Assembly: GCA_017860615.1 (NCBI GenBank)
Contig: JAGDMU010000006.1
Span: forward strand, 62,001 to 126,000
Direction: 5' to 3'
Source: Pseudomonadota bacterium
GTDB lineage: Bacteria > Campylobacterota > Campylobacteria > Campylobacterales > Sulfurospirillaceae
Length of the DNA stretch: 64,000 bases
The notes under the pieces: model-generated
The model's input: only the letters and a program-made list of their open reading frames with translations
What the model was told of the DNA's origin: nothing
The model's database searches: none
Program-made: the position numbers and the translations under genes
In this document: positions 1 through 64,000 of the stretch, piece after piece
Layout: each line of letters opens with the position of its first letter
Numbering within the stretch: the first letter of the stretch is position 1

Positions 1-207
1 ATGCAACTGGCTGATATGCTAGGCGCTGCGCTCTACTTTGCAGGTGTTAAAAAAGAAGATTTACCTAAAGCAATCGATCTTTACCTTAAAGGCTTAGATG
101 AAGTTTTTGAAGATGATGACGAAGACAGTGAAATGGGCTTTGAAGAAGTCATTGAAGTTATTGAATATATCAAAAATAAACATCCTAAGCTATTCCACAA
201 CAAATAA
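1..207 (+). CDS. Hypothetical acidic protein, possibly 5'-truncated by the window edge
   Basis: I do not recognise this 68-residue product. It is strongly acidic in the middle (a run of Asp/Glu around residues 37-48) and looks helical, with no signal peptide or membrane segment. The first base of the window is the A of an ATG, so the true start may lie upstream and the protein may be longer. It ends just before a hairpin that it shares with the convergent cmoA gene. Confidence 0.5.
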   Translation: MQLADMLGAALYFAGVKKEDLPKAIDLYLKGLDEVFEDDDEDSEMGFEEVIEVIEYIKNKHPKLFHNK

Positions 208-210
208 CGC

Positions 211-233
211 GTGTAGAGAAAGTTTCTCTACAC
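211..233. terminator. Bidirectional hairpin between the first gene and cmoA
   Basis: The arms GTGTAGAGA and TCTCTACAC pair around a short AAGT-type loop. The hairpin sits between two convergent genes and includes the cmoA stop codon. It reads as a shared terminator, although neither side has a long T run. Confidence 0.6.
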
Positions 234-938
234 CCTCTTCTTCGCGATAAATGTCACAAAATTTCCCCATTTAAAAATCGTCTCGATGGTCGTAAATCCT
301 GCACTTTTGAGCATTGCTTTGTTCTCTTCTTCGGTGTAAGGAATCAGAACATTTTCAAGGGCTTCTCTTTTTTGTGCAATTTCAAAATCACTGTAGCCTT
401 GCTGACGCTTAAAGTCATAGTATATATCAATCATCTGTTTGTTGAGTTCTTTGTCTTCAAAAACGATTTTTTCACTAAAAATGAAAAATCCATTAGGATT
501 CAATGCTTCAAAAATTTTAGCCACAAATTCAGCACGTTGAAGGGGGCGAATAAATTGAAGCATATAATTAGCAATAATGACATCTTGGCAGTTTAGCGCC
601 ACTTGGGTAATATCTGCTTGCAAGAACTCTACTTTAGCACCATATGCATGTACCTTTTGACGTGCAATGTGCAACATGGCTTCTGCATTATCGATGCCTA
701 AAAGATGATAGCTTTTATTGCTTTTTTTGTACAGCGCAAGAAGCGTATTGGCGGTAGAACAACCAAGATCAACAATATTTGCTCCCTCTTTTACGTGCAA
801 ACAAATCGTTTTACAGGTAAGATCAATGACCTCTTTATAAAAAGGAATTGAGCGCTCTAACATGTCATCAAAAACGACAGCAACATCCTCGTCAAATTCA
901 AATTGTTTGGTGATAGGCTTGGTAAATACTTTATCCAT
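228..938 (-). CDS. cmoA: Carboxy-S-adenosyl-L-methionine synthase CmoA
   Basis: A cytoplasmic class I SAM-binding protein that converts SAM and prephenate to carboxy-SAM, the donor used by CmoB to make 5-carboxymethoxyuridine in tRNA wobble positions. The 236-residue length and the N-terminus fit the CmoA family. The SAM-binding glycine motif IVDLGCSTANT is at about residues 55-65, followed by an acidic motif (GIDNAE) near residue 82. cmoB is not in the window. A TATAAT-like box lies about 35 bp upstream of the ATG. Confidence 0.9.
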   Translation of the reverse strand: MDKVFTKPITKQFEFDEDVAVVFDDMLERSIPFYKEVIDLTCKTICLHVKEGANIVDLGCSTANTLLALYKKSNKSYHLLGIDNAEAMLHIARQKVHAYGAKVEFLQADITQVALNCQDVIIANYMLQFIRPLQRAEFVAKIFEALNPNGFFIFSEKIVFEDKELNKQMIDIYYDFKRQQGYSDFEIAQKREALENVLIPYTEEENKAMLKSAGFTTIETIFKWGNFVTFIAKKRV

Positions 939-971
939 TACAATACGCTTCCATTGCTAAAAATATTCGCG

Positions 972-977
972 ATTATA
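972..977 (-). promoter_or_regulatory. Probable -10 box of cmoA
   Basis: On the minus strand the sequence is TATAAT, 34 bp upstream of the cmoA ATG in an AT-rich intergenic region. I see no clear -35 box. The call rests on the exact -10 match and its position. Confidence 0.5.
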
Positions 978-1011
978 ACAAAATATTAGTTACTATTAAG
1001 CATTCTCTTTT

Positions 1012-1017
1012 TATACT
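1012..1017 (+). promoter_or_regulatory. Probable -10 box of the GGDEF gene
   Basis: TATACT lies 26 bp upstream of the ATG at 1044, in the divergent region shared with cmoA. No strong -35 is visible. Confidence 0.4.
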
Positions 1018-1043
1018 GTTGGTATTTTCACACAGGTCTTATT

Positions 1044-1826
1044 ATGAACAAACAGCTCCAAGAACTTACCGATCTAACCATCAAAGAGATTCGAAATCTT
1101 GAGATTGTTTTACCAGAGATCTACCGTGATATTTTCTATACTAAGGCTAAAGAACTTGGTATTAAACTCAGCGACATTGATAAAGAAGCTGCTATGCTTT
1201 ATGCACTGCGTAAAATTCAGCTTCTTAGAAATGAAACGGAACGCTCCGCATCAGCTTTGAAAGAGAATGTCATGAATGCGCGTATCGCCATTACCAATAA
1301 AGACAATATGGCATTGCAATTCATCGAAAATAACATGATTGAACTGGAATCGAAAATTGCCTCTTTACAAGAAGAGCTTTATGTTGATGAGCTTACACGT
1401 TTGTATAATCGTAGATGGCTCTTCGAAAAGTTTTTAAAGGATGATCACTTTAGAAAGAATGGTCTTTTGGCTTTTATCGACATTAACGATTTTAAAGAGG
1501 TCAATGATAAATTTGGTCATATTATTGGCGATAAAGTATTGCATGTCATTGGAAAAGTCCTTAAAAAGGTACAAAACACTACCGCTGTACGTTATGCAGG
1601 CGATGAGTTTTTAATCCTCAGTGAAGAGCATGATGAAGACGAAATACATAAAATTTTACATACTGTTAATCAAAACCTTATAAAGACGCCGTTCAAACAC
1701 AATAAAGAGCTCTTTCACATCGATTTTTCGTTTGGGGTTGCTGCTTTTAAAGCCAAAGAAAATTTTAAAAAGATACTCGAAGACGCAGACCTTAAAATGT
1801 ACGATTACAAGAAATCATTTAAATAA
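1044..1826 (+). CDS. Diguanylate cyclase (GGDEF protein)
   Basis: A 260-residue soluble protein. Residues 1-110 are helical and unassigned, with a predicted coiled-coil stretch near 75-110. Residues about 112-258 form a GGDEF domain starting at VDELTRLYNRRWLFE. The signature reads AGDEF (near residue 185), an accepted active variant, so cyclic di-GMP synthesis is likely. There is no membrane segment or obvious sensor domain, so the input signal is unknown. Its 3' end overlaps the convergent ribF gene by 22 bp. Confidence 0.85.
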   Translation: MNKQLQELTDLTIKEIRNLEIVLPEIYRDIFYTKAKELGIKLSDIDKEAAMLYALRKIQLLRNETERSASALKENVMNARIAITNKDNMALQFIENNMIELESKIASLQEELYVDELTRLYNRRWLFEKFLKDDHFRKNGLLAFIDINDFKEVNDKFGHIIGDKVLHVIGKVLKKVQNTTAVRYAGDEFLILSEEHDEDEIHKILHTVNQNLIKTPFKHNKELFHIDFSFGVAAFKAKENFKKILEDADLKMYDYKKSFK

Positions 1827-2627
1827 ATGCGACACGTCTTTAAATATTTTCTTGCTTCTTTCATATCTTTTTCAATTTGTTGCTTAAGATCAGTAAGCGT
1901 ACTAAATTTCTGATTATCGCGTAAAAACTCTACGAAAAAAAGTTCAACAGCACCTTGAATTTCTGATATATTTTCATCTAAAATATGTGTTTCAACTGAG
2001 AATTGCCCATCGGTGCTATGGCGTACGCCAATAAACGAAACCGAATTATAAACATTTTGGGCAATACGTGTTCGTGTTGCATAAACCCCTTCATGCGGTA
2101 TCAGATACTCCAAAACTTTGAGGTTCAGTGTAGGAACAAGCTCTTTTTTTCCAAGCCCCTGCCCTCTAATGATATCTCCTGTAACAGCATATTCACGCCC
2201 TAAAAAGCGGTTTGCTTCTTCTAACCGCCCATCTCGTAGGTATTCTCGAATCAAACTTGAATGAACTGAAACATCATGATAACTAAATTCTTCAACGATG
2301 ATCACTTCACCATCAAAGAATTTTTGAAGATCATGAGCATTGCATGAGCGATGTTGACCAAAAAAGAAATCGTACCCAACAACAATCTTTTTAAGATTCA
2401 CAAACTCTTTTTTGAGAAGGGCAACAAATTCTTCACCACTGAGATGTTTTATTTTTAAAAAATGAAAAAACATACACGGATAACCCGCATATTCACTACG
2501 CTTAATTCCAGGTGTTAAGTTGGCTTGGTCTTTGTCAACGACAAACAGTGCACCATTGTCACCCAAATGATTAAGGAGCTGTCTGTGCCCTACATGAATG
2601 CCATCAAAACTACCGATGGCTAATGTA

Positions 2628-6034
<3,407 letters not shown>

Positions 6035-6045
<11 letters not shown>

Positions 6046-6793
6046 CTTTCTTAATCTCCTTAGCCTCTGCATGTAGTGCTGCATCTATCTCTTCAGCGCT
6101 ACGCTCTTCTTGAGAGCGTTTTGGTTCTTCTTTGGTTGAAAGAGGCAGATCTGATGCATTGCTTTTGACATCATCAAGAGATAAAACTTCTTCATTCGCT
6201 TCTGTCGTGTTTTCAGCTTCCACTTCAATACCCTCTTCTATTGAAGCTTCTAAGTGCTCTACTTTCTCTTCTAAAACAGCCATCGTCTCGGCATTCTCTT
6301 CTGCTTTTGCTTCTTCAAGTTTTACATAAATATCGAGTGCTTCTTTCGTAGCTGTGGCTACTTCATTGTAAGAACCTTCTCTAATATGTCGCCAAATTTC
6401 ACGTTTTACCAGACTTAAAACATATCGTCTATCGCCACCGACCACGCGACCGAGCTCATGACCACCACAGGCAGGACAGATAAAATAGGTGACTTTATGT
6501 TGCAAAGTCTCTTCAGAACGACAGTTTTCATCATCCACCATCAGCATATTTTGACATTTAGGACAATAGCACCAAAGGCCTATAATGTCACCTTTTTTAT
6601 ACTTCCAGCGCCAGAGCACTTTAAATAAAATCAATTCACGAAATTTGTGATATTTGGGACGCATAAGATAACGAGCAACAAATGGAAACGAAACTAAAAT
6701 AATACAAATTGCAATAGCGCCACTGTTGACGATCCATTGAGGAATAGCGTAAAGCTCACTGATACGCGTTAAAAGGCTAAGAATTTTTTCCAA
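6035..6793 (-). CDS. Membrane-anchored zinc-ribbon protein of unknown function
   Basis: 252 residues. One N-terminal membrane segment (about 20-42) is followed by a four-cysteine zinc-ribbon-like pair, CPKCQ near 77-81 and CPAC near 107-110. The last 90 residues are very acidic, rich in Glu/Ala and likely coiled. I do not know a named family. It sits between folP and the TSUP permease in the same operon. Confidence 0.7.
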
Positions 6794-6802
6794 AGAAACG
6801 TC

Positions 6803-7945
6803 CTAAATAGTTTGATTAAGCGTGCGAAGCACACTAAGGGCTTGTACATGCGCTTTGACATCATGCACACGTAAAATCGTGGCACCATGTTCATAGGCTT
6901 TAAGATGAAGGGTTAATGAGCCAGCTAAACGCTCAGAAATAGGCGTTGGGATAATCTTATCAATCATCGATTTTCGACTCGCACCCACAAGGAGGGGATA
7001 CCCAAAATGTAAAAAATGTTCATGGTGTTTAAGAAGCTGTAAATTATGCGTAAGAGACTTTCCAAAACCAATGCCAACATCTAACACTATCTTGCTGATA
7101 CCAAACTCTTTTGCTTTTGCAATACGCTCTTGAAAAAATGCATCAACAGCTAAGATAACATTTTCATACACTGGCTCTTTTTGCATACTTTGAGGATCAC
7201 CTTGCATGTGCATTAAAACTACTGTTGCATCGTATTTTGCGGCAACACGTGCGACATCATCATTGGCAAGTGCGGTAATGTCATTGACCATGCTAAAACC
7301 TCTTTGAAGCGCATACTCTAAACAGAGAGCAGAGTAGCTATCCAGAGAAAACAGAGCTTTTTCAAAGAGCTTGTGCTCATAAATGAGATCAATAATGGGC
7401 TTAACACGGGAAAGTTCTTCTGCATCACTCACCCCAAGGCTTCCTGGGCGACTTGAAACACCACCAAGATCAATGATACTTGCACCCTCGTCTATCATTT
7501 TTTCAATATGTTTGAGTGCATTTTCTCCACTAAAACGGCTCTCTTGAAAAAAGCTATCTTCATTGGTGTTGATGATACCCATAACGTGAAAATCATCGTT
7601 ATGTGGCACAATCAATTCACTTAATTTTGATGCTACTTCTTTAAGTCCAAAAGGTTGGACTTTTTCTTTACGTGCAAGCTCTTTGATCTGTTTGTCATTT
7701 GCGATTAATACGGCATCCACAAAAGGGGTTTTACACGTAATGGTCTCTTTAGGCACAGCCAAATCGGCACCAATGGAGAGAGCATCTTGTTTAAGAATAT
7801 TGGCTGCTGGCGTTTTAAGATCTTTGATATAAATAAAATTGAGATGTGATTTTTGCTCCAAAATAATGCTACCCTCTTTGGTAACACCTAAATTCTGGAA
7901 CAATGACATGACATCACTGTTGAAGCTCAGTTTATAGAGTTTCAT
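6803..7945 (-). CDS. folP: Dihydropteroate synthase
   Basis: Condenses p-aminobenzoate with hydroxymethyl-dihydropterin diphosphate in folate synthesis. The catalytic core begins near residue 120 with MGIINTNEDSF, then IDLGGVSSRPG (about 156-166) and the C-terminal GASRKS. An extra N-terminal region of about 115 residues precedes the core; I recall longer FolP proteins in Campylobacterota, so this is probably lineage-typical. It overlaps holB by 4 bp. Confidence 0.92.
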   Translation of the reverse strand: MKLYKLSFNSDVMSLFQNLGVTKEGSIILEQKSHLNFIYIKDLKTPAANILKQDALSIGADLAVPKETITCKTPFVDAVLIANDKQIKELARKEKVQPFGLKEVASKLSELIVPHNDDFHVMGIINTNEDSFFQESRFSGENALKHIEKMIDEGASIIDLGGVSSRPGSLGVSDAEELSRVKPIIDLIYEHKLFEKALFSLDSYSALCLEYALQRGFSMVNDITALANDDVARVAAKYDATVVLMHMQGDPQSMQKEPVYENVILAVDAFFQERIAKAKEFGISKIVLDVGIGFGKSLTHNLQLLKHHEHFLHFGYPLLVGASRKSMIDKIIPTPISERLAGSLTLHLKAYEHGATILRVHDVKAHVQALSVLRTLNQTI

Positions 7946-8568
7946 CGGTATTTTCTCAGCATAATCGAAAGTAAAAGGGATGTTAAAATGATTTGAGCTC
8001 TTGTGTTAAGCTCTACTAAATGAAGGAGTTTTTGAAAATGCTCCAACTCTTTTTCACTAAAGCGAAGATGATGTTCATTAATCGCTTCGTAGACAATGGC
8101 TTGCACTAACTCTTTCAACAAGCCTTTTTCTGCACTTTGGTATTTTTGAATAAAAGGATACATATCACCAAGATCAAGCTTTGAGAGATTTAATCCGCTG
8201 TGCATGACTTCTTGATCTAGAACCAACTCTTTTTGGAGTAAACGCGAGCGAATCGTTGGTAAGAACGCTGTTTTGGAAGGAGCAACGACAATAAAAACAA
8301 TATGGCGAGGCGGTTCTTCAAGAATTTTAAGAAGGGCATTTTGTGCTTCTACACGATACCCTTTGGCAATTAAGATCAAATATTTATTGGCAGATTCTGC
8401 AATATACGCCTCTTTTATAACCTCTTTAGCATCATCAATTAAAAACTCATCTTTAACAAAAAAAAGATGTCGCTCCTTCGCGTACTCTTCTTGCAGACTC
8501 TCTTTGGCTTTTTCCACATTTTTACAAATTAAAATATGGCTAAAAACCCCTTCATCACTCGTTTTCAA
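7942..8568 (-). CDS. holB: DNA polymerase III delta-prime subunit (clamp loader)
   Basis: A AAA+-like clamp loader subunit with the conserved segment AQNALLKILEEPP (about residues 97-109 from this start). It lacks a Walker A motif, as expected for delta-prime. The start is uncertain: the longest frame begins with TTG at 8610, but TTG at 8568 has GAGG six nt upstream and gives the usual N-terminus (KTSDEGVFSHILI). From there it overlaps hobA by 14 bp. About 208 residues, short compared with E. coli but like other epsilonproteobacteria. Confidence 0.82.
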   Translation of the reverse strand: MKTSDEGVFSHILICKNVEKAKESLQEEYAKERHLFFVKDEFLIDDAKEVIKEAYIAESANKYLILIAKGYRVEAQNALLKILEEPPRHIVFIVVAPSKTAFLPTIRSRLLQKELVLDQEVMHSGLNLSKLDLGDMYPFIQKYQSAEKGLLKELVQAIVYEAINEHHLRFSEKELEHFQKLLHLVELNTRAQIILTSLLLSIMLRKYR

Positions 8569-9106
8569 AGGTAACCTCAGCAAAAAGTACGGCATCAATA
8601 CTTTTATCAAGAAGTCTAAAAAGCTGAATTAATTTAATATCTAAACTATCGTCATCACTTAAAAGATAAAAGCTGTTTTGAACGTGCTCATCCATGATCC
8701 ACATAAAACTATCATCTTTACGTTTAGCAATTTGCATCTTAATATCGCTATTTTTGCCAACGTAAAAGAAGGTATAGCCACTTGGAAACGCTTGTGAGAG
8801 CATGTTTTCTAAAAGTTCTATATCTTCTTTGGTTTTGACTTGGTATAAGTTAGGATAGAGCGTTTGCAGCGATAAAAAAGGCAAAAGCGGTCTATTTTTA
8901 TGATGATTATTGATGGCTCTGAGCATATAGTGGCAAAACCACGCTCTATCATCATCGGTAATCACAATAAACGTATGGCCATCAAGAAGATTTTTCAGCA
9001 TGGAAGCAGCAAGAGGAACCCATTCGAACCTCTTCTCTTCCATCCAACTCATCGTAGAGCCGTCTTTGCGGATCTCTTCAAGTGTCCACTTTAAAAATTG
9101 CTGCAT
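8555..9106 (-). CDS. hobA: HobA, DnaA-binding initiation factor
   Basis: HobA is an epsilonproteobacterial protein that binds DnaA domain I and organises DnaA at oriC; it is the functional counterpart of DiaA. The 183-residue length and the sequence (WTLEEIRKDGSTMSWMEEKR at the N-terminus) match my memory of the family. It belongs to a lysC-hobA-holB-folP operon, which puts an initiation factor next to a clamp loader subunit. This gene is one of the best taxonomic markers in the window. Confidence 0.9.
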   Translation of the reverse strand: MQQFLKWTLEEIRKDGSTMSWMEEKRFEWVPLAASMLKNLLDGHTFIVITDDDRAWFCHYMLRAINNHHKNRPLLPFLSLQTLYPNLYQVKTKEDIELLENMLSQAFPSGYTFFYVGKNSDIKMQIAKRKDDSFMWIMDEHVQNSFYLLSDDDSLDIKLIQLFRLLDKSIDAVLFAEVTFENE

Positions 9107-9109
9107 ATA

Positions 9110-10312
9110 TTATTTATCCAATTGGTATGCACTGTGAAGCGCTCGAACTGCAAGTTCGCCGTATTTTGCTTGGATAACCATCGAAATTTTAATTTCACTA
9201 GTACTGATCATCTCTATGTTGATGCCCTCTTTTGCCATCGTGTCAAATGCTTTACACGCCACGCCGCTGTGTGATTTCATGCCCACACCGACAACAGAGA
9301 CTTTAACAATGTCGCTATCGTACTCCATCACATCACTTGCTCTTAGCTCACTCATAGCAGCTTTGGTCATTTCAAGCTCATTTTGAGGAACGGTAAATCC
9401 AAGATTGGTTGTGCCATCGTGTCCAACATTTTGGATAATCATATCAACGTTAACGTTACAATCAGCCAATTTTTTGAAAATCTCAGCAGCAATGCCTGGT
9501 TTATCGGTAACACCACGTAATGTGACCCTAGCTTGGTTTTTATCGAGTGCAATACCGCTCACTAATGGTTGTTCCATAATATTATCTTCCTTTGTTATAA
9601 GTGTTCCTTCGTTTTTGTTAAAACTGCTGCGTGTCACAAGATTGACATTAAGCTTTTTTGCCATCTCTACGGAGCGACTTTGCAGTACTTTTGCTCCAAG
9701 GCTTGCTAGTTCTAACATCTCATCATAACTGATTTTTTCAAGTTTTTTAGCTTTTGGTTCAATACGAGGATCGGTGGTATAAACACCATCCACATCCGTA
9801 TAAATTTCACAAAGATCGGCTTCAAGAGCACCAGCAATGGCAACAGCAGAGAGGTCACTGCCGCCTCGCCCTAGAGTTGAAACTTCTCCGTTTTCAGTCA
9901 CGCCTTGAAAACCTGCAACAACGATAATTTTACCTGCTTTGAGTTCTTCTTTCATGGCGGTAGTATCAATATGCTCAATTCTAGCTTTGGTATGTACGCT
10001 ATCGGTTACGATACCTGCACGTCTACCACTCATGGAAACAGCCGTATAACCTTGTGCTTCAAGAGCAATAGCCAAAAGAGCACTGGTCACCCTCTCACCA
10101 GAACTCAACAACATATCCACTTCACGGTTATTAGGTGTTTTGCTAAAATGTGCTGCAAAATCTAAAAGCTTATTGGTCTCTCCACTCATCGCTGAAACAA
10201 CCACAACAAGATCATGTCCCTCTTGTTTGCTCTCAATGACTCTTTTGGCAACGGCATCAATGCGCTCAACATTGCCAACACTCGTTCCTCCGTATTTTTG
10301 AACGATCAACAT
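9110..10312 (-). CDS. lysC: Aspartate kinase LysC
   Basis: The first enzyme of the aspartate pathway (lysine, threonine, methionine, diaminopimelate). The N-terminal kinase domain starts with VQKYGGTSVGN (residues 4-14) and contains the aspartate-binding GRGGSD near residue 149. Two ACT domains occupy about 260-400, indicating feedback control by an amino acid end product. 400 residues, the normal length. It lies 1 bp after rppH and 3 bp before hobA. Confidence 0.95.
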   Translation of the reverse strand: MLIVQKYGGTSVGNVERIDAVAKRVIESKQEGHDLVVVVSAMSGETNKLLDFAAHFSKTPNNREVDMLLSSGERVTSALLAIALEAQGYTAVSMSGRRAGIVTDSVHTKARIEHIDTTAMKEELKAGKIIVVAGFQGVTENGEVSTLGRGGSDLSAVAIAGALEADLCEIYTDVDGVYTTDPRIEPKAKKLEKISYDEMLELASLGAKVLQSRSVEMAKKLNVNLVTRSSFNKNEGTLITKEDNIMEQPLVSGIALDKNQARVTLRGVTDKPGIAAEIFKKLADCNVNVDMIIQNVGHDGTTNLGFTVPQNELEMTKAAMSELRASDVMEYDSDIVKVSVVGVGMKSHSGVACKAFDTMAKEGINIEMISTSEIKISMVIQAKYGELAVRALHSAYQLDK

Positions 10313-10313
10313 T

Positions 10314-10784
10314 TTAAAGGTACCCTTCTTTTTTGAAATATTCTAACACCTGTTTATACACTGGACGCTTGAAATAGGTAATAAAATCAAACACCTCTTC
10401 TAAACTGACAAATTTATGATCGCAAAACTCTGGCTCTTTGGTTGCAAGATTGATCTTGGCATCTTTTTTGAGTCTTACTAAAAAATATTTTTGGCTCTGA
10501 CCATCAAAAGGGTACATTTTCTGAGCAATTTTTTGAGGAAAATCGTATTGTAACCATTCGGGATACTCTGCGATAATTTCAACATCACCCGTGCCAATTT
10601 CTTCTTCTAATTCACGGTAAAGCGCTTCTCGTGGCGTTTCGCCCTCGTCAATCCCACCTTGTGGAAATTGCCAAGCACCTTCGATATCGCTACGACTCGC
10701 AATAAAAAGTTGACATTGAAAAGGGTATTTAGCAGAGACCACCACGGCAGCAACATTTGGTCTGTATCGTTTTGGTGATTCCAT
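10314..10784 (-). CDS. rppH: RNA pyrophosphohydrolase RppH (Nudix)
   Basis: Removes pyrophosphate from 5'-triphosphate ends of mRNA and so starts decay; family members also hydrolyse diadenosine polyphosphates. The Nudix box spans about residues 43-64 (GGIDEGET...REL.EEIG). The [10 protein letters not shown] start and FPQGG motif are typical of RppH. 156 residues. It is probably the first gene of the rppH-lysC-hobA-holB-folP run. Confidence 0.92.
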
Positions 10785-10860
10785 AATTACGCATTACCTC
10801 TATATTTTTGTTAAAATAGTATCAAAATAGTCATTAAACTTGCTTGATACAAGGAAATAA

Positions 10861-11916
10861 GTGTTAGCCTACCTCCATATCCCCTTTTGTGATAGTAAAT
10901 GCCACTACTGCGCCTTCAACTCCTATGAGAACAAAGGAACACTGAAGCAAAACTATATGCAACGCATCACACAACAACTACGCTTTGAACTTGAAAAATT
11001 CAATGCACAAAACCAAAGTATTACCTCTTTATTTATTGGAGGAGGTACACCTTCCACCATTACAGCTTCATGGTATGAGCCATTTTTTGAGATGATAACG
11101 CCCTATTTAAGCGGTGATGCGGAAGTAACATCAGAAGCCAATCCCCACTCTGCCACCAAAGAGTGGATACAAACGATGAATTCACTAGGTGTCAATCGTC
11201 TGAGCTTTGGTGTGCAAAGTTTTAATGCAGACAAACTCGCCTTTTTGGGGCGCAACCATACCCCAAAAATTGCTTTACAAGCTATCGAGAATGTTTCAAA
11301 TCTAGGCATTCAAAACATTTCGCTCGATTTGATCTATGGAACCACGATGGATACACCTTCTTTGCTGAAAGAAGATCTCACAATTGTCTCATCACTTCCC
11401 ATCAATCATCTGAGTGCTTACGCCCTTACCCTCGAAGAAGAGACACCATTTTACACACGAAACGATGTCGCCAATGGCTCTGAAGAGCTGGCGCGAAACT
11501 TTGTTGGGCAGATAATAGAGTCAGGTTTTGCACAATATGAAATTTCCAACTTTGGAAGCTACCAGAGCCGCCATAATAAAGGGTATTGGGAGCATCAGGA
11601 CTATCTTGGAATTGGTGCTGGGGCGGTTGGTTTTTTGAAAAATAGACGTTTTTATCCAACAAAGAGTATCGAAGAGTACATTGCAAATCCTCTTGCGCAA
11701 GAGATTGAAGAGTTAAACAATGAGGATTTACATATCGAGAGAATTTTCTTAGGGCTCAGAAGTGTCATTGGTATCTCTTTGGAACACTTTAGTTCTAAAG
11801 AGATGCAAAGAGTGAAGATTTTGATTGAAGAAAACAAGCTGACATGTAAAGATAATCGCGTCTTTAACAATGACTATTTTTTAAGTGATGAAATAGCGCT
11901 TTTTATCACTCAGTAA
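10861..11916 (+). CDS. hemW: HemW-like radical SAM protein
   Basis: 351 residues starting with GTG. The radical SAM cluster motif is Cys10-x3-Cys14-x2-Cys17 followed by Ala-Phe, the form found in HemW (CxxxCxxCxF) rather than in HemN coproporphyrinogen dehydrogenase. GGGTPS near residues 61-66 binds SAM. HemW proteins bind haem and are thought to deliver it to respiratory enzymes; many are misannotated as coproporphyrinogen III oxidase. AAGGA lies 6 nt before the GTG. Confidence 0.88.
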   Translation: MLAYLHIPFCDSKCHYCAFNSYENKGTLKQNYMQRITQQLRFELEKFNAQNQSITSLFIGGGTPSTITASWYEPFFEMITPYLSGDAEVTSEANPHSATKEWIQTMNSLGVNRLSFGVQSFNADKLAFLGRNHTPKIALQAIENVSNLGIQNISLDLIYGTTMDTPSLLKEDLTIVSSLPINHLSAYALTLEEETPFYTRNDVANGSEELARNFVGQIIESGFAQYEISNFGSYQSRHNKGYWEHQDYLGIGAGAVGFLKNRRFYPTKSIEEYIANPLAQEIEELNNEDLHIERIFLGLRSVIGISLEHFSSKEMQRVKILIEENKLTCKDNRVFNNDYFLSDEIALFITQ

Positions 11917-11958
11917 GCGCTTACAGAACTCTTTCACACCTTTTAGTCAAAGACAAAA

Positions 11959-11995
11959 AGGCTACGCTAAGCCGCTGTGGCGCTAAAGATAGCCT
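11959..11995. terminator. Hairpin between hemW and the Kef-type antiporter gene
   Basis: The arms AGGCTA and TAGCCT enclose a further small GCC/GGC stem. Read on the minus strand the right arm is followed by five T residues, so it should terminate the antiporter transcript; it may also act for hemW. Confidence 0.5.
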
Positions 11996-12021
11996 CTTAT
12001 GAGACAGAAGACTTCTTGCAG

Positions 12022-13632
12022 TTAATAATCTGTCTCTTCATCCATTGCCACTTTTAAAAGTGCTTTTGCCGCTTCACGTCCTTCATTAACAATATGTTTG
12101 ACTTGAAGCGCTTTGAGCAGTTTTTTCTCATCGTAATCACTTGCCTTGGCTACGATTTTAATCGGCGCGTCAAAGGATTTTAACACTTCACACAATAGGA
12201 TTAATTTTTTCTCATTATTGATAGCAATAATAACCGCTTTTGCCTCTTCCACAAACGCATTTTTCAAAATACTTTTCTCTGCAGCATTTCCAAAATAAAC
12301 AGGTTCACCCCTGCTTTGTCCCAGTTTTACCAGTGTAATGTCATGCTCTAACACCAAGTAATTCACATTCATTTTCTTAAGACGATAGACAATCTCTTGC
12401 CCTAATTTTCCGTAACCACAAACAATAATATGATCTTTTATTCCCGAAGAATGGATCATAAAATCCCCATTATTAGGCTCTTTGGTGATAGCATCGACAA
12501 TTTTTTTCATATTTTTTAAAATAAAAGGTGTCATCACCATCGATAGAACAACGGTAACGATTAATATCTGTGATGTTTTAGCAGTGATAAGATGCGATGA
12601 GCTTGCAAGGGCTAAAATCGCTAAGGAAAATTCACCTGCTTGGCATAAAGCTAAACCTGTTTTGAGAGCAACCCTACCACCTACAGAAAAAAAGAGAATA
12701 CCAAAAACAACCAATGTTTTAAACGAAACCATAATGGCTAAAAAAAGTAAAATCGTACCGTAGTTTTGTGAGATCAAACCAAGATCAATCTGCATACCAA
12801 CAGTAATAAAAAAGAGTCCCAGTAACAGGTCACGAAACGGCACAAGGTCAGCTTCGATTTGATGTTTATACTGTGTCTCTGACATCATCATACCTGCTAA
12901 AAAAGCACCTAAAGAGTAGGAAAAGCCCAAAGTATGGGCTAAAAATGAAGCCCCAACCACTAGTAATAAGACAGAAGCGATAAAAATTTCTTGGGTATCG
13001 GCCCAAACAACCAGCGATAAAAAGCGATTGAGAAGGTACTTTCCTATCAAAAACATCAGTCCTAAAATAATAACCACACTGTACAACGTTTCTAAAAGAA
13101 GTGATGAAAGAGAACTTGTTTGATTGGAAAAAATATTGAGCATCAATAAAATTGGAATAACCGCAATGTCTTGAAAAAGAAGAATTCCAAGCGCTTTCCG
13201 CCCATAAACAGTGTGAATCGTTCCACTGTCATTTAATATCTTTAGCACGATCGCTGTTGAAGAAAGTGCTAGGGCATATCCAATGATAATGGCACTCTTC
13301 TTTTCAATCCCGAAAAAATACTCAGCACCTAAAGCAATCGCACCACCTACGAGAGAAACTTGCAGTAACCCGTAAAAGAAAACATCTTTTTTCATACTCA
13401 AAAGATGCTTGATGGAAAATTCAAGACCGATGGTAAACATTAAAAAAACAACGCCAAATTCAGCGATATGCGTTAAGGATTCATTATTGCGACCTAAATT
13501 ATACATGTACGCAATAGCAAATCCTGTAATAATATACCCAATAATCGTTGGTATATTAAAACGCTTTAACAAGATGTTAAAGAGTGTTGCTAAAGCCGTT
13601 GCACTTAAAATGATCGCTAATAAATTGTCCAC
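12022..13632 (-). CDS. Kef-type cation/proton antiporter with RCK domain
   Basis: 536 residues. Twelve or so membrane segments (about 1-375) form a CPA2 antiporter domain (Kef/YbaL type), followed by a cytoplasmic TrkA-N nucleotide-binding domain starting at IIVCGYGKLGQE (about 399-410). Such proteins exchange K+ or Na+ for protons and are gated by nucleotide or thiol ligands. No TrkA-C domain follows. The gene starts 2 bp after hspR ends, in a cbpA-hspR-antiporter unit that I recall from C. jejuni (kefB). Confidence 0.85.
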   Translation of the reverse strand: MDNLLAIILSATALATLFNILLKRFNIPTIIGYIITGFAIAYMYNLGRNNESLTHIAEFGVVFLMFTIGLEFSIKHLLSMKKDVFFYGLLQVSLVGGAIALGAEYFFGIEKKSAIIIGYALALSSTAIVLKILNDSGTIHTVYGRKALGILLFQDIAVIPILLMLNIFSNQTSSLSSLLLETLYSVVIILGLMFLIGKYLLNRFLSLVVWADTQEIFIASVLLLVVGASFLAHTLGFSYSLGAFLAGMMMSETQYKHQIEADLVPFRDLLLGLFFITVGMQIDLGLISQNYGTILLFLAIMVSFKTLVVFGILFFSVGGRVALKTGLALCQAGEFSLAILALASSSHLITAKTSQILIVTVVLSMVMTPFILKNMKKIVDAITKEPNNGDFMIHSSGIKDHIIVCGYGKLGQEIVYRLKKMNVNYLVLEHDITLVKLGQSRGEPVYFGNAAEKSILKNAFVEEAKAVIIAINNEKKLILLCEVLKSFDAPIKIVAKASDYDEKKLLKALQVKHIVNEGREAAKALLKVAMDEETDY

Positions 13633-13634
13633 AC

Positions 13635-14009
13635 TTACTCCCCAAATAAAATGATTTCGTAACTATTTTTATGTTTAACCAATGGATTTTTGGTTTGATT
13701 ACTCTTTTTTGAAAGTCCACTCAGCTCGGAGCGTAAACTCTCAACCAACTCTTCAAAATCATCAATTTTCTCTTTGAGTTGCATAATAATATCCACGCCT
13801 GCTAGATTGACGCCCAAATCACGGGTGAGGCGTTGGATCATTTTGATTTTGTCAATATCACGTTGCGAGTAAAGCCTCATTTTACCGTCTGTTCTTGAAG
13901 GTCGCACAAGCCCTTCCCGCTCATATTGACGAAGTGTTTGAGGATGAATCGTTAAAACTTTTGCTACAACACTAATCAAATAAACTGGTTCTTCATACCC
14001 GTGATGCAT
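13635..14009 (-). CDS. hspR: Heat shock repressor HspR (MerR family)
   Basis: 124 residues with a MerR-type winged helix at the N-terminus (VAKVLTIHPQTLRQYEREGL) and a coiled coil after about residue 75. HspR represses chaperone genes through HAIR operators and needs DnaK as co-repressor in known systems. It is encoded directly after cbpA, as in Campylobacter and Helicobacter, and probably autoregulates: a HAIR-like inverted repeat lies on the cbpA promoter at 14988-15008, and a second on the clpB promoter. Confidence 0.93.
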   Translation of the reverse strand: MHHGYEEPVYLISVVAKVLTIHPQTLRQYEREGLVRPSRTDGKMRLYSQRDIDKIKMIQRLTRDLGVNLAGVDIIMQLKEKIDDFEELVESLRSELSGLSKKSNQTKNPLVKHKNSYEIILFGE

Positions 14010-14027
14010 GGCATACTCCTCGTGAGT

Positions 14028-14924
14028 TTAATTTGGTAAATTTGCTTCCATCATTGCTTTCAAAGAATCATCCAATGAAGCAAGAGGAGGAAGAACAATG
14101 TTGGCCACTAAGTATAAATCACCCTTACTTTGCGTTTTACGATTCAGTGCACCATACTCTTTAACTCTAAATTTTTGTCCGTTTTTGGTATCTTCTTTGA
14201 CTTTAAGCGTAATCTCTTTATAAAGTGTATCCACAGCTATTTTACCGCCAAAAAGTGCCGTTTTAAGAGGGATATCAATGGTTTTGATCAAATCATCGCC
14301 TTCTCTACTGTACTCAGGACTCGTTGCAACTTCTACACTTAAGATGAGATCACCTTTCTGACCTTGAAACGATTTACCCTTCTCTTTGACACGCATCTTT
14401 TCGCCATTTTTAATGCCAGCAGGAATTTTGACATCAAAACTTTCATTATTGTAGGAAAGCGAATGTTTACCACCTAAAATAGCCACATTGAAAGGGATAA
14501 CGATTTTGGCACTGACATCCAAATCTGGTTCACTAAAACCACCAAAACCACCGCCTCCAAAGCTGGAGCCATTAAATCCTCCAAAGCCACCTCGACCACC
14601 GCTAAAACCACCGAAGCCACCACCGCCACCACCAAAGATACTGCGTAAAATATCATCTAAATTAGCACCACCTTGAGAATGTGCAAAATCGTGGAAATTT
14701 TGACCGCCAAACATGCTATCACCATACTGATCATACTGGCGACGCTTTTGTTCATCGCTTAGAATTTCATACGCAGCATTGATCTCTTTAAATTTCTCTT
14801 CTGCGCCAGCATCCTTATTGATGTCAGGATGGTATTTACGTGCTAATCTTCGGTACGCTTTTTTAATCTCTTCAGCGCTTGCATCTGAGGCTACATCCAA
14901 TGTTTCATATAAACTCTTGCTCAT
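14028..14924 (-). CDS. cbpA: DnaJ-like co-chaperone CbpA
   Basis: 298 residues. An N-terminal J domain with the HPD motif (KYHPDINKD, about 29-37) is followed by a Gly/Phe-rich linker of unusual purity (about 92-135) and the two C-terminal substrate-binding domains. There is no cysteine zinc finger, which separates it from DnaJ. It stimulates DnaK. It heads the cbpA-hspR operon and is probably repressed by HspR. Confidence 0.93.
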
Positions 14925-14941
14925 GAGTATTAACCTTATTT

Positions 14942-14958
14942 TGGACTACTTTTGTCCA
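14942..14958. repeat. Inverted repeat in the cbpA 5' leader
   Basis: TGGAC and GTCCA are separated by 7 nt, between the promoter and the cbpA start. It would form a short stem in the mRNA or could be a second protein-binding site. The 7-nt spacing equals that of HAIR elements, but the half sites differ from the consensus. Confidence 0.35.
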
Positions 14959-14973
14959 TTAATATTTATAGTG

Positions 14974-15003
14974 ATTATAACATAAAAGTTTAGTCTAGGT
15001 CAA
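14974..15003 (-). promoter_or_regulatory. cbpA-hspR promoter
   Basis: On the minus strand TTGACC (15003-14998) and TATAAT (14979-14974) are 18 bp apart, a good housekeeping promoter. The start codon of cbpA is 50 bp downstream of the -10 box. The -35 box lies inside the HAIR-like operator, so HspR binding would exclude polymerase. Confidence 0.7.
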
Positions 15004-15008
15004 TCAAC
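14988..15008 (-). promoter_or_regulatory. HAIR-like HspR operator at cbpA-hspR
   Basis: Read on the minus strand: GTTGATT, 7 nt, ACTAAAC. The known HAIR consensus is CTTGAGT-N7-ACTCAAG; five of seven positions match in each half. The same arrangement with a shared 3-nt spacer end (TAG) and ACTAAA half site occurs at the clpB promoter, which supports a real operator. Confidence 0.6.
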
Positions 15009-15056
15009 TTACTTGCCTGTTTCCTTAATATTTACTTTATGTTTACCTCTCTCCTT

Positions 15057-15062
15057 TATAAT
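15057..15062 (+). promoter_or_regulatory. -10 box of htrA
   Basis: An exact TATAAT 32 bp before the htrA start codon. AAGGAG follows 8 nt before the ATG. No clear -35 box. Confidence 0.55.
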
Positions 15063-15094
15063 TACACCTATAGAAACTATCAAGGAGTTAACCT

Positions 15095-16510
15095 ATGAAA
15101 AAGATGATTTTTTTATCCCTTATTGCATCCATTTCACTTTATGCTGCAACGATTGATATCGCTCAAATGCCCAAGGACTCACAGCGCCAAGATGCCACAG
15201 CACAGAACGTCATTCTCTCTTATCACAATGCTATCAAAGATGCTAAAAAAAGTGTTGTCAATATTGCGACAACCAAAAAGAGTAAGCAAAATGACCAACT
15301 TAATGAGCTCATGCAAAATCCGTTCTTTAAAGAATTTTTTGGAAACCGTTTACCTGAGCTAAAACAACAAGAACGCAAATCGCATTCATTGGGATCAGGC
15401 GTTATTATCTCAGCGAATGGCTACATTGTTACAAATAATCACGTTGTTGAAGGTGCCGATGAAATCGTCATCACACTTCCAGACGATGAAAAAGAGTATA
15501 AAGCTAAAGTAATCGGTGAAGATCCAAAAACCGATTTAGCTGTTGTGAAAATAGAAGCAAACCATTTGCAAGTGGCAAAGTTTGGAGACTCGTCTAATTT
15601 ATTGGAAGGTGATATCGTCTTTGCTATTGGTAACCCTTTTGGCGTGGGTGAAACCATCACACAAGGTATTATCTCAGCACTCAATAAAAACAATGTTGGA
15701 CTCAATCAATACGAAAACTTCATCCAAACCGATGCGTCCATTAACCCTGGAAATTCTGGCGGAGCCCTCGTTGACAGTCGTGGTGCGTTGATTGGTATAA
15801 ACAGTGCAATCCTCTCCAAAAGTGGAGGTAATAATGGCATAGGTTTTGCGATTCCTTCAAATATGGTGCAAAAAATTGCCACGTCACTGGTTGAATCAGG
15901 CAAAATAGAAAGAGGCTTCATGGGCGTTTCTATCGCCGATCTTACCAATGATCTGAAGGAACTTTATGAGAATAAACAAGGTGCTCTTATTCTTATGATT
16001 GAAAAAAACTCTCCTGCTGAAAAAGGAGGACTTCAAGTCTCTGACCTCATTCTTGAAGTAGATGGTGTCAAAATCAAGAATGCGAATGAACTTAAAAATA
16101 CAGTCGCAAGCATTGCACCAGACAAAACGATTTCTATTACATACGAGCGCGATAAAAAAGTCAAAACAACCAAAGTAAAACTAGCCAAAATGGATGCGGA
16201 ACAAGTCGTTGCCAGTGATGGGAAAGCGACAAGCCCTATTGAAGGTCTAAGTCTTTTAGAGATCAACGATAAAACCAGAGCCCAATACCAAATTCCAAAA
16301 GAGATTGAAGGTGTGCTTATTTTAGAGGTAAAAGATGAATCTAAAGCTGAAAAAATGGGCTTTAGAGAAGGTGATATTATCATCCAAGTGGAACAAACAC
16401 GTATTGCTTCGCTCAAAGATTTAAACAGTGCTCTCAAAGAGTATAAAAACAGTAAAAAACGGGTCATCATCAACCGTCAAAACTACCGCGCTATCCTTGT
16501 TATGCCTTAA
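15095..16510 (+). CDS. htrA: Periplasmic serine protease/chaperone HtrA (DegP/DegQ family)
   Basis: 471 residues with a signal peptide (about 1-17). The trypsin-like triad is His116 (TNNHVV), Asp147 (KTDLAV) and Ser221 (GNSGGAL). Two PDZ domains follow (about 270-370 and 385-470). Family members degrade or refold damaged envelope proteins and act as oligomers. It is divergent from cbpA-hspR and followed by a CprRS-like two-component pair, an arrangement I recall from C. jejuni, where CprRS affects envelope stress functions including htrA. Confidence 0.95.
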   Translation: MKKMIFLSLIASISLYAATIDIAQMPKDSQRQDATAQNVILSYHNAIKDAKKSVVNIATTKKSKQNDQLNELMQNPFFKEFFGNRLPELKQQERKSHSLGSGVIISANGYIVTNNHVVEGADEIVITLPDDEKEYKAKVIGEDPKTDLAVVKIEANHLQVAKFGDSSNLLEGDIVFAIGNPFGVGETITQGIISALNKNNVGLNQYENFIQTDASINPGNSGGALVDSRGALIGINSAILSKSGGNNGIGFAIPSNMVQKIATSLVESGKIERGFMGVSIADLTNDLKELYENKQGALILMIEKNSPAEKGGLQVSDLILEVDGVKIKNANELKNTVASIAPDKTISITYERDKKVKTTKVKLAKMDAEQVVASDGKATSPIEGLSLLEINDKTRAQYQIPKEIEGVLILEVKDESKAEKMGFREGDIIIQVEQTRIASLKDLNSALKEYKNSKKRVIINRQNYRAILVMP

Positions 16511-16512
16511 CC

Positions 16513-16536
16513 TTTAGGAGGCAAAAGCCTCCTAAA
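16513..16536 (+). terminator. Hairpin after htrA
   Basis: A perfect 10-bp stem, TTTAGGAGGC and GCCTCCTAAA, with an AAAA loop, starting 3 bp after the htrA stop codon. No T run follows on the plus strand, so it may only attenuate transcription or protect the mRNA end. Confidence 0.6.
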
Positions 16537-16541
16537 TAGGC

Positions 16542-16547
16542 TATAAT
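16542..16547 (+). promoter_or_regulatory. -10 box of the cprR-like gene
   Basis: TATAAT directly after the htrA hairpin and 27 bp before the regulator start. A TTACATGTAA palindrome (16553-16562) lies between this box and the AAGGAG ribosome binding site, near the expected transcription start. Confidence 0.55.
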
Positions 16548-16573
16548 ATCCTTTACATGTAAGGAGTAGATGT

Positions 16574-17254
16574 ATGACGAACGTTTTGATGATCGAAGAT
16601 GATTTGGAACTTGCCGAAATTTTGATGGAGTATTTAGAGCAGTTCGACATTGCTATTACCATCGCCGATGATCCCTACTTAGGACTCTCTACACTTGATA
16701 CACAAAAATTTGATCTTGTTATTTTAGACCTTACACTTCCAGGGCTTGATGGGCTTGAAGTATGTAAAGAGATTCGAAAACGTCATACCATCCCTATCAT
16801 CATCTCTTCCGCACGTACCGACATCACCGATAAAGTGACTGCCCTTGAAAATGGTGCGGATGACTATCTTCCAAAGCCTTACAATCCACGAGAACTCCAA
16901 GCACGTATAATGAGCCTCCTTCGCCGCCAAAAAGGGGTTGTTGCTACGGAACAAAGTGTTCAAAAACCTAAAGATCTGATCTTAAATGAAGAACAAATGA
17001 CGATTTTATTGCAAGGAAAAGAGCTGCACTTAACCGCTGCAGAATATGGTATACTGGGCTATTTGATGAAAAAAGAAGGTGGCGTTGTCTCACGTGAAGA
17101 GCTTATTTATAACATTGAAGCAATTAGTGAAGAGACCACCAACAAAAGCATTGATGTTATTATTGGTAGAATTCGACAAAAACTAGGTGAAAACCCAAAA
17201 GAGCCAACATACATTCATGCAATTCGTGGTGTGGGGTACAAGTTTTTACAATGA
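16574..17254 (+). CDS. cprR: OmpR-family response regulator, CprR-like
   Basis: 226 residues: a receiver domain with the phosphorylation site Asp52 (VILDLTLPG) and conserved Lys101 (PKPYNP), then a winged-helix DNA-binding domain (about 130-226, ending GVGYKFLQ). The gene lies after htrA and overlaps the kinase gene by 4 bp. The name rests on gene order as I remember it from C. jejuni (htrA next to cprRS); the response regulator itself has no diagnostic feature. Confidence 0.75.
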   Translation: MTNVLMIEDDLELAEILMEYLEQFDIAITIADDPYLGLSTLDTQKFDLVILDLTLPGLDGLEVCKEIRKRHTIPIIISSARTDITDKVTALENGADDYLPKPYNPRELQARIMSLLRRQKGVVATEQSVQKPKDLILNEEQMTILLQGKELHLTAAEYGILGYLMKKEGGVVSREELIYNIEAISEETTNKSIDVIIGRIRQKLGENPKEPTYIHAIRGVGYKFLQ

Positions 17255-18483
17255 CAAAATCTTCTATTTTTTACAGTATCACGTTTATTTTTGCTGTCAG
17301 TATTGTCAGTATTTTTCTCGCACTCCTTTTTTTATTGGAATACGACAAACAGACTTATACTGAAAAGCTCAACACAAAATACTCTATTATTGCCCGCGCA
17401 ACCCTTTTTCACCTCAATAACTTCATCACCAATGATGAGCTCAAAAAGCAGGTACAAGGGTACCAAATGCGCGAGATTACCGATAAAGAGACTAAAGAGC
17501 AAATCATAAAGAATGCACAGATTATTCAAAAAATTGCTGATCGCATTGGAACCAGTGCCATTTTACGTTACGATAACAATCACTTCTTGCATATAGAAAC
17601 CAAATACTCTTCACTTCTTTTAAAAGATGAAGATTTTCAACCCTATCGTTACGATCTGATCAAAGTCATTTTTGGTCTTGTTTTTGCTATTATCATCATT
17701 GCCTACATTCTCACCCTGCGTAAACTAAAACCTCTTCGAAAGCTTAAGCGTCAAATGGATCGTTTCGCAAAAGGAGATCTTGATATTAATTGTAAAACCG
17801 ATGGTGAAGATGAAATTTCGCAAGTAGCAAACTCTTTCCACAATGCTGTAGAACAAATCAATAAACTCAACCACTCCAGACAGCTTTTTTTACGCAATAT
17901 CATGCATGAACTTAAAACACCCATCACTAAAGGGCGTATCAGTGCTGAGATGCTTGAAAATGGTAAACAACGCGATCGTTTAATCGGTACGTTTGAAAAA
18001 CTTGAGCTCTTGATTAACGAATTTGCATCTATTGAGCAGATAACCTCAGGTGAAGGACTCAAAAACGTCAAACCGTATCGTTTGGTTGATATGCTGGACG
18101 AAGCGATTGATCTTGCAATGATTTCTCCATCGCAAATTGAAATTGAATTGGATGATGAGATTATTTTACATGTGGATTTTAGACTCTTTACCACCGCCAT
18201 GAAAAATGTGATTGATAATGGCATTAAATACTCTATTGATCAAACGATCAAAATTGTCGCAACCAAAGAAAAAATCGCTTTTATCAGCCAAGGAAAGCCC
18301 TTAAAATATGAACTTGAGCACTATTTAGAGCCGTTTGTACAAGAAAAAAACTCACATCAAAGTTTTGGATTAGGACTTTACATCGTCTATCACATCGTTA
18401 AGGCACACCACATTAGCTTTACCTATGAACACAAAGAGGGATATAATTATTTTAATTTTGAAAAAATTGAATCGCTAGCATAG
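17251..18483 (+). CDS. cprS: Sensor histidine kinase, CprS-like
   Basis: 410 residues with membrane segments at about 5-27 and 133-152 flanking a periplasmic domain of about 100 residues. A HAMP segment follows, then the H-box with phospho-acceptor His219 (MHELKTP) and a catalytic ATPase domain with a GLGLYIV box near residue 373. The N box reads NVIDNGIKYS. It should phosphorylate the regulator encoded just upstream, with which it overlaps by 4 bp. Confidence 0.8.
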   Translation: MTKSSIFYSITFIFAVSIVSIFLALLFLLEYDKQTYTEKLNTKYSIIARATLFHLNNFITNDELKKQVQGYQMREITDKETKEQIIKNAQIIQKIADRIGTSAILRYDNNHFLHIETKYSSLLLKDEDFQPYRYDLIKVIFGLVFAIIIIAYILTLRKLKPLRKLKRQMDRFAKGDLDINCKTDGEDEISQVANSFHNAVEQINKLNHSRQLFLRNIMHELKTPITKGRISAEMLENGKQRDRLIGTFEKLELLINEFASIEQITSGEGLKNVKPYRLVDMLDEAIDLAMISPSQIEIELDDEIILHVDFRLFTTAMKNVIDNGIKYSIDQTIKIVATKEKIAFISQGKPLKYELEHYLEPFVQEKNSHQSFGLGLYIVYHIVKAHHISFTYEHKEGYNYFNFEKIESLA

Positions 18484-18528
18484 ATTTTAGAGTACAATTA
18501 AAGTAAACAGGTACACAAAGGAGTCACC

Positions 18529-18930
18529 ATGTCGGGTATCGCTTTTTCAAAAATCAATCTTGCCCATCTGATTGATCACCATATTGCGCTCTTGGAGCGT
18601 TTTGGCATTAAAGATGAAGTTCCTTTTTCACTGATCTTTTTCTCATTAGAAGATCGCAAAGAGATGGATAGTTTAGAGATGTTCCAACGCATTTTAAGAA
18701 GAACGGATGCTATTTTTAACCACAGTAACCATTATGTTGTGATGCTCACAGGAACAGACTGGAATGGTGCGACAGAGGTACTTTCAGGTATTCAAAGCTT
18801 TTTAGATCAAGAACCTTTTGATAACGTAGTTACCTACCCCGAAGATGGAACGGATTCAAAAACGCTCTTACATAAACTACGTGAACTTGTCGAAGAAAAC
18901 TGCAATATCACTACTGATTTATTGAAGTAG
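18529..18930 (+). CDS. Degenerate GGDEF-like small protein
   Basis: 133 residues, soluble. The layout follows a GGDEF fold: a beta strand (FSLIFFSLED), RILRRTDAIF (compare the usual LRxxD), then SNHYVVML in the place of GGDEFAVLL, and a C-terminal YPEDGTDSKTLLHKLR that resembles the end of many GGDEF domains. The signature residues are gone, so it cannot be an active cyclase; it may bind nucleotide or a partner protein. It lies 45 bp after the CprS-like kinase gene and probably shares its transcript. Confidence 0.6.
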   Translation: MSGIAFSKINLAHLIDHHIALLERFGIKDEVPFSLIFFSLEDRKEMDSLEMFQRILRRTDAIFNHSNHYVVMLTGTDWNGATEVLSGIQSFLDQEPFDNVVTYPEDGTDSKTLLHKLRELVEENCNITTDLLK

Positions 18931-18947
18931 GCTTTTTAAGCCTACTT
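18925..18947. terminator. Bidirectional terminator
   Basis: Arms AAGTAGGCTT and AAGCCTACTT with a TTT loop, between two convergent genes. The plus-strand side is followed by TTATT. It overlaps the stop codon of the upstream gene. Confidence 0.75.
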
Positions 18948-20150
18948 TTATTCGTTGCGTAAAGTATCTAAAACATTAATCTGTGTTGCTTTGTAAGCAG
19001 GATAGTACGAAGAGAGCGCTACGATAACACTCGTTCCTACCACGATCAAAACAAAATCAAGCATTGAAAGGTCAAGAGGTAAACGTGCTGTTCCATAGAC
19101 ATCCGCAGGAAGTGAGATAATATCAAATGAACCTAACACAAGAAGTGTCAATGAGCCTAACACGATCCCAAAGAGCATACCTCCTCCACCAATAACCAAA
19201 CCAAGGTAAAAGAAGGTATTTTTAATCTCTTGTTTATAAGCACCCAATGAAAGTAACAGTGCAATCTCTTTACGTCTGTTCATCACAGTCATTAAAAGCG
19301 AGCTAATGATATTTAAAGATGCGATCAAAATAATGAGCATTAAGACGATAAAAAGTGCACGCTTTTCAAGCGCCAGTGCTGCAAAAAAGTTGCCATTCAT
19401 CTGCCACCAACCCACAATACCTAAATCATCAGGCAACACTTTTCGGATCTTTTCAATATCACCAAAGGGATCATCAGAGTAGATATGAATGCCATCAAAG
19501 TGACCCTCATCATACTGCATAACTTGAGCAAGTGAATCAAGCGTTGTGTACATGTAAGCTTTATCGTATGCCATCAATCCTGAACGAAATGAACCTTGAT
19601 AGTTAAAACGCTTCATCTTGGGAATCAGACTCATACCACCAGGATCGTTTTTGGTAAAAATAAGCGTTGCTTTTTCATCAAGCGCAAACTGATGATTTTT
19701 AGCGATTTCACTTCCTGTAATAAGGTCGTATTTATCGAGTGTTTTATCCTTGATCGCTTCGGCAATAATGGCATTAATCTTCGCTTCTTGATCAAAATGA
19801 ACGCCAAAAAGCATACCGCCTTCTAAGCGGTTTCCTTTTTTAATAATCACTTGTGTTGAGATATAAGGGCTAAATTGGAGCTTTGGAAACTGCTCTTTAA
19901 GTGCATTAAGATGCGCTTGCTCAACAGGAGAAAAACTACGTGAATAGATAGAAAGCGGATAGTTCATCGTAAAGAGTTTCTTCTCAAACTCTTTATCGAA
20001 TCCATTCATAATAGCCATGGCAACCATCAGTACGGTTAAACCAATGGCAACACCAAAAAAGGCTAAAAGTGAAATAACGGTAATAAAGGGTTGCGACTTG
20101 TCAAATCGTAAATACTTTTTGACAAGATAGATACTAAGATTCTTCTGCAC
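18948..20150 (-). CDS. LolC/LolE-type lipoprotein-releasing ABC permease
   Basis: 400 residues with four membrane segments (one near 25-48, three after about 265) and a large periplasmic MacB-like domain between them, the layout of LolC/E permeases. Those extract mature lipoproteins from the inner membrane and pass them to LolA. The C-terminus ATQINVLDTLRNE matches the family ending. The ATPase LolD is not adjacent. It follows secA by 9 bp on the same strand, and lolA is just beyond secA, so lipoprotein export genes cluster here. Confidence 0.85.
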   Translation of the reverse strand: MQKNLSIYLVKKYLRFDKSQPFITVISLLAFFGVAIGLTVLMVAMAIMNGFDKEFEKKLFTMNYPLSIYSRSFSPVEQAHLNALKEQFPKLQFSPYISTQVIIKKGNRLEGGMLFGVHFDQEAKINAIIAEAIKDKTLDKYDLITGSEIAKNHQFALDEKATLIFTKNDPGGMSLIPKMKRFNYQGSFRSGLMAYDKAYMYTTLDSLAQVMQYDEGHFDGIHIYSDDPFGDIEKIRKVLPDDLGIVGWWQMNGNFFAALALEKRALFIVLMLIILIASLNIISSLLMTVMNRRKEIALLLSLGAYKQEIKNTFFYLGLVIGGGGMLFGIVLGSLTLLVLGSFDIISLPADVYGTARLPLDLSMLDFVLIVVGTSVIVALSSYYPAYKATQINVLDTLRNE

Positions 20151-20159
20151 CCTGTACCC

Positions 20160-22742
20160 TTATGCTAAAAGCCCTTTTTTAGGACCACTCTTGCCACAAC
20201 ACTGCTTGTATTTTTTACCACTTCCACAAGGGCATGACTCATTACGTGCTGTTTTTTTATTTTTTTCATCCTCTTCTTCATCACCATAAGGATTTTGATG
20301 TTGAAGGGTAGTATTAGCATTTGCAGCTTCCATTCTTCGAATCATCTCTTCCATAGCACGCTTTTCTTCTTCCTCTTTATTGTCACGAAGTTGAACAATA
20401 TGCAGGGTTCTAAAACTCTCAAATTTAATCTGCTCCACTAACTCAATAAAGAGGTTATAGCTCTCTTTTTTATACTCAGTGAGTGGATCTTTTTGGTTAT
20501 AACCGCGAAGACCAATGCCTGTTTTTAAAATATCCATTTGATAAAGATGCGCTCTCCAAGCATTATCAAGGACTTGAAGGTATAAAATACGCTCAATTTC
20601 TCTGCGTTGTGTCTCATCAACAACAGACATTTTTGCATCAAAATTTTTCTCAAGTATTTCAAGAATCGTTGTCTTCAGTTCATCAAATTCCAAGCCTTGT
20701 AATTGCTCAAGTTCAAATGTTTCATTAAGATCATCTTGTAGTACAGAGATAAGGCGCTCAATGTTATACTCTGATTGTGCGATACCTTCATATATTTCAG
20801 CTTTGTAAAGTAAATTGGTTACAAATTCAACGCGAATCTCTTTAATTTTCACATCAATATCAAAAGTTGGATTGAGAAGATCATTTCTAAAGTTATAAAT
20901 TGTTTTACGCTGTTTATTGGCAACGTCATCATACTCTAAAAGGTGTTTACGAGATTCAAAGTGAAGTGCTTCCACTTTTTTCTGAGCATTTTCAACAGCG
21001 CGTGTCACCATCTTAGACTCAATATGCTCACCCTCTTCAATGCCCAAACGCTCCATAATCGCTTTAATACGATCACTTCCAAAAATTCTTAAAAGATTAT
21101 CTTCAAGACTTAGATAAAAACGGCTTTTACCATTGTCGCCCTGACGACCTGAACGTCCACGAAGCTGGTTATCGATACGACGGCTCTCATGGCGCTCTGT
21201 TCCAATGATATAAAGGCCTCCAAGGGCTTTAATTTCTTCTGTTAGCTTAATGTCAACACCACGACCTGCCATATTGGTTGCAATCGTTACAGCGCCTTTG
21301 ACACCCGCATCTTTAATAATCTGTGCCTCTTTTTCATGGTTTTTAGCATTCAAAACTGAGTGTGGTACTTTCTCTTTTTTCAAAAGGGCATGGAGTAACT
21401 CACTTTTTTCAATCGAAGCTGTACCGACAAGGACAGGTTGTCCTTTTTCATGACACATTTTAATGTCTTTAATCACTGCTTCAAATTTTTCACGTTCTGT
21501 TTTATAGATAAGATCATTCATATCTTCTCTACGCATCGGAACATTGGTAGGAATAGAGATAACTTCTAGATTATAAATCTGAGCAAATTCGGTCGCTTCA
21601 GTTTGTGCTGTTCCTGTCATACCCGCTAATTTTTTATAAAGTCTAAAGTAATTTTGGAAAGTAATGTCAGCCAATGTTTGTGACTCTTCCTTAATCATGA
21701 CACCTTCTTTAGCTTCTAAGGCTTGATGTAAACCTTCACTAAAACGTCTTCCTTCACTTAAACGACCTGTAAACTCATCAACAATGATAATTTCACCCTC
21801 ACGGACAACATAATCAACATCGGCAATAAAGAGGTAACGTGCTTTAAGCGCTTGATCGAGGTGATGCGATAATACTGCATTTTCAAGGCTATAAAGGTTG
21901 TCAACACCAAAGAGTTTTTCAGCATTACTAATACCCTCTTCGGTCATTAAAACAGTTCTATTTTTCTCATCAATAGCAAAATCAACCTCTTTAGTAAGTT
22001 GCTTTGCAACGCCATCAGCGATTTTGTAACCATCAAGAGTACGATTTGCAGGACCTGAGATAATAAGAGGTGTTCGGGCTTCATCAATTAAGATAGAATC
22101 TACTTCATCGACAATAACAAAATTATGTGCGCGTTGAACTTTTTCGTCCAAGGAGTAACGCATATTATCACGCAAGTAGTCAAAGCCAAATTCATTGTTG
22201 GTTCCATAAGTGATGTCAGCATCATACTGCTCTTTACGTTTGGCATCATTTTCCAAATCATTGGTCACAACACCAACACTTAAGCCTAAAAAGTTATAGA
22301 TACGCGACATATCAGCGGCATCTCTTTTGGCAAGGTAATCATTCACCGTTACAACGTGTACACCTTCACCGCTCATAGCATTAAGGACAACAGGAAGTGT
22401 TGCAACAAGGGTTTTACCCTCACCCGTTTTCATCTCTGCAATATCGCCGCCATGCAACACTAAACCACCAATCATCTGCACATCAAAATGGCGCATACCT
22501 GTTGTTCGTTTACTGGCTTCTCGTGTCATAGCAAAAACATCATCTAAAATATCACCTGGTTTTACAGTACCCGCTTTGACATCTGCTTTTAAAGCATTAA
22601 AGGCTTCTTTTAAGGCTTCATCACTCATTTTTTCATATGTCGGTTCTAAGGCATTAATCTTTTTTACGCGTCCTTGAAGCTCTTTGACAACGCGATCATT
22701 TTTAGTGCCAAAAATTTTACGAATAATATTACTCAACATCAT
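20160..22742 (-). CDS. secA: Protein translocase ATPase SecA
   Basis: 860 residues. Walker A is near residue 105 (GEGKTL), [11 protein letters not shown] is the DEAD-type Walker B near 210, and the C-terminus carries the zinc-binding SEC-C motif ([14 protein letters not shown], about 838-851). It drives preproteins through SecYEG and binds SecB through the SEC-C tail. Two ATG codons in tandem start the frame. It is divergent from lolA, with 125 bp between them. Confidence 0.97.
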
Positions 22743-22867
22743 GTGATTTCACCTCTATTTTTCTTTACTTTTATACGTTAGTTTTTCTTAAAGCTTGGGA
22801 TTTTATCATACTTTTACTATCTATTTGATAAAACTCCATATCTTAATTATCTTAGCAAGGAGTTTTT

Positions 22868-23383
22868 ATGCGATTTTTTTGGATATTTTTCTGTTTAACC
22901 ACACTCCTTTTTGCCAAAATCGAACACTTTAAAACGATTCAAAGCGATTTTACTCAAAAAGTAACGAACGATCAGAATAAAACGATCATTTACCAAGGTC
23001 TTTTTTATGCGACAAACGATAAAAAAGCACTCTGGATTTATGAAAAGCCTGTGGCAAAGAAGATCTATTTTAATAACACACGTGTTTTAATTATTGAACC
23101 TGAGTTAGAACAAGTGATTATTACAACATTGGGAAATACACCGAATATTGCGCAGTTGCTCCAAGAAGCGAAAGAAGTCTCTCCTAACAAATATATCACA
23201 AAATATCAAGAGACAACGTATACTATTTTGACCCAAAAAGAGAGTATTGAAAAAGTTGTTTATCGTGATAAACTCGATAATGCTGTAGAAATTATCTTTT
23301 CCAATCAATCGACCAATCTCTTTTTAGACGATGAGCTTTTTCGAGCTGAAATCCCAAGAGGATACGATATCGTTCGCGAATAA
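22868..23383 (+). CDS. lolA: Outer membrane lipoprotein carrier LolA
   Basis: 171 residues with a short signal peptide (about 1-16). The mature part begins with the LolA-like pattern KTIQSDFTQKV and has the expected alternating beta strands. It shuttles lipoproteins across the periplasm to the outer membrane. AAGGAG lies just before the ATG. Divergent from secA. Confidence 0.88.
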   Translation: MRFFWIFFCLTTLLFAKIEHFKTIQSDFTQKVTNDQNKTIIYQGLFYATNDKKALWIYEKPVAKKIYFNNTRVLIIEPELEQVIITTLGNTPNIAQLLQEAKEVSPNKYITKYQETTYTILTQKESIEKVVYRDKLDNAVEIIFSNQSTNLFLDDELFRAEIPRGYDIVRE

Positions 23384-23401
23384 TCTTTAACACATAAAGC
23401 T

Positions 23402-25975
23402 TTAGAGCAACTCGGAGGACGTTGGTTTTCCAAAGAAATAACCTTGGAAATTCTGACATCCCATTGCTTTGAGTCTTTCAAATTGTTCCTTTGTTTCAAC
23501 GCCTTCAGCGATCACTTCCATATTAAAATTTTTGCCAATGGAAATAATGGTTTCAACAATTAAAGCATCACTACGATCAACCATAAAATCGTGTACAAAC
23601 GATTGGTCAATTTTGAGTTCATCCACATTAAGACGCTTTAGATACTGTAAACTCGAATAACCTGTTCCAAAATCATCAACAGAAAGGGATACACCTAAAA
23701 TTTTAAGTGCATTAATTTTCTCTAATGCTTTAGCACTATCCCCGATTAAGAGGCTCTCCGTAAGCTCTAAGCGAATTAAAGCTGGATTAATTGCTACTTC
23801 TTCAAGTGCTAAGCGAACAACCTGTACAAAATCTTCACGCTCAAATTGTTTGGTACTCACATTGACGGAAACGCGCCATTGTGATTTTAAAGTATCTCTT
23901 TCCCAACGCTTTACTTGCATCATCGCTTCTTTTAAAACCCATTGTCCCAAAGAAACGATCAAACCAGATTCTTCACATAGTGGAATAAACTGCATCGGTG
24001 ATATAAGCTCTCCATTTGCTTTTTTAAGCCGAATAAGTGCTTCAACGCCAATAATAGCGGCATCTTTATCAACTTGGGGTTGATAATAGAGTAAAAATTG
24101 TTTTGAGTCAATCGCATCTCTAAGCTGCTGTAACATTGAAGATTTTTCTTCCATGACTTTTTGAATATAGGGGTCAAAAAATCGAATGGTATTACGACCA
24201 TCTGTTTTGGCTGTATACATCGCACTATCTGCATGACTGAGCAGTATGGCAACATCCTCATCACCATCAAATAGTCCTATACCAATACTTACTGTCACAT
24301 AAAAAGGATGATGATCGATCATAAAAGGTTCTTTAGTTGCAACAAGAATCTGCATTGCAATCTCTTCAGCCTTTTTAGCCGCATCTTCAAGCACAGTACT
24401 AAGTGAAGGCAATAATAAAGCAAATTCATCACCACCAAAGCGTGCAACAATGTTATTCTCATGCGCATAATTTTCCAATCTCTGCGCCATCATAATCAAT
24501 AGTTCATCGCCAGTAGCATGACCTTTAAGATCATTAATAGATTTAAAATTATCCAAATCCATAAATAACAGTGCCCCATAAGCTTTGCTACGTTTATTCG
24601 CGTTGATACATAATCTTATCTGTTCGGTAAGAAGTGTTTTATTCGCAAGATTAGTAAGTGGATCATAATAAGAGAGTTTTAAAATGCTCTCTTTTTGCAT
24701 AAAGGAGTTAATCGCAAATCCTATATCACCTGCCAATTCTTCAATCATAGAGCGCTCTTCAGGGCTAAATCCTTCTGGCATTGTTGTACAAACAGTAAGT
24801 ACACCTAGTGCTGAACGCGCAAATTTATCACTTTTGAGAACGGTAATGTAGGCTTCACTGACATGATAACGTACCATCGTCTCTTTGCAACTTTGGGGGA
24901 TATTCTCACTCTGATTCGTAATAATACGATAACCACCTTCTTCAAAAACTATTTTCTCAAGAGCATTCACTTCATGCTCTTCATCAAAACCACGAGACTC
25001 CTTGACATTCAAAGCATCGTTTTCGTATAAAGCAATTTTAACATGGGCAAAAGAATCATTCGCAAAAAGACAGAGTGCCGTCTCATACAATAACTCTTCC
25101 AAAGTTTGTGTCGTAATTAAAATTTGATTACTATCAGCCACCGTACGCAAAACAGAATAGAGATGCTTTTGGTGCGCATTCGCATTTTCGAGCTCTGCAC
25201 TTTTTTGGGCTAAATTTTTCGTACGCTCCAAAACCAATGCTTCAAGCTCTTTTTTTTGCTCAACATCGCGTTTGGTAAGCTCTTTAATGGCTATGTACAT
25301 AAGTGTTAATAAAAAGAACATAACAATGGAACTAAAAACAACCTCTTTCCAAAAAAACTCAATGACTTCATCAAACAGAAGATTTTTTGGAATTTTAATG
25401 CTTGTCAAACCTCTAACTTCACCTAATTTATAGCCATAGGCATTCTCATAACGTTTTGCAATATAAGGTAACACTTCATTCTTTTCTCCATGACATACTA
25501 AACAATAAGTTTGAATACGCAAAGGTGAAGCAAAAAAGAAAAACTCTTTATCACCTTCTTTAACAAGTTCTATACTCTCATTTTTATCAGGATTTTGATT
25601 GAAGTAGGCAATGGATTGTGTCTCCAAAGCATCCGCTTGATTGACAGAATTACGAGGACGATCAGAGACATTGTGAATACTAATGCCTTGATTAGAGCGT
25701 TTTAAAAACTCTTCGCTAATATGAGAAGAAGCATGTGCTGGTAAAAAACCTACTGTAGAATCATTCAGATCAATACCACTTTGTAAAAATTGTTGGTGAT
25801 AGACATACCGCATAGACATAAAGTAGTCTTGAAGGGTTTTTGCTTTGGAATAGGCACGCATTTGCGCTAAATTTTCGGCTTGATGATAGAGGTATAAAAC
25901 AACCATTGCATTAGACACTAAGACACAAAAAGTAATAATCCAAAAAAGACGCTTACTTAGATTAAGTTGTCTCAC
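23402..25975 (-). CDS. Membrane haem-sensor protein with GAF, GGDEF and EAL domains
   Basis: 857 residues from a GTG start. A membrane segment (about 11-31) is followed by a periplasmic Tll0287/DUF3365-like domain carrying one c-type haem motif (Cys158-x2-Cys161-His162), a second membrane segment (about 212-232), a short coiled coil, a GAF-like domain (about 270-420), GGDEF (FGGDEFALLL near 505) and EAL (EALIRLKK near 640, with DDFGTGYSSL near 777). Both c-di-GMP domains keep their signatures. The haem suggests sensing of redox state or a gas. A G8 tract lies immediately upstream of the ribosome binding site. Confidence 0.87.
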   Translation of the reverse strand: MRQLNLSKRLFWIITFCVLVSNAMVVLYLYHQAENLAQMRAYSKAKTLQDYFMSMRYVYHQQFLQSGIDLNDSTVGFLPAHASSHISEEFLKRSNQGISIHNVSDRPRNSVNQADALETQSIAYFNQNPDKNESIELVKEGDKEFFFFASPLRIQTYCLVCHGEKNEVLPYIAKRYENAYGYKLGEVRGLTSIKIPKNLLFDEVIEFFWKEVVFSSIVMFFLLTLMYIAIKELTKRDVEQKKELEALVLERTKNLAQKSAELENANAHQKHLYSVLRTVADSNQILITTQTLEELLYETALCLFANDSFAHVKIALYENDALNVKESRGFDEEHEVNALEKIVFEEGGYRIITNQSENIPQSCKETMVRYHVSEAYITVLKSDKFARSALGVLTVCTTMPEGFSPEERSMIEELAGDIGFAINSFMQKESILKLSYYDPLTNLANKTLLTEQIRLCINANKRSKAYGALLFMDLDNFKSINDLKGHATGDELLIMMAQRLENYAHENNIVARFGGDEFALLLPSLSTVLEDAAKKAEEIAMQILVATKEPFMIDHHPFYVTVSIGIGLFDGDEDVAILLSHADSAMYTAKTDGRNTIRFFDPYIQKVMEEKSSMLQQLRDAIDSKQFLLYYQPQVDKDAAIIGVEALIRLKKANGELISPMQFIPLCEESGLIVSLGQWVLKEAMMQVKRWERDTLKSQWRVSVNVSTKQFEREDFVQVVRLALEEVAINPALIRLELTESLLIGDSAKALEKINALKILGVSLSVDDFGTGYSSLQYLKRLNVDELKIDQSFVHDFMVDRSDALIVETIISIGKNFNMEVIAEGVETKEQFERLKAMGCQNFQGYFFGKPTSSELL

Positions 25976-25987
25976 AAAGTTATTCCT

Positions 25988-25995
25988 CCCCCCCC
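25988..25995 (-). repeat. G8 homopolymer next to the ribosome binding site of the GGDEF/EAL gene
   Basis: Eight consecutive C on the plus strand, that is G8 on the coding strand, fused to the AGGA ribosome binding site and 12 nt before the GTG start. G tracts of this length are slippage-prone in Campylobacter and Helicobacter. Here a change in length would alter the ribosome binding site context rather than the reading frame. Confidence 0.6.
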
Positions 25996-26051
25996 TACGC
26001 TTATGTCAGAAGACTTTTAGAGATTGTAATCTCTCTTAACTTAGAATTAAG

Positions 26052-27224
26052 TTATACCGATTGAGAGGTACTTTTTAAAAAAATATAACCTACTATTCCT
26101 GAGAGAAAGGAACCCAATAAAATGGCTAATTTATCCGCATAATGAAAAAGATCTGTATCATTATAAGCCAAAGAGTTCACAAAAAGACTCATTGTAAAAC
26201 CAATACCTGTCAGAATGGCTACGCCGTAAAGTTGTTTAAAATTACTTGCATTAGGTAAAGAAGCAATACCTAACTTTATGGCGAGAAAACTAAAGCCAAA
26301 AACTCCTATCTGTTTACCTAAAAAAAGTCCTAAAACGATACCTAGCGAAACATCTGAAAAAAGCGCTGAAGGAGAAAGTTCTTTAAGATCAACGCCTGCA
26401 TTAACAAAAGCAAAAAGGGGCAGAATAAAAAAGGCAACCCAATAATGCAGATCATGCTCCATCTCTTTCAGCATTGAAAAACGCTCTCCCTTATCATTTA
26501 TGGAGTAAAGTGGAATACAAAATGCCAAAACGACACCTGCAATCGTTGCATGTACTCCTGATTTTAAAACACTAACCCATAACACAATTCCCACTAAAAT
26601 ATAAGCAGCTTTTTTGATAATTCTTAATTGATTCATAATGACTAAAACAACAATCGAACCTAATGCTATCATGATAGAAAGAAGCGATAAATCGCTGGTA
26701 TAAAAGAGTGCAATGATGACAATCGCACCAAGGTCATCAATAATGGCTAATGCCATTAAGAATATTTTGAGTGAAGCAGGAACACGCTTACCCAGTAAAG
26801 AGAGAATACCCAAAGCAAAAGCAATATCTGTTGCAGTGGGAATTGCCCAACCGTTCATTGAAAAAGAGTCATTATGGTTAAAAAATGTAAAAATAAGCGC
26901 TGGCATAATCATGCCACCAAGTGCCGCTATAGCAGGTAAAGCAACTTGACTTTTCGAAGAGAGTTCACCTTCTAATACTTCACGTTTCACTTCAAGTCCT
27001 ACCAAAAAAAAGAAAATTGCCATCAAGCCATCATTGACCCATAAAAGAAGTGGTTTAGCAATACCAAAAGTACCGATGCTAATCTGTACAGGAGTATGAA
27101 GAAAATTGGTATAAAAATCAGTCAAAAAACTGTTTTGAAGCAAGAGTGCAAAAAGTGTTACTGCTATTAAAATAATCCCAGAGGAGGACTCTTTTTTAAT
27201 AAACTCATCTATGGTTGTAAGCAT
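26052..27224 (-). CDS. nhaA: Na+/H+ antiporter NhaA
   Basis: About 390 residues with 11-12 membrane segments. The conserved Asp pair of the ion site is present in the FLMALAIIDDLGAIVIIA segment. It exchanges sodium for protons at alkaline pH or in salt. I start it at the ATG at 27224, which has AAGGGG 5 nt upstream and gives the normal N-terminus (LTTIDEFIKKESS); an upstream ATG would add 12 residues without a ribosome binding site. Confidence 0.93.
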   Translation of the reverse strand: MLTTIDEFIKKESSSGIILIAVTLFALLLQNSFLTDFYTNFLHTPVQISIGTFGIAKPLLLWVNDGLMAIFFFLVGLEVKREVLEGELSSKSQVALPAIAALGGMIMPALIFTFFNHNDSFSMNGWAIPTATDIAFALGILSLLGKRVPASLKIFLMALAIIDDLGAIVIIALFYTSDLSLLSIMIALGSIVVLVIMNQLRIIKKAAYILVGIVLWVSVLKSGVHATIAGVVLAFCIPLYSINDKGERFSMLKEMEHDLHYWVAFFILPLFAFVNAGVDLKELSPSALFSDVSLGIVLGLFLGKQIGVFGFSFLAIKLGIASLPNASNFKQLYGVAILTGIGFTMSLFVNSLAYNDTDLFHYADKLAILLGSFLSGIVGYIFLKSTSQSV

Positions 27225-27288
27225 AATAACCCCTTTTTGTTGCTCTTTTAATCGTAGCATACCGAGGTAAATAGTTTATAAATAGTGC

Positions 27289-28629
27289 CTATTTTCCTAA
27301 ACAAAAATTGCTAAACATCTTCTCTAAAATCTCGTCACGCTCAAAGGCTGTGGTAATGGAAGAGATGCTCACAATGGCTTCATTGATATGAAAAGCAAAC
27401 AGTTCAAGTTCACCCTCGCCTAAAAGTTGATACGAACTTTGAACGTTTTCATACGCTTTTTTAACCGCATCGATCTGGCGTGTGGAGGTTAGCATAATAC
27501 TATCTTCCTGCGTTGTTTGATCTAGAATGGTTTCGAGCTTTTGAGTTAACTCATAACTATCGCTCTGACACGAAAGAGGAATAAACTCTGTTACTAAACG
27601 TTTTGTATCAAAATGATTAGGAAGGTCTATTTTATTGAGAACTGTCAAAATTTGTTTTGAAGAGGCATACTGTTGCAGTAGCGTTAACATCTCTTCATCT
27701 TCATGATCACACGGCTTGCTATTATCAAACATTGCAATTACGATTTCCGACTCTTCAATGGCGGAAATAGAACGCTCAATGCCGATCTTTTCAATGACAT
27801 CATGTGCTTGTCTAATGCCAGCAGTATCGACGATTCGCACCAAATGAGACCCAATACGAAGCTCTTCTTCAATGGTATCCCGCGTGGTTCCTGCAATATC
27901 ACTGATAATCGCTCGATCATAACTGAGAAGCGTATTTAAAAGAGAGCTTTTACCCACATTTGGCTTGCCCACAATCGCAATTTTAAAACCTTGCATCAGT
28001 CCTTGGCGACGTTTACTGCTCTCATAGGTTTTAAAAAGTTCTTTGGCTAACGTATCTAATTTTGCTTTGATCTTCTCAATCATATCAAGCGGTAAATCTT
28101 CCTCAGCATAGTCAATATTCACTTCAACAAATGCGAGGATTTCAATCAGTAATTCTCTTACATGTAAAACAAACTCTCGAAGTTCCCCTTTGAGTTGACG
28201 GGTCAACATTTTTGCCGCATCTACGCTTTTCGTCTCAATCAACGCGGCAATGGCTTCAGCCTCACTGAGATCAATTCTTCCGTTTAAAAAAGCACGTTTT
28301 GAAAATTCACCAGGATTAGCAAGTCTTGCCCCATGTGTAATGAGCGTTTCCAACACCAACTGAGCGACAACACTACCACCATGGCATTGGAATTCAACGA
28401 CATCTTCCGCAGTAAAGCTATGCGGTGCTTTAAAGTAGATAACGATGGCTTGATCAATGGCAGCATCATTAAGAGCATCATGTAAAAAACTAAGCGTGGC
28501 AACCCGTGGAGTCAAGCTATCTTTGTGAGAAAGTTTTTGAGCCAAAGCAAGGGCATCTGGACCACTAACGCGAACAATCGCGATGGATCCAACCCCTGCA
28601 CTGGTAGCAATAGCAGCAATAGTATCTAT
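27289..28629 (-). CDS. mnmE: tRNA modification GTPase MnmE, apparent ATA start
   Basis: Works with MnmG to install 5-carboxymethylaminomethyl groups on wobble uridines. The G domain has GKPNVGKSS, DIAGTTRD, DTAGIR and NKIDLP, and the C-terminus ends in the family CxGK (FCLGK). The first ordinary start codon in frame is TTG at 28545, but conserved N-terminal sequence (DTIAAIATSAGVGSIAIVRV) continues upstream in frame to an in-frame TAG at 28641-28639. Only ATA at 28629 or ATT at 28620 could start it; ATA has AGGA 7 nt upstream and gives 446 residues. It overlaps jag by 4 bp. Confidence 0.85.
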   Translation of the reverse strand: MDTIAAIATSAGVGSIAIVRVSGPDALALAQKLSHKDSLTPRVATLSFLHDALNDAAIDQAIVIYFKAPHSFTAEDVVEFQCHGGSVVAQLVLETLITHGARLANPGEFSKRAFLNGRIDLSEAEAIAALIETKSVDAAKMLTRQLKGELREFVLHVRELLIEILAFVEVNIDYAEEDLPLDMIEKIKAKLDTLAKELFKTYESSKRRQGLMQGFKIAIVGKPNVGKSSLLNTLLSYDRAIISDIAGTTRDTIEEELRIGSHLVRIVDTAGIRQAHDVIEKIGIERSISAIEESEIVIAMFDNSKPCDHEDEEMLTLLQQYASSKQILTVLNKIDLPNHFDTKRLVTEFIPLSCQSDSYELTQKLETILDQTTQEDSIMLTSTRQIDAVKKAYENVQSSYQLLGEGELELFAFHINEAIVSISSITTAFERDEILEKMFSNFCLGK

Positions 28630-29597
28630 GCGTTTTTCCTATTAAAATCATTGACAACGATAAATTTACCGCCATCTTTTCCTGATTTAATACCAACATA
28701 TTTTTCAGGAAATTCAGAACGAAGTGCTTCAAGAGCAATCTTAATGAGCACACCATCTAAAATTTTAGTTTGCCCTTTTCCACTGTTGCGAATACGTTCA
28801 ATGACAGGGACAAGGTATTTTTCGATCATCTCTTCTTGATTTTTCAAAAATTCAGCGATTTCAAGACGAATATTGAGGCCATATTTGAGGTTAATCCAGT
28901 TATAAAGCAAATAAGAGAGTGCCTTATAACGATACCCCTCTTTTCCAATCAACAACGCGGCATCTTCACCGCTAAATTCGATTAAAATCGTATCATCACT
29001 GTATTTAGAGACAAGAGGACTTTCAAGTGTAAAACAGCTGTATTTAAAGAGGTTTTTGATCTGTACACGTACTTCATCAATAACATCATTGATCTCGCGT
29101 TTCTCATGGTGGAAATTTTGATCAATGGCTGTTGGCGCAATCGTGTGTCTAGGCTCTTTGGCTGGAATAACCTTAGGTATTTCAACTTTTGGTTCAGCTT
29201 TTGGAGTTGCTGATACCATTGGACTTTCCTTCGGAGGAAGTGCTTCAGAACGCTTATTTTCAGAAAATTCACTTTTAGGAAATTCTCTGTTTTTATTTTT
29301 ATTGCGTCTATTTTTAGAACGACGGTTACGATCTCTTCGATCATCGCCAAGAGCTACGTCTACTTCGCTACTTTCATCTTTACGTGGAGCAACGAACTCT
29401 TTACGTTCGCGCTCTTCTTTAAAAGGCTTAGCACCTTTACGCTGAACTTCGATAATAGCACTTTTTTTAAAAAGCCCAAGAAATCCGCTTGAGCCATTTT
29501 GAATAATATTAATATCTAAATCTACAACCGAACAAGACAACTCACTCGCGGCTTTGGAGTAAGCTTCTTGGAGTGTTGCTGCTTCTACTTTGATCAT
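28626..29597 (-). CDS. jag: Jag (SpoIIIJ-associated / KhpB-type) RNA-binding protein
   Basis: 323 residues: an N-terminal Jag domain (about 1-50), a long charged linker rich in Arg, Asn and Lys (about 50-165), then KH (IGKEGYRYKALSYLLY, near 218-233) and R3H domains. KhpB-type proteins bind RNA and are encoded with yidC in many bacteria. The stop codon TAG overlaps the proposed mnmE start codon, and its start overlaps yidC by 4 bp. Confidence 0.85.
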   Translation of the reverse strand: MIKVEAATLQEAYSKAASELSCSVVDLDINIIQNGSSGFLGLFKKSAIIEVQRKGAKPFKEERERKEFVAPRKDESSEVDVALGDDRRDRNRRSKNRRNKNKNREFPKSEFSENKRSEALPPKESPMVSATPKAEPKVEIPKVIPAKEPRHTIAPTAIDQNFHHEKREINDVIDEVRVQIKNLFKYSCFTLESPLVSKYSDDTILIEFSGEDAALLIGKEGYRYKALSYLLYNWINLKYGLNIRLEIAEFLKNQEEMIEKYLVPVIERIRNSGKGQTKILDGVLIKIALEALRSEFPEKYVGIKSGKDGGKFIVVNDFNRKNA

Positions 29598-31075
29598 TTT
29601 TCGACCTTTTGCTCTTCATGTTTTTTTGCGAAAAGTTTATTGACGTAAAACTGCTCTTGCATTGGATCGGTGAAGGTTGTTGGCGTAATACGTTGATGTA
29701 AGAACATTGTAATACCCATAAGCACGGGAAGGATAAAATAAGGATCTTTTATCGCTAAATCTTGTACCCAGAAGATCCATGCTGCACCTTTAAGCTCAAT
29801 CGCATTTTGAAGAACACGGTATACAGCAAAGAAAACAGGAATCTGTAAAAGAATCGGTAAACATCCGCCCATTGGGTTGGCACCATTTTTCTTGTAAAGT
29901 TCCATCATATGGGCATTCAGTTTCTGCTTATCATCGCCATATTTTTTCTGTAATTCTTTCACTTTTGGAGCAAGCTCTTTAAGCTTGTTCATAGAAACCA
30001 TACCCTTATATGTCAAAGGATAGAGCACTAAACGAACAATAACAGTCATCGCAACAATTGCCCAACCCCAGTTACCAAAAATACCATGAAGGTAAGAAAG
30101 GAGTGTAAAGAGAGGCTTAGCAATGAACGTAAAGAAACCATATTCAACAACATCGGTAAGTTCTGGACTAATAGCTTTGAGTTTAACATACTCTTTTGGT
30201 CCAATATAGCCACTAAGTTTAAAATCTTCTTCACCCTTAACAAATAAAAGTGGGTCTTTATCTTTACCAATAGAAACAACACTCTCTAAGCCTTTATCAA
30301 GCTCGTAAAAAAATGTGGTGTAATATTTATCAGCGCCTGCAACAATTTTAGCATTTGAAAAACGTTCATCCCCTTTTGCACTGCCATCATCAATAGTTTT
30401 TACAGTACCATCCGCTTTTTTAATCAAAGCACCATGGAATGTATAACTATCAAGTGCTACACTTGGACGAAATCCTGGAGAGACAAAATACTCTTTAGGT
30501 GATGTTAGTTTTACATGTAAATCGTATTTACCTGATGGAAAAAATGTAATTGTTTTCGTAACGCTCACATTACCCAATGTTTGGCTTAAAACAACACTAC
30601 TACCATTTTCAGTAACATCAACGTGTGCTTTATCAGCACTATAGGACATAACAAAAGCATCAGCATTAACATTTTTGTCGCTAAATCGAATTTCGAGAGG
30701 TAAAAGGGCTTGAGAAGCATCAATAAGCTGGAAACGCTCACCTTTGTCATCTTTATATTTTCCTTCTTCAAGATAAAACTTTGCAATTCTGCCGAGTCTG
30801 TCGATCTGAATTTCATATCCTACCGCTTTAATGGTTGCAATAATCTCACTCTCTTTGCCTGAACTCATAGGAGCTCCTGCAACGTCAGCACTACTGGTAG
30901 ATTTTACTTCAGGTGCACTGGTTGTTGTCGAAGGTGTTGCATTTTGTTCAAGTGATGTGGTTTCAGTAACGGGAGGGTTTTTGGGGATAAAAAAATGATC
31001 ATACAGAGCAAAAAATAAAAATGATAGTACAGTGGCAAGAATAATGCGCACTTGAGGAGTAAGTTTATCTGTCAC
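29594..31075 (-). CDS. yidC: Membrane protein insertase YidC
   Basis: 493 residues: an N-terminal membrane segment (about 8-27), a large periplasmic beta domain (about 60-310) and the five-segment insertase core (about 325-480) with the conserved PLTYKGMVSMNKLKELAPK helical hairpin. It inserts membrane proteins alone or with SecYEG. Part of the rpmH-rnpA-yidD-yidC-jag-mnmE operon. Confidence 0.95.
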   Translation of the reverse strand: MTDKLTPQVRIILATVLSFLFFALYDHFFIPKNPPVTETTSLEQNATPSTTTSAPEVKSTSSADVAGAPMSSGKESEIIATIKAVGYEIQIDRLGRIAKFYLEEGKYKDDKGERFQLIDASQALLPLEIRFSDKNVNADAFVMSYSADKAHVDVTENGSSVVLSQTLGNVSVTKTITFFPSGKYDLHVKLTSPKEYFVSPGFRPSVALDSYTFHGALIKKADGTVKTIDDGSAKGDERFSNAKIVAGADKYYTTFFYELDKGLESVVSIGKDKDPLLFVKGEEDFKLSGYIGPKEYVKLKAISPELTDVVEYGFFTFIAKPLFTLLSYLHGIFGNWGWAIVAMTVIVRLVLYPLTYKGMVSMNKLKELAPKVKELQKKYGDDKQKLNAHMMELYKKNGANPMGGCLPILLQIPVFFAVYRVLQNAIELKGAAWIFWVQDLAIKDPYFILPVLMGITMFLHQRITPTTFTDPMQEQFYVNKLFAKKHEEQKVEK

Positions 31076-31085
31076 GAGATTCCCT

Positions 31086-31424
31086 TTATTTCGTTGTTTT
31101 AAAAGATTTTACCACGTAAAAACTTTGCTTATCTTTTGGTACAAACCAAAAAGTTATAGGATGAGTGTGTGGATGTTTGAGAGACAAAGGAAGAGGAGAT
31201 GCAAATTTTTTTTGAATGACAGGGTAATCAATTCCCCCAACAAAAAGCTGATTGCATTTCAAAATGCGTATAAAACTATAAAAGATAGCTTTTAAAAAAC
31301 TATTGTGTAGAAGCTGTTCTTTGGTATATTGCGAACAGGTCGGATAGTACCTACAACTTCCATAGCCAATCAGTGTAAAAAACTTCTGATAAAGCTTTAT
31401 CAACAACAGTGCGAAAGATTTCAT
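31086..31424 (-). CDS. yidD: Membrane protein insertion efficiency factor YidD
   Basis: 112 residues with the family core CRYYPTCSQYTKEQL and GGIDYP. YidD helps YidC-dependent insertion. The C-terminal 35 residues are an unconserved basic tail. Its ATG overlaps the rnpA stop by 4 bp (ATGA). Confidence 0.9.
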   Translation of the reverse strand: MKSFALLLIKLYQKFFTLIGYGSCRYYPTCSQYTKEQLLHNSFLKAIFYSFIRILKCNQLFVGGIDYPVIQKKFASPLPLSLKHPHTHPITFWFVPKDKQSFYVVKSFKTTK

Positions 31425-31759
31425 TCTTTAACACAGTTTAATTTTTTCATAGACCATATAACCCCTTTTTTGAGAGCATCATACGATATGTGATTTATCT
31501 TCTCTTTTGCTACAAAAACATACACGCCATCATTTAAAGTGTGTTGAATTTCTAAAAAAATAGCCCGAAGTCGCCTTTTGGCTAGATTTCGCTTGATAGC
31601 ATTACCGACTTTTTTACTTGCCGTAAAGCCAACTCTTTTTGCTGTATCGTTATTGTAAAAGACTAAAGCACCATCAAAGTGCCATTTTTTAGCATGGTTA
31701 TAAACGTATGAATACTCTCTCGTCGCCTTGAGAGTATCATAATCTTTTAAGCGGCCAAT
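31421..31759 (-). CDS. rnpA: Ribonuclease P protein component RnpA, apparent ATT start
   Basis: The protein subunit of RNase P, which trims tRNA 5' ends. The 112-residue frame has the family signature [18 protein letters not shown] and a following LAKRRLR. It contains no ATG, GTG or TTG near its N-terminus: upstream of [10 protein letters not shown] there are only ATT (31759), CAG, AAG and a TAG stop. The ATT is at the place where family members start and has AAGG 9 nt upstream. It overlaps the end of rpmH by 13 bp, an overlap common for this gene pair. Confidence 0.85.
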
Positions 31760-31881
31760 CTGCTTCTACCTTTAGCACGACGTGCTGCAATGACTTTACG
31801 TCCACCTTTAGTTTTCATTCTAAGTCTGAAGCCATGAGTGCGCTTTTTAGGGGTACTATGTGGCTGATACGTTCTTTTCAT
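31747..31881 (-). CDS. rpmH: Ribosomal protein L34
   Basis: 44 residues, [18 protein letters not shown] at the N-terminus and [11 protein letters not shown] at the end, a full match to L34. AAAGGA lies 7 nt before the ATG. First gene of the rnpA-yidD-yidC-jag-mnmE transcript. Confidence 0.97.
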
Positions 31882-31909
31882 CAAAAGTTCCTTTAACAAA
31901 AAATAATTT

Positions 31910-31930
31910 TAAGGTATGGATTTTACCTTA
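31910..31930 (-). terminator. Terminator after the glutamate mutase operon
   Basis: Arms TAAGGTA and TACCTTA with a 7-nt loop; on the minus strand the hairpin is followed by AAAATTATTTTTT. It separates the AMP-ligase gene from rpmH. The rpmH promoter must lie in or just after it, but I see no convincing boxes. Confidence 0.5.
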
Positions 31931-31984
31931 GCTTTACTTAAAATTGCATAAGCTTCGATTAAGCACCGCTTTACTGGTAAGCCT

Positions 31985-33559
31985 TTAGCGAAGCTCCATA
32001 ACCATTTTTTTTAAAACTTCTTTATCAATTTTAGCTTCACTTGGACTGGTCTGAGGAAGCTTCTCTTTATAGACAATAATAGACGGGATCATGTGATTTG
32101 GCAGATGCTTTTTAAGCTCAAACACAATCTCATTTTTAGGAACTTCTCTTAAGGCACTGTAAACCATGACAATATCTTCTTCTGTTTTCTCGTTTTCAAT
32201 CGAAAAAACAGCACATTGATTAATCTGCGGAAGTTTATCGTGAACAACACTCTCAATTTCATAAGGGCTTATTCTAAAACCGCTTACTTTGATCATATCA
32301 TCCTTGCGCGAAACAAAATAAAGATAGCCCTCTTCATCCCTATACACAAAATCACCGCTAGCAACGACGATCTCATCGGTTAGATCACCTTCTAAATTGA
32401 CTACTTTATCTAAGATAGCAATACTTTTATAACGTTTTTGGGTATCTTCTTTCGATTTCCAATAACCTTTATAGATGTAGCCACCGCGGTGAATGAGCTC
32501 TCCAATCTCACGAGGTTTGCACTCCAAGCCTTGTTCATTAATGACATGAATTTCAACACCAGGGATTGGCTTACCAATCGAATTGGGACGAATTTTAAGT
32601 TGTGCAGGATCAAGATAGGTTGAACGAAACGCTTCGGTAAGCCCATGCATTGAGTAAAATTTCGCACTTGGGTAACGCTCTTCAATGTCAGCAATCATTT
32701 TAGGCGTAATTTTCCCACCTGACGAGGTGACAATGCGCACATTGGCTAAAAGCTTGGCATTTGGAATACGTTTGGGATCACTCTCAAACATCTGTGTAAT
32801 GTGTGGAGGCATAAGTGGAAGAACGGTGACACCATCGTTAATAAGATGGTTGAAAAAATCTGCTGGAAGCACTAGCGAATGTAATGCAAGCGTTGCATGA
32901 TTGTAAATAGAACAGAAAAGTTGGTTAAGCCCATAATCTAAAATAAAAGGAAGCGTCCCAGAGATAACATCACTCTCTTTCAGTTCAAGGTAGTTTGAAG
33001 CGACTCTAGCACTATCGATGAGATTGCGGTGCGTGATGACAATACCTCTTGGGAAACCTGTCAATCCAAAACTATAGGTAATCGCTGCATTTTTATAATC
33101 ACCAATGTTACATGTAAAGGCATCGCTACAACATTTATAGATCTCTTCAAACGAGACGATGTCACGCTCGCTCGCTTCATACGTGATAATTTTGCCGCTA
33201 AATTTGATCTCATCAATGCTTTTGATTTTTGATTTATCGGTCATGATACATGCAATTCCACAATCATTGATAATATGTTCTACCTGCTCAGGTTTAAGAA
33301 GGCGTGAAATAGGCACAAAAATATGCTCGGTTGAAAGAAGTGCCAAAATAGCGATAATCTGCTCACTACTTTTATGTGAATAAATTCCGATGCGCGAACC
33401 ACTTGGGAGGGCAAGTTCACTCAGATAGCGCGCGATTTGATTGACTTTACGAAACAAATCAGAATAAGTTAGTTTTTTAGCGCCATCAATCACTGCGACT
33501 TTATCAGGACATGTCACAGCCGCTTTTTCAATGATCGCACGAATACAGTTTATAGACAT
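31985..33559 (-). CDS. AMP-forming acyl/aminoacyl ligase of the glutamate mutase operon
   Basis: 524 residues of the ANL adenylating superfamily. The phosphate-binding A3 motif is unusual (TYSFGLTGFPRG, residues 161-172, against TSGSTGxPKG). A5 is MHGLTEA; A7/A8 read ASGDFVYRDEEGYLYFVSR and the hinge IKVSGFRI; the catalytic A10 Lys is in EAKIDKEVL. The DYGLNQL segment (208-214) recalls the exosortase-associated ligase family. Substrate unknown; by context perhaps 3-methylaspartate, as for VinN of vicenistatin synthesis. No carrier protein gene is adjacent. It overlaps glmL by 10 bp; AGGAG precedes its ATG. Confidence 0.8.
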   Translation of the reverse strand: MSINCIRAIIEKAAVTCPDKVAVIDGAKKLTYSDLFRKVNQIARYLSELALPSGSRIGIYSHKSSEQIIAILALLSTEHIFVPISRLLKPEQVEHIINDCGIACIMTDKSKIKSIDEIKFSGKIITYEASERDIVSFEEIYKCCSDAFTCNIGDYKNAAITYSFGLTGFPRGIVITHRNLIDSARVASNYLELKESDVISGTLPFILDYGLNQLFCSIYNHATLALHSLVLPADFFNHLINDGVTVLPLMPPHITQMFESDPKRIPNAKLLANVRIVTSSGGKITPKMIADIEERYPSAKFYSMHGLTEAFRSTYLDPAQLKIRPNSIGKPIPGVEIHVINEQGLECKPREIGELIHRGGYIYKGYWKSKEDTQKRYKSIAILDKVVNLEGDLTDEIVVASGDFVYRDEEGYLYFVSRKDDMIKVSGFRISPYEIESVVHDKLPQINQCAVFSIENEKTEEDIVMVYSALREVPKNEIVFELKKHLPNHMIPSIIVYKEKLPQTSPSEAKIDKEVLKKMVMELR

Positions 33560-34752
33560 TTTGGCTCCTTTGATTCATTATTTTCCATTCCTAACGTCCA
33601 GATTGCGTAGTCGTAATCCATAACAATATTAGGAGTTGCATGTAAATTCATTACTTTTTTATAGAAGAATTGCATAATCATTTCAACCTCTTCGTAAGAA
33701 AGCACTTTGGTAATACCGCCTGTTAATACAATGGTATTGAGCAGGTCTAGATGCAATGTTACATACAAAGGGTTGAGTCTTGAAACTTTATAAAGTACCA
33801 AAAAGATGGAAAGTTGCATCAAAATGCGTAAAGCTTTTTCGCTCTCCTCTTCTAAAATATTCTCTGTCACATTCAGATACGATAATAACTCATAGACAAA
33901 CTCATTGTTTTTAGCCGCAAAAATAAGCGTTTCGCGAGACTTAAAAACACCCAGCTTTTTAAAGACTAAGCGGTCATATCCGCTTTCACTCACAATGTTA
34001 TCGCGCACCAAATCACGACTGTAATGAATATCCGTCGTAGCCCCACCAATGTCCACAACAATGAACGGATTAACCACTTCAAAATTCGCATCAATAAGTG
34101 GTAAAGAGCGATTAACGATATACGGTGTTGAGTAGATTTGATTCGCTGTGATTTCGTAAAGATGCTTGATATCTTCTTTACCCACGATATCTGCTTGGTA
34201 AAGGTTTGTAAGGTACTCTTTAAGCTCGCCACCGTTTACATGTAATTTCTCAGTAATGATATTTCCAAGCACTTTAAGTTCTGGAATTTGCGCACTTAAA
34301 AAGGAGACGTCTTGTTTGGTTCCCACATAAACAATATTGCTGTACTGAACGTTTTTGAGGTAGTAAAACAGTTTTTCATCAAACACCTTGCCAATGCCAT
34401 CAATTCCACCTACGATAATAACTACATCGACCAGCTCGCTAGGCGCTCTACTCTCCTCGATCTTACTGTACAAAATCGTATCGATAATGTTAATACCTGA
34501 ATTAAACGCAATGTTTTTAGCAAATTTCAAACTAAAGGAGTTGGTAAGCCCGATGATAAGCGTACTCAAACCACCATTGGCGGAAGAGCAGATAAAAATA
34601 TCCTCTTTTTTATAGTTTGCAAAAATGTTGCCACACTTGGTGATCAAATCATCGTAAATATCTTTTTTAAAATCCCTAAAATACTGACTGATACCGCTTG
34701 TCTGGCAGACTTTAAAGTAGGTACTTCCTACATCGATGAGCAGTTTACTCAT
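33550..34752 (-). CDS. glmL: GlmL/MutL family protein (glutamate mutase partner ATPase)
   Basis: 400 residues with an actin-like ATPase fold: phosphate loop LLIDVGSTYFKV at residues 4-15 and the second phosphate motif VVDIGGATTDIHY near 231-243. GlmL proteins lie between the two glutamate mutase subunit genes in clostridia and are thought to reactivate the B12 enzyme. It is shorter than the clostridial version as I recall it (about 460). It overlaps glmE by 4 bp. Confidence 0.85.
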   Translation of the reverse strand: MSKLLIDVGSTYFKVCQTSGISQYFRDFKKDIYDDLITKCGNIFANYKKEDIFICSSANGGLSTLIIGLTNSFSLKFAKNIAFNSGINIIDTILYSKIEESRAPSELVDVVIIVGGIDGIGKVFDEKLFYYLKNVQYSNIVYVGTKQDVSFLSAQIPELKVLGNIITEKLHVNGGELKEYLTNLYQADIVGKEDIKHLYEITANQIYSTPYIVNRSLPLIDANFEVVNPFIVVDIGGATTDIHYSRDLVRDNIVSESGYDRLVFKKLGVFKSRETLIFAAKNNEFVYELLSYLNVTENILEEESEKALRILMQLSIFLVLYKVSRLNPLYVTLHLDLLNTIVLTGGITKVLSYEEVEMIMQFFYKKVMNLHATPNIVMDYDYAIWTLGMENNESKEPKCL

Positions 34753-36113
34753 AGCATCGCCCCTATGTCGTGAATAATTTTATTGATTACCTCTGTTTTG
34801 CTCTCAGGTAAATTGACCTTTGATTTTTCATAGGCAAAACAACGATCGGGTAGTGGGAGTTTTCCTTTTTCAATAATGCGGATATTGCCAGAATCATCGC
34901 GAATCGTGATGACTTCATTGTTATTGATGATATGTGGTGAAAAAGGAACGTCAATCAAGCCGCTTTTAATGGTGTTGAACACTTTACGCCATAAGGTATC
35001 GGCAGGGTCATTAAAGACCGCGTCCATAATGGCACGAACTTCCAGCTCCAAGTTCTCCTCTTCCTCAGCATCATGCACAACAGGCAGACCCTTGAGGGTG
35101 CGAAGTGTGTATTTGGTATTGGCAACCGATTGGGCATTGCACTGCATGGTAGGAATACCAAAAGCTTCATCACGCGTTTTGATGATGATTTTATCGGCTC
35201 TTACCATCGCAGCAATGACGGTATTGGTATTAATCAGTGAATCAGAAAGATTTTTATCGCGTGGAAATGCACCCATCCATTGGTGGTAAACAAGGTTGAT
35301 GATAGCGTCCTCTCCACCAAACATATCCGCATATTCGCGTGCCAGCTTTTTAAGAACATTAGAAGTAACAATATCTTGCATCATCGAGCCATTTTGAGAA
35401 AAACTGACCGAAAAAGACTTTACACCCTCTTCAATGGAAAGAAGCATCTCGATAAGCTGAATGACGATAACGATGCATGGAGGAACGAGTGTCGCTGTGA
35501 GTGGTCCAAAAGACTCACGGTTGATCGGTTCATTGAGCGTTGAGTACTTCGCACAGACTTTATCGACGTATTTCCAGTATAAAAAGGCTTTATCAAGCGG
35601 AAAATTTTTTGAGTAAGGGAGCATATACGTAATCGGCCCACCTTCAATTTCAAAAATACCTGAAGCGAGTGCCGTCTCCACCAAAAGCCTCGCATCAGGT
35701 GTGCCGTGGCGAAGACTGACAGGTTTATTAAAATGCGTCATCATCTTTCGGGTTGTACGGTAGCCGTGATTGACCAGCGGATAACCGTTGAGCATATCCA
35801 TCTCGTTCTCTTCGGAGAGGGTGAGCATCTTTTTTGCCATCGCGTAGTCATTGAGTCTTGTGTTACTATCGATGGTGAGAGGTAGAACATCAATGTCCGC
35901 TTTCATAAACTCTTCATAGAGTTCAAACATCTTTTTATAGGTCGGAAAACCGCCACGAGGTTGAACAAGAAGTCTGTCGCGTTTTTTAAAATGATGGGAG
36001 ATAAACATCTCTTTATTCGCATTGCGTATAAAATCTTCAATCTCATCAAAATCAAAACTATCGGCGTATTCATTGCGGGTGATGACATCACGCTCTTTTT
36101 GGAGTAAACTCAT
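34749..36113 (-). CDS. glmE: Glutamate mutase (methylaspartate mutase) epsilon subunit
   Basis: 454 residues; the catalytic TIM-barrel subunit that, with GlmS and adenosylcobalamin, interconverts L-glutamate and (2S,3S)-3-methylaspartate. Family patterns visible include LLVQPRGGFPTY, PLTIDSNTRL, VSLRHGTPDAR and FSVSFSQNGSMMQD. It overlaps both flanking genes by 4 bp, so subunit synthesis is coupled. Confidence 0.9.
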   Translation of the reverse strand: MSLLQKERDVITRNEYADSFDFDEIEDFIRNANKEMFISHHFKKRDRLLVQPRGGFPTYKKMFELYEEFMKADIDVLPLTIDSNTRLNDYAMAKKMLTLSEENEMDMLNGYPLVNHGYRTTRKMMTHFNKPVSLRHGTPDARLLVETALASGIFEIEGGPITYMLPYSKNFPLDKAFLYWKYVDKVCAKYSTLNEPINRESFGPLTATLVPPCIVIVIQLIEMLLSIEEGVKSFSVSFSQNGSMMQDIVTSNVLKKLAREYADMFGGEDAIINLVYHQWMGAFPRDKNLSDSLINTNTVIAAMVRADKIIIKTRDEAFGIPTMQCNAQSVANTKYTLRTLKGLPVVHDAEEEENLELEVRAIMDAVFNDPADTLWRKVFNTIKSGLIDVPFSPHIINNNEVITIRDDSGNIRIIEKGKLPLPDRCFAYEKSKVNLPESKTEVINKIIHDIGAML

Positions 36114-36514
36114 GCTCGCTCCTTTACAAAACGCTCAATTTCATCAAGTCCTGTGTTAAGATCGATTTGATGAAAGACAAGGTCAAACCCATATGATTTA
36201 TATTTTGGTACAATATCGCTTTGCGCCGCTTCGCCTACTGCAAGATTGCCACCGATCACAAAAACAACATCTCTAAGATCATATTCGGAGCGTAAAAATT
36301 GTAAGTCTCGGCACCAGCCTTCCGCTTCACCGTTAAGGGAAGAGATAAGCAGTATGTCTGCATCTGTTTCGACGACAGCGTCAATAAACTCCTCCAATGA
36401 AGTATTAACGCCTAGGTTAAATACTTCAAAACCTCTAGCTTGTAATGATATATCAATAAGTCTGTTAGCGACTACATGAATGTCATTACCCACGACACCT
36501 GTGACTACTTTCAT
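36110..36514 (-). CDS. glmS: Glutamate mutase sigma (cobalamin-binding) subunit
   Basis: 134 residues from the ATG at 36514, giving the standard N-terminus VVTGVVGNDIHVVAN. The base-off B12 motif is normally DxHxxG; here it is Asp11-x-His13-x-x-Ala16, so the His ligand is kept and the Gly is Ala. SSLNGE and GGNLAVGE supply the other two cofactor loops. A longer frame to 36637 has no homologous extension and runs into the divergent cytochrome gene. First gene of the four-gene operon. Confidence 0.88.
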   Translation of the reverse strand: MKVVTGVVGNDIHVVANRLIDISLQARGFEVFNLGVNTSLEEFIDAVVETDADILLISSLNGEAEGWCRDLQFLRSEYDLRDVVFVIGGNLAVGEAAQSDIVPKYKSYGFDLVFHQIDLNTGLDEIERFVKERA

Positions 36515-36567
36515 GGACTGACCTAAAATTTGAATGATTTTGCATTCTATCTTAACGTTATTAAAGG

Positions 36568-36573
36568 TATAAT
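36568..36573 (+). promoter_or_regulatory. -10 box of the tetrahaem cytochrome gene
   Basis: TATAAT 26 bp before the ATG at 36600, in the 85-bp region divergent from glmS. No good -35 box. Confidence 0.45.
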
Positions 36574-36599
36574 TAACACAAATTTTCTGAAGTGGATTC

Positions 36600-36959
36600 A
36601 TGTCAAAAAAAGCCTTTTTGTTCCTTATATTTCTCATTTTGAGTTTTCAGAGCATGTTAATTGCGTGTGGTGGAAGCTGTTTGGAGTGCCATTCGAAACT
36701 TCAACCTTACATCAATGACCAAAATCATATTATTTTAAATGAGTGTATTACCTGTCATAATAAACCATCCGAGCAAGGGCAATGTGGTAAAGACTGCTTT
36801 GATTGCCATTCACGTGAAAAAGTCTATGCACAAAAAGATGTCATAGCGCATCAAGAGCTTAAGATTTGTGGAACATGCCATAAAGAAAAAGTTGATTTTA
36901 CCATTCCAAAACGTTCCGTAATTTCCAATCAAAACAATTTAATTCAACTCTTCAAATAA
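36600..36959 (+). CDS. Small periplasmic tetrahaem cytochrome c
   Basis: 119 residues with a signal peptide (about 1-22) and four CxxCH haem-binding motifs: CLECH, CITCH, CFDCH and CGTCH. Extra cysteines occur at ACGGSC and QCGKDC. The spacing is irregular and the protein is small, like soluble electron carriers of anaerobic respiration. Its partner is unknown; the next gene is rraA, 13 bp downstream. Confidence 0.85.
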   Translation: MSKKAFLFLIFLILSFQSMLIACGGSCLECHSKLQPYINDQNHIILNECITCHNKPSEQGQCGKDCFDCHSREKVYAQKDVIAHQELKICGTCHKEKVDFTIPKRSVISNQNNLIQLFK

Positions 36960-36972
36960 ACTAGGAGCAACA

Positions 36973-37452
36973 ATGAAATTTTATACCGCTGACCTTTGTG
37001 ACAAATACCCAGAGCACGTTCATGTGTTAGATCCCATTATGAAATCGTACGGTGGAGCTAAACGTGTTATGGGACAAATCGTTACCATTAAATTACCAGG
37101 CCACAATAAAACTTTGGTCGAACTGCTTAAAAGCGAAGGTGCAGGTCAAATCGCTGTCGTTGATGTCGATGCCAAATACACCGCAGTTGTAGGTGATAAT
37201 CTGATGAAATTTGCTTATGAGAACAACTGGGCAGGGATTGTCATCAATGGTTATGTACGTGACACCAAAAATACCAAAGAGATCGATGTGGGGCTTTTTG
37301 CGCTCGGAACATGCCCTAAAAAAACGATGGAGCTTGCTGAAGGCTCATTGCATGACACTGTTAGTTTTGGTGGAATAACCTTTAACAAAGGGGACTATCT
37401 CTATGCCGATAGAGATGGCATTATTGTAAGTCACATACCTTTGGAGGTGTAA
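36973..37452 (+). CDS. rraA: RraA family protein
   Basis: 159 residues, full length for RraA (regulator of RNase E activity A) or the related 4-hydroxy-4-methyl-2-oxoglutarate / oxaloacetate-lyase family. The conserved core DVDAKYTAVVGDNL, GIVINGYVRDT and the C-terminal DRDGIIVS are visible. Campylobacterota lack a classical RNase E, so the aldolase activity or another role may be more relevant. Its end overlaps the convergent gene by 32 bp. Confidence 0.85.
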   Translation: MKFYTADLCDKYPEHVHVLDPIMKSYGGAKRVMGQIVTIKLPGHNKTLVELLKSEGAGQIAVVDVDAKYTAVVGDNLMKFAYENNWAGIVINGYVRDTKNTKEIDVGLFALGTCPKKTMELAEGSLHDTVSFGGITFNKGDYLYADRDGIIVSHIPLEV

Positions 37453-37873
37453 CCAAACACTTTTGCATGATCTTCTTCCAGTCCACATCAAAGTGTTTAT
37501 CTATATACGCTTTGGTGTGTGGCACACGGCACGCTGAGCAATCTAAATGCGCCACATTTTCATAGACAAACACCCCACTCTTTTTAGAACCAATCGAACA
37601 TTCACTTTTACATGTAACGCCCTCTTCTACCCTTAGCCCTTCATCGTTAAAGCGAAAATAAGGACACGCACACAAATAACAATTAAGAGCCTTCATGTCA
37701 TGGCACTTTTGTTTGTTAGCATACAACAGACAAAAATCAGGTTCTTTCTCCACCATATTTTCAAAAAGAAAATAATCAATGATCTTCTCTTTTGTATAGT
37801 TTTGAGCACTCAATTTTTGAACAATGAGACGATGTTTGTTAGCATGTGTTTCAAACCACTCCAAATAGCTCAT
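37421..37873 (-). CDS. Cysteine-rich protein with a CxxCxCP motif
   Basis: About 150 residues from the ATG at 37873. Twelve or so cysteines, including CHDMKALNCYLCACPYF, which matches my memory of the cysteine-rich small domain family (PF04071), and CSACRVPH in the C-terminal part. Likely binds a metal or an iron-sulfur cluster. Function unknown. A start at 37894 is possible but less likely. Confidence 0.65.
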   Translation of the reverse strand: MSYLEWFETHANKHRLIVQKLSAQNYTKEKIIDYFLFENMVEKEPDFCLLYANKQKCHDMKALNCYLCACPYFRFNDEGLRVEEGVTCKSECSIGSKKSGVFVYENVAHLDCSACRVPHTKAYIDKHFDVDWKKIMQKCLVTPPKVCDLQ

Positions 37874-37947
37874 AAAATTTGCATTTCCTTTCAAAAATTG
37901 GCATCGAACGTGAAGATTTTATTGTAAAATTCGCTCAAAGGAATGAT

Positions 37948-38370
37948 ATGAAAAAGTTTTTGATTATTTTAGCACTAATTTCGAGACTCGTTGCTGATGA
38001 TGCAAATGATTTAGACGAAATTAAAGAAGAAGACATCCCAAAAATTCTCTCCATTATCAAAGATGGTACCAAAGAGCATTTACCCATGATGTTGGATGAT
38101 TATACAACACTTGTGGATATTGTCAGTGTGCAAAATGCCATCGAATACCGTAACCGTATTAATTCCGCCAATGAACATGTCAAAACAATTCTCAAAGCCG
38201 ATAAAGGCACGCTCATTAAAACAACCTTTGAAAACAACAAAAGTTACCTCTGTAACGACTATGAAACACGCTCACTCCTTAGAAAAGGTGCTGTGTTTAT
38301 CTATGTTTTCTATGATCTTAACAATCTTGAGCTTTTCAAATTTTCTATTCAAAATAAAGATTGTCAATAA
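37948..38370 (+). CDS. Exported protein of unknown function
   Basis: 140 residues from the ATG at 37948, which follows an AAAGGA ribosome binding site. A short signal peptide (about 1-17, ending LVADD) precedes an acidic region. Two cysteines (LCND, NKDCQ) may form a disulfide. I do not recognise a family. A terminator hairpin follows. Confidence 0.65.
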   Translation: MKKFLIILALISRLVADDANDLDEIKEEDIPKILSIIKDGTKEHLPMMLDDYTTLVDIVSVQNAIEYRNRINSANEHVKTILKADKGTLIKTTFENNKSYLCNDYETRSLLRKGAVFIYVFYDLNNLELFKFSIQNKDCQ

Positions 38371-38371
38371 A

Positions 38372-38403
38372 ATTTCTGGCATGTAGTTTAACATGCCAGA
38401 AAT
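38372..38403. terminator. Bidirectional terminator between the exported protein gene and clpB
   Basis: Perfect 13-bp arms ATTTCTGGCATGT and ACATGCCAGAAAT with a 6-nt loop, between convergent genes. Followed closely by a T run on the plus strand (GATTTTTT). Confidence 0.8.
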
Positions 38404-38413
38404 ATCAGATTTT

Positions 38414-40987
38414 TTACTGTTTATTAATAACTATCTCACCATTCTTCGCATCAATCAAGATATTTTCACCCTCATGCAATTTCTCTTCTAAAATGAGTTC
38501 CGCTAGTTTATCTTCGACAAGTTCATACAACGCACGTTTGAGTGGACGAGCACCATAAACAGGGTCAAAGCCAGCCTCTGCTATCAGGGCTTTTGCCGCA
38601 ACGCTAAGCTCTGCTTTGATCTCTTTATTGGCCAGTTTGGTTTCGATGTCTTTGAACATAATGCTCACAATCTCACGTAAACCATCTTCGGTGAGTGGAT
38701 TAAAGATGATAATGTCATCAAGACGGTTCAAAAATTCAGGTTTAAAGTAAGCTCTTAGCTCTTTCATAACCTCTTCTTCGCGTCTTTCGCCTTCAAATTC
38801 CATGATTTTCGCACTTGCAATATTCGATGTAAGGATAATAATAGTGTTTTTAAAATCAATCGTAACACCTTTATTGTCCGTCAAACGCCCTTCATCAAGT
38901 ACTTGAAGTAGAATGTTAAAGACATCAGGATGCGCTTTTTCGATCTCATCAAAGAGTACAACACTGTACGGTTTTCTTCTAACCGCTTCGGTGAGTTGTC
39001 CACCCTCATCGTACCCCACATAACCTGGAGGGGCTCCAACTAAACGACTGACGGAATGTTTTTCCATGTATTCGCTCATATCAAAACGAATAAGCGCTTT
39101 GGTGGTATCAAACAAGAAATTAGCAAGCGCTTTAGCACTTTGTGTTTTACCAACACCCGTTGGACCTAAGAAGAGAAAACTACCAATCGGTTTATTTTGC
39201 TCACTTAGCCCTGCTTTATTACGCTTAATAGCTCTACCTATCGCTTTAATGGCAGCATCTTGACCTACGACCTCTTTTCTTAGATGATCCTCTACTGCTA
39301 ACACTTTGGCTTTTTCGCCTTGTAGCATTTTATTGACAGGGATTCCTGTCCACTTGCTCACGATGGTTGCGATCATCTCTTCATCAACACTGTTTTTCAA
39401 AAGTGTTCCATTCTCAACCATTTTTTCCCAGCGAACTTTGAGTTCTTCTTCTTGTTTGACGAGTTCTGGAAGTTTACCGTATTCAATTTCAGCCGCTTTA
39501 TTAAACTCACTGTTTTTCTTTGCACTCTCAGCCTCTCTACGAAGGGCTTCTGCTTTTGTTTTGATGGATGCGATGTCATTAAAAACACTTTTTTCGGTTT
39601 CAAATTGAACTTCCAATGAGTGCATTTTCTCTTTTGCATCTCCCAACTCTTTTTCAATGGCTTTTAGACGCTCATCATTCTTTTTATTTTTCTCCATCAA
39701 AAGTGCTTCTTTTTCAACCATCAGGGTGCTAATCGCACGTTTGATGCGGCTAAGATCTGTTGGTTCACTTTCAATTTGCATTTTAAGCTCTGCTGCTGCT
39801 TCATCAATGAGGTCAATCGCTTTATCAGGTAAGAAACGATCACTAATATAACGAGAGCTCAATTTTGCAGCAGCGATTAAAGCGGAGTCTTGAATGCTCA
39901 CGTTATGATGTGCTTCAAGATGCTCTTTGATACCACGCAAAATTTGTAAAGCTTCATTGATGCTTGGCTCATTGACGGTTACAGGTTGGAAACGACGTTG
40001 CAATGCTGCATCTTTTTCAAAATATTTTCGGTACTCTTTTAACGTTGTCGCACCAATGGTGTGAAGCTCTCCACGTGCAAGGGCTGGTTTTAGGATATTA
40101 GCCGCATCCATACTTCCTTCACTTGCTCCCGCACCTACAATGGTATGAATTTCGTCTATAAAGAGAATGATATTGCCACTTTTTTTGACTTCATCAATGA
40201 CCGCTTTAAGTCTGTCTTCAAACTCACCACGGTACTTTGCACCTGCAATGAGTGCGCTCATATCGAGGGCAACAACACTTTTATTTTGAAGACTAAGGGG
40301 TACATCGTTATGCGCGATTCTAAGTGCTAAACCTTCAGCAATAGCCGTTTTACCTGTTCCTGGCTCACCGATCAAGATAGGATTATTTTTAGTCTTTCGG
40401 ATCAAAATTTGCATCATACGCTGAATCTCTTCATCACGCCCAATAACAGGGTCAAGTTTGCCATCACTTGCTAATTTGGTTAAATTAATACCGTACTTTT
40501 CAAGTGATTCAAGGTTTTCATCGGCACTTTGTTTGTCAATCTTTTTACCACCTCGAAGCGCTTCAAGGTTTTTCTTAAATTGTAAAAGATCAAGGTATTT
40601 ACCCAGAATTTTTTTCAGCGGATCACTATCAATATTGGCAAGTAACCATGTATCTACGGAAAGGTAACTATCGCCTTTTTGTTTCATCAGCCCTTCTGCT
40701 TTTTGCAAGGACTCTACAAGAGCGCGTGAAATAGAGATATTTTCCTTAGTGACATGAGACGCTGTTGGTAATTTTTGGACTTCACTTTTAATTTCAAGTT
40801 CTATCGCACTCTTATCAATATTCATTTTATTAAAGACTTGATTGAGGATAGAAGCCGAATTGGTAATAAGTCCCCATGTTACATGCAAAGGTGTCGCTTC
40901 AGAATTTTTAGAATGCAGTGCAAGGCTAATAGCACTCTCTATTGCTTCTCGCATTTGGTTGGTCAATTGCTCAAAAAGTGAGTTCAT
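38414..40987 (-). CDS. clpB: Chaperone disaggregase ClpB
   Basis: 857 residues: N-terminal domain, first AAA+ module (GEPGTGKTA near 199), coiled-coil middle domain (about 400-520), second AAA+ module (GPTGVGKT near 603) and D2 small domain. It rescues aggregated proteins with DnaK. The promoter carries a HAIR-like HspR operator, consistent with heat induction. Confidence 0.96.
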
Positions 40988-41013
40988 TGCAGCTCCTTAA
41001 TAATTTTTCTATA

Positions 41014-41042
41014 ATTTTACAACTTTAGTCTATTGATGTCAA
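41014..41042 (-). promoter_or_regulatory. clpB promoter
   Basis: On the minus strand TTGACA (41042-41037) and TAAAAT (41019-41014) with exactly 17 bp between them. The clpB ATG is 27 bp downstream of the -10 box, and AAGGAG precedes it. The -35 box is inside the HAIR-like element. Confidence 0.75.
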
Positions 41043-41043
41043 G
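41023..41043 (-). promoter_or_regulatory. HAIR-like HspR operator at clpB
   Basis: CTTGACA, 7 nt, ACTAAAG on the minus strand. Against the HAIR consensus CTTGAGT-N7-ACTCAAG this matches 5 of 7 and 6 of 7. It covers the -35 box and the upstream spacer of the clpB promoter. Confidence 0.68.
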
Positions 41044-41161
41044 TTTATTTAGCAATACAGCATTACTTTTATTAAATTATCGCTATCACATTAAGCCTAA
41101 AATAGATTAAAATTTTCGTAATACACTTGGTGCTTTCATAGAAAATTTAGGGAAACTCCAC

Positions 41162-41167
41162 TATAAT
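41162..41167 (+). promoter_or_regulatory. -10 box of ctpA
   Basis: An exact TATAAT 46 bp before the ctpA start. It probably drives ctpA and the purine genes behind it. Confidence 0.5.
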
Positions 41168-41213
41168 CATCCTCCAAAGAATACGCATATCTTGCGAGGA
41201 GCATACACACGCT

Positions 41214-42494
41214 ATGAAACATTTACCATTTGCTACTGTTGGCTTTATAGCCACGTTTTTAGGTATTACTACCTTTTTCTCTTCAACCCTCTTTGCGGCA
41301 GATAATGCTGAAGGAGAAAAGAGTCGTCTTGCTTCTTTGGCAAAATTTACACGAGTTTTGGCAACCATTGAAAAATATTATGTTGATGACATCAAAATTG
41401 ATGACATGTACCTTGATGAGAAGCATTTTAAAGATCTTAAAATCCAAACCGATGGTGAGTTTGGTGGGCTTGGCATTACGGTAGGTCAAAAAGATGGTGC
41501 ACTCACTGTTATTGCACCTATGGAAGGAACGCCTGCGGATAAAGCAGGAGTTAAAGCTAGTGACATTATTCTTAAAATCAACAAACAATCAACCCTTAAC
41601 ATGACGATTGATGAAGCGGTCAACTTGATGCGTGGAAAGCCTGGTACAGGCATTGAACTTACTCTGGTTCGTGAAGGTGAGACAAAACCTCTTACGATTT
41701 CAATCGTACGTGACATCATCAAAATCGAATCTGTTTATTCGAAGATGATCGAAAATGAAAATATCCTTTATGTACGTGTCGTCAACTTTGACAAAAATAT
41801 CGTTGGCGATGTCCAAGAAGCTATTGGTAAACATAAAAATGCCAAAGGTATTGTACTTGACCTTAGAAATAACCCTGGTGGACTCTTAAATCAGGCTGTT
41901 GGATTGGTTGACATCTTTATTGATGATGGCATTATTGTCTCTCAAAAAGGACGTGTGGAGTCTGAAAATGCTGAATACAAAGCGAGTAAGTCAGGAACCA
42001 ATACAAAACTACCTCTTGTTGTTTTGGTCAACGGAGGAAGTGCGAGTGCGAGTGAAATCGTCAGTGGTGCATTGCAAGATCATAAACGTGCCATTATCAT
42101 TGGTGAAAAAACCTTTGGAAAAGGTAGTGTTCAAGCAGTCCTCCCTGTAGTTGATAATGAAGCCATTCGCTTAACGATTGCACGTTATTACCTACCAAGT
42201 GGACGCACTATCCAAGCTGAAGGCGTTACCCCTGATATTACCGTTTATCCAGGTGATGTCCCACATAAAAATAATGATCAATCCCTTAAAGAGAAAGATC
42301 TTAAAAAGCATTTAGAAGGTGAGCTAAAAAAAGTAGATGACAATAAAACAGACGTAAAAGAGACAAAAGCAAAAACAAAAACAAAAGAGACAACAAAAGC
42401 CGATAAAGAGATCGTAAGTCAAGAAAATCTATTTAAAGACTTACAGTTAAAAAGTGCTGTTGATGCAATCAAAGTACTCGCTATTAAAAAATAA
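41214..42494 (+). CDS. ctpA: Carboxyl-terminal processing protease CtpA (S41)
   Basis: 426 residues with an N-terminal signal or anchor (about 8-27), a PDZ domain (about 80-165) and the S41 protease domain with the catalytic Ser in GGSASASE (near 282) and Lys in [11 protein letters not shown] (near 307). A Lys/Thr-rich low-complexity stretch (about 360-405) precedes the C-terminus. It trims periplasmic proteins. Same position next to clpB and pur genes as in C. jejuni as I recall it. Confidence 0.92.
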
Positions 42495-42511
42495 TTCCTG
42501 AGGAGAGAGAC

Positions 42512-43225
42512 GTGAATAAAGGTGCATTGTTATACGAAGGTAAAGGTAAAAAACTTTTTTTAACAGAGGATGAAAATCTTTTAGTTTCAGAATTTAAAGA
42601 TGACTTAACAGCATTTAACGCTGAGAAAAAAGGTAATGAAGCAGGTAAAGGTGCACTCAACTGTAAAATCAGTACACAACTTTTTCATCTTCTTGAGAAA
42701 CATGGTATTCAAACGCACTTAGTGAAAACACTTGATGACACACACCAATTGATCAAAAAAGTAAAAATCATCCCTATTGAAGTAGTTGTTAGAAACATTG
42801 CAACAGGTTCTTTAGCAAAACGCCTTGGTATTAAAGATGGTACTGTACTTCCATTTACACTCGTTGAGTTTTATTACAAAGACGATGCACTGGGCGATCC
42901 TATCATCAATGATGAGCACTGCTTACTTCTCAACCTTGTAAAAAGTGAGTCTGACCTTGAAGAGCTTAAACGCCTTGGTCGTGAAATCAATGTGATTATG
43001 AAAAGCTTTTTTGCAGAACGTAAACTCAAATTGGTTGACTTCAAAGTTGAATTTGGTGTCGATACCGAAGGAAATATTCTTCTCTCTGATGAAATCAGTC
43101 CTGATAGCTGCCGTTTTTGGGATATGGACACCAATGAAAAACTTGATAAAGACAGATTTAGACAAGGCTTAGGTGATGTTAAAGTTGCCTATGAAGAAGT
43201 CTTAAAACGTATTCTAGCTCATTAA
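42512..43225 (+). CDS. purC: Phosphoribosylaminoimidazole-succinocarboxamide synthase (SAICAR synthetase)
   Basis: 237 residues, GTG start. The N-terminus [12 protein letters not shown] and the segment [14 protein letters not shown] are family signatures. It joins CAIR and aspartate in purine synthesis. Followed closely by purS and purQ, which act earlier in the pathway. Confidence 0.95.
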
Positions 43226-43246
43226 AATCAAAGGAAAATATAAACG

Positions 43247-43492
43247 ATGAAAGTTATTGTCAATATTCAGCTCAAAAATGGCGTTTTAGATCCACAAGGA
43301 AAAGCGGTTCATCACGCACTTGCTTCTTTAAAATTTAACGAAGTCAATGAAGTACGTATTGGAAAGCAAATTATTCTTGACATTGCTGAGAGCGATAAAG
43401 CAAAAGCACAAGAGAGAGTTACCATCATGTGTGATGAACTTTTAGCCAATACTGTTATTGAAGACTATTCGATTGAGTTTCCAACATGCTAG
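43247..43492 (+). CDS. purS: FGAM synthase subunit PurS
   Basis: 81 residues, the usual size of PurS, the small subunit that links PurQ and PurL in the three-part phosphoribosylformylglycinamidine synthase. The pattern VNIQLKNGVLDPQGKAV is typical. It overlaps purQ by 7 bp. purL is not in the window. Confidence 0.93.
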   Translation: MKVIVNIQLKNGVLDPQGKAVHHALASLKFNEVNEVRIGKQIILDIAESDKAKAQERVTIMCDELLANTVIEDYSIEFPTC

Positions 43493-44157
43493 TAGCAGTA
43501 GCTGTATTTCCAGGAACAAACTGTGAAATCGACACTAAGTATGCTTTTGAAAAACTAGGACAAGAGGTTGTTCTCGTTTTTCATAAAGAAGAAAAGTTAC
43601 CAGAAGGTACTGATTTAGTGGTACTTCCTGGTGGTTTTAGTTATGGTGATTACCTAAGAAGTGCTGCTATTGCTAAATTTTCTCCTATTATGAAAGCCGT
43701 TATTGAGTTTGCAAACAAGGGTGGAAAAGTGCTTGGTATCTGTAATGGTTTCCAAATGCTCGTTGAAGCACGGCTTTTACCAGGGGCTATGAAGCGCAAT
43801 GAAAACGTTCATTTTATCTCTCAGTTTCATCACCTTAAAGTGATTAACAATGATAATACTTTTTTACAAAAATGTTTCATTGGTGAGCTTTTAAATGTTC
43901 CTATTGCACACGGTGAAGGAAGTTACTACATCGATGATGCTGGTTTGAAAGAGCTTTATGCAAACAAACAAGTCTTGCTAACCTACTGCGATGAAAAAGG
44001 AAATGTTAAAAACCCTAATGGTTCTGTTGATTCGATCGCGGGTATTTGCAATAAAGAAAAAAATGTCTTTGGACTTATGCCTCACCCTGAGCGTGCCATT
44101 GAGAAAATTTTGGGCTCTGATGATGGCGTGAAAATGCTTGAGGGTTTTATAAACTAA
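43486..44157 (+). CDS. purQ: FGAM synthase glutaminase subunit PurQ
   Basis: 223 residues, class I glutamine amidotransferase. The nucleophile Cys is in GICNGFQML and the His/Glu in MPHPERAIE. The N-terminal FPGTNCE is typical. It supplies ammonia to PurL. Confidence 0.95.
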   Translation: MLVAVAVFPGTNCEIDTKYAFEKLGQEVVLVFHKEEKLPEGTDLVVLPGGFSYGDYLRSAAIAKFSPIMKAVIEFANKGGKVLGICNGFQMLVEARLLPGAMKRNENVHFISQFHHLKVINNDNTFLQKCFIGELLNVPIAHGEGSYYIDDAGLKELYANKQVLLTYCDEKGNVKNPNGSVDSIAGICNKEKNVFGLMPHPERAIEKILGSDDGVKMLEGFIN

Positions 44158-44161
44158 CGTG

Positions 44162-45250
44162 ATGAAGCAATTTTTCACACTCCTTCTACTCTCTTTAGCC
44201 CTTTTAGTACCTGCTTTTGCGGCTGAAGAGAGTGCGTTTTTAGGGCACTCAAAATCTCTTTTTCTCTCTGTTGAAGAAACCCCTTCTAAAGTTTATGTAG
44301 GACAAGTTTTTTCAATTAAACTTAAAGCCATTGTTGCCAACGATAAAATTGATGGTCTTGGAAATACTTTTTCAAGTGCTACAGGTGTAGATGTTCTTAA
44401 CCCCCAAAATCCTTGGGAACGTTCACGAGACAATACGTATTACAACACATTTTATTTTAAGATCAATTCAAAAACAGCTGTGATGCCACGTTTAAGCGTT
44501 TCATTGGTAGAGCGCCAAGAAGCATTGGAAAGTGAAATTATAACACTCAATACGCCTCAGCTGATTCAACTTAAAGCTGATCCTTTTTTTAGCAATGTTA
44601 TAGCACAAAGCCTTACGATTAACAAACATAAAACAACAACGTTTGATGCTAAAAATGTTATTATTGTCTTAGAGATAGAAGCAACCGCTGCGAACTTAAA
44701 AGACTTCAAACTCAGTGGTATTGCTAAAAGTGGTATAGATTCCTTCTCAGATAATGGTACAAGTCAAAAGATTTACTATTATGCCATTTTGCCGAACTAT
44801 CAAAAAAGCTTCGATTTTACCTATTTTGACCTTGGAAGTAATAAATTTAATAAAATTACACTTCCGATGAGCATTGAAAGTGACGAAGTTAGTACTCAAT
44901 TAGGACTCAACCCAAAAGAGAGTATTTTTGAGTTTTATAAAACTGTTGGGTATGGTATACTCTCTTTTATCTTTTTTATTATTCTCCTTAAACGCCGTAA
45001 ATGGTACTATTTTGTACTCTCATTGATCTTTTTGGCACTCTTCTTTTTAGACCAAAACCCGCTCAATAACGCTAAACTTAAAAGTAATAGCACTATTATG
45101 ATCCTCCCAATGGAGCGTTCAACAGTTTTCTTTACCAGTGATAAAATCCTAGATATAGAAAAACTAGGCGAGCGAGATAATTACATTAAAATCTTACTTC
45201 CTGATGGAAAAATTGGATGGACAGACCGTGAAAATATTATCAAAAATTAG
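44162..45250 (+). CDS. Membrane protein with BatD-like extracytoplasmic domain and SH3-like tail
   Basis: About 362 residues. Signal peptide (about 1-21), a beta-rich extracytoplasmic part (about 25-250), two membrane segments (about 257-275 and 281-298) and a C-terminal SH3-like segment (DNYIKILLPDGKIGWTD). The overall plan resembles BatD-like proteins; function unknown. GTG at 44159 is an alternative start directly before the ATG. It lies between purQ and plsC, as in C. jejuni as I remember it. Confidence 0.7.
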   Translation: MKQFFTLLLLSLALLVPAFAAEESAFLGHSKSLFLSVEETPSKVYVGQVFSIKLKAIVANDKIDGLGNTFSSATGVDVLNPQNPWERSRDNTYYNTFYFKINSKTAVMPRLSVSLVERQEALESEIITLNTPQLIQLKADPFFSNVIAQSLTINKHKTTTFDAKNVIIVLEIEATAANLKDFKLSGIAKSGIDSFSDNGTSQKIYYYAILPNYQKSFDFTYFDLGSNKFNKITLPMSIESDEVSTQLGLNPKESIFEFYKTVGYGILSFIFFIILLKRRKWYYFVLSLIFLALFFLDQNPLNNAKLKSNSTIMILPMERSTVFFTSDKILDIEKLGERDNYIKILLPDGKIGWTDRENIIKN

Positions 45251-45263
45251 AGGAATTTACGTG

Positions 45264-45920
45264 ATGATTGAATTTGTCATCACGGTACTGATTACTATTG
45301 TTTTGATGTATGCTTTTCGTAACCACACGCATTCAATTAGACGTACATGGGGACACTTACAAACCTTTCTTATGGGCTTTAGTATCAAACAAACAGGTGA
45401 AGCAAATCCTGCTACTACGCTTTTAGTGCTGAACCACCAAAGCCTTGTTGATATTGTTGCACTTGAAACAATTTATCCTAAAAACCTCTGTTGGATTGCC
45501 AAAAAAGAGATTGAAGATATTCCTCTTTTTGGGCATATCATCCCAGCGCCTCGTATGATTTCGATTGACCGTAAAGATAAGCGCTCCATTATCAAAATGA
45601 TTAAAGAAGGTAAAGAGCGCGTTAGTGAAGGACGCGTCCTTGCCATGTTTCCCGAAGGTACGCGTGGACGTGGTGATAGACTTCTAAAATTCCAAAGTGG
45701 TGCAAAAATCTTAGCAGAAAAGCTTGATCTTATCGTCCAACCTGCTATCATCGTAGGAGCAAGACATATTCTTGATTCTAAAAGTCTTGATGCTCATGGT
45801 GGAGAGGTAAAAGTAATCTATCTTGACCCAATCAATCCAAAAGAAGATGAAGCGTGGTTTGAAAAAATGTACCATACAATGGAAGCAAGATTGGCTCTCG
45901 AATTAGCATCCAAACAATAA
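45264..45920 (+). CDS. plsC: 1-acylglycerol-3-phosphate acyltransferase
   Basis: About 218 residues. The acyltransferase motif NHQSLVD (NHxxxxD) and FPEGTRGRG identify a PlsC enzyme that makes phosphatidic acid at the inner membrane; an N-terminal membrane helix is present. I use the ATG at 45264 (or the GTG just before it), preceded by AGAGGA; a frame from 45204 would extend into the upstream gene. Confidence 0.88.
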   Translation: MIEFVITVLITIVLMYAFRNHTHSIRRTWGHLQTFLMGFSIKQTGEANPATTLLVLNHQSLVDIVALETIYPKNLCWIAKKEIEDIPLFGHIIPAPRMISIDRKDKRSIIKMIKEGKERVSEGRVLAMFPEGTRGRGDRLLKFQSGAKILAEKLDLIVQPAIIVGARHILDSKSLDAHGGEVKVIYLDPINPKEDEAWFEKMYHTMEARLALELASKQ

Positions 45921-45926
45921 CTTCCT

Positions 45927-45946
45927 AAAGCCACAAAAGTGGCTTT
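45927..45946 (+). terminator. Hairpin after plsC
   Basis: AAAGCCAC and GTGGCTTT with an AAAA loop, 6 bp after the plsC stop. The downstream sequence is not a clean T run, so efficiency is uncertain. Confidence 0.55.
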
Positions 45947-45965
45947 GAAATTCTCTCATTTTTGC

Positions 45966-45971
45966 TAAAAT
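45966..45971 (+). promoter_or_regulatory. Extended -10 box of htpG
   Basis: TGCTAAAAT, an extended -10 element, about 90 bp before the htpG ATG. The transcript would begin just before the 15-bp inverted repeat at 45981-46032. Confidence 0.5.
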
Positions 45972-45980
45972 AACGCGATT

Positions 45981-46032
45981 TTTGGATTTGTCAAAGAACT
46001 TTTTTTGACATGAGCTTTTTGATAAATCCAAA
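45981..46032 (+). repeat. Long stem-loop in the htpG 5' leader
   Basis: The 15-nt arms TTTGGATTTGTCAAA and TTTGATAAATCCAAA pair with one G-U wobble around a 22-nt loop. It lies between the probable transcription start and the htpG ribosome binding site (AAGGA near 46047), which it does not cover. Confidence 0.6.
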
Positions 46033-46058
46033 CTATACATACATTAAAGGATAGAACA

Positions 46059-47930
46059 ATGTCAAAACATCAATTTCAAACCGAAGTCACTCAGCTTTTA
46101 GACCTGATGATTCACTCGCTCTACTCCAACAAAGAGATCTTTTTACGTGAACTTATCTCCAATGCTTCTGATGCACTTGATAAGTTAAATTATCTCACAC
46201 TAACAGATGATAAATACAAATCACTCTCTTATGTTCCTCGCATTGACATCGCCATCAACAAAGAAGCTAAAACACTCACTCTTAGCGATAGTGGTATCGG
46301 TATGAATGAAGAAGATTTGGTTGAAAATCTAGGAACCATCGCTAAAAGTGGTACAAAATCATTTTTACAAAATCTCAGTGGTGATAAAAAGAAAGATTCA
46401 AGCCTTATTGGTCAATTTGGTGTTGGTTTTTACTCTGCTTTTATGGTTGCCAACAAAATCGAAGTGATTAGCCGCAAAGCTGGCGAAGAGAAAGCCTATA
46501 TGTGGAGCAGTGAAGCAGGAGCTGAGTATGACATCGCAGAAGTAACCAAAGAGAGCCACGGGACGTCTATTACCCTTTACCTCAAAGACGATGAAGATGA
46601 ATTTTTAGAGTTTTACCGTATTCAAAGTGTCATCAAAAAATACTCAAACCATATCCCTTTTCCTATTTTTATGGATAAAGAAGAGAAAGAATTTGACGAT
46701 GAAGGCAAAGAAAAAAGTACAGAGATTAAAAATGTTCAAATCAACAAAGCAAGTGCACTCTGGACGGTAGCCAAAAGTCAAATCAAACCCGAAGAGTACA
46801 AAGACTTTTACCAACAAATTTCTCACGATAGCACCGATCCACTCCTTTGGAGCCATACAAAAGCGGAAGGTAAATACGAGTACACAACGCTTTTCTACAT
46901 TCCATCAACGCCTCCAATGGACCTTTTCAGAATGGACTATAAACCCGGTGTTAAACTCTACGTTAAACGCGTGTTTATTACCGATGATGAGAAAGAACTT
47001 TTACCAACTTACCTTCGCTTTGTCAAAGGTATCATCGATGCGGAAGACCTACCTCTTAACGTCAGTCGCGAGATTTTACAGCAAAACAAAGTTTTAGAGA
47101 CCATCAAAAAAGCCTCTGTTAAAAAAATCTTGAGCGAACTGAAATCTCTCAAAGAAAAAGAGAGCGACAAATACCTAGAGTTTTACAAAAACTTTGGACG
47201 TGTTGTTAAAGAGGGACTTTACAACGACTGGGAAAACAAAGAGGCACTTTTAGAGCTTGTTCTGTTCAAATCATCTAAACGTGATGGCTTAGTCAGTCTA
47301 AAAGAGTACAAAGAGGCTATGAAAGAAGATCAAAAAAGCATCTACTACATCACTGGAGAGAATGAGAAATTACTACGTAATTCACCACTGATTGAGCAAT
47401 TTAAAGCCAAAGATATCGAAGTTTTACTTCTTGATGAAGAAGTGGATGCCATTGTCTTCCCAATGGTTGGAGAGTACGATAAAACACCAATTAAACCAGT
47501 GAATAACTCAGATATTGACGAAGAGATCAAAGAAGATAAAGCTAAAGTTGAAGAAGATGAAAAAACGTACAAAGAGATTTTGGTAAAAATGAAAGAGATA
47601 CTCAAGGACGATGCGAAAGATGTCAAAATCTCTAGCCGTTTGAGTGACTCTCCTTCATGCCTTGTGTACGATAAAAACGATCCAGATTTCCAAATGCAAC
47701 AGATGCTTAAACAGATGGGACAAGACAATCTGCCAGCCGTTAAACCAATCTTAGAGATCAATCCTGAGCATGAGATTTTCAAAAAACTCAGCGCCAAATC
47801 TGATCTTTTAGAACTTAACGACATCGCTTTCTTACTGCTTGACCAAGCTAAACTGCAAGAAGGTATGAAGATCGAAGATACCGCGGCATTCGCAAAACGC
47901 TTAAATCGTTTTATCGCCAAAGCGCTTTAA
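46059..47930 (+). CDS. htpG: Hsp90 family chaperone HtpG
   Basis: 623 residues: an N-terminal GHKL ATPase domain ([13 protein letters not shown] near 28-40, DSGIGM near 79-84, [11 protein letters not shown] near 118-128), a middle domain and a C-terminal dimerisation domain. No HAIR-like element is visible at its promoter, but the leader holds a long stem-loop. Confidence 0.97.
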
Positions 47931-47940
47931 AAACACTCTT

Positions 47941-47966
47941 ACATGTAAGGATTTTTCCTTACATGT
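47941..47966 (+). terminator. htpG terminator built from two ACATGTAAGGA copies
   Basis: ACATGTAAGGA and TCCTTACATGT form an 11-bp stem with a TTTT loop, 10 bp after the htpG stop. The stem is made from one exact and one near copy of the recurring palindrome TTACATGTAA. The region from here to 48148 is AT-rich and holds no gene that I can support. Confidence 0.7.
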
Positions 47967-48148
47967 CAAAAAGAACTCCACTTACCTTTCCAAGCTACAT
48001 TAAACCTCCATTTTTATAAAATGTCATACATGGTAAAAATAGCGTAAAAGTTAAAAATTTAGCTCTGCCACCTGTTATTTGAAATATTTTATTAAATAAA
48101 CCAACACTTTTTATGTTCATTTATTTTGGCATGTCAGGCTATTTTGAA

Positions 48149-48154
48149 TATAAT
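48149..48154 (+). promoter_or_regulatory. -10 box upstream of the lipoprotein gene
   Basis: TATAAT 44 bp before the ATG, just outside the proposed left edge of the cassette-like segment. Confidence 0.45.
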
Positions 48155-48198
48155 GTTCGTTGAATAAATAGTTATACACAATAAAAGGAGAAGTCAAA

Positions 48199-48804
48199 AT
48201 GCAAAGTGTTAAATATTTAATTGTTATTTTATTTATAGCAATAAGTTTTAGTGGCTGTGCAAAAAAATCAATCAATATAGATGTATCTGACTCAAAATAT
48301 CAAGTCAAAGAACAAGTAAAAATAGATATTAAAAAGATAAATATAGAAAATTTATCAAATAATGGCGAAATGAAAAATACTATTTTAGGTTCAGATAGTA
48401 TTATTCCTATTGTACCAGAAACTCCAACGAAAAAAACAGTTGAAGATGATATAAAAGATTATTTCCTTACAATGGAAATGCTTAAATCATCAAATAGAGT
48501 ATTAAAGATTATAGTAAAGGAAGCTGATTCATATTGGACATTTAGTGATGTACAAAAAATACCAATTGTTGGTTTATTTGCAGTAGGAGAAAAAGTTACT
48601 TATGGCTTAAATCTAAAGATTTTGTTTGAAGTAGAAGAAGATGGCAAAGTAATCAAATCATATACTTTTAATGATACTATTAAAATAAAAAATGGGAATG
48701 CAACGCAGGATGATATTATTGCAGGATACAAAAAATTAATTTCTCAGTATAGGGAAGTTTTTTTTAATGAAATTCATAACCAGTTTACAAAAAGATATTT
48801 ATAG
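48199..48804 (+). CDS. Putative lipoprotein in an AT-rich, cassette-like segment
   Basis: 201 residues. A signal peptide ends in the lipobox FSGC (Cys20). The mature part is rich in Lys, Ile, Asn and Asp. I do not recognise a family. Codon use is clearly more AT-rich than in the neighbours (many ATA, AAT, AAA and GAT codons), and the stop codon is followed at once by an attC-like palindrome. Both facts suggest recent acquisition. AAAGGAG precedes the ATG. Confidence 0.7.
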   Translation: MQSVKYLIVILFIAISFSGCAKKSINIDVSDSKYQVKEQVKIDIKKINIENLSNNGEMKNTILGSDSIIPIVPETPTKKTVEDDIKDYFLTMEMLKSSNRVLKIIVKEADSYWTFSDVQKIPIVGLFAVGEKVTYGLNLKILFEVEEDGKVIKSYTFNDTIKIKNGNATQDDIIAGYKKLISQYREVFFNEIHNQFTKRYL

Positions 48805-48805
48805 T

Positions 48806-48874
48806 GCATAACAAATCAGTGGAGCCAATAAGTTACCTTGCAGGTAATTTATTGGCTCATTTTAAACGTTAGAC
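48806..48874 (+). repeat. attC-like integron recombination site
   Basis: 69 bp starting 1 bp after the stop codon. The left end reads GCATAACAA and the right end ACGTTAGAC, fitting the attC ends (xxxTAAC and GTTRRRY). In between lies a 16-bp imperfect inverted repeat (48822-48858). This is the size and order of an integron cassette recombination site. No integron integrase is in the window. Confidence 0.45.
48822..48858 (+). terminator. Hairpin inside the attC-like site
   Basis: 16-bp arms (left arm beginning GAGCCAATAA, right arm ending TTATTGGCTC) with one wobble pair and a 5-nt loop, followed by ATTTT. It can serve as a terminator for the lipoprotein gene whether or not it is an attC core. 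Confidence 0.6.
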
Positions 48875-48900
48875 AAAAAGAGAGCTAAACTTTTAACTTT

Positions 48901-50637
48901 TTACATGTAACGTGTAATGCCCCTCACCGCCTCAGGGTACGCGTGAGCATACTTTGTAATACCAGCTCCAAAACTCTCCAACATATCTTTCGCGCGTATA
49001 AACAACGCTGTATCATCTTCGATTTTAGCTAATTCAAAAAGATTTTTAATCATCGTTGAAAGCGGACTTTTGTAGCTGTTATCTTCCAAAACGGCTTTGG
49101 CACGAAAGGCTTTATCGGAGAGGTACCAGATTTCTTCTTTGTAAAATTTATGCTCCGCCTCATGGCTTAGTTTCTTTGCCAATACTAGATAATGCATCTC
49201 TTTTGTATAGGCGTAAGCACGCAACACGCTTTCGATGACAAACGCATAATCTTCGAGTAATGCTTCCACTTTCAAACTGCCACATAAGACGATTTGATGG
49301 TACAAAACGCCGTTTACATGTAAAGTCTTTAGAAGAGAATCGAGCACGCTTTTCGCTTTCTCAATTTTACCCGCTTCAAAAAGTGCTGTGACCATCAAAG
49401 CATTCCACGATGTCAAAATCTTCGTGTCAATAAATGGATACGCGACCTTTTGACGCTCTTGTTTTAAAATAGCAATGGCTTCATCTAAACGGGAGGGCTT
49501 TTCATTACATGTAATCACAGGATTAGTGCTTTGGTGTTCAAAATTGCCAAATTTGGTGATGCCAAAATAGTCCATAACCTCTTTGACTTCGACTTGATTC
49601 AATCCTCCCTTTAAAAGAGCCTCTTTAGCTTGGATAAATCCAAAAACAAAGTATTTGCCCTCTTCTCCTTCACTATCCGCATCGCTGGCACTGAGGTAGA
49701 GTCCTTCTTTTAAAAACCGCTCATCCATCGCTTCAATGGTTTTATCGACGACCTCATTAAACAATGGTTTTTGCGTAAGCGCATAAAGTTTGGCATAAAC
49801 TTCGATCAACTCTGCATTGGTATAAAGCATCTTTTCAAAATGAGGAATCACCCAAGATTCATCGACACTGTAACGGTAAAATCCACCCTCGATCTGATCG
49901 TTTATACCACCTTGAGCCATGGCAAAAAGAGCATCTTCGCTCATATAGAGTGCTTCAAGATTTTTGGTTTGCACATAAATATCTAGAAGTGCGTTCCATG
50001 TCGAAGCATGCGGGAATTTTGGGGCACTTCCCACACCTTTGGAGACATCATCGTAACTTGCTTTGACATTGCTCACAAATGCTTCGACGACTGCAACTTT
50101 ATCAATGTGGCTCTTTTGCTCAAAACTACGCTCATAGTGCTTGATGGCAGCTTCAATACTCTCAGCGCTCTTTTGAACTTCTTCATATTCATCATCGAAT
50201 TTTCCTTTGATGAAACTCGTGAGTTCTCGAAATCCCATGCGTCCCTGTGCACTCTGAGGTGGCAGGTACGTTCCAGCGAAAATAACCTGCTGGGAAGGCG
50301 TCATAATGATGCTCAGTGGCCAGCCACCGCTTCGTTTGGTGAGTAGATAATGCACGTCTTGGTAGTATTTGTCAAGATCAGGCATCTCTTCACGATCAAC
50401 TTTTATGCTGACATACGAATCATTAAGCACTTTTGCACTAACTTCGTCCTCAAATGTCTCGCGCTCCATCACATGACACCAATGGCAGGTGCTGTACCCA
50501 ATGGAGAGAAAGATCAACTTGTTTTCTTCTTTAGCTTTTAAAAGCGCCTTTTCACTCCACGCCATCCAGTTAACAGGATTGTGCGCATGTTGCAGAAGAT
50601 ACGGAGAATCCTCATAGATAAGTTCATTGGTATGCAT
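48901..50637 (-). CDS. Thioredoxin-domain protein of the DUF255 / YyaL family, C-terminally short
   Basis: 578 residues. An N-terminal thioredoxin-like domain has the motif [11 protein letters not shown] (CxxC near residues 50-53), followed by an (alpha/alpha) barrel resembling N-acylglucosamine epimerase. Family members that I remember are about 640-690 residues; this one stops about 100 residues early, next to the cassette-like segment. Function of the family is not established. Its stop codon lies in a TTACATGTAA palindrome. Confidence 0.8.
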
Positions 50638-50645
50638 CGTTTTGC

Positions 50646-51038
50646 CTATGGTTTGTAAGGCTCAGGTGTATAGCCTTTGGACATTAAGGATTTCATACCA
50701 CCTTTGAGATTGACTACTTTGTAGCCTTGCTTCGATAAAAGTTCCGAAACAGCAGATGTTCGATTTCCTGTGCGGCAAATGAGCGCAAACTCTTTGTCTT
50801 TGCTGACATGTTTATCCAGTTCTTTTATGAATGTTTCTGCGTTGTATCGTCCTTGCTCATCAAAGAACGTAATAGGAATAGCATTTTCAACCAACCCTGT
50901 CTCTTTCCATTCGGGAAGTGTGCGAATATCGATGATTTTCATGCCACTTTTAACAATCTCTTCACTTGCATCCACATGGCGTAATTCGGCAAAAAGGAAC
51001 GTTGAGAAAAGGGATATAAGTAGTAAAATTTTGGTCAT
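50646..51038 (-). CDS. Periplasmic rhodanese-like protein
   Basis: 130 residues with a signal peptide (about 1-17) and a single rhodanese domain. The active loop reads CRTGNRTS with the nucleophilic Cys (near residue 88). Likely handles sulfane sulfur in the periplasm. It precedes the DUF255 gene by 8 bp on the same strand. Confidence 0.85.
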
Positions 51039-51100
51039 GTAAAACTCCTCTCTTTTTAGGAGTTATTTTATCTCTTTTAAGTTAGTAGATGCTTTAAATC

Positions 51101-53131
51101 TTAATGTACCATTCCCGCTTCAACTAAAAAGGGTGAATGGGTATAGCTAATTTTTTTGATCTTGTCATATTTGGCATAGGAGAGAATCAACATATCTTTG
51201 GCTCTCGTGGTTGCTACGTAAAAAAGACGTCGCTCTTCTTCAAGGCTTCCACCTTTTTGCATCAGTTTACGGTTTGGAAAGCGCCCATCCATAAGGTCGA
51301 TAACATAGACTTCTTTAAATTCAAGCCCTTTGCTCGCATGAATGCTGAGTAAATTGACACCCTCACCTTCGCTCATTTCATTACTTCCAAGTGTGAGCGC
51401 ATTTAAAAAGCGTTCACTGGAAGCATATGAACTGGCTAGGTCTTTAAGCAGATGCCCTTTGCGAAAGATCCGTGCACGTGCTTCTGTTTTTAATTTTTCA
51501 TCCACTGTTCCATCTTTTTTGATGGTACGTTTGACGGCCAATACTTCAGCGATGGCACTAAAGACTTCCGAGCTTAACACATGATTGATAAGGCTCTGGG
51601 GCGTTTTAATCCGTGTGGCGTGTTTCATGAACTTGTAAAACTGATGGAGAAATTTTGCACCATCAATGGTTAGTTTTGGATGTTTTAAGATAGGACTAGA
51701 GAGAAAAAGTTCTTCAAATCCTAAACTGTAAAAACGACTCACACTTCCAAGATCAATAATGTCATCAAAAAGCCCTAATTGATGGTTCTTAGCACGTTTT
51801 TTAAAAATATCTTCAACATCTTCTCTTGGATGAAAAAAGCCTTGGTAAATGTTGCCATCACCTAGTTTAAAAAGCCCATCAAACAGCTCTTTCGAGAGAG
51901 AGCTCCCTACTCCTCTGGCATATTCAAAGGTATGGATAAACGCCATCATATCTTTAGGATTGACCACAACACCGACAAGATCGAGCATCGCTTTGACTTC
52001 AGCAGAGTCAAAGAAGCTAATGCCCCCTTTTCGTTTACAGGCAATTCCCTGCTCTCTGAGCGTAGCTTCGATACCATCGGCTGTCGAGTTATTGCGAAAA
52101 ATAACAGCAATGTCAGCAGGCGCATGTGATGAGTGCTTAATCAGCGAAGAGATAGACTGATATTGTGAAAAAAGTTCATCATAGATCAACAATTTTGGCG
52201 CCTCAAAAGCACCATCGCGCGTTACTTCAAGCCTTTTTTCATAGAGCCTTGGATTTTTCTCAATCACACGGTTTGCTAACGAGAGAATTTTATGGGATGA
52301 GCGATAGTTTTTATTGAGCGTAAAAACATTGGCATTCGCATAACGTGTTGCAAAAGAGCCTATAATATCGATATTTGCACCATTAAATGCGTAAATACTC
52401 TGGTCATAATCTCCTACGCAAAAAAGTGATTTTGAACGAAATGAGTCTATGAGAGAGCCTTGCAACGTATTGGTATCTTGGTATTCATCGATGAGTACTT
52501 CATCAAAATTAATTTCATCGGTTGTTTTAAGTGTATCTCGCATGAGAATCAAAAGATCGTTAAAATCAACATAACCAAATTCACGTTTGAGTGCTTGAAA
52601 TTCTTCAAAAATATCTTCATAAATGTCAAAAAAGAGTCCGTGTTCGCTGTCATTAGACTCAAGCCACTCGGTAAAGCTTTGCGTTACAGTGCTATTTTGA
52701 TAGAGTGAAAAAATGTCGTAAAGATAGGCCGCACTATAGGCTTTTGCACCAGAATCAATATGATCAAATCTGCGCCTGTCGTGAATGCTTTTAAGTAAAA
52801 TTTTGAGATCTTTGGGCTGTTTTAAAACAATATTTCGACCTAGCTTTTTCAAAAGTCGATAACTGACTGCATGAAAGGTACCCGATTCAATTTGGGAAGT
52901 GATATTTTTACCAAAGAAAACGCCAACACGTTCAAGCATCTCAGCGGCAGCTTTGTTGGTAAAGGTGAGCAGTAAAATACGAGAGGGTTGCACACCTTGA
53001 TTTAAAAGATGCGCAATCCTTGCTACAATCGTCGAGGTTTTACCTGTTCCTGCACTGGCAATAATAAGATTATGTCCTGAGGGTGCAGTTGCAGCACTTT
53101 TTTGCTCAGCATTGAGTCGACTAAGAGGCAT
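51101..53131 (-). CDS. UvrD/Rep-type ATP-dependent DNA helicase
   Basis: 676 residues of superfamily 1A. Walker A is ASAGTGKTSTI (about 26-36), motif II DEYQDTN, motif III VGDYDQSIYAFNGA, and motif VI VATTRAKDML near the end. It could act in repair or restart of replication. The beginning overlaps the frame of the upstream gene by 109 bp; TAGGA precedes its ATG. Confidence 0.9.
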   Translation of the reverse strand: MPLSRLNAEQKSAATAPSGHNLIIASAGTGKTSTIVARIAHLLNQGVQPSRILLLTFTNKAAAEMLERVGVFFGKNITSQIESGTFHAVSYRLLKKLGRNIVLKQPKDLKILLKSIHDRRRFDHIDSGAKAYSAAYLYDIFSLYQNSTVTQSFTEWLESNDSEHGLFFDIYEDIFEEFQALKREFGYVDFNDLLILMRDTLKTTDEINFDEVLIDEYQDTNTLQGSLIDSFRSKSLFCVGDYDQSIYAFNGANIDIIGSFATRYANANVFTLNKNYRSSHKILSLANRVIEKNPRLYEKRLEVTRDGAFEAPKLLIYDELFSQYQSISSLIKHSSHAPADIAVIFRNNSTADGIEATLREQGIACKRKGGISFFDSAEVKAMLDLVGVVVNPKDMMAFIHTFEYARGVGSSLSKELFDGLFKLGDGNIYQGFFHPREDVEDIFKKRAKNHQLGLFDDIIDLGSVSRFYSLGFEELFLSSPILKHPKLTIDGAKFLHQFYKFMKHATRIKTPQSLINHVLSSEVFSAIAEVLAVKRTIKKDGTVDEKLKTEARARIFRKGHLLKDLASSYASSERFLNALTLGSNEMSEGEGVNLLSIHASKGLEFKEVYVIDLMDGRFPNRKLMQKGGSLEEERRLFYVATTRAKDMLILSYAKYDKIKKISYTHSPFLVEAGMVH

Positions 53132-53691
53132 TGGGTTCCTAGAGTAAAAAAATTAGAGGGATACCAGTGACGTTTAACCAACTTACCATCTTTATTCTCA
53201 TCGATGTAAACCTTCTTAGGATCATCATCTGAGAGCCATAACACGTAGTTCATTTCAGGCGTTGCAATCTCGATACGCTTGTCAACCACTTCGTAATTGC
53301 CTTTAGAGAGTTGCTCAAATACACGGGAGAGTACATGGTTCGTTCGTGGAAGTTTGAGCTCTTTGAGGTTAATATTATCATGCATAAATTGATAAATCAG
53401 CTTTTTTTGAAGCACCAACGTTGCAAAGTAAGAGCCACTCTCTCTATACTCTTTTGTGCTGATAAGGTTTTTTGCAACATTCCCTAGAGGATTGATCGAA
53501 TCGACCCTAGCACACGCATCACCAATGGCAACGAGTATTTGCTCATTTTTATCATTTCTGATGAGAAAAGCTGCACCTTCATTACAGATTTTTTCAAAAT
53601 TTTTCGCCTCATAATCTCTTAAAACATCGTTGTAAGAGTATGCGTACATCGTGCTACACAAAAGGCCCAATAATGTTAAAACAACTCTCAT
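53023..53691 (-). CDS. Exported protein of unknown function, C-terminus running into uvrD
   Basis: 222 residues with a signal peptide (about 1-18). I do not recognise it, though I recall a periplasmic protein beside uvrD in C. jejuni. The last 36 residues are encoded inside the helicase gene in another frame. A T7 tract at 53152-53146 lies exactly where the frames cross; with T6 the protein would end after about 183 residues, just before the helicase start. The extension may thus be an artefact or a variable end. Confidence 0.65.
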   Translation of the reverse strand: MRVVLTLLGLLCSTMYAYSYNDVLRDYEAKNFEKICNEGAAFLIRNDKNEQILVAIGDACARVDSINPLGNVAKNLISTKEYRESGSYFATLVLQKKLIYQFMHDNINLKELKLPRTNHVLSRVFEQLSKGNYEVVDKRIEIATPEMNYVLWLSDDDPKKVYIDENKDGKLVKRHWYPSNFFTLGTQCLLVDSMLSKKVLQLHPQDIILLLPVQEQVKPRRL

Positions 53692-54335
53692 TCCTGTCCT
53701 TTGTAAAAGTTTAGTAGTTCTTGCGCTTCTTTAGAATTAATATAGCTTAAAAAAAGTTCCAAAGACCTTATAGCCTCCGCTCTATCGCCGAGGTAAAACT
53801 TTGCCTTAGCATAGAGTATCCACGGCTTTTCCGAGCGTGAGTTATGTTTGCTGGCCTCTTTTGCCCACGTAACAACTTCGCTATATGATTTTTGTTCAAA
53901 GTAAAAATGTGCTAAAGCATAAGCGTTATTAAAATTTTGTACAGCATTGTAATGTTTGAGTAACTGTTGTTCTTGGTTTAAAGAGCGTGCTGCTGCTTGT
54001 GTTTCATCCAATGGCAATTTGGCATCATTTTTATAAATATGCGGAGCTAAGAAAAGCGTCTCCTCTTCTATCGTTTCAGATGCATTGCTCTCTTCTTGCT
54101 CCGTTGTGACAGCAGTACTCTGGTTTTGCTCACTGACAAGTGTCTGAACTTGAACTGTTTGCACTGGAGGTATAGGAGCAATAACAAGAGGTGCTTGTGC
54201 GTTATGATGCATCCAATAATAACTCCCAAAGCCTACTAAAAACAAAGATGCAATGATAAATACAATACGAATAATCCGTGCTTTTTTGAGCTTTGCACAA
54301 CGTTTTTCTAACTCTTCAAAACGTGCACTAGTCAT
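53688..54335 (-). CDS. Single-pass membrane protein with TPR-like repeats (MshN-like)
   Basis: 215 residues: a cytoplasmic basic N-terminus, one membrane segment (about 22-43), a Pro/Gln/Glu-rich linker and TPR-like helices from about residue 130 (NAYALAHFYFEQKSYSEV...). The plan matches MshN proteins of MSHA pilus / type II secretion loci, and the preceding gene encodes an MshM-like ATPase. Overlaps its neighbours by 4 and 8 bp. Confidence 0.6.
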   Translation of the reverse strand: MTSARFEELEKRCAKLKKARIIRIVFIIASLFLVGFGSYYWMHHNAQAPLVIAPIPPVQTVQVQTLVSEQNQSTAVTTEQEESNASETIEEETLFLAPHIYKNDAKLPLDETQAAARSLNQEQQLLKHYNAVQNFNNAYALAHFYFEQKSYSEVVTWAKEASKHNSRSEKPWILYAKAKFYLGDRAEAIRSLELFLSYINSKEAQELLNFYKGQE

Positions 54336-55125
54336 GAATCAATCCTATATCAAGTGCTGCCATACTTAAGAGACAACTGTTCAGTTTGCGATACTTTGAC
54401 AAGCCCTTTTTTTGGGCATAATCAAGTAATTTCATCAGTGTGTATAAAAACTTTTTAATCATCCTAAAATTGCCTTTGGCATACCGTGCAATTACTCTAG
54501 CCTCATTTTTAGAAAACATCAGAGCAATTTCACCATGTGTATGCCCCATAAAAAGTGTATGAATGTAGCGCAGTATCTCATTTTCTTCAAGATTGCCATA
54601 CTCGATGACAAGCTTAGAACGCGTTTTAAACTGCTTTTTTGCAAGCAATGCCATCCCTTCATCTTTGTGCATAGCAAGGACAAATTGGAAGAGTTTGGTG
54701 TCACTTAAGATACGAAGAAATTCAAACTGTTCGTCATTTAAAAGCTGTGCTTCATCGATGAAAATAGTACACAATGTGCCTACATAAGCTTCAAAAAGCT
54801 CATCCATAAATTCGCCTTGAGTCTTACTTTTATCAAAAGGCATACCTCTGGCTTCATAAAGTTCTTTAAAAAGATCGCGTGGATCAAAAAAAGGATGTTC
54901 GATGAGTACACTTGTGGCATTTACAGATGCAGAGTAGTGCATCACACGCATAATGTGACTTTTGCCAACCCCTGGGTCACCAACGATAAAAATAAGGGGA
55001 ATAGAAGGATCGCCAATGGCATCTTTAAGCTTATTGCGAGCTATCTCGGCACTGATGCTATCAAAATAAAACGAAGGATCAACCGTGTCTTTAAAAAACT
55101 CTTTGGCGGCTTCAAAATCTTTCAT
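54328..55125 (-). CDS. ExeA/MshM-like AAA ATPase
   Basis: 265 residues. Walker A GDPGVGKSH (49-57), Walker B IFIDEAQLL (about 119-127). ExeA/MshM ATPases help assemble secretins or pseudopili. In C. jejuni the DNA-uptake system uses a small NTP-binding protein (CtsP); a similar role is possible but unproven. No peptidoglycan-binding C-terminal domain is present. Operon with the MshN-like gene. Confidence 0.72.
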   Translation of the reverse strand: MKDFEAAKEFFKDTVDPSFYFDSISAEIARNKLKDAIGDPSIPLIFIVGDPGVGKSHIMRVMHYSASVNATSVLIEHPFFDPRDLFKELYEARGMPFDKSKTQGEFMDELFEAYVGTLCTIFIDEAQLLNDEQFEFLRILSDTKLFQFVLAMHKDEGMALLAKKQFKTRSKLVIEYGNLEENEILRYIHTLFMGHTHGEIALMFSKNEARVIARYAKGNFRMIKKFLYTLMKLLDYAQKKGLSKYRKLNSCLLSMAALDIGLIHD

Positions 55126-55205
55126 TCAGACTCTTTGTCAAGCGTTTGCTTGGATTTATCTTATTTTAGCATATTCTTGACAGATATGGGTATTGAAATA
55201 ATGTG

Positions 55206-55712
55206 TTAAAAATTAACGGCATTCTCTTCAGGAATGAGTGAACGCTTTGGCAGAGGAGGTGCTAGATTGAGCTGTTGGGATTGTTGATGTTGTTGTTGCT
55301 TTGGAGCTGCATTTTGTTGTTGCTGTTGAAAAACACCCTCTTTTTTGATGGCTTCAACGATTTCTTGTGTGGTTGGGTTTGTTTTAACCGTCAATTCTTT
55401 AATATAGACTGTATCAATCACCAGAGCATGTGTTTTTTTAGCATAAGCAATTAAGGTCGCTTTTAAAAGCTCTTTACCTCGAGAGGTCACAAGATCTTCC
55501 GCAAAGTAGCTACCAATAACGATATTTAGAGCATCAACTACTTTATACTCATAAAGCTTAACTTCTTTACCTTCAAAAATCAAACCTACCGTTACTTCCA
55601 CAGGCTTTTTATCAGACTTAGCAAAGACATTGGCTTTAAAATGCTCCAAGACCAACGTCTCTGCAAAAAGGCTTACATGTAAAAGTAAAAATGCTGTTAA
55701 AACGCGTCTCAT
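55206..55712 (-). CDS. FliL-like exported protein with Gln-rich tail
   Basis: 168 residues with a signal peptide (about 1-17). The middle (VIGSYFAEDLVTSRGKELLK and the following TVYIKELTV) has the strand-helix order of FliL-type domains (compare lsxxsxedlxsxxGKexLKxeL ... VyFtefv). The tail (about 127-150) is glutamine-rich, encoded by near-repeats of CAA. The link to FliL is from pattern only. Confidence 0.5.
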   Translation of the reverse strand: MRRVLTAFLLLHVSLFAETLVLEHFKANVFAKSDKKPVEVTVGLIFEGKEVKLYEYKVVDALNIVIGSYFAEDLVTSRGKELLKATLIAYAKKTHALVIDTVYIKELTVKTNPTTQEIVEAIKKEGVFQQQQQNAAPKQQQHQQSQQLNLAPPLPKRSLIPEENAVNF

Positions 55713-55723
55713 TTGAGCCTTTA

Positions 55724-56230
55724 TTAAACGGATGTATCCAGCACACTACCACCAAGTTCGGCAATACGTGCGTCCACTTTTTCGAGTGCTTTTTGCATCG
55801 TAGTATAACTAATTTCGGGTAATTTTCCACCCCAAAGCTGTTCAGCTTCCGCAAAGCCTTGAAGCATTCCCGAACGTCCTGCTTGGAGTTTTTCAAGATC
55901 ATCCCCTGCACCATTCACCACAAAATCAGCGATACGCTCACTGGTTTGAGCAATGCCAAAAAAGCCATCTTCTGCAACCAATGCACTTGCTTCATCTTGG
56001 CTAAGATCACCAATAGGTTTACCTGTGTAACCAATGTCTGCAAGGCTAAAAGTGTCAGCTTGAGTACTAAAGGTTGTTCTAGACTCAGAAGAGACCTGTG
56101 TCATATACTCTGCAAGATAGCTGTTAACGATATCTTTACCCGTTAATTTTTTATCTTTAGCAGTAACTTCTTGATTGCTTTGTGAGTAGGATATCAAGCC
56201 TTTTGATTCATATGAAATTTCCAGATTCAT
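55724..56230 (-). CDS. Conserved Campylobacterota protein (often labelled hydrogenase-4 component G)
   Basis: 168 residues from the ATG at 56230, which has AGGGG 7 nt upstream; the longer frame to 56266 lacks support. The C-terminal half (EDGFFGIAQTSERIADFVV, then WGGKLPEISYTTMQKALEKV) matches a family I remember from Campylobacter and Arcobacter under that unsupported label. It is soluble and has no cysteines for a hydrogenase role. Function unknown. Confidence 0.6.
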   Translation of the reverse strand: MNLEISYESKGLISYSQSNQEVTAKDKKLTGKDIVNSYLAEYMTQVSSESRTTFSTQADTFSLADIGYTGKPIGDLSQDEASALVAEDGFFGIAQTSERIADFVVNGAGDDLEKLQAGRSGMLQGFAEAEQLWGGKLPEISYTTMQKALEKVDARIAELGGSVLDTSV

Positions 56231-56364
56231 GTTTGCCCCTTGTTTTGATCTAAATTCTTGACACACTTTTAAAGCAAAGCTTTAAAAATTACGTTAACAC
56301 TAAGTTCTCTATGGCAGAGAGCTCACATACTCTTAGTGCTTTACTTTTCATGTTATCTAAATCG

Positions 56365-57693
56365 TCAAAATTCATCAAAAAGTGAATCGCTCTTAACCTC
56401 TTCTATTCTCAAAATATCTGATTTTTGGTAAAACTCCCCTACTTTGGGAGAAACTTGTACACAACGTGTCAAATGCTCAAAAAAGCGTTGATAGTGGTAG
56501 TCAAGCAAAAGCTGATTTGGGTAGCGGGCCCTTGAAATTGCTACGTAAAATTGGCTTTTTTCAAAGATGTTGTTGATGTTGCATACCAAAGAGTCGATGC
56601 TCATCCCTTGCGACTTATGAATGGTGATGGCATACGCCAGTTTGAGAGGGAACTGCTCAATGGAAACGAGAGGTTTTTCTTTGACTTCGCCTTCCATGAC
56701 GACATTTTCGTGCAAGGTGTACTCTTGGCGTTCTACTTTAATAAGCTCGCCTGCTTTTTCCACAATCACCTCATTTTCATCAATCGCTTTGATGATACCT
56801 CGCTCGCCATTGTAGTATTTGCCCCATTTATTGGTGCAAAAAAGAACCTTCGCACCCACTTTTAAGGTCAAGTCTACAGGAATGGGAAGCGCATTTTTCC
56901 ACCCCTCGATTTTGTTTACATGTAAAGACTGCTCATGCACTTTCTCTTTGGCTTTGAGCACGATGGGTTCACTCTCGATCTGCGCTAATTTTTGGATGTT
57001 CAGCATCTCCGCTTCTTTGTTTCTGCCAAACAAAACCGTTGGGTCATCGTCCCATACACCAACATTGGTACGCAGAGCTTCAAGGTATTCGAGTGTGTCG
57101 CTTTGCAATATACCCCGTCGTATCTTGCCAAGATGGGAAAAGAAAAGCGCGTCATGCGTACGCTTCGTGATGGTAAGCTCGACTACCACAGGTTCAAAGG
57201 CATTCCATGAACTGCTCTCAAACGCGTACTCAAAACCGCCCCACAAGCTATTTTCCTTGCCTTTTGAAACAGGAGGAAGCTGGAAAAAATCGCCTACAAA
57301 AAGCACACTTCCCTCAAAACCCGCATTGCGAAGACGGTAATAAATCATATCGAGCAGATCAGCCGAAACCATGCTAATCTCATCAATGACCAAAAGATCA
57401 CAGCGTGTCAGCACTTTTTTGATCTCAACCAGTCTCGCTTTTGTGTATCGATCATGGCGGGTGAGTTCATCGAGATGATTGCAGATGCCAAAGGCAAAAA
57501 AACTGTGTAGGGTTTGACCGCCGACATTAACGGCACTGACCCCTGTACTTCCTAGAACAACGACTTGTTTACCAACTTTACGAAGATCACTGACAACTTC
57601 ACCCACAAGATAACTCTTGCCAACTCCCGCACCACCCGTGAGGAGTACATTGTCCTTTTTTAAGATATCGATGAGTTTTTGTGCTAAGTGCAA
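56365..57693 (-). CDS. Pif1/RecD2-like DNA helicase
   Basis: 442 residues. Walker A LLTGGAGVGKSYL (17-29), motif II VIDEISMVSADLL, motif III FVGDFFQLPPV, and the C-terminal motif AYAITIHKSQGMS, which together define Pif1-like superfamily 1B helicases. Such enzymes unwind 5'-3' and resolve G-quadruplexes or stalled forks. Single gene, divergent from the next. Confidence 0.87.
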   Translation of the reverse strand: MHLAQKLIDILKKDNVLLTGGAGVGKSYLVGEVVSDLRKVGKQVVVLGSTGVSAVNVGGQTLHSFFAFGICNHLDELTRHDRYTKARLVEIKKVLTRCDLLVIDEISMVSADLLDMIYYRLRNAGFEGSVLFVGDFFQLPPVSKGKENSLWGGFEYAFESSSWNAFEPVVVELTITKRTHDALFFSHLGKIRRGILQSDTLEYLEALRTNVGVWDDDPTVLFGRNKEAEMLNIQKLAQIESEPIVLKAKEKVHEQSLHVNKIEGWKNALPIPVDLTLKVGAKVLFCTNKWGKYYNGERGIIKAIDENEVIVEKAGELIKVERQEYTLHENVVMEGEVKEKPLVSIEQFPLKLAYAITIHKSQGMSIDSLVCNINNIFEKSQFYVAISRARYPNQLLLDYHYQRFFEHLTRCVQVSPKVGEFYQKSDILRIEEVKSDSLFDEF

Positions 57694-57749
57694 AGAGGCT
57701 TCCTAAGTTGTTTTTGGTATTATAACATTAACGAAAGACAAGGCAGATT

Positions 57750-59759
57750 ATGATTTCAATTCGACATATTTTTCTTTTTATGGGTACACTTTTTCTCTTA
57801 AGTGGTTGTGCTGTAAAAGAGCCTTCAACACAAGCTTCTGTTGCGGAAAAAATCGCTTCAAAAGAGATGTTGCTTTACCCTCAAAACGTAGACTTTTTGG
57901 CGCAAAACATTTCTCCACAAAATGTAGCACAAGAGGATTTTACGTACCGTTACTATTCGCCATGGTTTAGAACGCATGTGAGTACTAAAAAAGAAGATGC
58001 ACTCTGGGCAAATAGATCGTATGGGCTTAAAAATCGCTACTATGGCGAGAATCTTCAACTGATTGCTGATGCAGAGATAGATGCTATCATCAACGAAACC
58101 AATGCCGAAGCCTACGGCACTATCAACGCTCATGCCATTATGATTCAAAATGCACAAATGCGCAATCTCCCAACGGAAAAACCTTTTTTCAAAAAGACAA
58201 CACTGCCAGGGGAAGGTTATCCGTTTGACTACTTGCAGACTTCGCGCATTCATATCGCAGAGCCTTTAATTATCTCGCATTACAGCAAAGATGGTGCATG
58301 GGCATTTGTGGAAAGTTCCTTTGCTTCAGGATGGCTTCCAGTTGAGAGTTTTGTACTGGTGGGAGCTAAAGAGCGAATGGAGCTTATTAAGGCAACAAAA
58401 GTTGCTATCGTTAAGGACAATGTTCCCCTTTACAATGACAAACAACGCTTCGTAACCTACGCTAAAGTCGGAGCCATCATCCCTATAATGAGCGAAGATG
58501 ATGACTTCTTTCATGCCTATATGTACATGAGAGATGCTTCATTTACTGCCCAAAGATTAGAACTGCGCATCCCCAAAAGTTTTGCACAGACCGTTCCTAT
58601 AAGCTTTAACAAAGAAAATCTTAGCCAAATCGGTGACGCACTTTTGGGCGAAAAATACGGCTGGGGCGGTTTTCTTGCAAACCGTGACTGTTCTGCCATG
58701 ACCCGCGATTTTCTCTCCCCTTTTGGCATTTGGATACCTAGAAACTCAGCCGCTCAAAAGAGTTTTGGCGAGTACGTGTCACTCAAAGATTTAACACCGA
58801 AGGAAAAAGAAGCGATGATACTCAAAAACGGTATAGCCTTTTTAAGCCTCATTTACCTCAAAGGGCACATCATGCTCTATGCAGGTGAATTTGAAGGTAA
58901 ACCTCTTGTCATGCACAATGTCTGGGGTGTGAGGACTATGGAAGATGGTAAAGAAGGACGAAATATTATCGGAAAAGCGGTTATAACTGACCTTTATGTA
59001 GGAGCCAATCAACCCAATGTACCCGAACAAGGACTGCTCATCAACCGCGTTGAGGGCATCACCATCAAACCAGCCAACCCCAAAAGCAACAATCTTGTCC
59101 AAAAGTACCCCAGTGTTAAAGTCATCAAAGACAATACCGTCTTTTTTATGGATGGAAGCTCACTGCCGTATGATGATAAAAAAGTAAAAACATTTGACGA
59201 GAAACTCGAAAATGCAGATATCGAAGATATGTTTGCGCAAAAATACCATGCTTTTGCACCCATTACTGCCCCAGCGTTGAACGATGACCCAGGGCGTTTT
59301 CGCAATGACACATTTTTGAAAAAACTCTATGGCTCCAGTAAAAGCGAGATCGAAAAAAACCTCACTACGGTAAACTGGCTCCCAAGCCACGGTGGGGTAA
59401 AACTCAAATTTAACAAAAATGAAAATGCAAGCATACAACTGCAAAAAGTCTCTGATGAGCTAGACAAACTCCCTGAAGAGTTCATGAAGTACCTCAAAAA
59501 AGTCGATGGAACCTACTACTACCGCAAAATTGCTAAAACAGAACGCCTAAGTGCCCACAGTTACGGCATTGCTATAGACTTAGATACCAAATATTCACGC
59601 TACTGGCAGTGGGATAAAACCCACACCTTTCACAATGAATTTCCCAAAGAGATCATCGATATTTTTGAAAAACATGGCTTTATCTGGGGTGGCAGATGGT
59701 ATCACTACGATACCATGCATTTTGAGTATCGACCTGAGTTGTTTGAGAGTATAGACTAA
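57750..59759 (+). CDS. Lipoprotein with NlpC/P60 and M15 peptidase domains
   Basis: 669 residues. Signal peptide with lipobox LSGC (Cys20), two SH3-like regions (about 150-280), an NlpC/P60 domain with Cys314 (NRDCSAM), His373 (KGHIMLY) and His389 or Asn390 as third residue, then a C-terminal M15-type zinc peptidase with His603 (SAHSYGIAID), Asp610 and His657 (MHFEY) as ligands. The WGGRWYHYD segment points to the M15C L-alanyl-D-glutamate / VanY-like group. Both active sites look intact, so this outer-membrane lipoprotein could cut two peptidoglycan bonds. Confidence 0.85.
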   Translation: MISIRHIFLFMGTLFLLSGCAVKEPSTQASVAEKIASKEMLLYPQNVDFLAQNISPQNVAQEDFTYRYYSPWFRTHVSTKKEDALWANRSYGLKNRYYGENLQLIADAEIDAIINETNAEAYGTINAHAIMIQNAQMRNLPTEKPFFKKTTLPGEGYPFDYLQTSRIHIAEPLIISHYSKDGAWAFVESSFASGWLPVESFVLVGAKERMELIKATKVAIVKDNVPLYNDKQRFVTYAKVGAIIPIMSEDDDFFHAYMYMRDASFTAQRLELRIPKSFAQTVPISFNKENLSQIGDALLGEKYGWGGFLANRDCSAMTRDFLSPFGIWIPRNSAAQKSFGEYVSLKDLTPKEKEAMILKNGIAFLSLIYLKGHIMLYAGEFEGKPLVMHNVWGVRTMEDGKEGRNIIGKAVITDLYVGANQPNVPEQGLLINRVEGITIKPANPKSNNLVQKYPSVKVIKDNTVFFMDGSSLPYDDKKVKTFDEKLENADIEDMFAQKYHAFAPITAPALNDDPGRFRNDTFLKKLYGSSKSEIEKNLTTVNWLPSHGGVKLKFNKNENASIQLQKVSDELDKLPEEFMKYLKKVDGTYYYRKIAKTERLSAHSYGIAIDLDTKYSRYWQWDKTHTFHNEFPKEIIDIFEKHGFIWGGRWYHYDTMHFEYRPELFESID

Positions 59760-59760
59760 G

Positions 59761-60288
59761 ATGGAAGCTCTGCTCATCATCGATATGCAAGTAGGTTCGT
59801 TTCAAACCACGCGTTTTGAAGCAGAAAAAGTCATCGAAAATATCAATCTTCTCTCAACATTTTTCCGAGAAAGAAATCAACCTGTTATTTTTGTGCAACA
59901 CGATGGGACAAAAGAAAACTTTTTAGCTTATAGTAGCAATGAATGGCACATTTTGCCTTCTTTGACTCAAAAAGCAAATGACTACTACATTGAAAAAGAA
60001 GCCAATGACTGTTTTTATAAGACGGAATTAGAAGCTCTTTTAGAAAAATTGGACGTGCGAAAACTCTATATTTGCGGTTGTGCCACTGACTTTTGTGTCA
60101 ATGCCACGGTTCATGGGGCATTGGTGAGAGATTATACGATTACGGTTATCAAAGATGGACACACAACAGCTGATCGTCCAACATTAAAAGCAGAGCAAAT
60201 TATCAACTTTCACAACTGGCTATGGGAAAATTTAACACCGACACAAAGCTGTATAGAAGTCAAAAACACGCAGGAAATAGTTAAATAA
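59761..60288 (+). CDS. Isochorismatase-family cysteine hydrolase
   Basis: 175 residues. The catalytic triad positions are Asp8 (LIIDMQ), a central Lys and Cys (GCATDFCVNATVHGA, near 117). Family members hydrolyse amides such as nicotinamide, or carbamates; the substrate is not evident. It starts 1 bp after the wall hydrolase gene. Confidence 0.85.
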   Translation: MEALLIIDMQVGSFQTTRFEAEKVIENINLLSTFFRERNQPVIFVQHDGTKENFLAYSSNEWHILPSLTQKANDYYIEKEANDCFYKTELEALLEKLDVRKLYICGCATDFCVNATVHGALVRDYTITVIKDGHTTADRPTLKAEQIINFHNWLWENLTPTQSCIEVKNTQEIVK

Positions 60289-60314
60289 GAGCTTTACATG
60301 TAAAGCTCTTATTT
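60283..60314. terminator. Perfect 32-bp palindrome between convergent genes
   Basis: The centre is TTTACATGTAAA and each side extends through AGCTCTTATTT. It contains the stop codons of both flanking genes and, read either way, ends in CTTATTT. It is best read as a bidirectional terminator built around the recurring palindrome. Confidence 0.8.
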
Positions 60315-60497
60315 CGTAAATCCGCATGCCTTGATATCTTTGTCATCCTCTTTAACAATCGCTTGCGCGGCAATCACAGTTTGACCGTTAAACGTTACTG
60401 CTGGGTTTCCATGTAGCTTCCAACCGTTATTTAAAAACTCTGTAATTCTCGCACAAAACGTTGAATCATCGGGTCCTGTGATAAGTTTGTATTGCAT
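60309..60497 (-). CDS. DUF1737-like small protein
   Basis: 62 residues with the pattern YKLITGPDDSTFCARITEFL and GWKLHGNPAVTFNG, which fits the DUF1737 family, a small fold of unknown function. A near AGGAG ribosome binding site precedes its ATG. Confidence 0.7.
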   Translation of the reverse strand: MQYKLITGPDDSTFCARITEFLNNGWKLHGNPAVTFNGQTVIAAQAIVKEDDKDIKACGFTK

Positions 60498-60647
60498 TTT
60501 TTCTCCTTAACGTAAATATCCAACTATTTTACATCAAATTTTTGTTTAATCCTGCTCAATTTTTAAGAATTCATAGATGTAGATCAAGGTTTTTTACTTT
60601 TAAATAAGATAAAATGACTCTCATATAAAACAATTGAAAGGATTCAG

Positions 60648-61208
60648 ATGACATTTACAGCAAAAATTGACAAAACAGCCCTCAAGGGCACACCTGTAAA
60701 ATTGGAAGGTAATTTCCAAGAAGTAGGTAACTATGCGCCTATCGTGAAAGTTGTCACACCAGACTTACAAGAAAAAACCATTGGTGGCGAAGGTAATAAA
60801 GCACAACTCATCATCGCAGTACCTTCTTTAGATACACCTGTTTGCGACGCAGAAGCAAGACGTTTCAATCAAGAAGTTGCCAAACATGAAAACATCGATA
60901 CAACGGTTATTTCAATGGATCTGCCTTTTTCAGCGGCAAAGTTTTGCAATGTGGCAGGCATCGAAAATCTTACCGTTGCAAGTGACTTTAGACATAAAGC
61001 CTTTGCACGTGCTTATGGTATGCTCATCAGTGATGGCGCATTAGAGGGCTTGTGTGCAAGAGCACTCTTTGTCATCAGCAAAGATGGTAAGCTCGTTTAC
61101 AAACAGGTGGTTCCTGAGATTACGGAGGAGCCAAATTATGACGAAGCGCTAAATGCCGCTATCGATGCAGCCAATAGGGGGGCTAGTTGTTGTGGTTTTT
61201 GTCAGTAG
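60648..61208 (+). CDS. tpx: Thiol peroxidase Tpx with a cysteine-rich tail
   Basis: 186 residues. The peroxidatic Cys66 (SLDTPVCDAE) and resolving Cys100 (AAKFCNVAG) are at the expected spacing. The family normally ends near EPNYDEAL plus a short helix; this one continues with about 15 residues ending CCGFCQ (Cys181, 182, 185). The tail overlaps the start of the NnrS gene. Reduces peroxides with thioredoxin. Confidence 0.92.
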   Translation: MTFTAKIDKTALKGTPVKLEGNFQEVGNYAPIVKVVTPDLQEKTIGGEGNKAQLIIAVPSLDTPVCDAEARRFNQEVAKHENIDTTVISMDLPFSAAKFCNVAGIENLTVASDFRHKAFARAYGMLISDGALEGLCARALFVISKDGKLVYKQVVPEITEEPNYDEALNAAIDAANRGASCCGFCQ

Positions 61209-62391
61209 TTTAACCCCACCAGAGCCTCCAAAAACGACGGCTCTTCAAAACCTCCAAGCACAACCACACCGCCTCTTTTTCTTTGCAGGAGTGGTGCAAG
61301 GCGTGCTTTTTGTTACCCTTTTAGGGCTTCATTATGCAGGACTGATCAGTCTCAATGCCAGTGTAGGACTTTACCACGCTTACGCGATGACGTTCATCGT
61401 CTTTACACAGTTTTTTGCAGGATTTTTGCTCACGACATTTCCACGTTATCTCTCTCGCCCTTCTCCTAAGCAAAGTGAGTATGTGCCGATTGCATGGCTA
61501 ATGAACGGTGGTGGTCTGTTCTTTGTGATATTTTCTTTTATCTCAGAAGTTGCACTGATCGCACCTATGCTTGTCGTCTTGGCAGGCTATGCGAAACTCT
61601 GTTTGCTTTTACTTGATTTTCAAACCAAAAGTACAGTGACCAACAAAGCTGACACGACCTGGATGCTCAGAGCTTTTGCCCTTGGCGCCGTGGGTCAAGT
61701 ACTTTTCATCGCTGATGCATTTGTACCAACCTATGCCATTGCACTTGGGGTGAGTTTTTACCTTTATTTGTTCTTTATTGTTCTCATTGTTTCACAAAAA
61801 ATGATGCCTTTTTTCGCAGCCAATACGATCATCGGCTATACCATGAACAAAAGTAAACACTTTTTGCTCTTGGTTTTTATAGCACTCATCCTCAAAGTGG
61901 TTTTAGAGGCGTTAAGCATGAATGCGTTTGTAGCAGACAGTGCGCTCTTTGGCATCATTACCTATGAGCTTCTTAAATGGCGCCTACCTTTTAGAAAATC
62001 TCCTGCCATTTTATGGGTGCTTTTTCTCTCCATTTGGTGGGTTCCTGTTGGTTTTGGACTTTTTGTAGTACAAGATTTTAGTGCACTTTTGGGTCACACG
62101 ATTTACTTGGAAAAATCACCGCTTCATGCTTTGGCATTGGGTTATTTTACAACCGTTCTTGTGGGTTTTGGAACAAGGGTAATCCTTGGACATTCAGGCA
62201 GAACGCCTAAAGCAGATGCTTATGCAGTGACGCTATTTGGGCTCATTCAAGCGATGGCGCTTATTCGTATTATTGCTGGTATTTTTCCACAGTTTGGGTA
62301 CTTACACGCGGTACTTACGGTGGCAGTTCTGTGGATTGTTATCTTTGGGTTATGGTCTAAGCGGTATATTCATATCTTATTTGAGAAGTAA
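61192..62391 (+). CDS. NnrS family haem/copper membrane protein
   Basis: About 399 residues with 12 membrane segments. NnrS proteins contain haem and copper and help against nitric oxide stress; conserved features include HAYAMTFIVF, FFAGFLLTTFPR, FFAANTIIGY, HALALGYF and GHSGR. I favour the GTG at 61192 (G6 run 9 nt upstream) over ATG at 61153 or 61165; exact start uncertain. Overlaps tpx by 17 bp. Confidence 0.82.
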   Translation: MVFVSSLTPPEPPKTTALQNLQAQPHRLFFFAGVVQGVLFVTLLGLHYAGLISLNASVGLYHAYAMTFIVFTQFFAGFLLTTFPRYLSRPSPKQSEYVPIAWLMNGGGLFFVIFSFISEVALIAPMLVVLAGYAKLCLLLLDFQTKSTVTNKADTTWMLRAFALGAVGQVLFIADAFVPTYAIALGVSFYLYLFFIVLIVSQKMMPFFAANTIIGYTMNKSKHFLLLVFIALILKVVLEALSMNAFVADSALFGIITYELLKWRLPFRKSPAILWVLFLSIWWVPVGFGLFVVQDFSALLGHTIYLEKSPLHALALGYFTTVLVGFGTRVILGHSGRTPKADAYAVTLFGLIQAMALIRIIAGIFPQFGYLHAVLTVAVLWIVIFGLWSKRYIHILFEK

Positions 62392-62439
62392 CGCATTGTG
62401 TGAGCCCAAATAACAGGGCTCACCTCTTTACATTTAAAA

Positions 62440-62646
62440 TTACGAAACGACTTCAAACCCCGCTTCATCAATCGCTTTTTCAAACACACTTACATCAATC
62501 GGAGCATCATATTCAATAACTGTTTGACCACTAGCAAGGTCAACATTGACACTCTTGACGCCTTTAATTCCCTCTAAAACGCCTTTGACGCTTTTGACGC
62601 ATCCCCCACAACTCATCCCTTTAACCACCAATGTGATTGTTGCCAT
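62440..62646 (-). CDS. copZ: Copper chaperone CopZ-like (HMA domain)
   Basis: 68 residues; a single heavy-metal-associated domain with GMSCGGCVKSV (CxxC at 14-17). It probably hands Cu(I) to the ATPase encoded 22 bp upstream on the same strand. Confidence 0.88.
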   Translation of the reverse strand: MATITLVVKGMSCGGCVKSVKGVLEGIKGVKSVNVDLASGQTVIEYDAPIDVSVFEKAIDEAGFEVVS

Positions 62647-62668
62647 TGTTTATCCTTTTACTATAATT

Positions 62669-64000
62669 TTATTTCATTTTCCAACGTCTTAACAGCAATG
62701 AATTACTCACCACTGAGACCGAACTCATCGCCATTGCTCCCCCTGCGACAATTGGGTTTAACATACCCATAAACGCCAGTGGAATCGCTAGAATATTATA
62801 CACAAAAGCCAAAAAGAGGTTCTGCTTAATTTTTGACATTGTAGCACGCGAGAGTGCTATGGCATTGACGACATAAAGTGGATCGTTTGCGATCAAGATC
62901 AGATCGGCACTCTCCACAGCAATATCCGAACCATTAGACATCGCAATCGCCACATCCGCGACGGCAAGGGCTGGTGCATCGTTGATGCCATCTCCCACCA
63001 TGCAGACAAATTTTCCCTCATTTTTAAGTTTGCTAATCGCTTCCGCTTTGCCATCAGGTAACACTTCAGCAAAAAAATGTTTGATACCCAGCTCCAGAGC
63101 TACTTTTTGGGCGCAACGCTCATTATCTCCTGTGAGCATATACACTTCAATACCGTCACTTTGAAGCTTCTCAACCGCTACTTTTGCACTTTCACGAATA
63201 GTATCAGCAAGTGCGATATACCCGATGATCTCTTCTTTGGTGGCAAGGGCTACGATACTATTGCCCTCTTCCAAAAAGGCTTGAGCCTTATGTGAGGATT
63301 GCAGTGCTGTAAATTGCGTGATAAAAGCAGGTGAACCTGCAAAGTAAACCACACCATCAATCTCTCCTGAAACACCCAATCCTGAATAGTTCTGAAACGC
63401 TTGAACACTGTAACGCTTAGGCTCTGGAGCTGCCGCAATGATGGCTTTACCTAATGGGTGCTTAGAACCCTCTTCTAAGGCTGAAACCAAGGCTAAAAAT
63501 GGCTCTTTTTTTAAGTCCTTTTTTTCGATTAAAACATCTACGACATGGGGATTGGCATAGGTCAATGTTCCTGTTTTATCAAACACCACAGCGGTGATCT
63601 TGCCAACATTTTCCAACACTTCTGCATTTTTGATGAGAATGCCCTCGCTCGCGCCCCTTCCAACACCCACCATAATCGCCGTTGGCGTTGCAAGACCAAG
63701 CGCACATGGACATGCGATAACCAGTACCGAAACCGCATTGATGATTGCCTCTTCAAAATTACCCCCAATAAACCACCACGCACCAAAAGTTATAACAGCA
63801 ATACTTACAACGATAGGTACAAAAATGCCTGAGATGGTATCGGCAAGGCGTTGTATAGGCGCTTTTGAACCTTGTGCCTCTTCAATGAGTTTAACAATAG
63901 CACTCAAAAAGGTATCGGCTCCTACTTTCGTCGCTTGACACTTCAACATCCCATCGCCATTTTTCGTTGCTCCAACGATGACATCTCCCGCCGATTTAAG
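62669..64000 (-). CDS. copA: Copper-transporting P1B-type ATPase CopA, 5' part outside the window
   Basis: 444 residues are visible and the frame is open to the window edge; the first in-frame start at 63946 region is internal. Features: the metal-binding CPCALG in a membrane helix, phosphorylation motif DKTGTLT, HPLGKAI (HP locus), GDGINDAPAL and the conserved MSSVSVVSNSLLLR C-terminus. It exports Cu(I) to the periplasm. N-terminal HMA domain(s) would lie beyond 64000. Confidence 0.93.
   Translation of the reverse strand, partial: LKSAGDVIVGATKNGDGMLKCQATKVGADTFLSAIVKLIEEAQGSKAPIQRLADTISGIFVPIVVSIAVITFGAWWFIGGNFEEAIINAVSVLVIACPCALGLATPTAIMVGVGRGASEGILIKNAEVLENVGKITAVVFDKTGTLTYANPHVVDVLIEKKDLKKEPFLALVSALEEGSKHPLGKAIIAAAPEPKRYSVQAFQNYSGLGVSGEIDGVVYFAGSPAFITQFTALQSSHKAQAFLEEGNSIVALATKEEIIGYIALADTIRESAKVAVEKLQSDGIEVYMLTGDNERCAQKVALELGIKHFFAEVLPDGKAEAISKLKNEGKFVCMVGDGINDAPALAVADVAIAMSNGSDIAVESADLILIANDPLYVVNAIALSRATMSKIKQNLFLAFVYNILAIPLAFMGMLNPIVAGGAMAMSSVSVVSNSLLLRRWKMK

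Follow-up and report, generated by a model that had tools for sequence, protein, structure and literature searches.

What does a B12-dependent glutamate mutase make in a bacterium of the Campylobacterota, when its genes run into the gene of a ligase-like protein of the ANL fold? The question is raised by an operon in the window (the whole 64-kb stretch of DNA analyzed, G000:C24:62001-126000, from a genome of 2.79 Mb in 31 contigs), which a sequence-only reading had described as a four-gene set that makes and activates a branched amino acid.

The module and its distribution

The operon lies on the minus strand and comprises glmS (36110..36514; methylaspartate mutase S, 159 bits, cut-off 110), which encodes the B12-binding sigma subunit of glutamate mutase; glmE (34749..36113; PF06368, 400 bits), for the catalytic epsilon subunit; glmL (33550..34752; PF13941, 91 bits), for an accessory ATPase-like protein of the MutL/GlmL family; and a gene for a TIGR03098-like ANL-fold protein with a degenerate P-loop (31985..33559; PF00501, 209 bits), hereafter the ligase. 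The four genes were found where the sequence-only reading had placed them, with overlaps of 4, 4 and 10 bp in that order, which support the translational coupling proposed for them. The operon ends at 31985-31880, straight upstream of rpmH, which directly follows the ligase gene as read from the sequence; rnpA, yidC, jag and mnmE, assigned by look only, lie beyond it. This site beside rpmH is kept in relatives of the same family, and other families carry the operon elsewhere. Neither a cobalamin riboswitch nor any other Rfam element was found in the 64-kb window, and the nearest named relative encountered was Sulfurospirillum sp. UBA4058 (GlmE 94%, ligase 88%).

Judged by their residues, GlmS and GlmE would form a working glutamate mutase, in agreement with the identity first assigned to them. 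GlmE aligns with the solved glutamate mutase of Clostridium cochlearium and keeps all seven of what we take to be the substrate residues of the E subunit (R66, R100, R149, E171, Y177, Y181 and K326, counted along that alignment), which are invariant in 56/56 orthologs from two phyla. GlmS retains the cobalt-ligand histidine and its aspartate, as well as SSL and GG, with DIHVVA in place of DxHxxG, the glycine of which is replaced by alanine in the family. The NCBIfam score of GlmE (379) is slightly below the cut-off (390), and GlmL, divergent within the MutL/GlmL family, is also under its NCBIfam cut-off.

Two actinobacteria (L117 and L126; Actinokineospora) also contain the DNA pattern that stands for NDIHVVANR, the motif of GlmS, the L117 copy having 43% identity to the window GlmS and another gene context. 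A different glutamate-mutase-like set occurs on a plasmid of Methylobacter sp. YRD-M1 (L111, 5877-11237), with genes for asparagine synthetase A, a B12-binding protein, two hypothetical proteins (one GlmE-like, 33%) and an EamA transporter.

The four-gene operon is real, but as a full set it overlooked a divergent gene on the plus strand (36973..37452), which belongs to the same unit and encodes an RraA-like protein of the class II pyruvate aldolase/oxaloacetate decarboxylase family. This protein exceeds the cut-off of the RraA model (162.6 bits vs 136), and its Arg96-Asp97 pair, together with Gly74, Asn92, Tyr94, Lys117 and Asp148, is present in 46/46 RraA proteins of the module, whereas the RraA of E. 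coli has a glutamine at position 97 and also differs at the others. In the related HMG/CHA aldolase, of the class II pyruvate type, one enolate serves both the aldol reaction and the decarboxylation of oxaloacetate, and most RraA homologs bearing the motif are considered enzymes of this kind (PMC5065237). Between glmS and the RraA-like gene lies a plus-strand frame (36600-36959) for a small secreted-looking protein with several CxxCH heme motifs, which we left out of the module because, among the loci compared, it turned up in two from the window's genus.

This GlmE occurs in 57/397 Campylobacterota genomes, from 20 of the 68 genera. The ligase (presence threshold, E at most 1e-60) accompanies it in 56 of these 57 genomes and is absent from all GlmE-negative genomes of the sample, while the RraA-like gene is found in 57/57 GlmE-positive and 3/340 GlmE-negative genomes (Fisher 7e-66, a value that ignores phylogeny, for a pattern across about 20 genera). 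A search for the gene set in other Campylobacterota, as the sequence-only reading had advised, found the order glmS-glmE-glmL-ligase in 28 of 31 neighborhoods; the operon is therefore not a chance arrangement. In the remaining three, the operon is split (L048), the locus contains an inserted reading frame (L061) or, in genome G355, the ligase has been lost, with retention of glmS, glmE, glmL and the RraA-like gene. The latter adjoins the operon in 22/31 neighborhoods, often divergent from glmS. In the family group f7, genomes G206, G260 and G296 have the RraA-like gene without GlmE, and some genomes carry two or three RraA copies.

The operon is not confined to epsilonproteobacteria. Scanning with the GlmS motif back-translated into GC-rich DNA, we found the same unit in marine Gammaproteobacteria (Halieaceae, Granulosicoccaceae, Cellvibrionaceae and Paraglaciecola), with the RraA-like gene divergent from glmS in 16/17 proteobacterial loci and a GlmE identity of 72-75%. 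In the trees of GlmE, ligase and RraA (quick trees with several open forks), the gammaproteobacterial copies grouped with the same Campylobacterota, namely groups f7 and f8, which we take, as a guess, to be Arcobacteraceae and Sulfurimonadaceae. From this same placement in all three trees, we conclude that the three genes moved together. Together, these data point to one conserved, horizontally moved metabolic module made up of the operon and the RraA-like gene divergent from it, and we are highly confident that the five genes are members of it.

In 9 of the 12 gammaproteobacterial genomes searched, the RraA-like gene is flanked by an aspartate aminotransferase (AspC-type) paralog, the closest solved relatives of which are the E. 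coli aspartate aminotransferases; the outer flanks differ. These nine genomes also have a resident aminotransferase paralog elsewhere (about 47-54%), and the three others, without the linked gene, have a single such enzyme (45-52%). A dedicated aminotransferase was also sought in Campylobacterota, where no ortholog of the gammaproteobacterial enzyme was found.

The ANL protein and the search for its partners

The sequence-only reading had the ligase activate an amino acid, a claim weakened by its ATP motifs. The best NCBIfam for the protein is TIGR03098, whose cut-off (592 bits) is reached neither by the window copy (442 bits) nor by the gammaproteobacterial copy (435 bits). In its 59 orthologs the P-loop serine is always phenylalanine, the hydroxyls at positions 166/167 vary, and the A10 lysine (Lys510) is present in 40. 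With two additional residues in the A10 loop, the exact position of this lysine in the alignment is uncertain, but three orthologs lack any lysine in that loop. The protein thus falls short of the ATP P-loop and A10 lysine that an adenylating ligase of the VinN kind requires. The plasmid-borne TIGR03098 relatives have an ordinary P-loop, and adjoin genes for a PLP decarboxylase and a carrier protein.

By contrast with these motifs, E309, D403, R418, K424, D208 and Arg312 are invariant in the 59 orthologs, and the first five would be the expected ligands of AMP, Mg and the substrate amino group. In sequence alignments, Asp208 is the counterpart of the amino-binding D230 of VinN, and Arg312 is a basic residue near the position of K330/R331 in the beta13-beta14 loop of VinN (PMC11253843). 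This pattern looks like a remodeling of the ATP half-reaction, not decay. We regard ordinary ATP adenylation by this protein as doubtful, its probable ligands being an amino dicarboxylate and an AMP-like molecule. Since P-loop mutants of ANL enzymes can retain some activity, activation of 3-methylaspartate is weakened and still conceivable. An apparent ligase fusion in genome G074 (848-aa open frame) proved to be merely a long open frame, the gene itself encoding 521 aa, and the ligase structure predicted by AlphaFold (pLDDT 56) was left unused.

As the sequence-only reading had advised, a carrier protein partner was looked for in the genome, and also in the neighborhoods and by co-occurrence, and no dedicated one tracking the module was found. 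The window's genome has only AcpP and one carrier of the aryl-polyene type, which is part of an aryl-polyene-like cluster and the presence of which does not track the operon; such a cluster in this genome (L054, G000:C28:84000-96010) comprises an ammonia-lyase, a ketosynthase, a carrier protein and an exporter. A small conserved gene downstream of the operon in Arcobacter-like genomes, considered as a carrier, turned out to encode a c-type cytochrome. No VinO-like PLP-dependent decarboxylase was found among the operon neighbors.

A possible route from glutamate to 2-oxobutyrate and its rivals

The composition of the module is firm. For its chemistry, we infer from the genes, as regards both the reactions and their order, a pathway leading from glutamate through 3-methylaspartate and 3-methyloxaloacetate to 2-oxobutyrate and CO2, to which we give somewhat less than an even chance. 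GlmS and GlmE would convert L-glutamate into (2S,3S)-3-methylaspartate, with GlmL as the putative maintenance protein of the mutase. An aminotransferase, the dedicated aspartate aminotransferase paralog in Gammaproteobacteria and presumably the housekeeping one in Campylobacterota, would turn 3-methylaspartate into 3-methyloxaloacetate, which the RraA-like enzyme would decarboxylate via the enolate. The resulting 2-oxobutyrate could serve isoleucine or propionyl-CoA formation, and the ANL protein may act as a regulator, or in a thioester or transfer step.

Several lines of evidence argue for this oxo-acid route. First, it is suggested by the combination of an aminotransferase, an enzyme of the oxaloacetate decarboxylase type and a mutase making 3-methylaspartate; the RraA-like partner and the gammaproteobacterial aminotransferase point to an oxo acid instead of the conjugate or polymer proposed earlier. 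Second, knowing that the equilibrium of glutamate mutase disfavors methylaspartate (constant 0.093; PMC8307300), a decarboxylation that would pull the reaction forward makes sense. Third, we count in its favor genome G355, which does without the ligase. The seven intact GlmE residues, the co-occurrence, adjacency and shared tree placement of the RraA-like gene and its invariant Arg-Asp pair also speak for it. Four points stand against it. The 2-oxobutyrate for isoleucine is already supplied by threonine dehydratase (IlvA), found in 47/48 Campylobacterota genomes, including all 25 GlmE-positive ones, and in 12/12 Gammaproteobacteria; the module is thus not the sole isoleucine route, and an essential role in isoleucine supply is ruled out. 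The aminotransferase has no ortholog found in Campylobacterota, and its linked copy is missing in three of the 12 Gammaproteobacteria. The conserved and nearly always linked ANL gene is without a clear place, and members of the RraA family can be non-enzymatic regulators. The proposal in full is tentative: a gene set for a B12-dependent route from glutamate to 2-oxobutyrate would have spread between Campylobacterota and marine Gammaproteobacteria, its RraA-family member decarboxylating 3-methyloxaloacetate and its ANL protein having exchanged ATP activation for a new function.

The best-surviving alternative, possible though with the odds against it, is that the mutase makes 3-methylaspartate for activation by the ANL protein (as an adenylate, then passed to CoA, a carrier protein or an amine) into a conjugate or polymer, the RraA-like protein and the aminotransferase trimming or recycling side products. 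It would account for the ligase being confined, within the sample, to 56 of the 57 genomes that have GlmE, and it is consistent with the six invariant residues and with the TIGR03098 relatives lying beside a PLP decarboxylase and a carrier protein, like VinN/VinO/VinL (PMC11284099). It is at odds with the invariant P-loop phenylalanine, the unconserved hydroxyls and the incompletely kept A10 lysine, with the lack of a carrier gene nearby and of tracking by the aryl-polyene-type carrier, and with G355, which keeps the other four genes without the ligase.

The RraA-like protein might, improbably, act as an aldolase, joining the enolate of 3-methyloxaloacetate or pyruvate to an aldehyde or oxo acid, to give a branched hydroxy acid for the ANL protein. 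The conserved catalytic Arg-Asp pair fits this reaction, knowing that RraA-family class II pyruvate aldolases share the enolate between aldol and decarboxylase reactions (PMC5065237); however, no linked gene accounts for the second substrate or the product, and decarboxylation takes fewer assumptions. That the RraA-like gene encodes a regulator of RNA turnover, a chance companion of the operon, agrees with its score above the RraA model cut-off, but is made very improbable by its co-occurrence with GlmE, its joint transfer with the operon across phyla and an Arg-Asp pair missing in E. coli RraA; furthermore, RNase E is, to our knowledge, absent from Campylobacterota. Finally, fermentative or methylaspartate-cycle use of glutamate via mesaconate, both of which have glutamate mutase as their first committed enzyme (PMC8307300, PMC8473912), is the least likely of all, methylaspartate ammonia-lyase being absent from the window's genome and over the cut-off in 0/48 Campylobacterota genomes, 25 of them GlmE-positive; such use would call for a non-homologous ammonia-lyase. 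The sequence-only reading, which had seen no such gene in the window, is supported on this point.

Comparison with known systems

The earlier claim of a small pathway without a published description agrees with our search, which found no paper on the gene set in the literature covered, with subscription journals largely outside its scope. Three features in want of an explanation meet here in one testable unit: a B12-dependent mutase that belongs to neither a fermentation nor an antibiotic cluster, an RraA of the enzyme type in Campylobacterota, and an ANL protein with consistently remodeled ATP motifs. Should the proposed pathway hold, it would be a B12-dependent trait of widespread sulfur-cycle and marine bacteria.

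Similarly to the clostridial glmS/mutL/glmE set of methylaspartate fermentation, the module has the S, L and E genes in one operon and shares all E-subunit substrate residues; it differs by the absence of an ammonia-lyase, the diverged GlmE (379 vs 390), the DxHxxA of GlmS and its partners, the ANL protein and RraA. With the vicenistatin starter-unit genes (VinH/VinI with VinN, VinL and VinO), it has in common a glutamate mutase and an ANL protein with the amino-binding aspartate, whereas neither a carrier protein nor a PLP decarboxylase is encoded nearby and the ATP motifs are degenerate. TIGR03098, the exosortase A system-associated acyl-CoA ligase, is the closest named ligase family and shares the pocket motif GLTEAFRSTYL; in the module, the P-loop is changed, the neighbors of that family (PLP decarboxylase, ACP) are absent, and the score is 442 vs 592 bits. 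The RraA-like protein shares its fold family and the catalytic Arg-Asp with the HMG/CHA aldolase-oxaloacetate decarboxylase and RraA, but it is linked to a glutamate mutase and was seen in no aromatic ring-cleavage context. Lastly, old labeling work on E. coli strains reportedly led to the proposal of a methylaspartate route to 2-oxobutyrate and isoleucine, for which we know of no gene set. The predicted intermediates are the same, with threonine dehydratase also present here, and, should the pathway be confirmed, the module would provide the genes for the methylaspartate route to 2-oxobutyrate.
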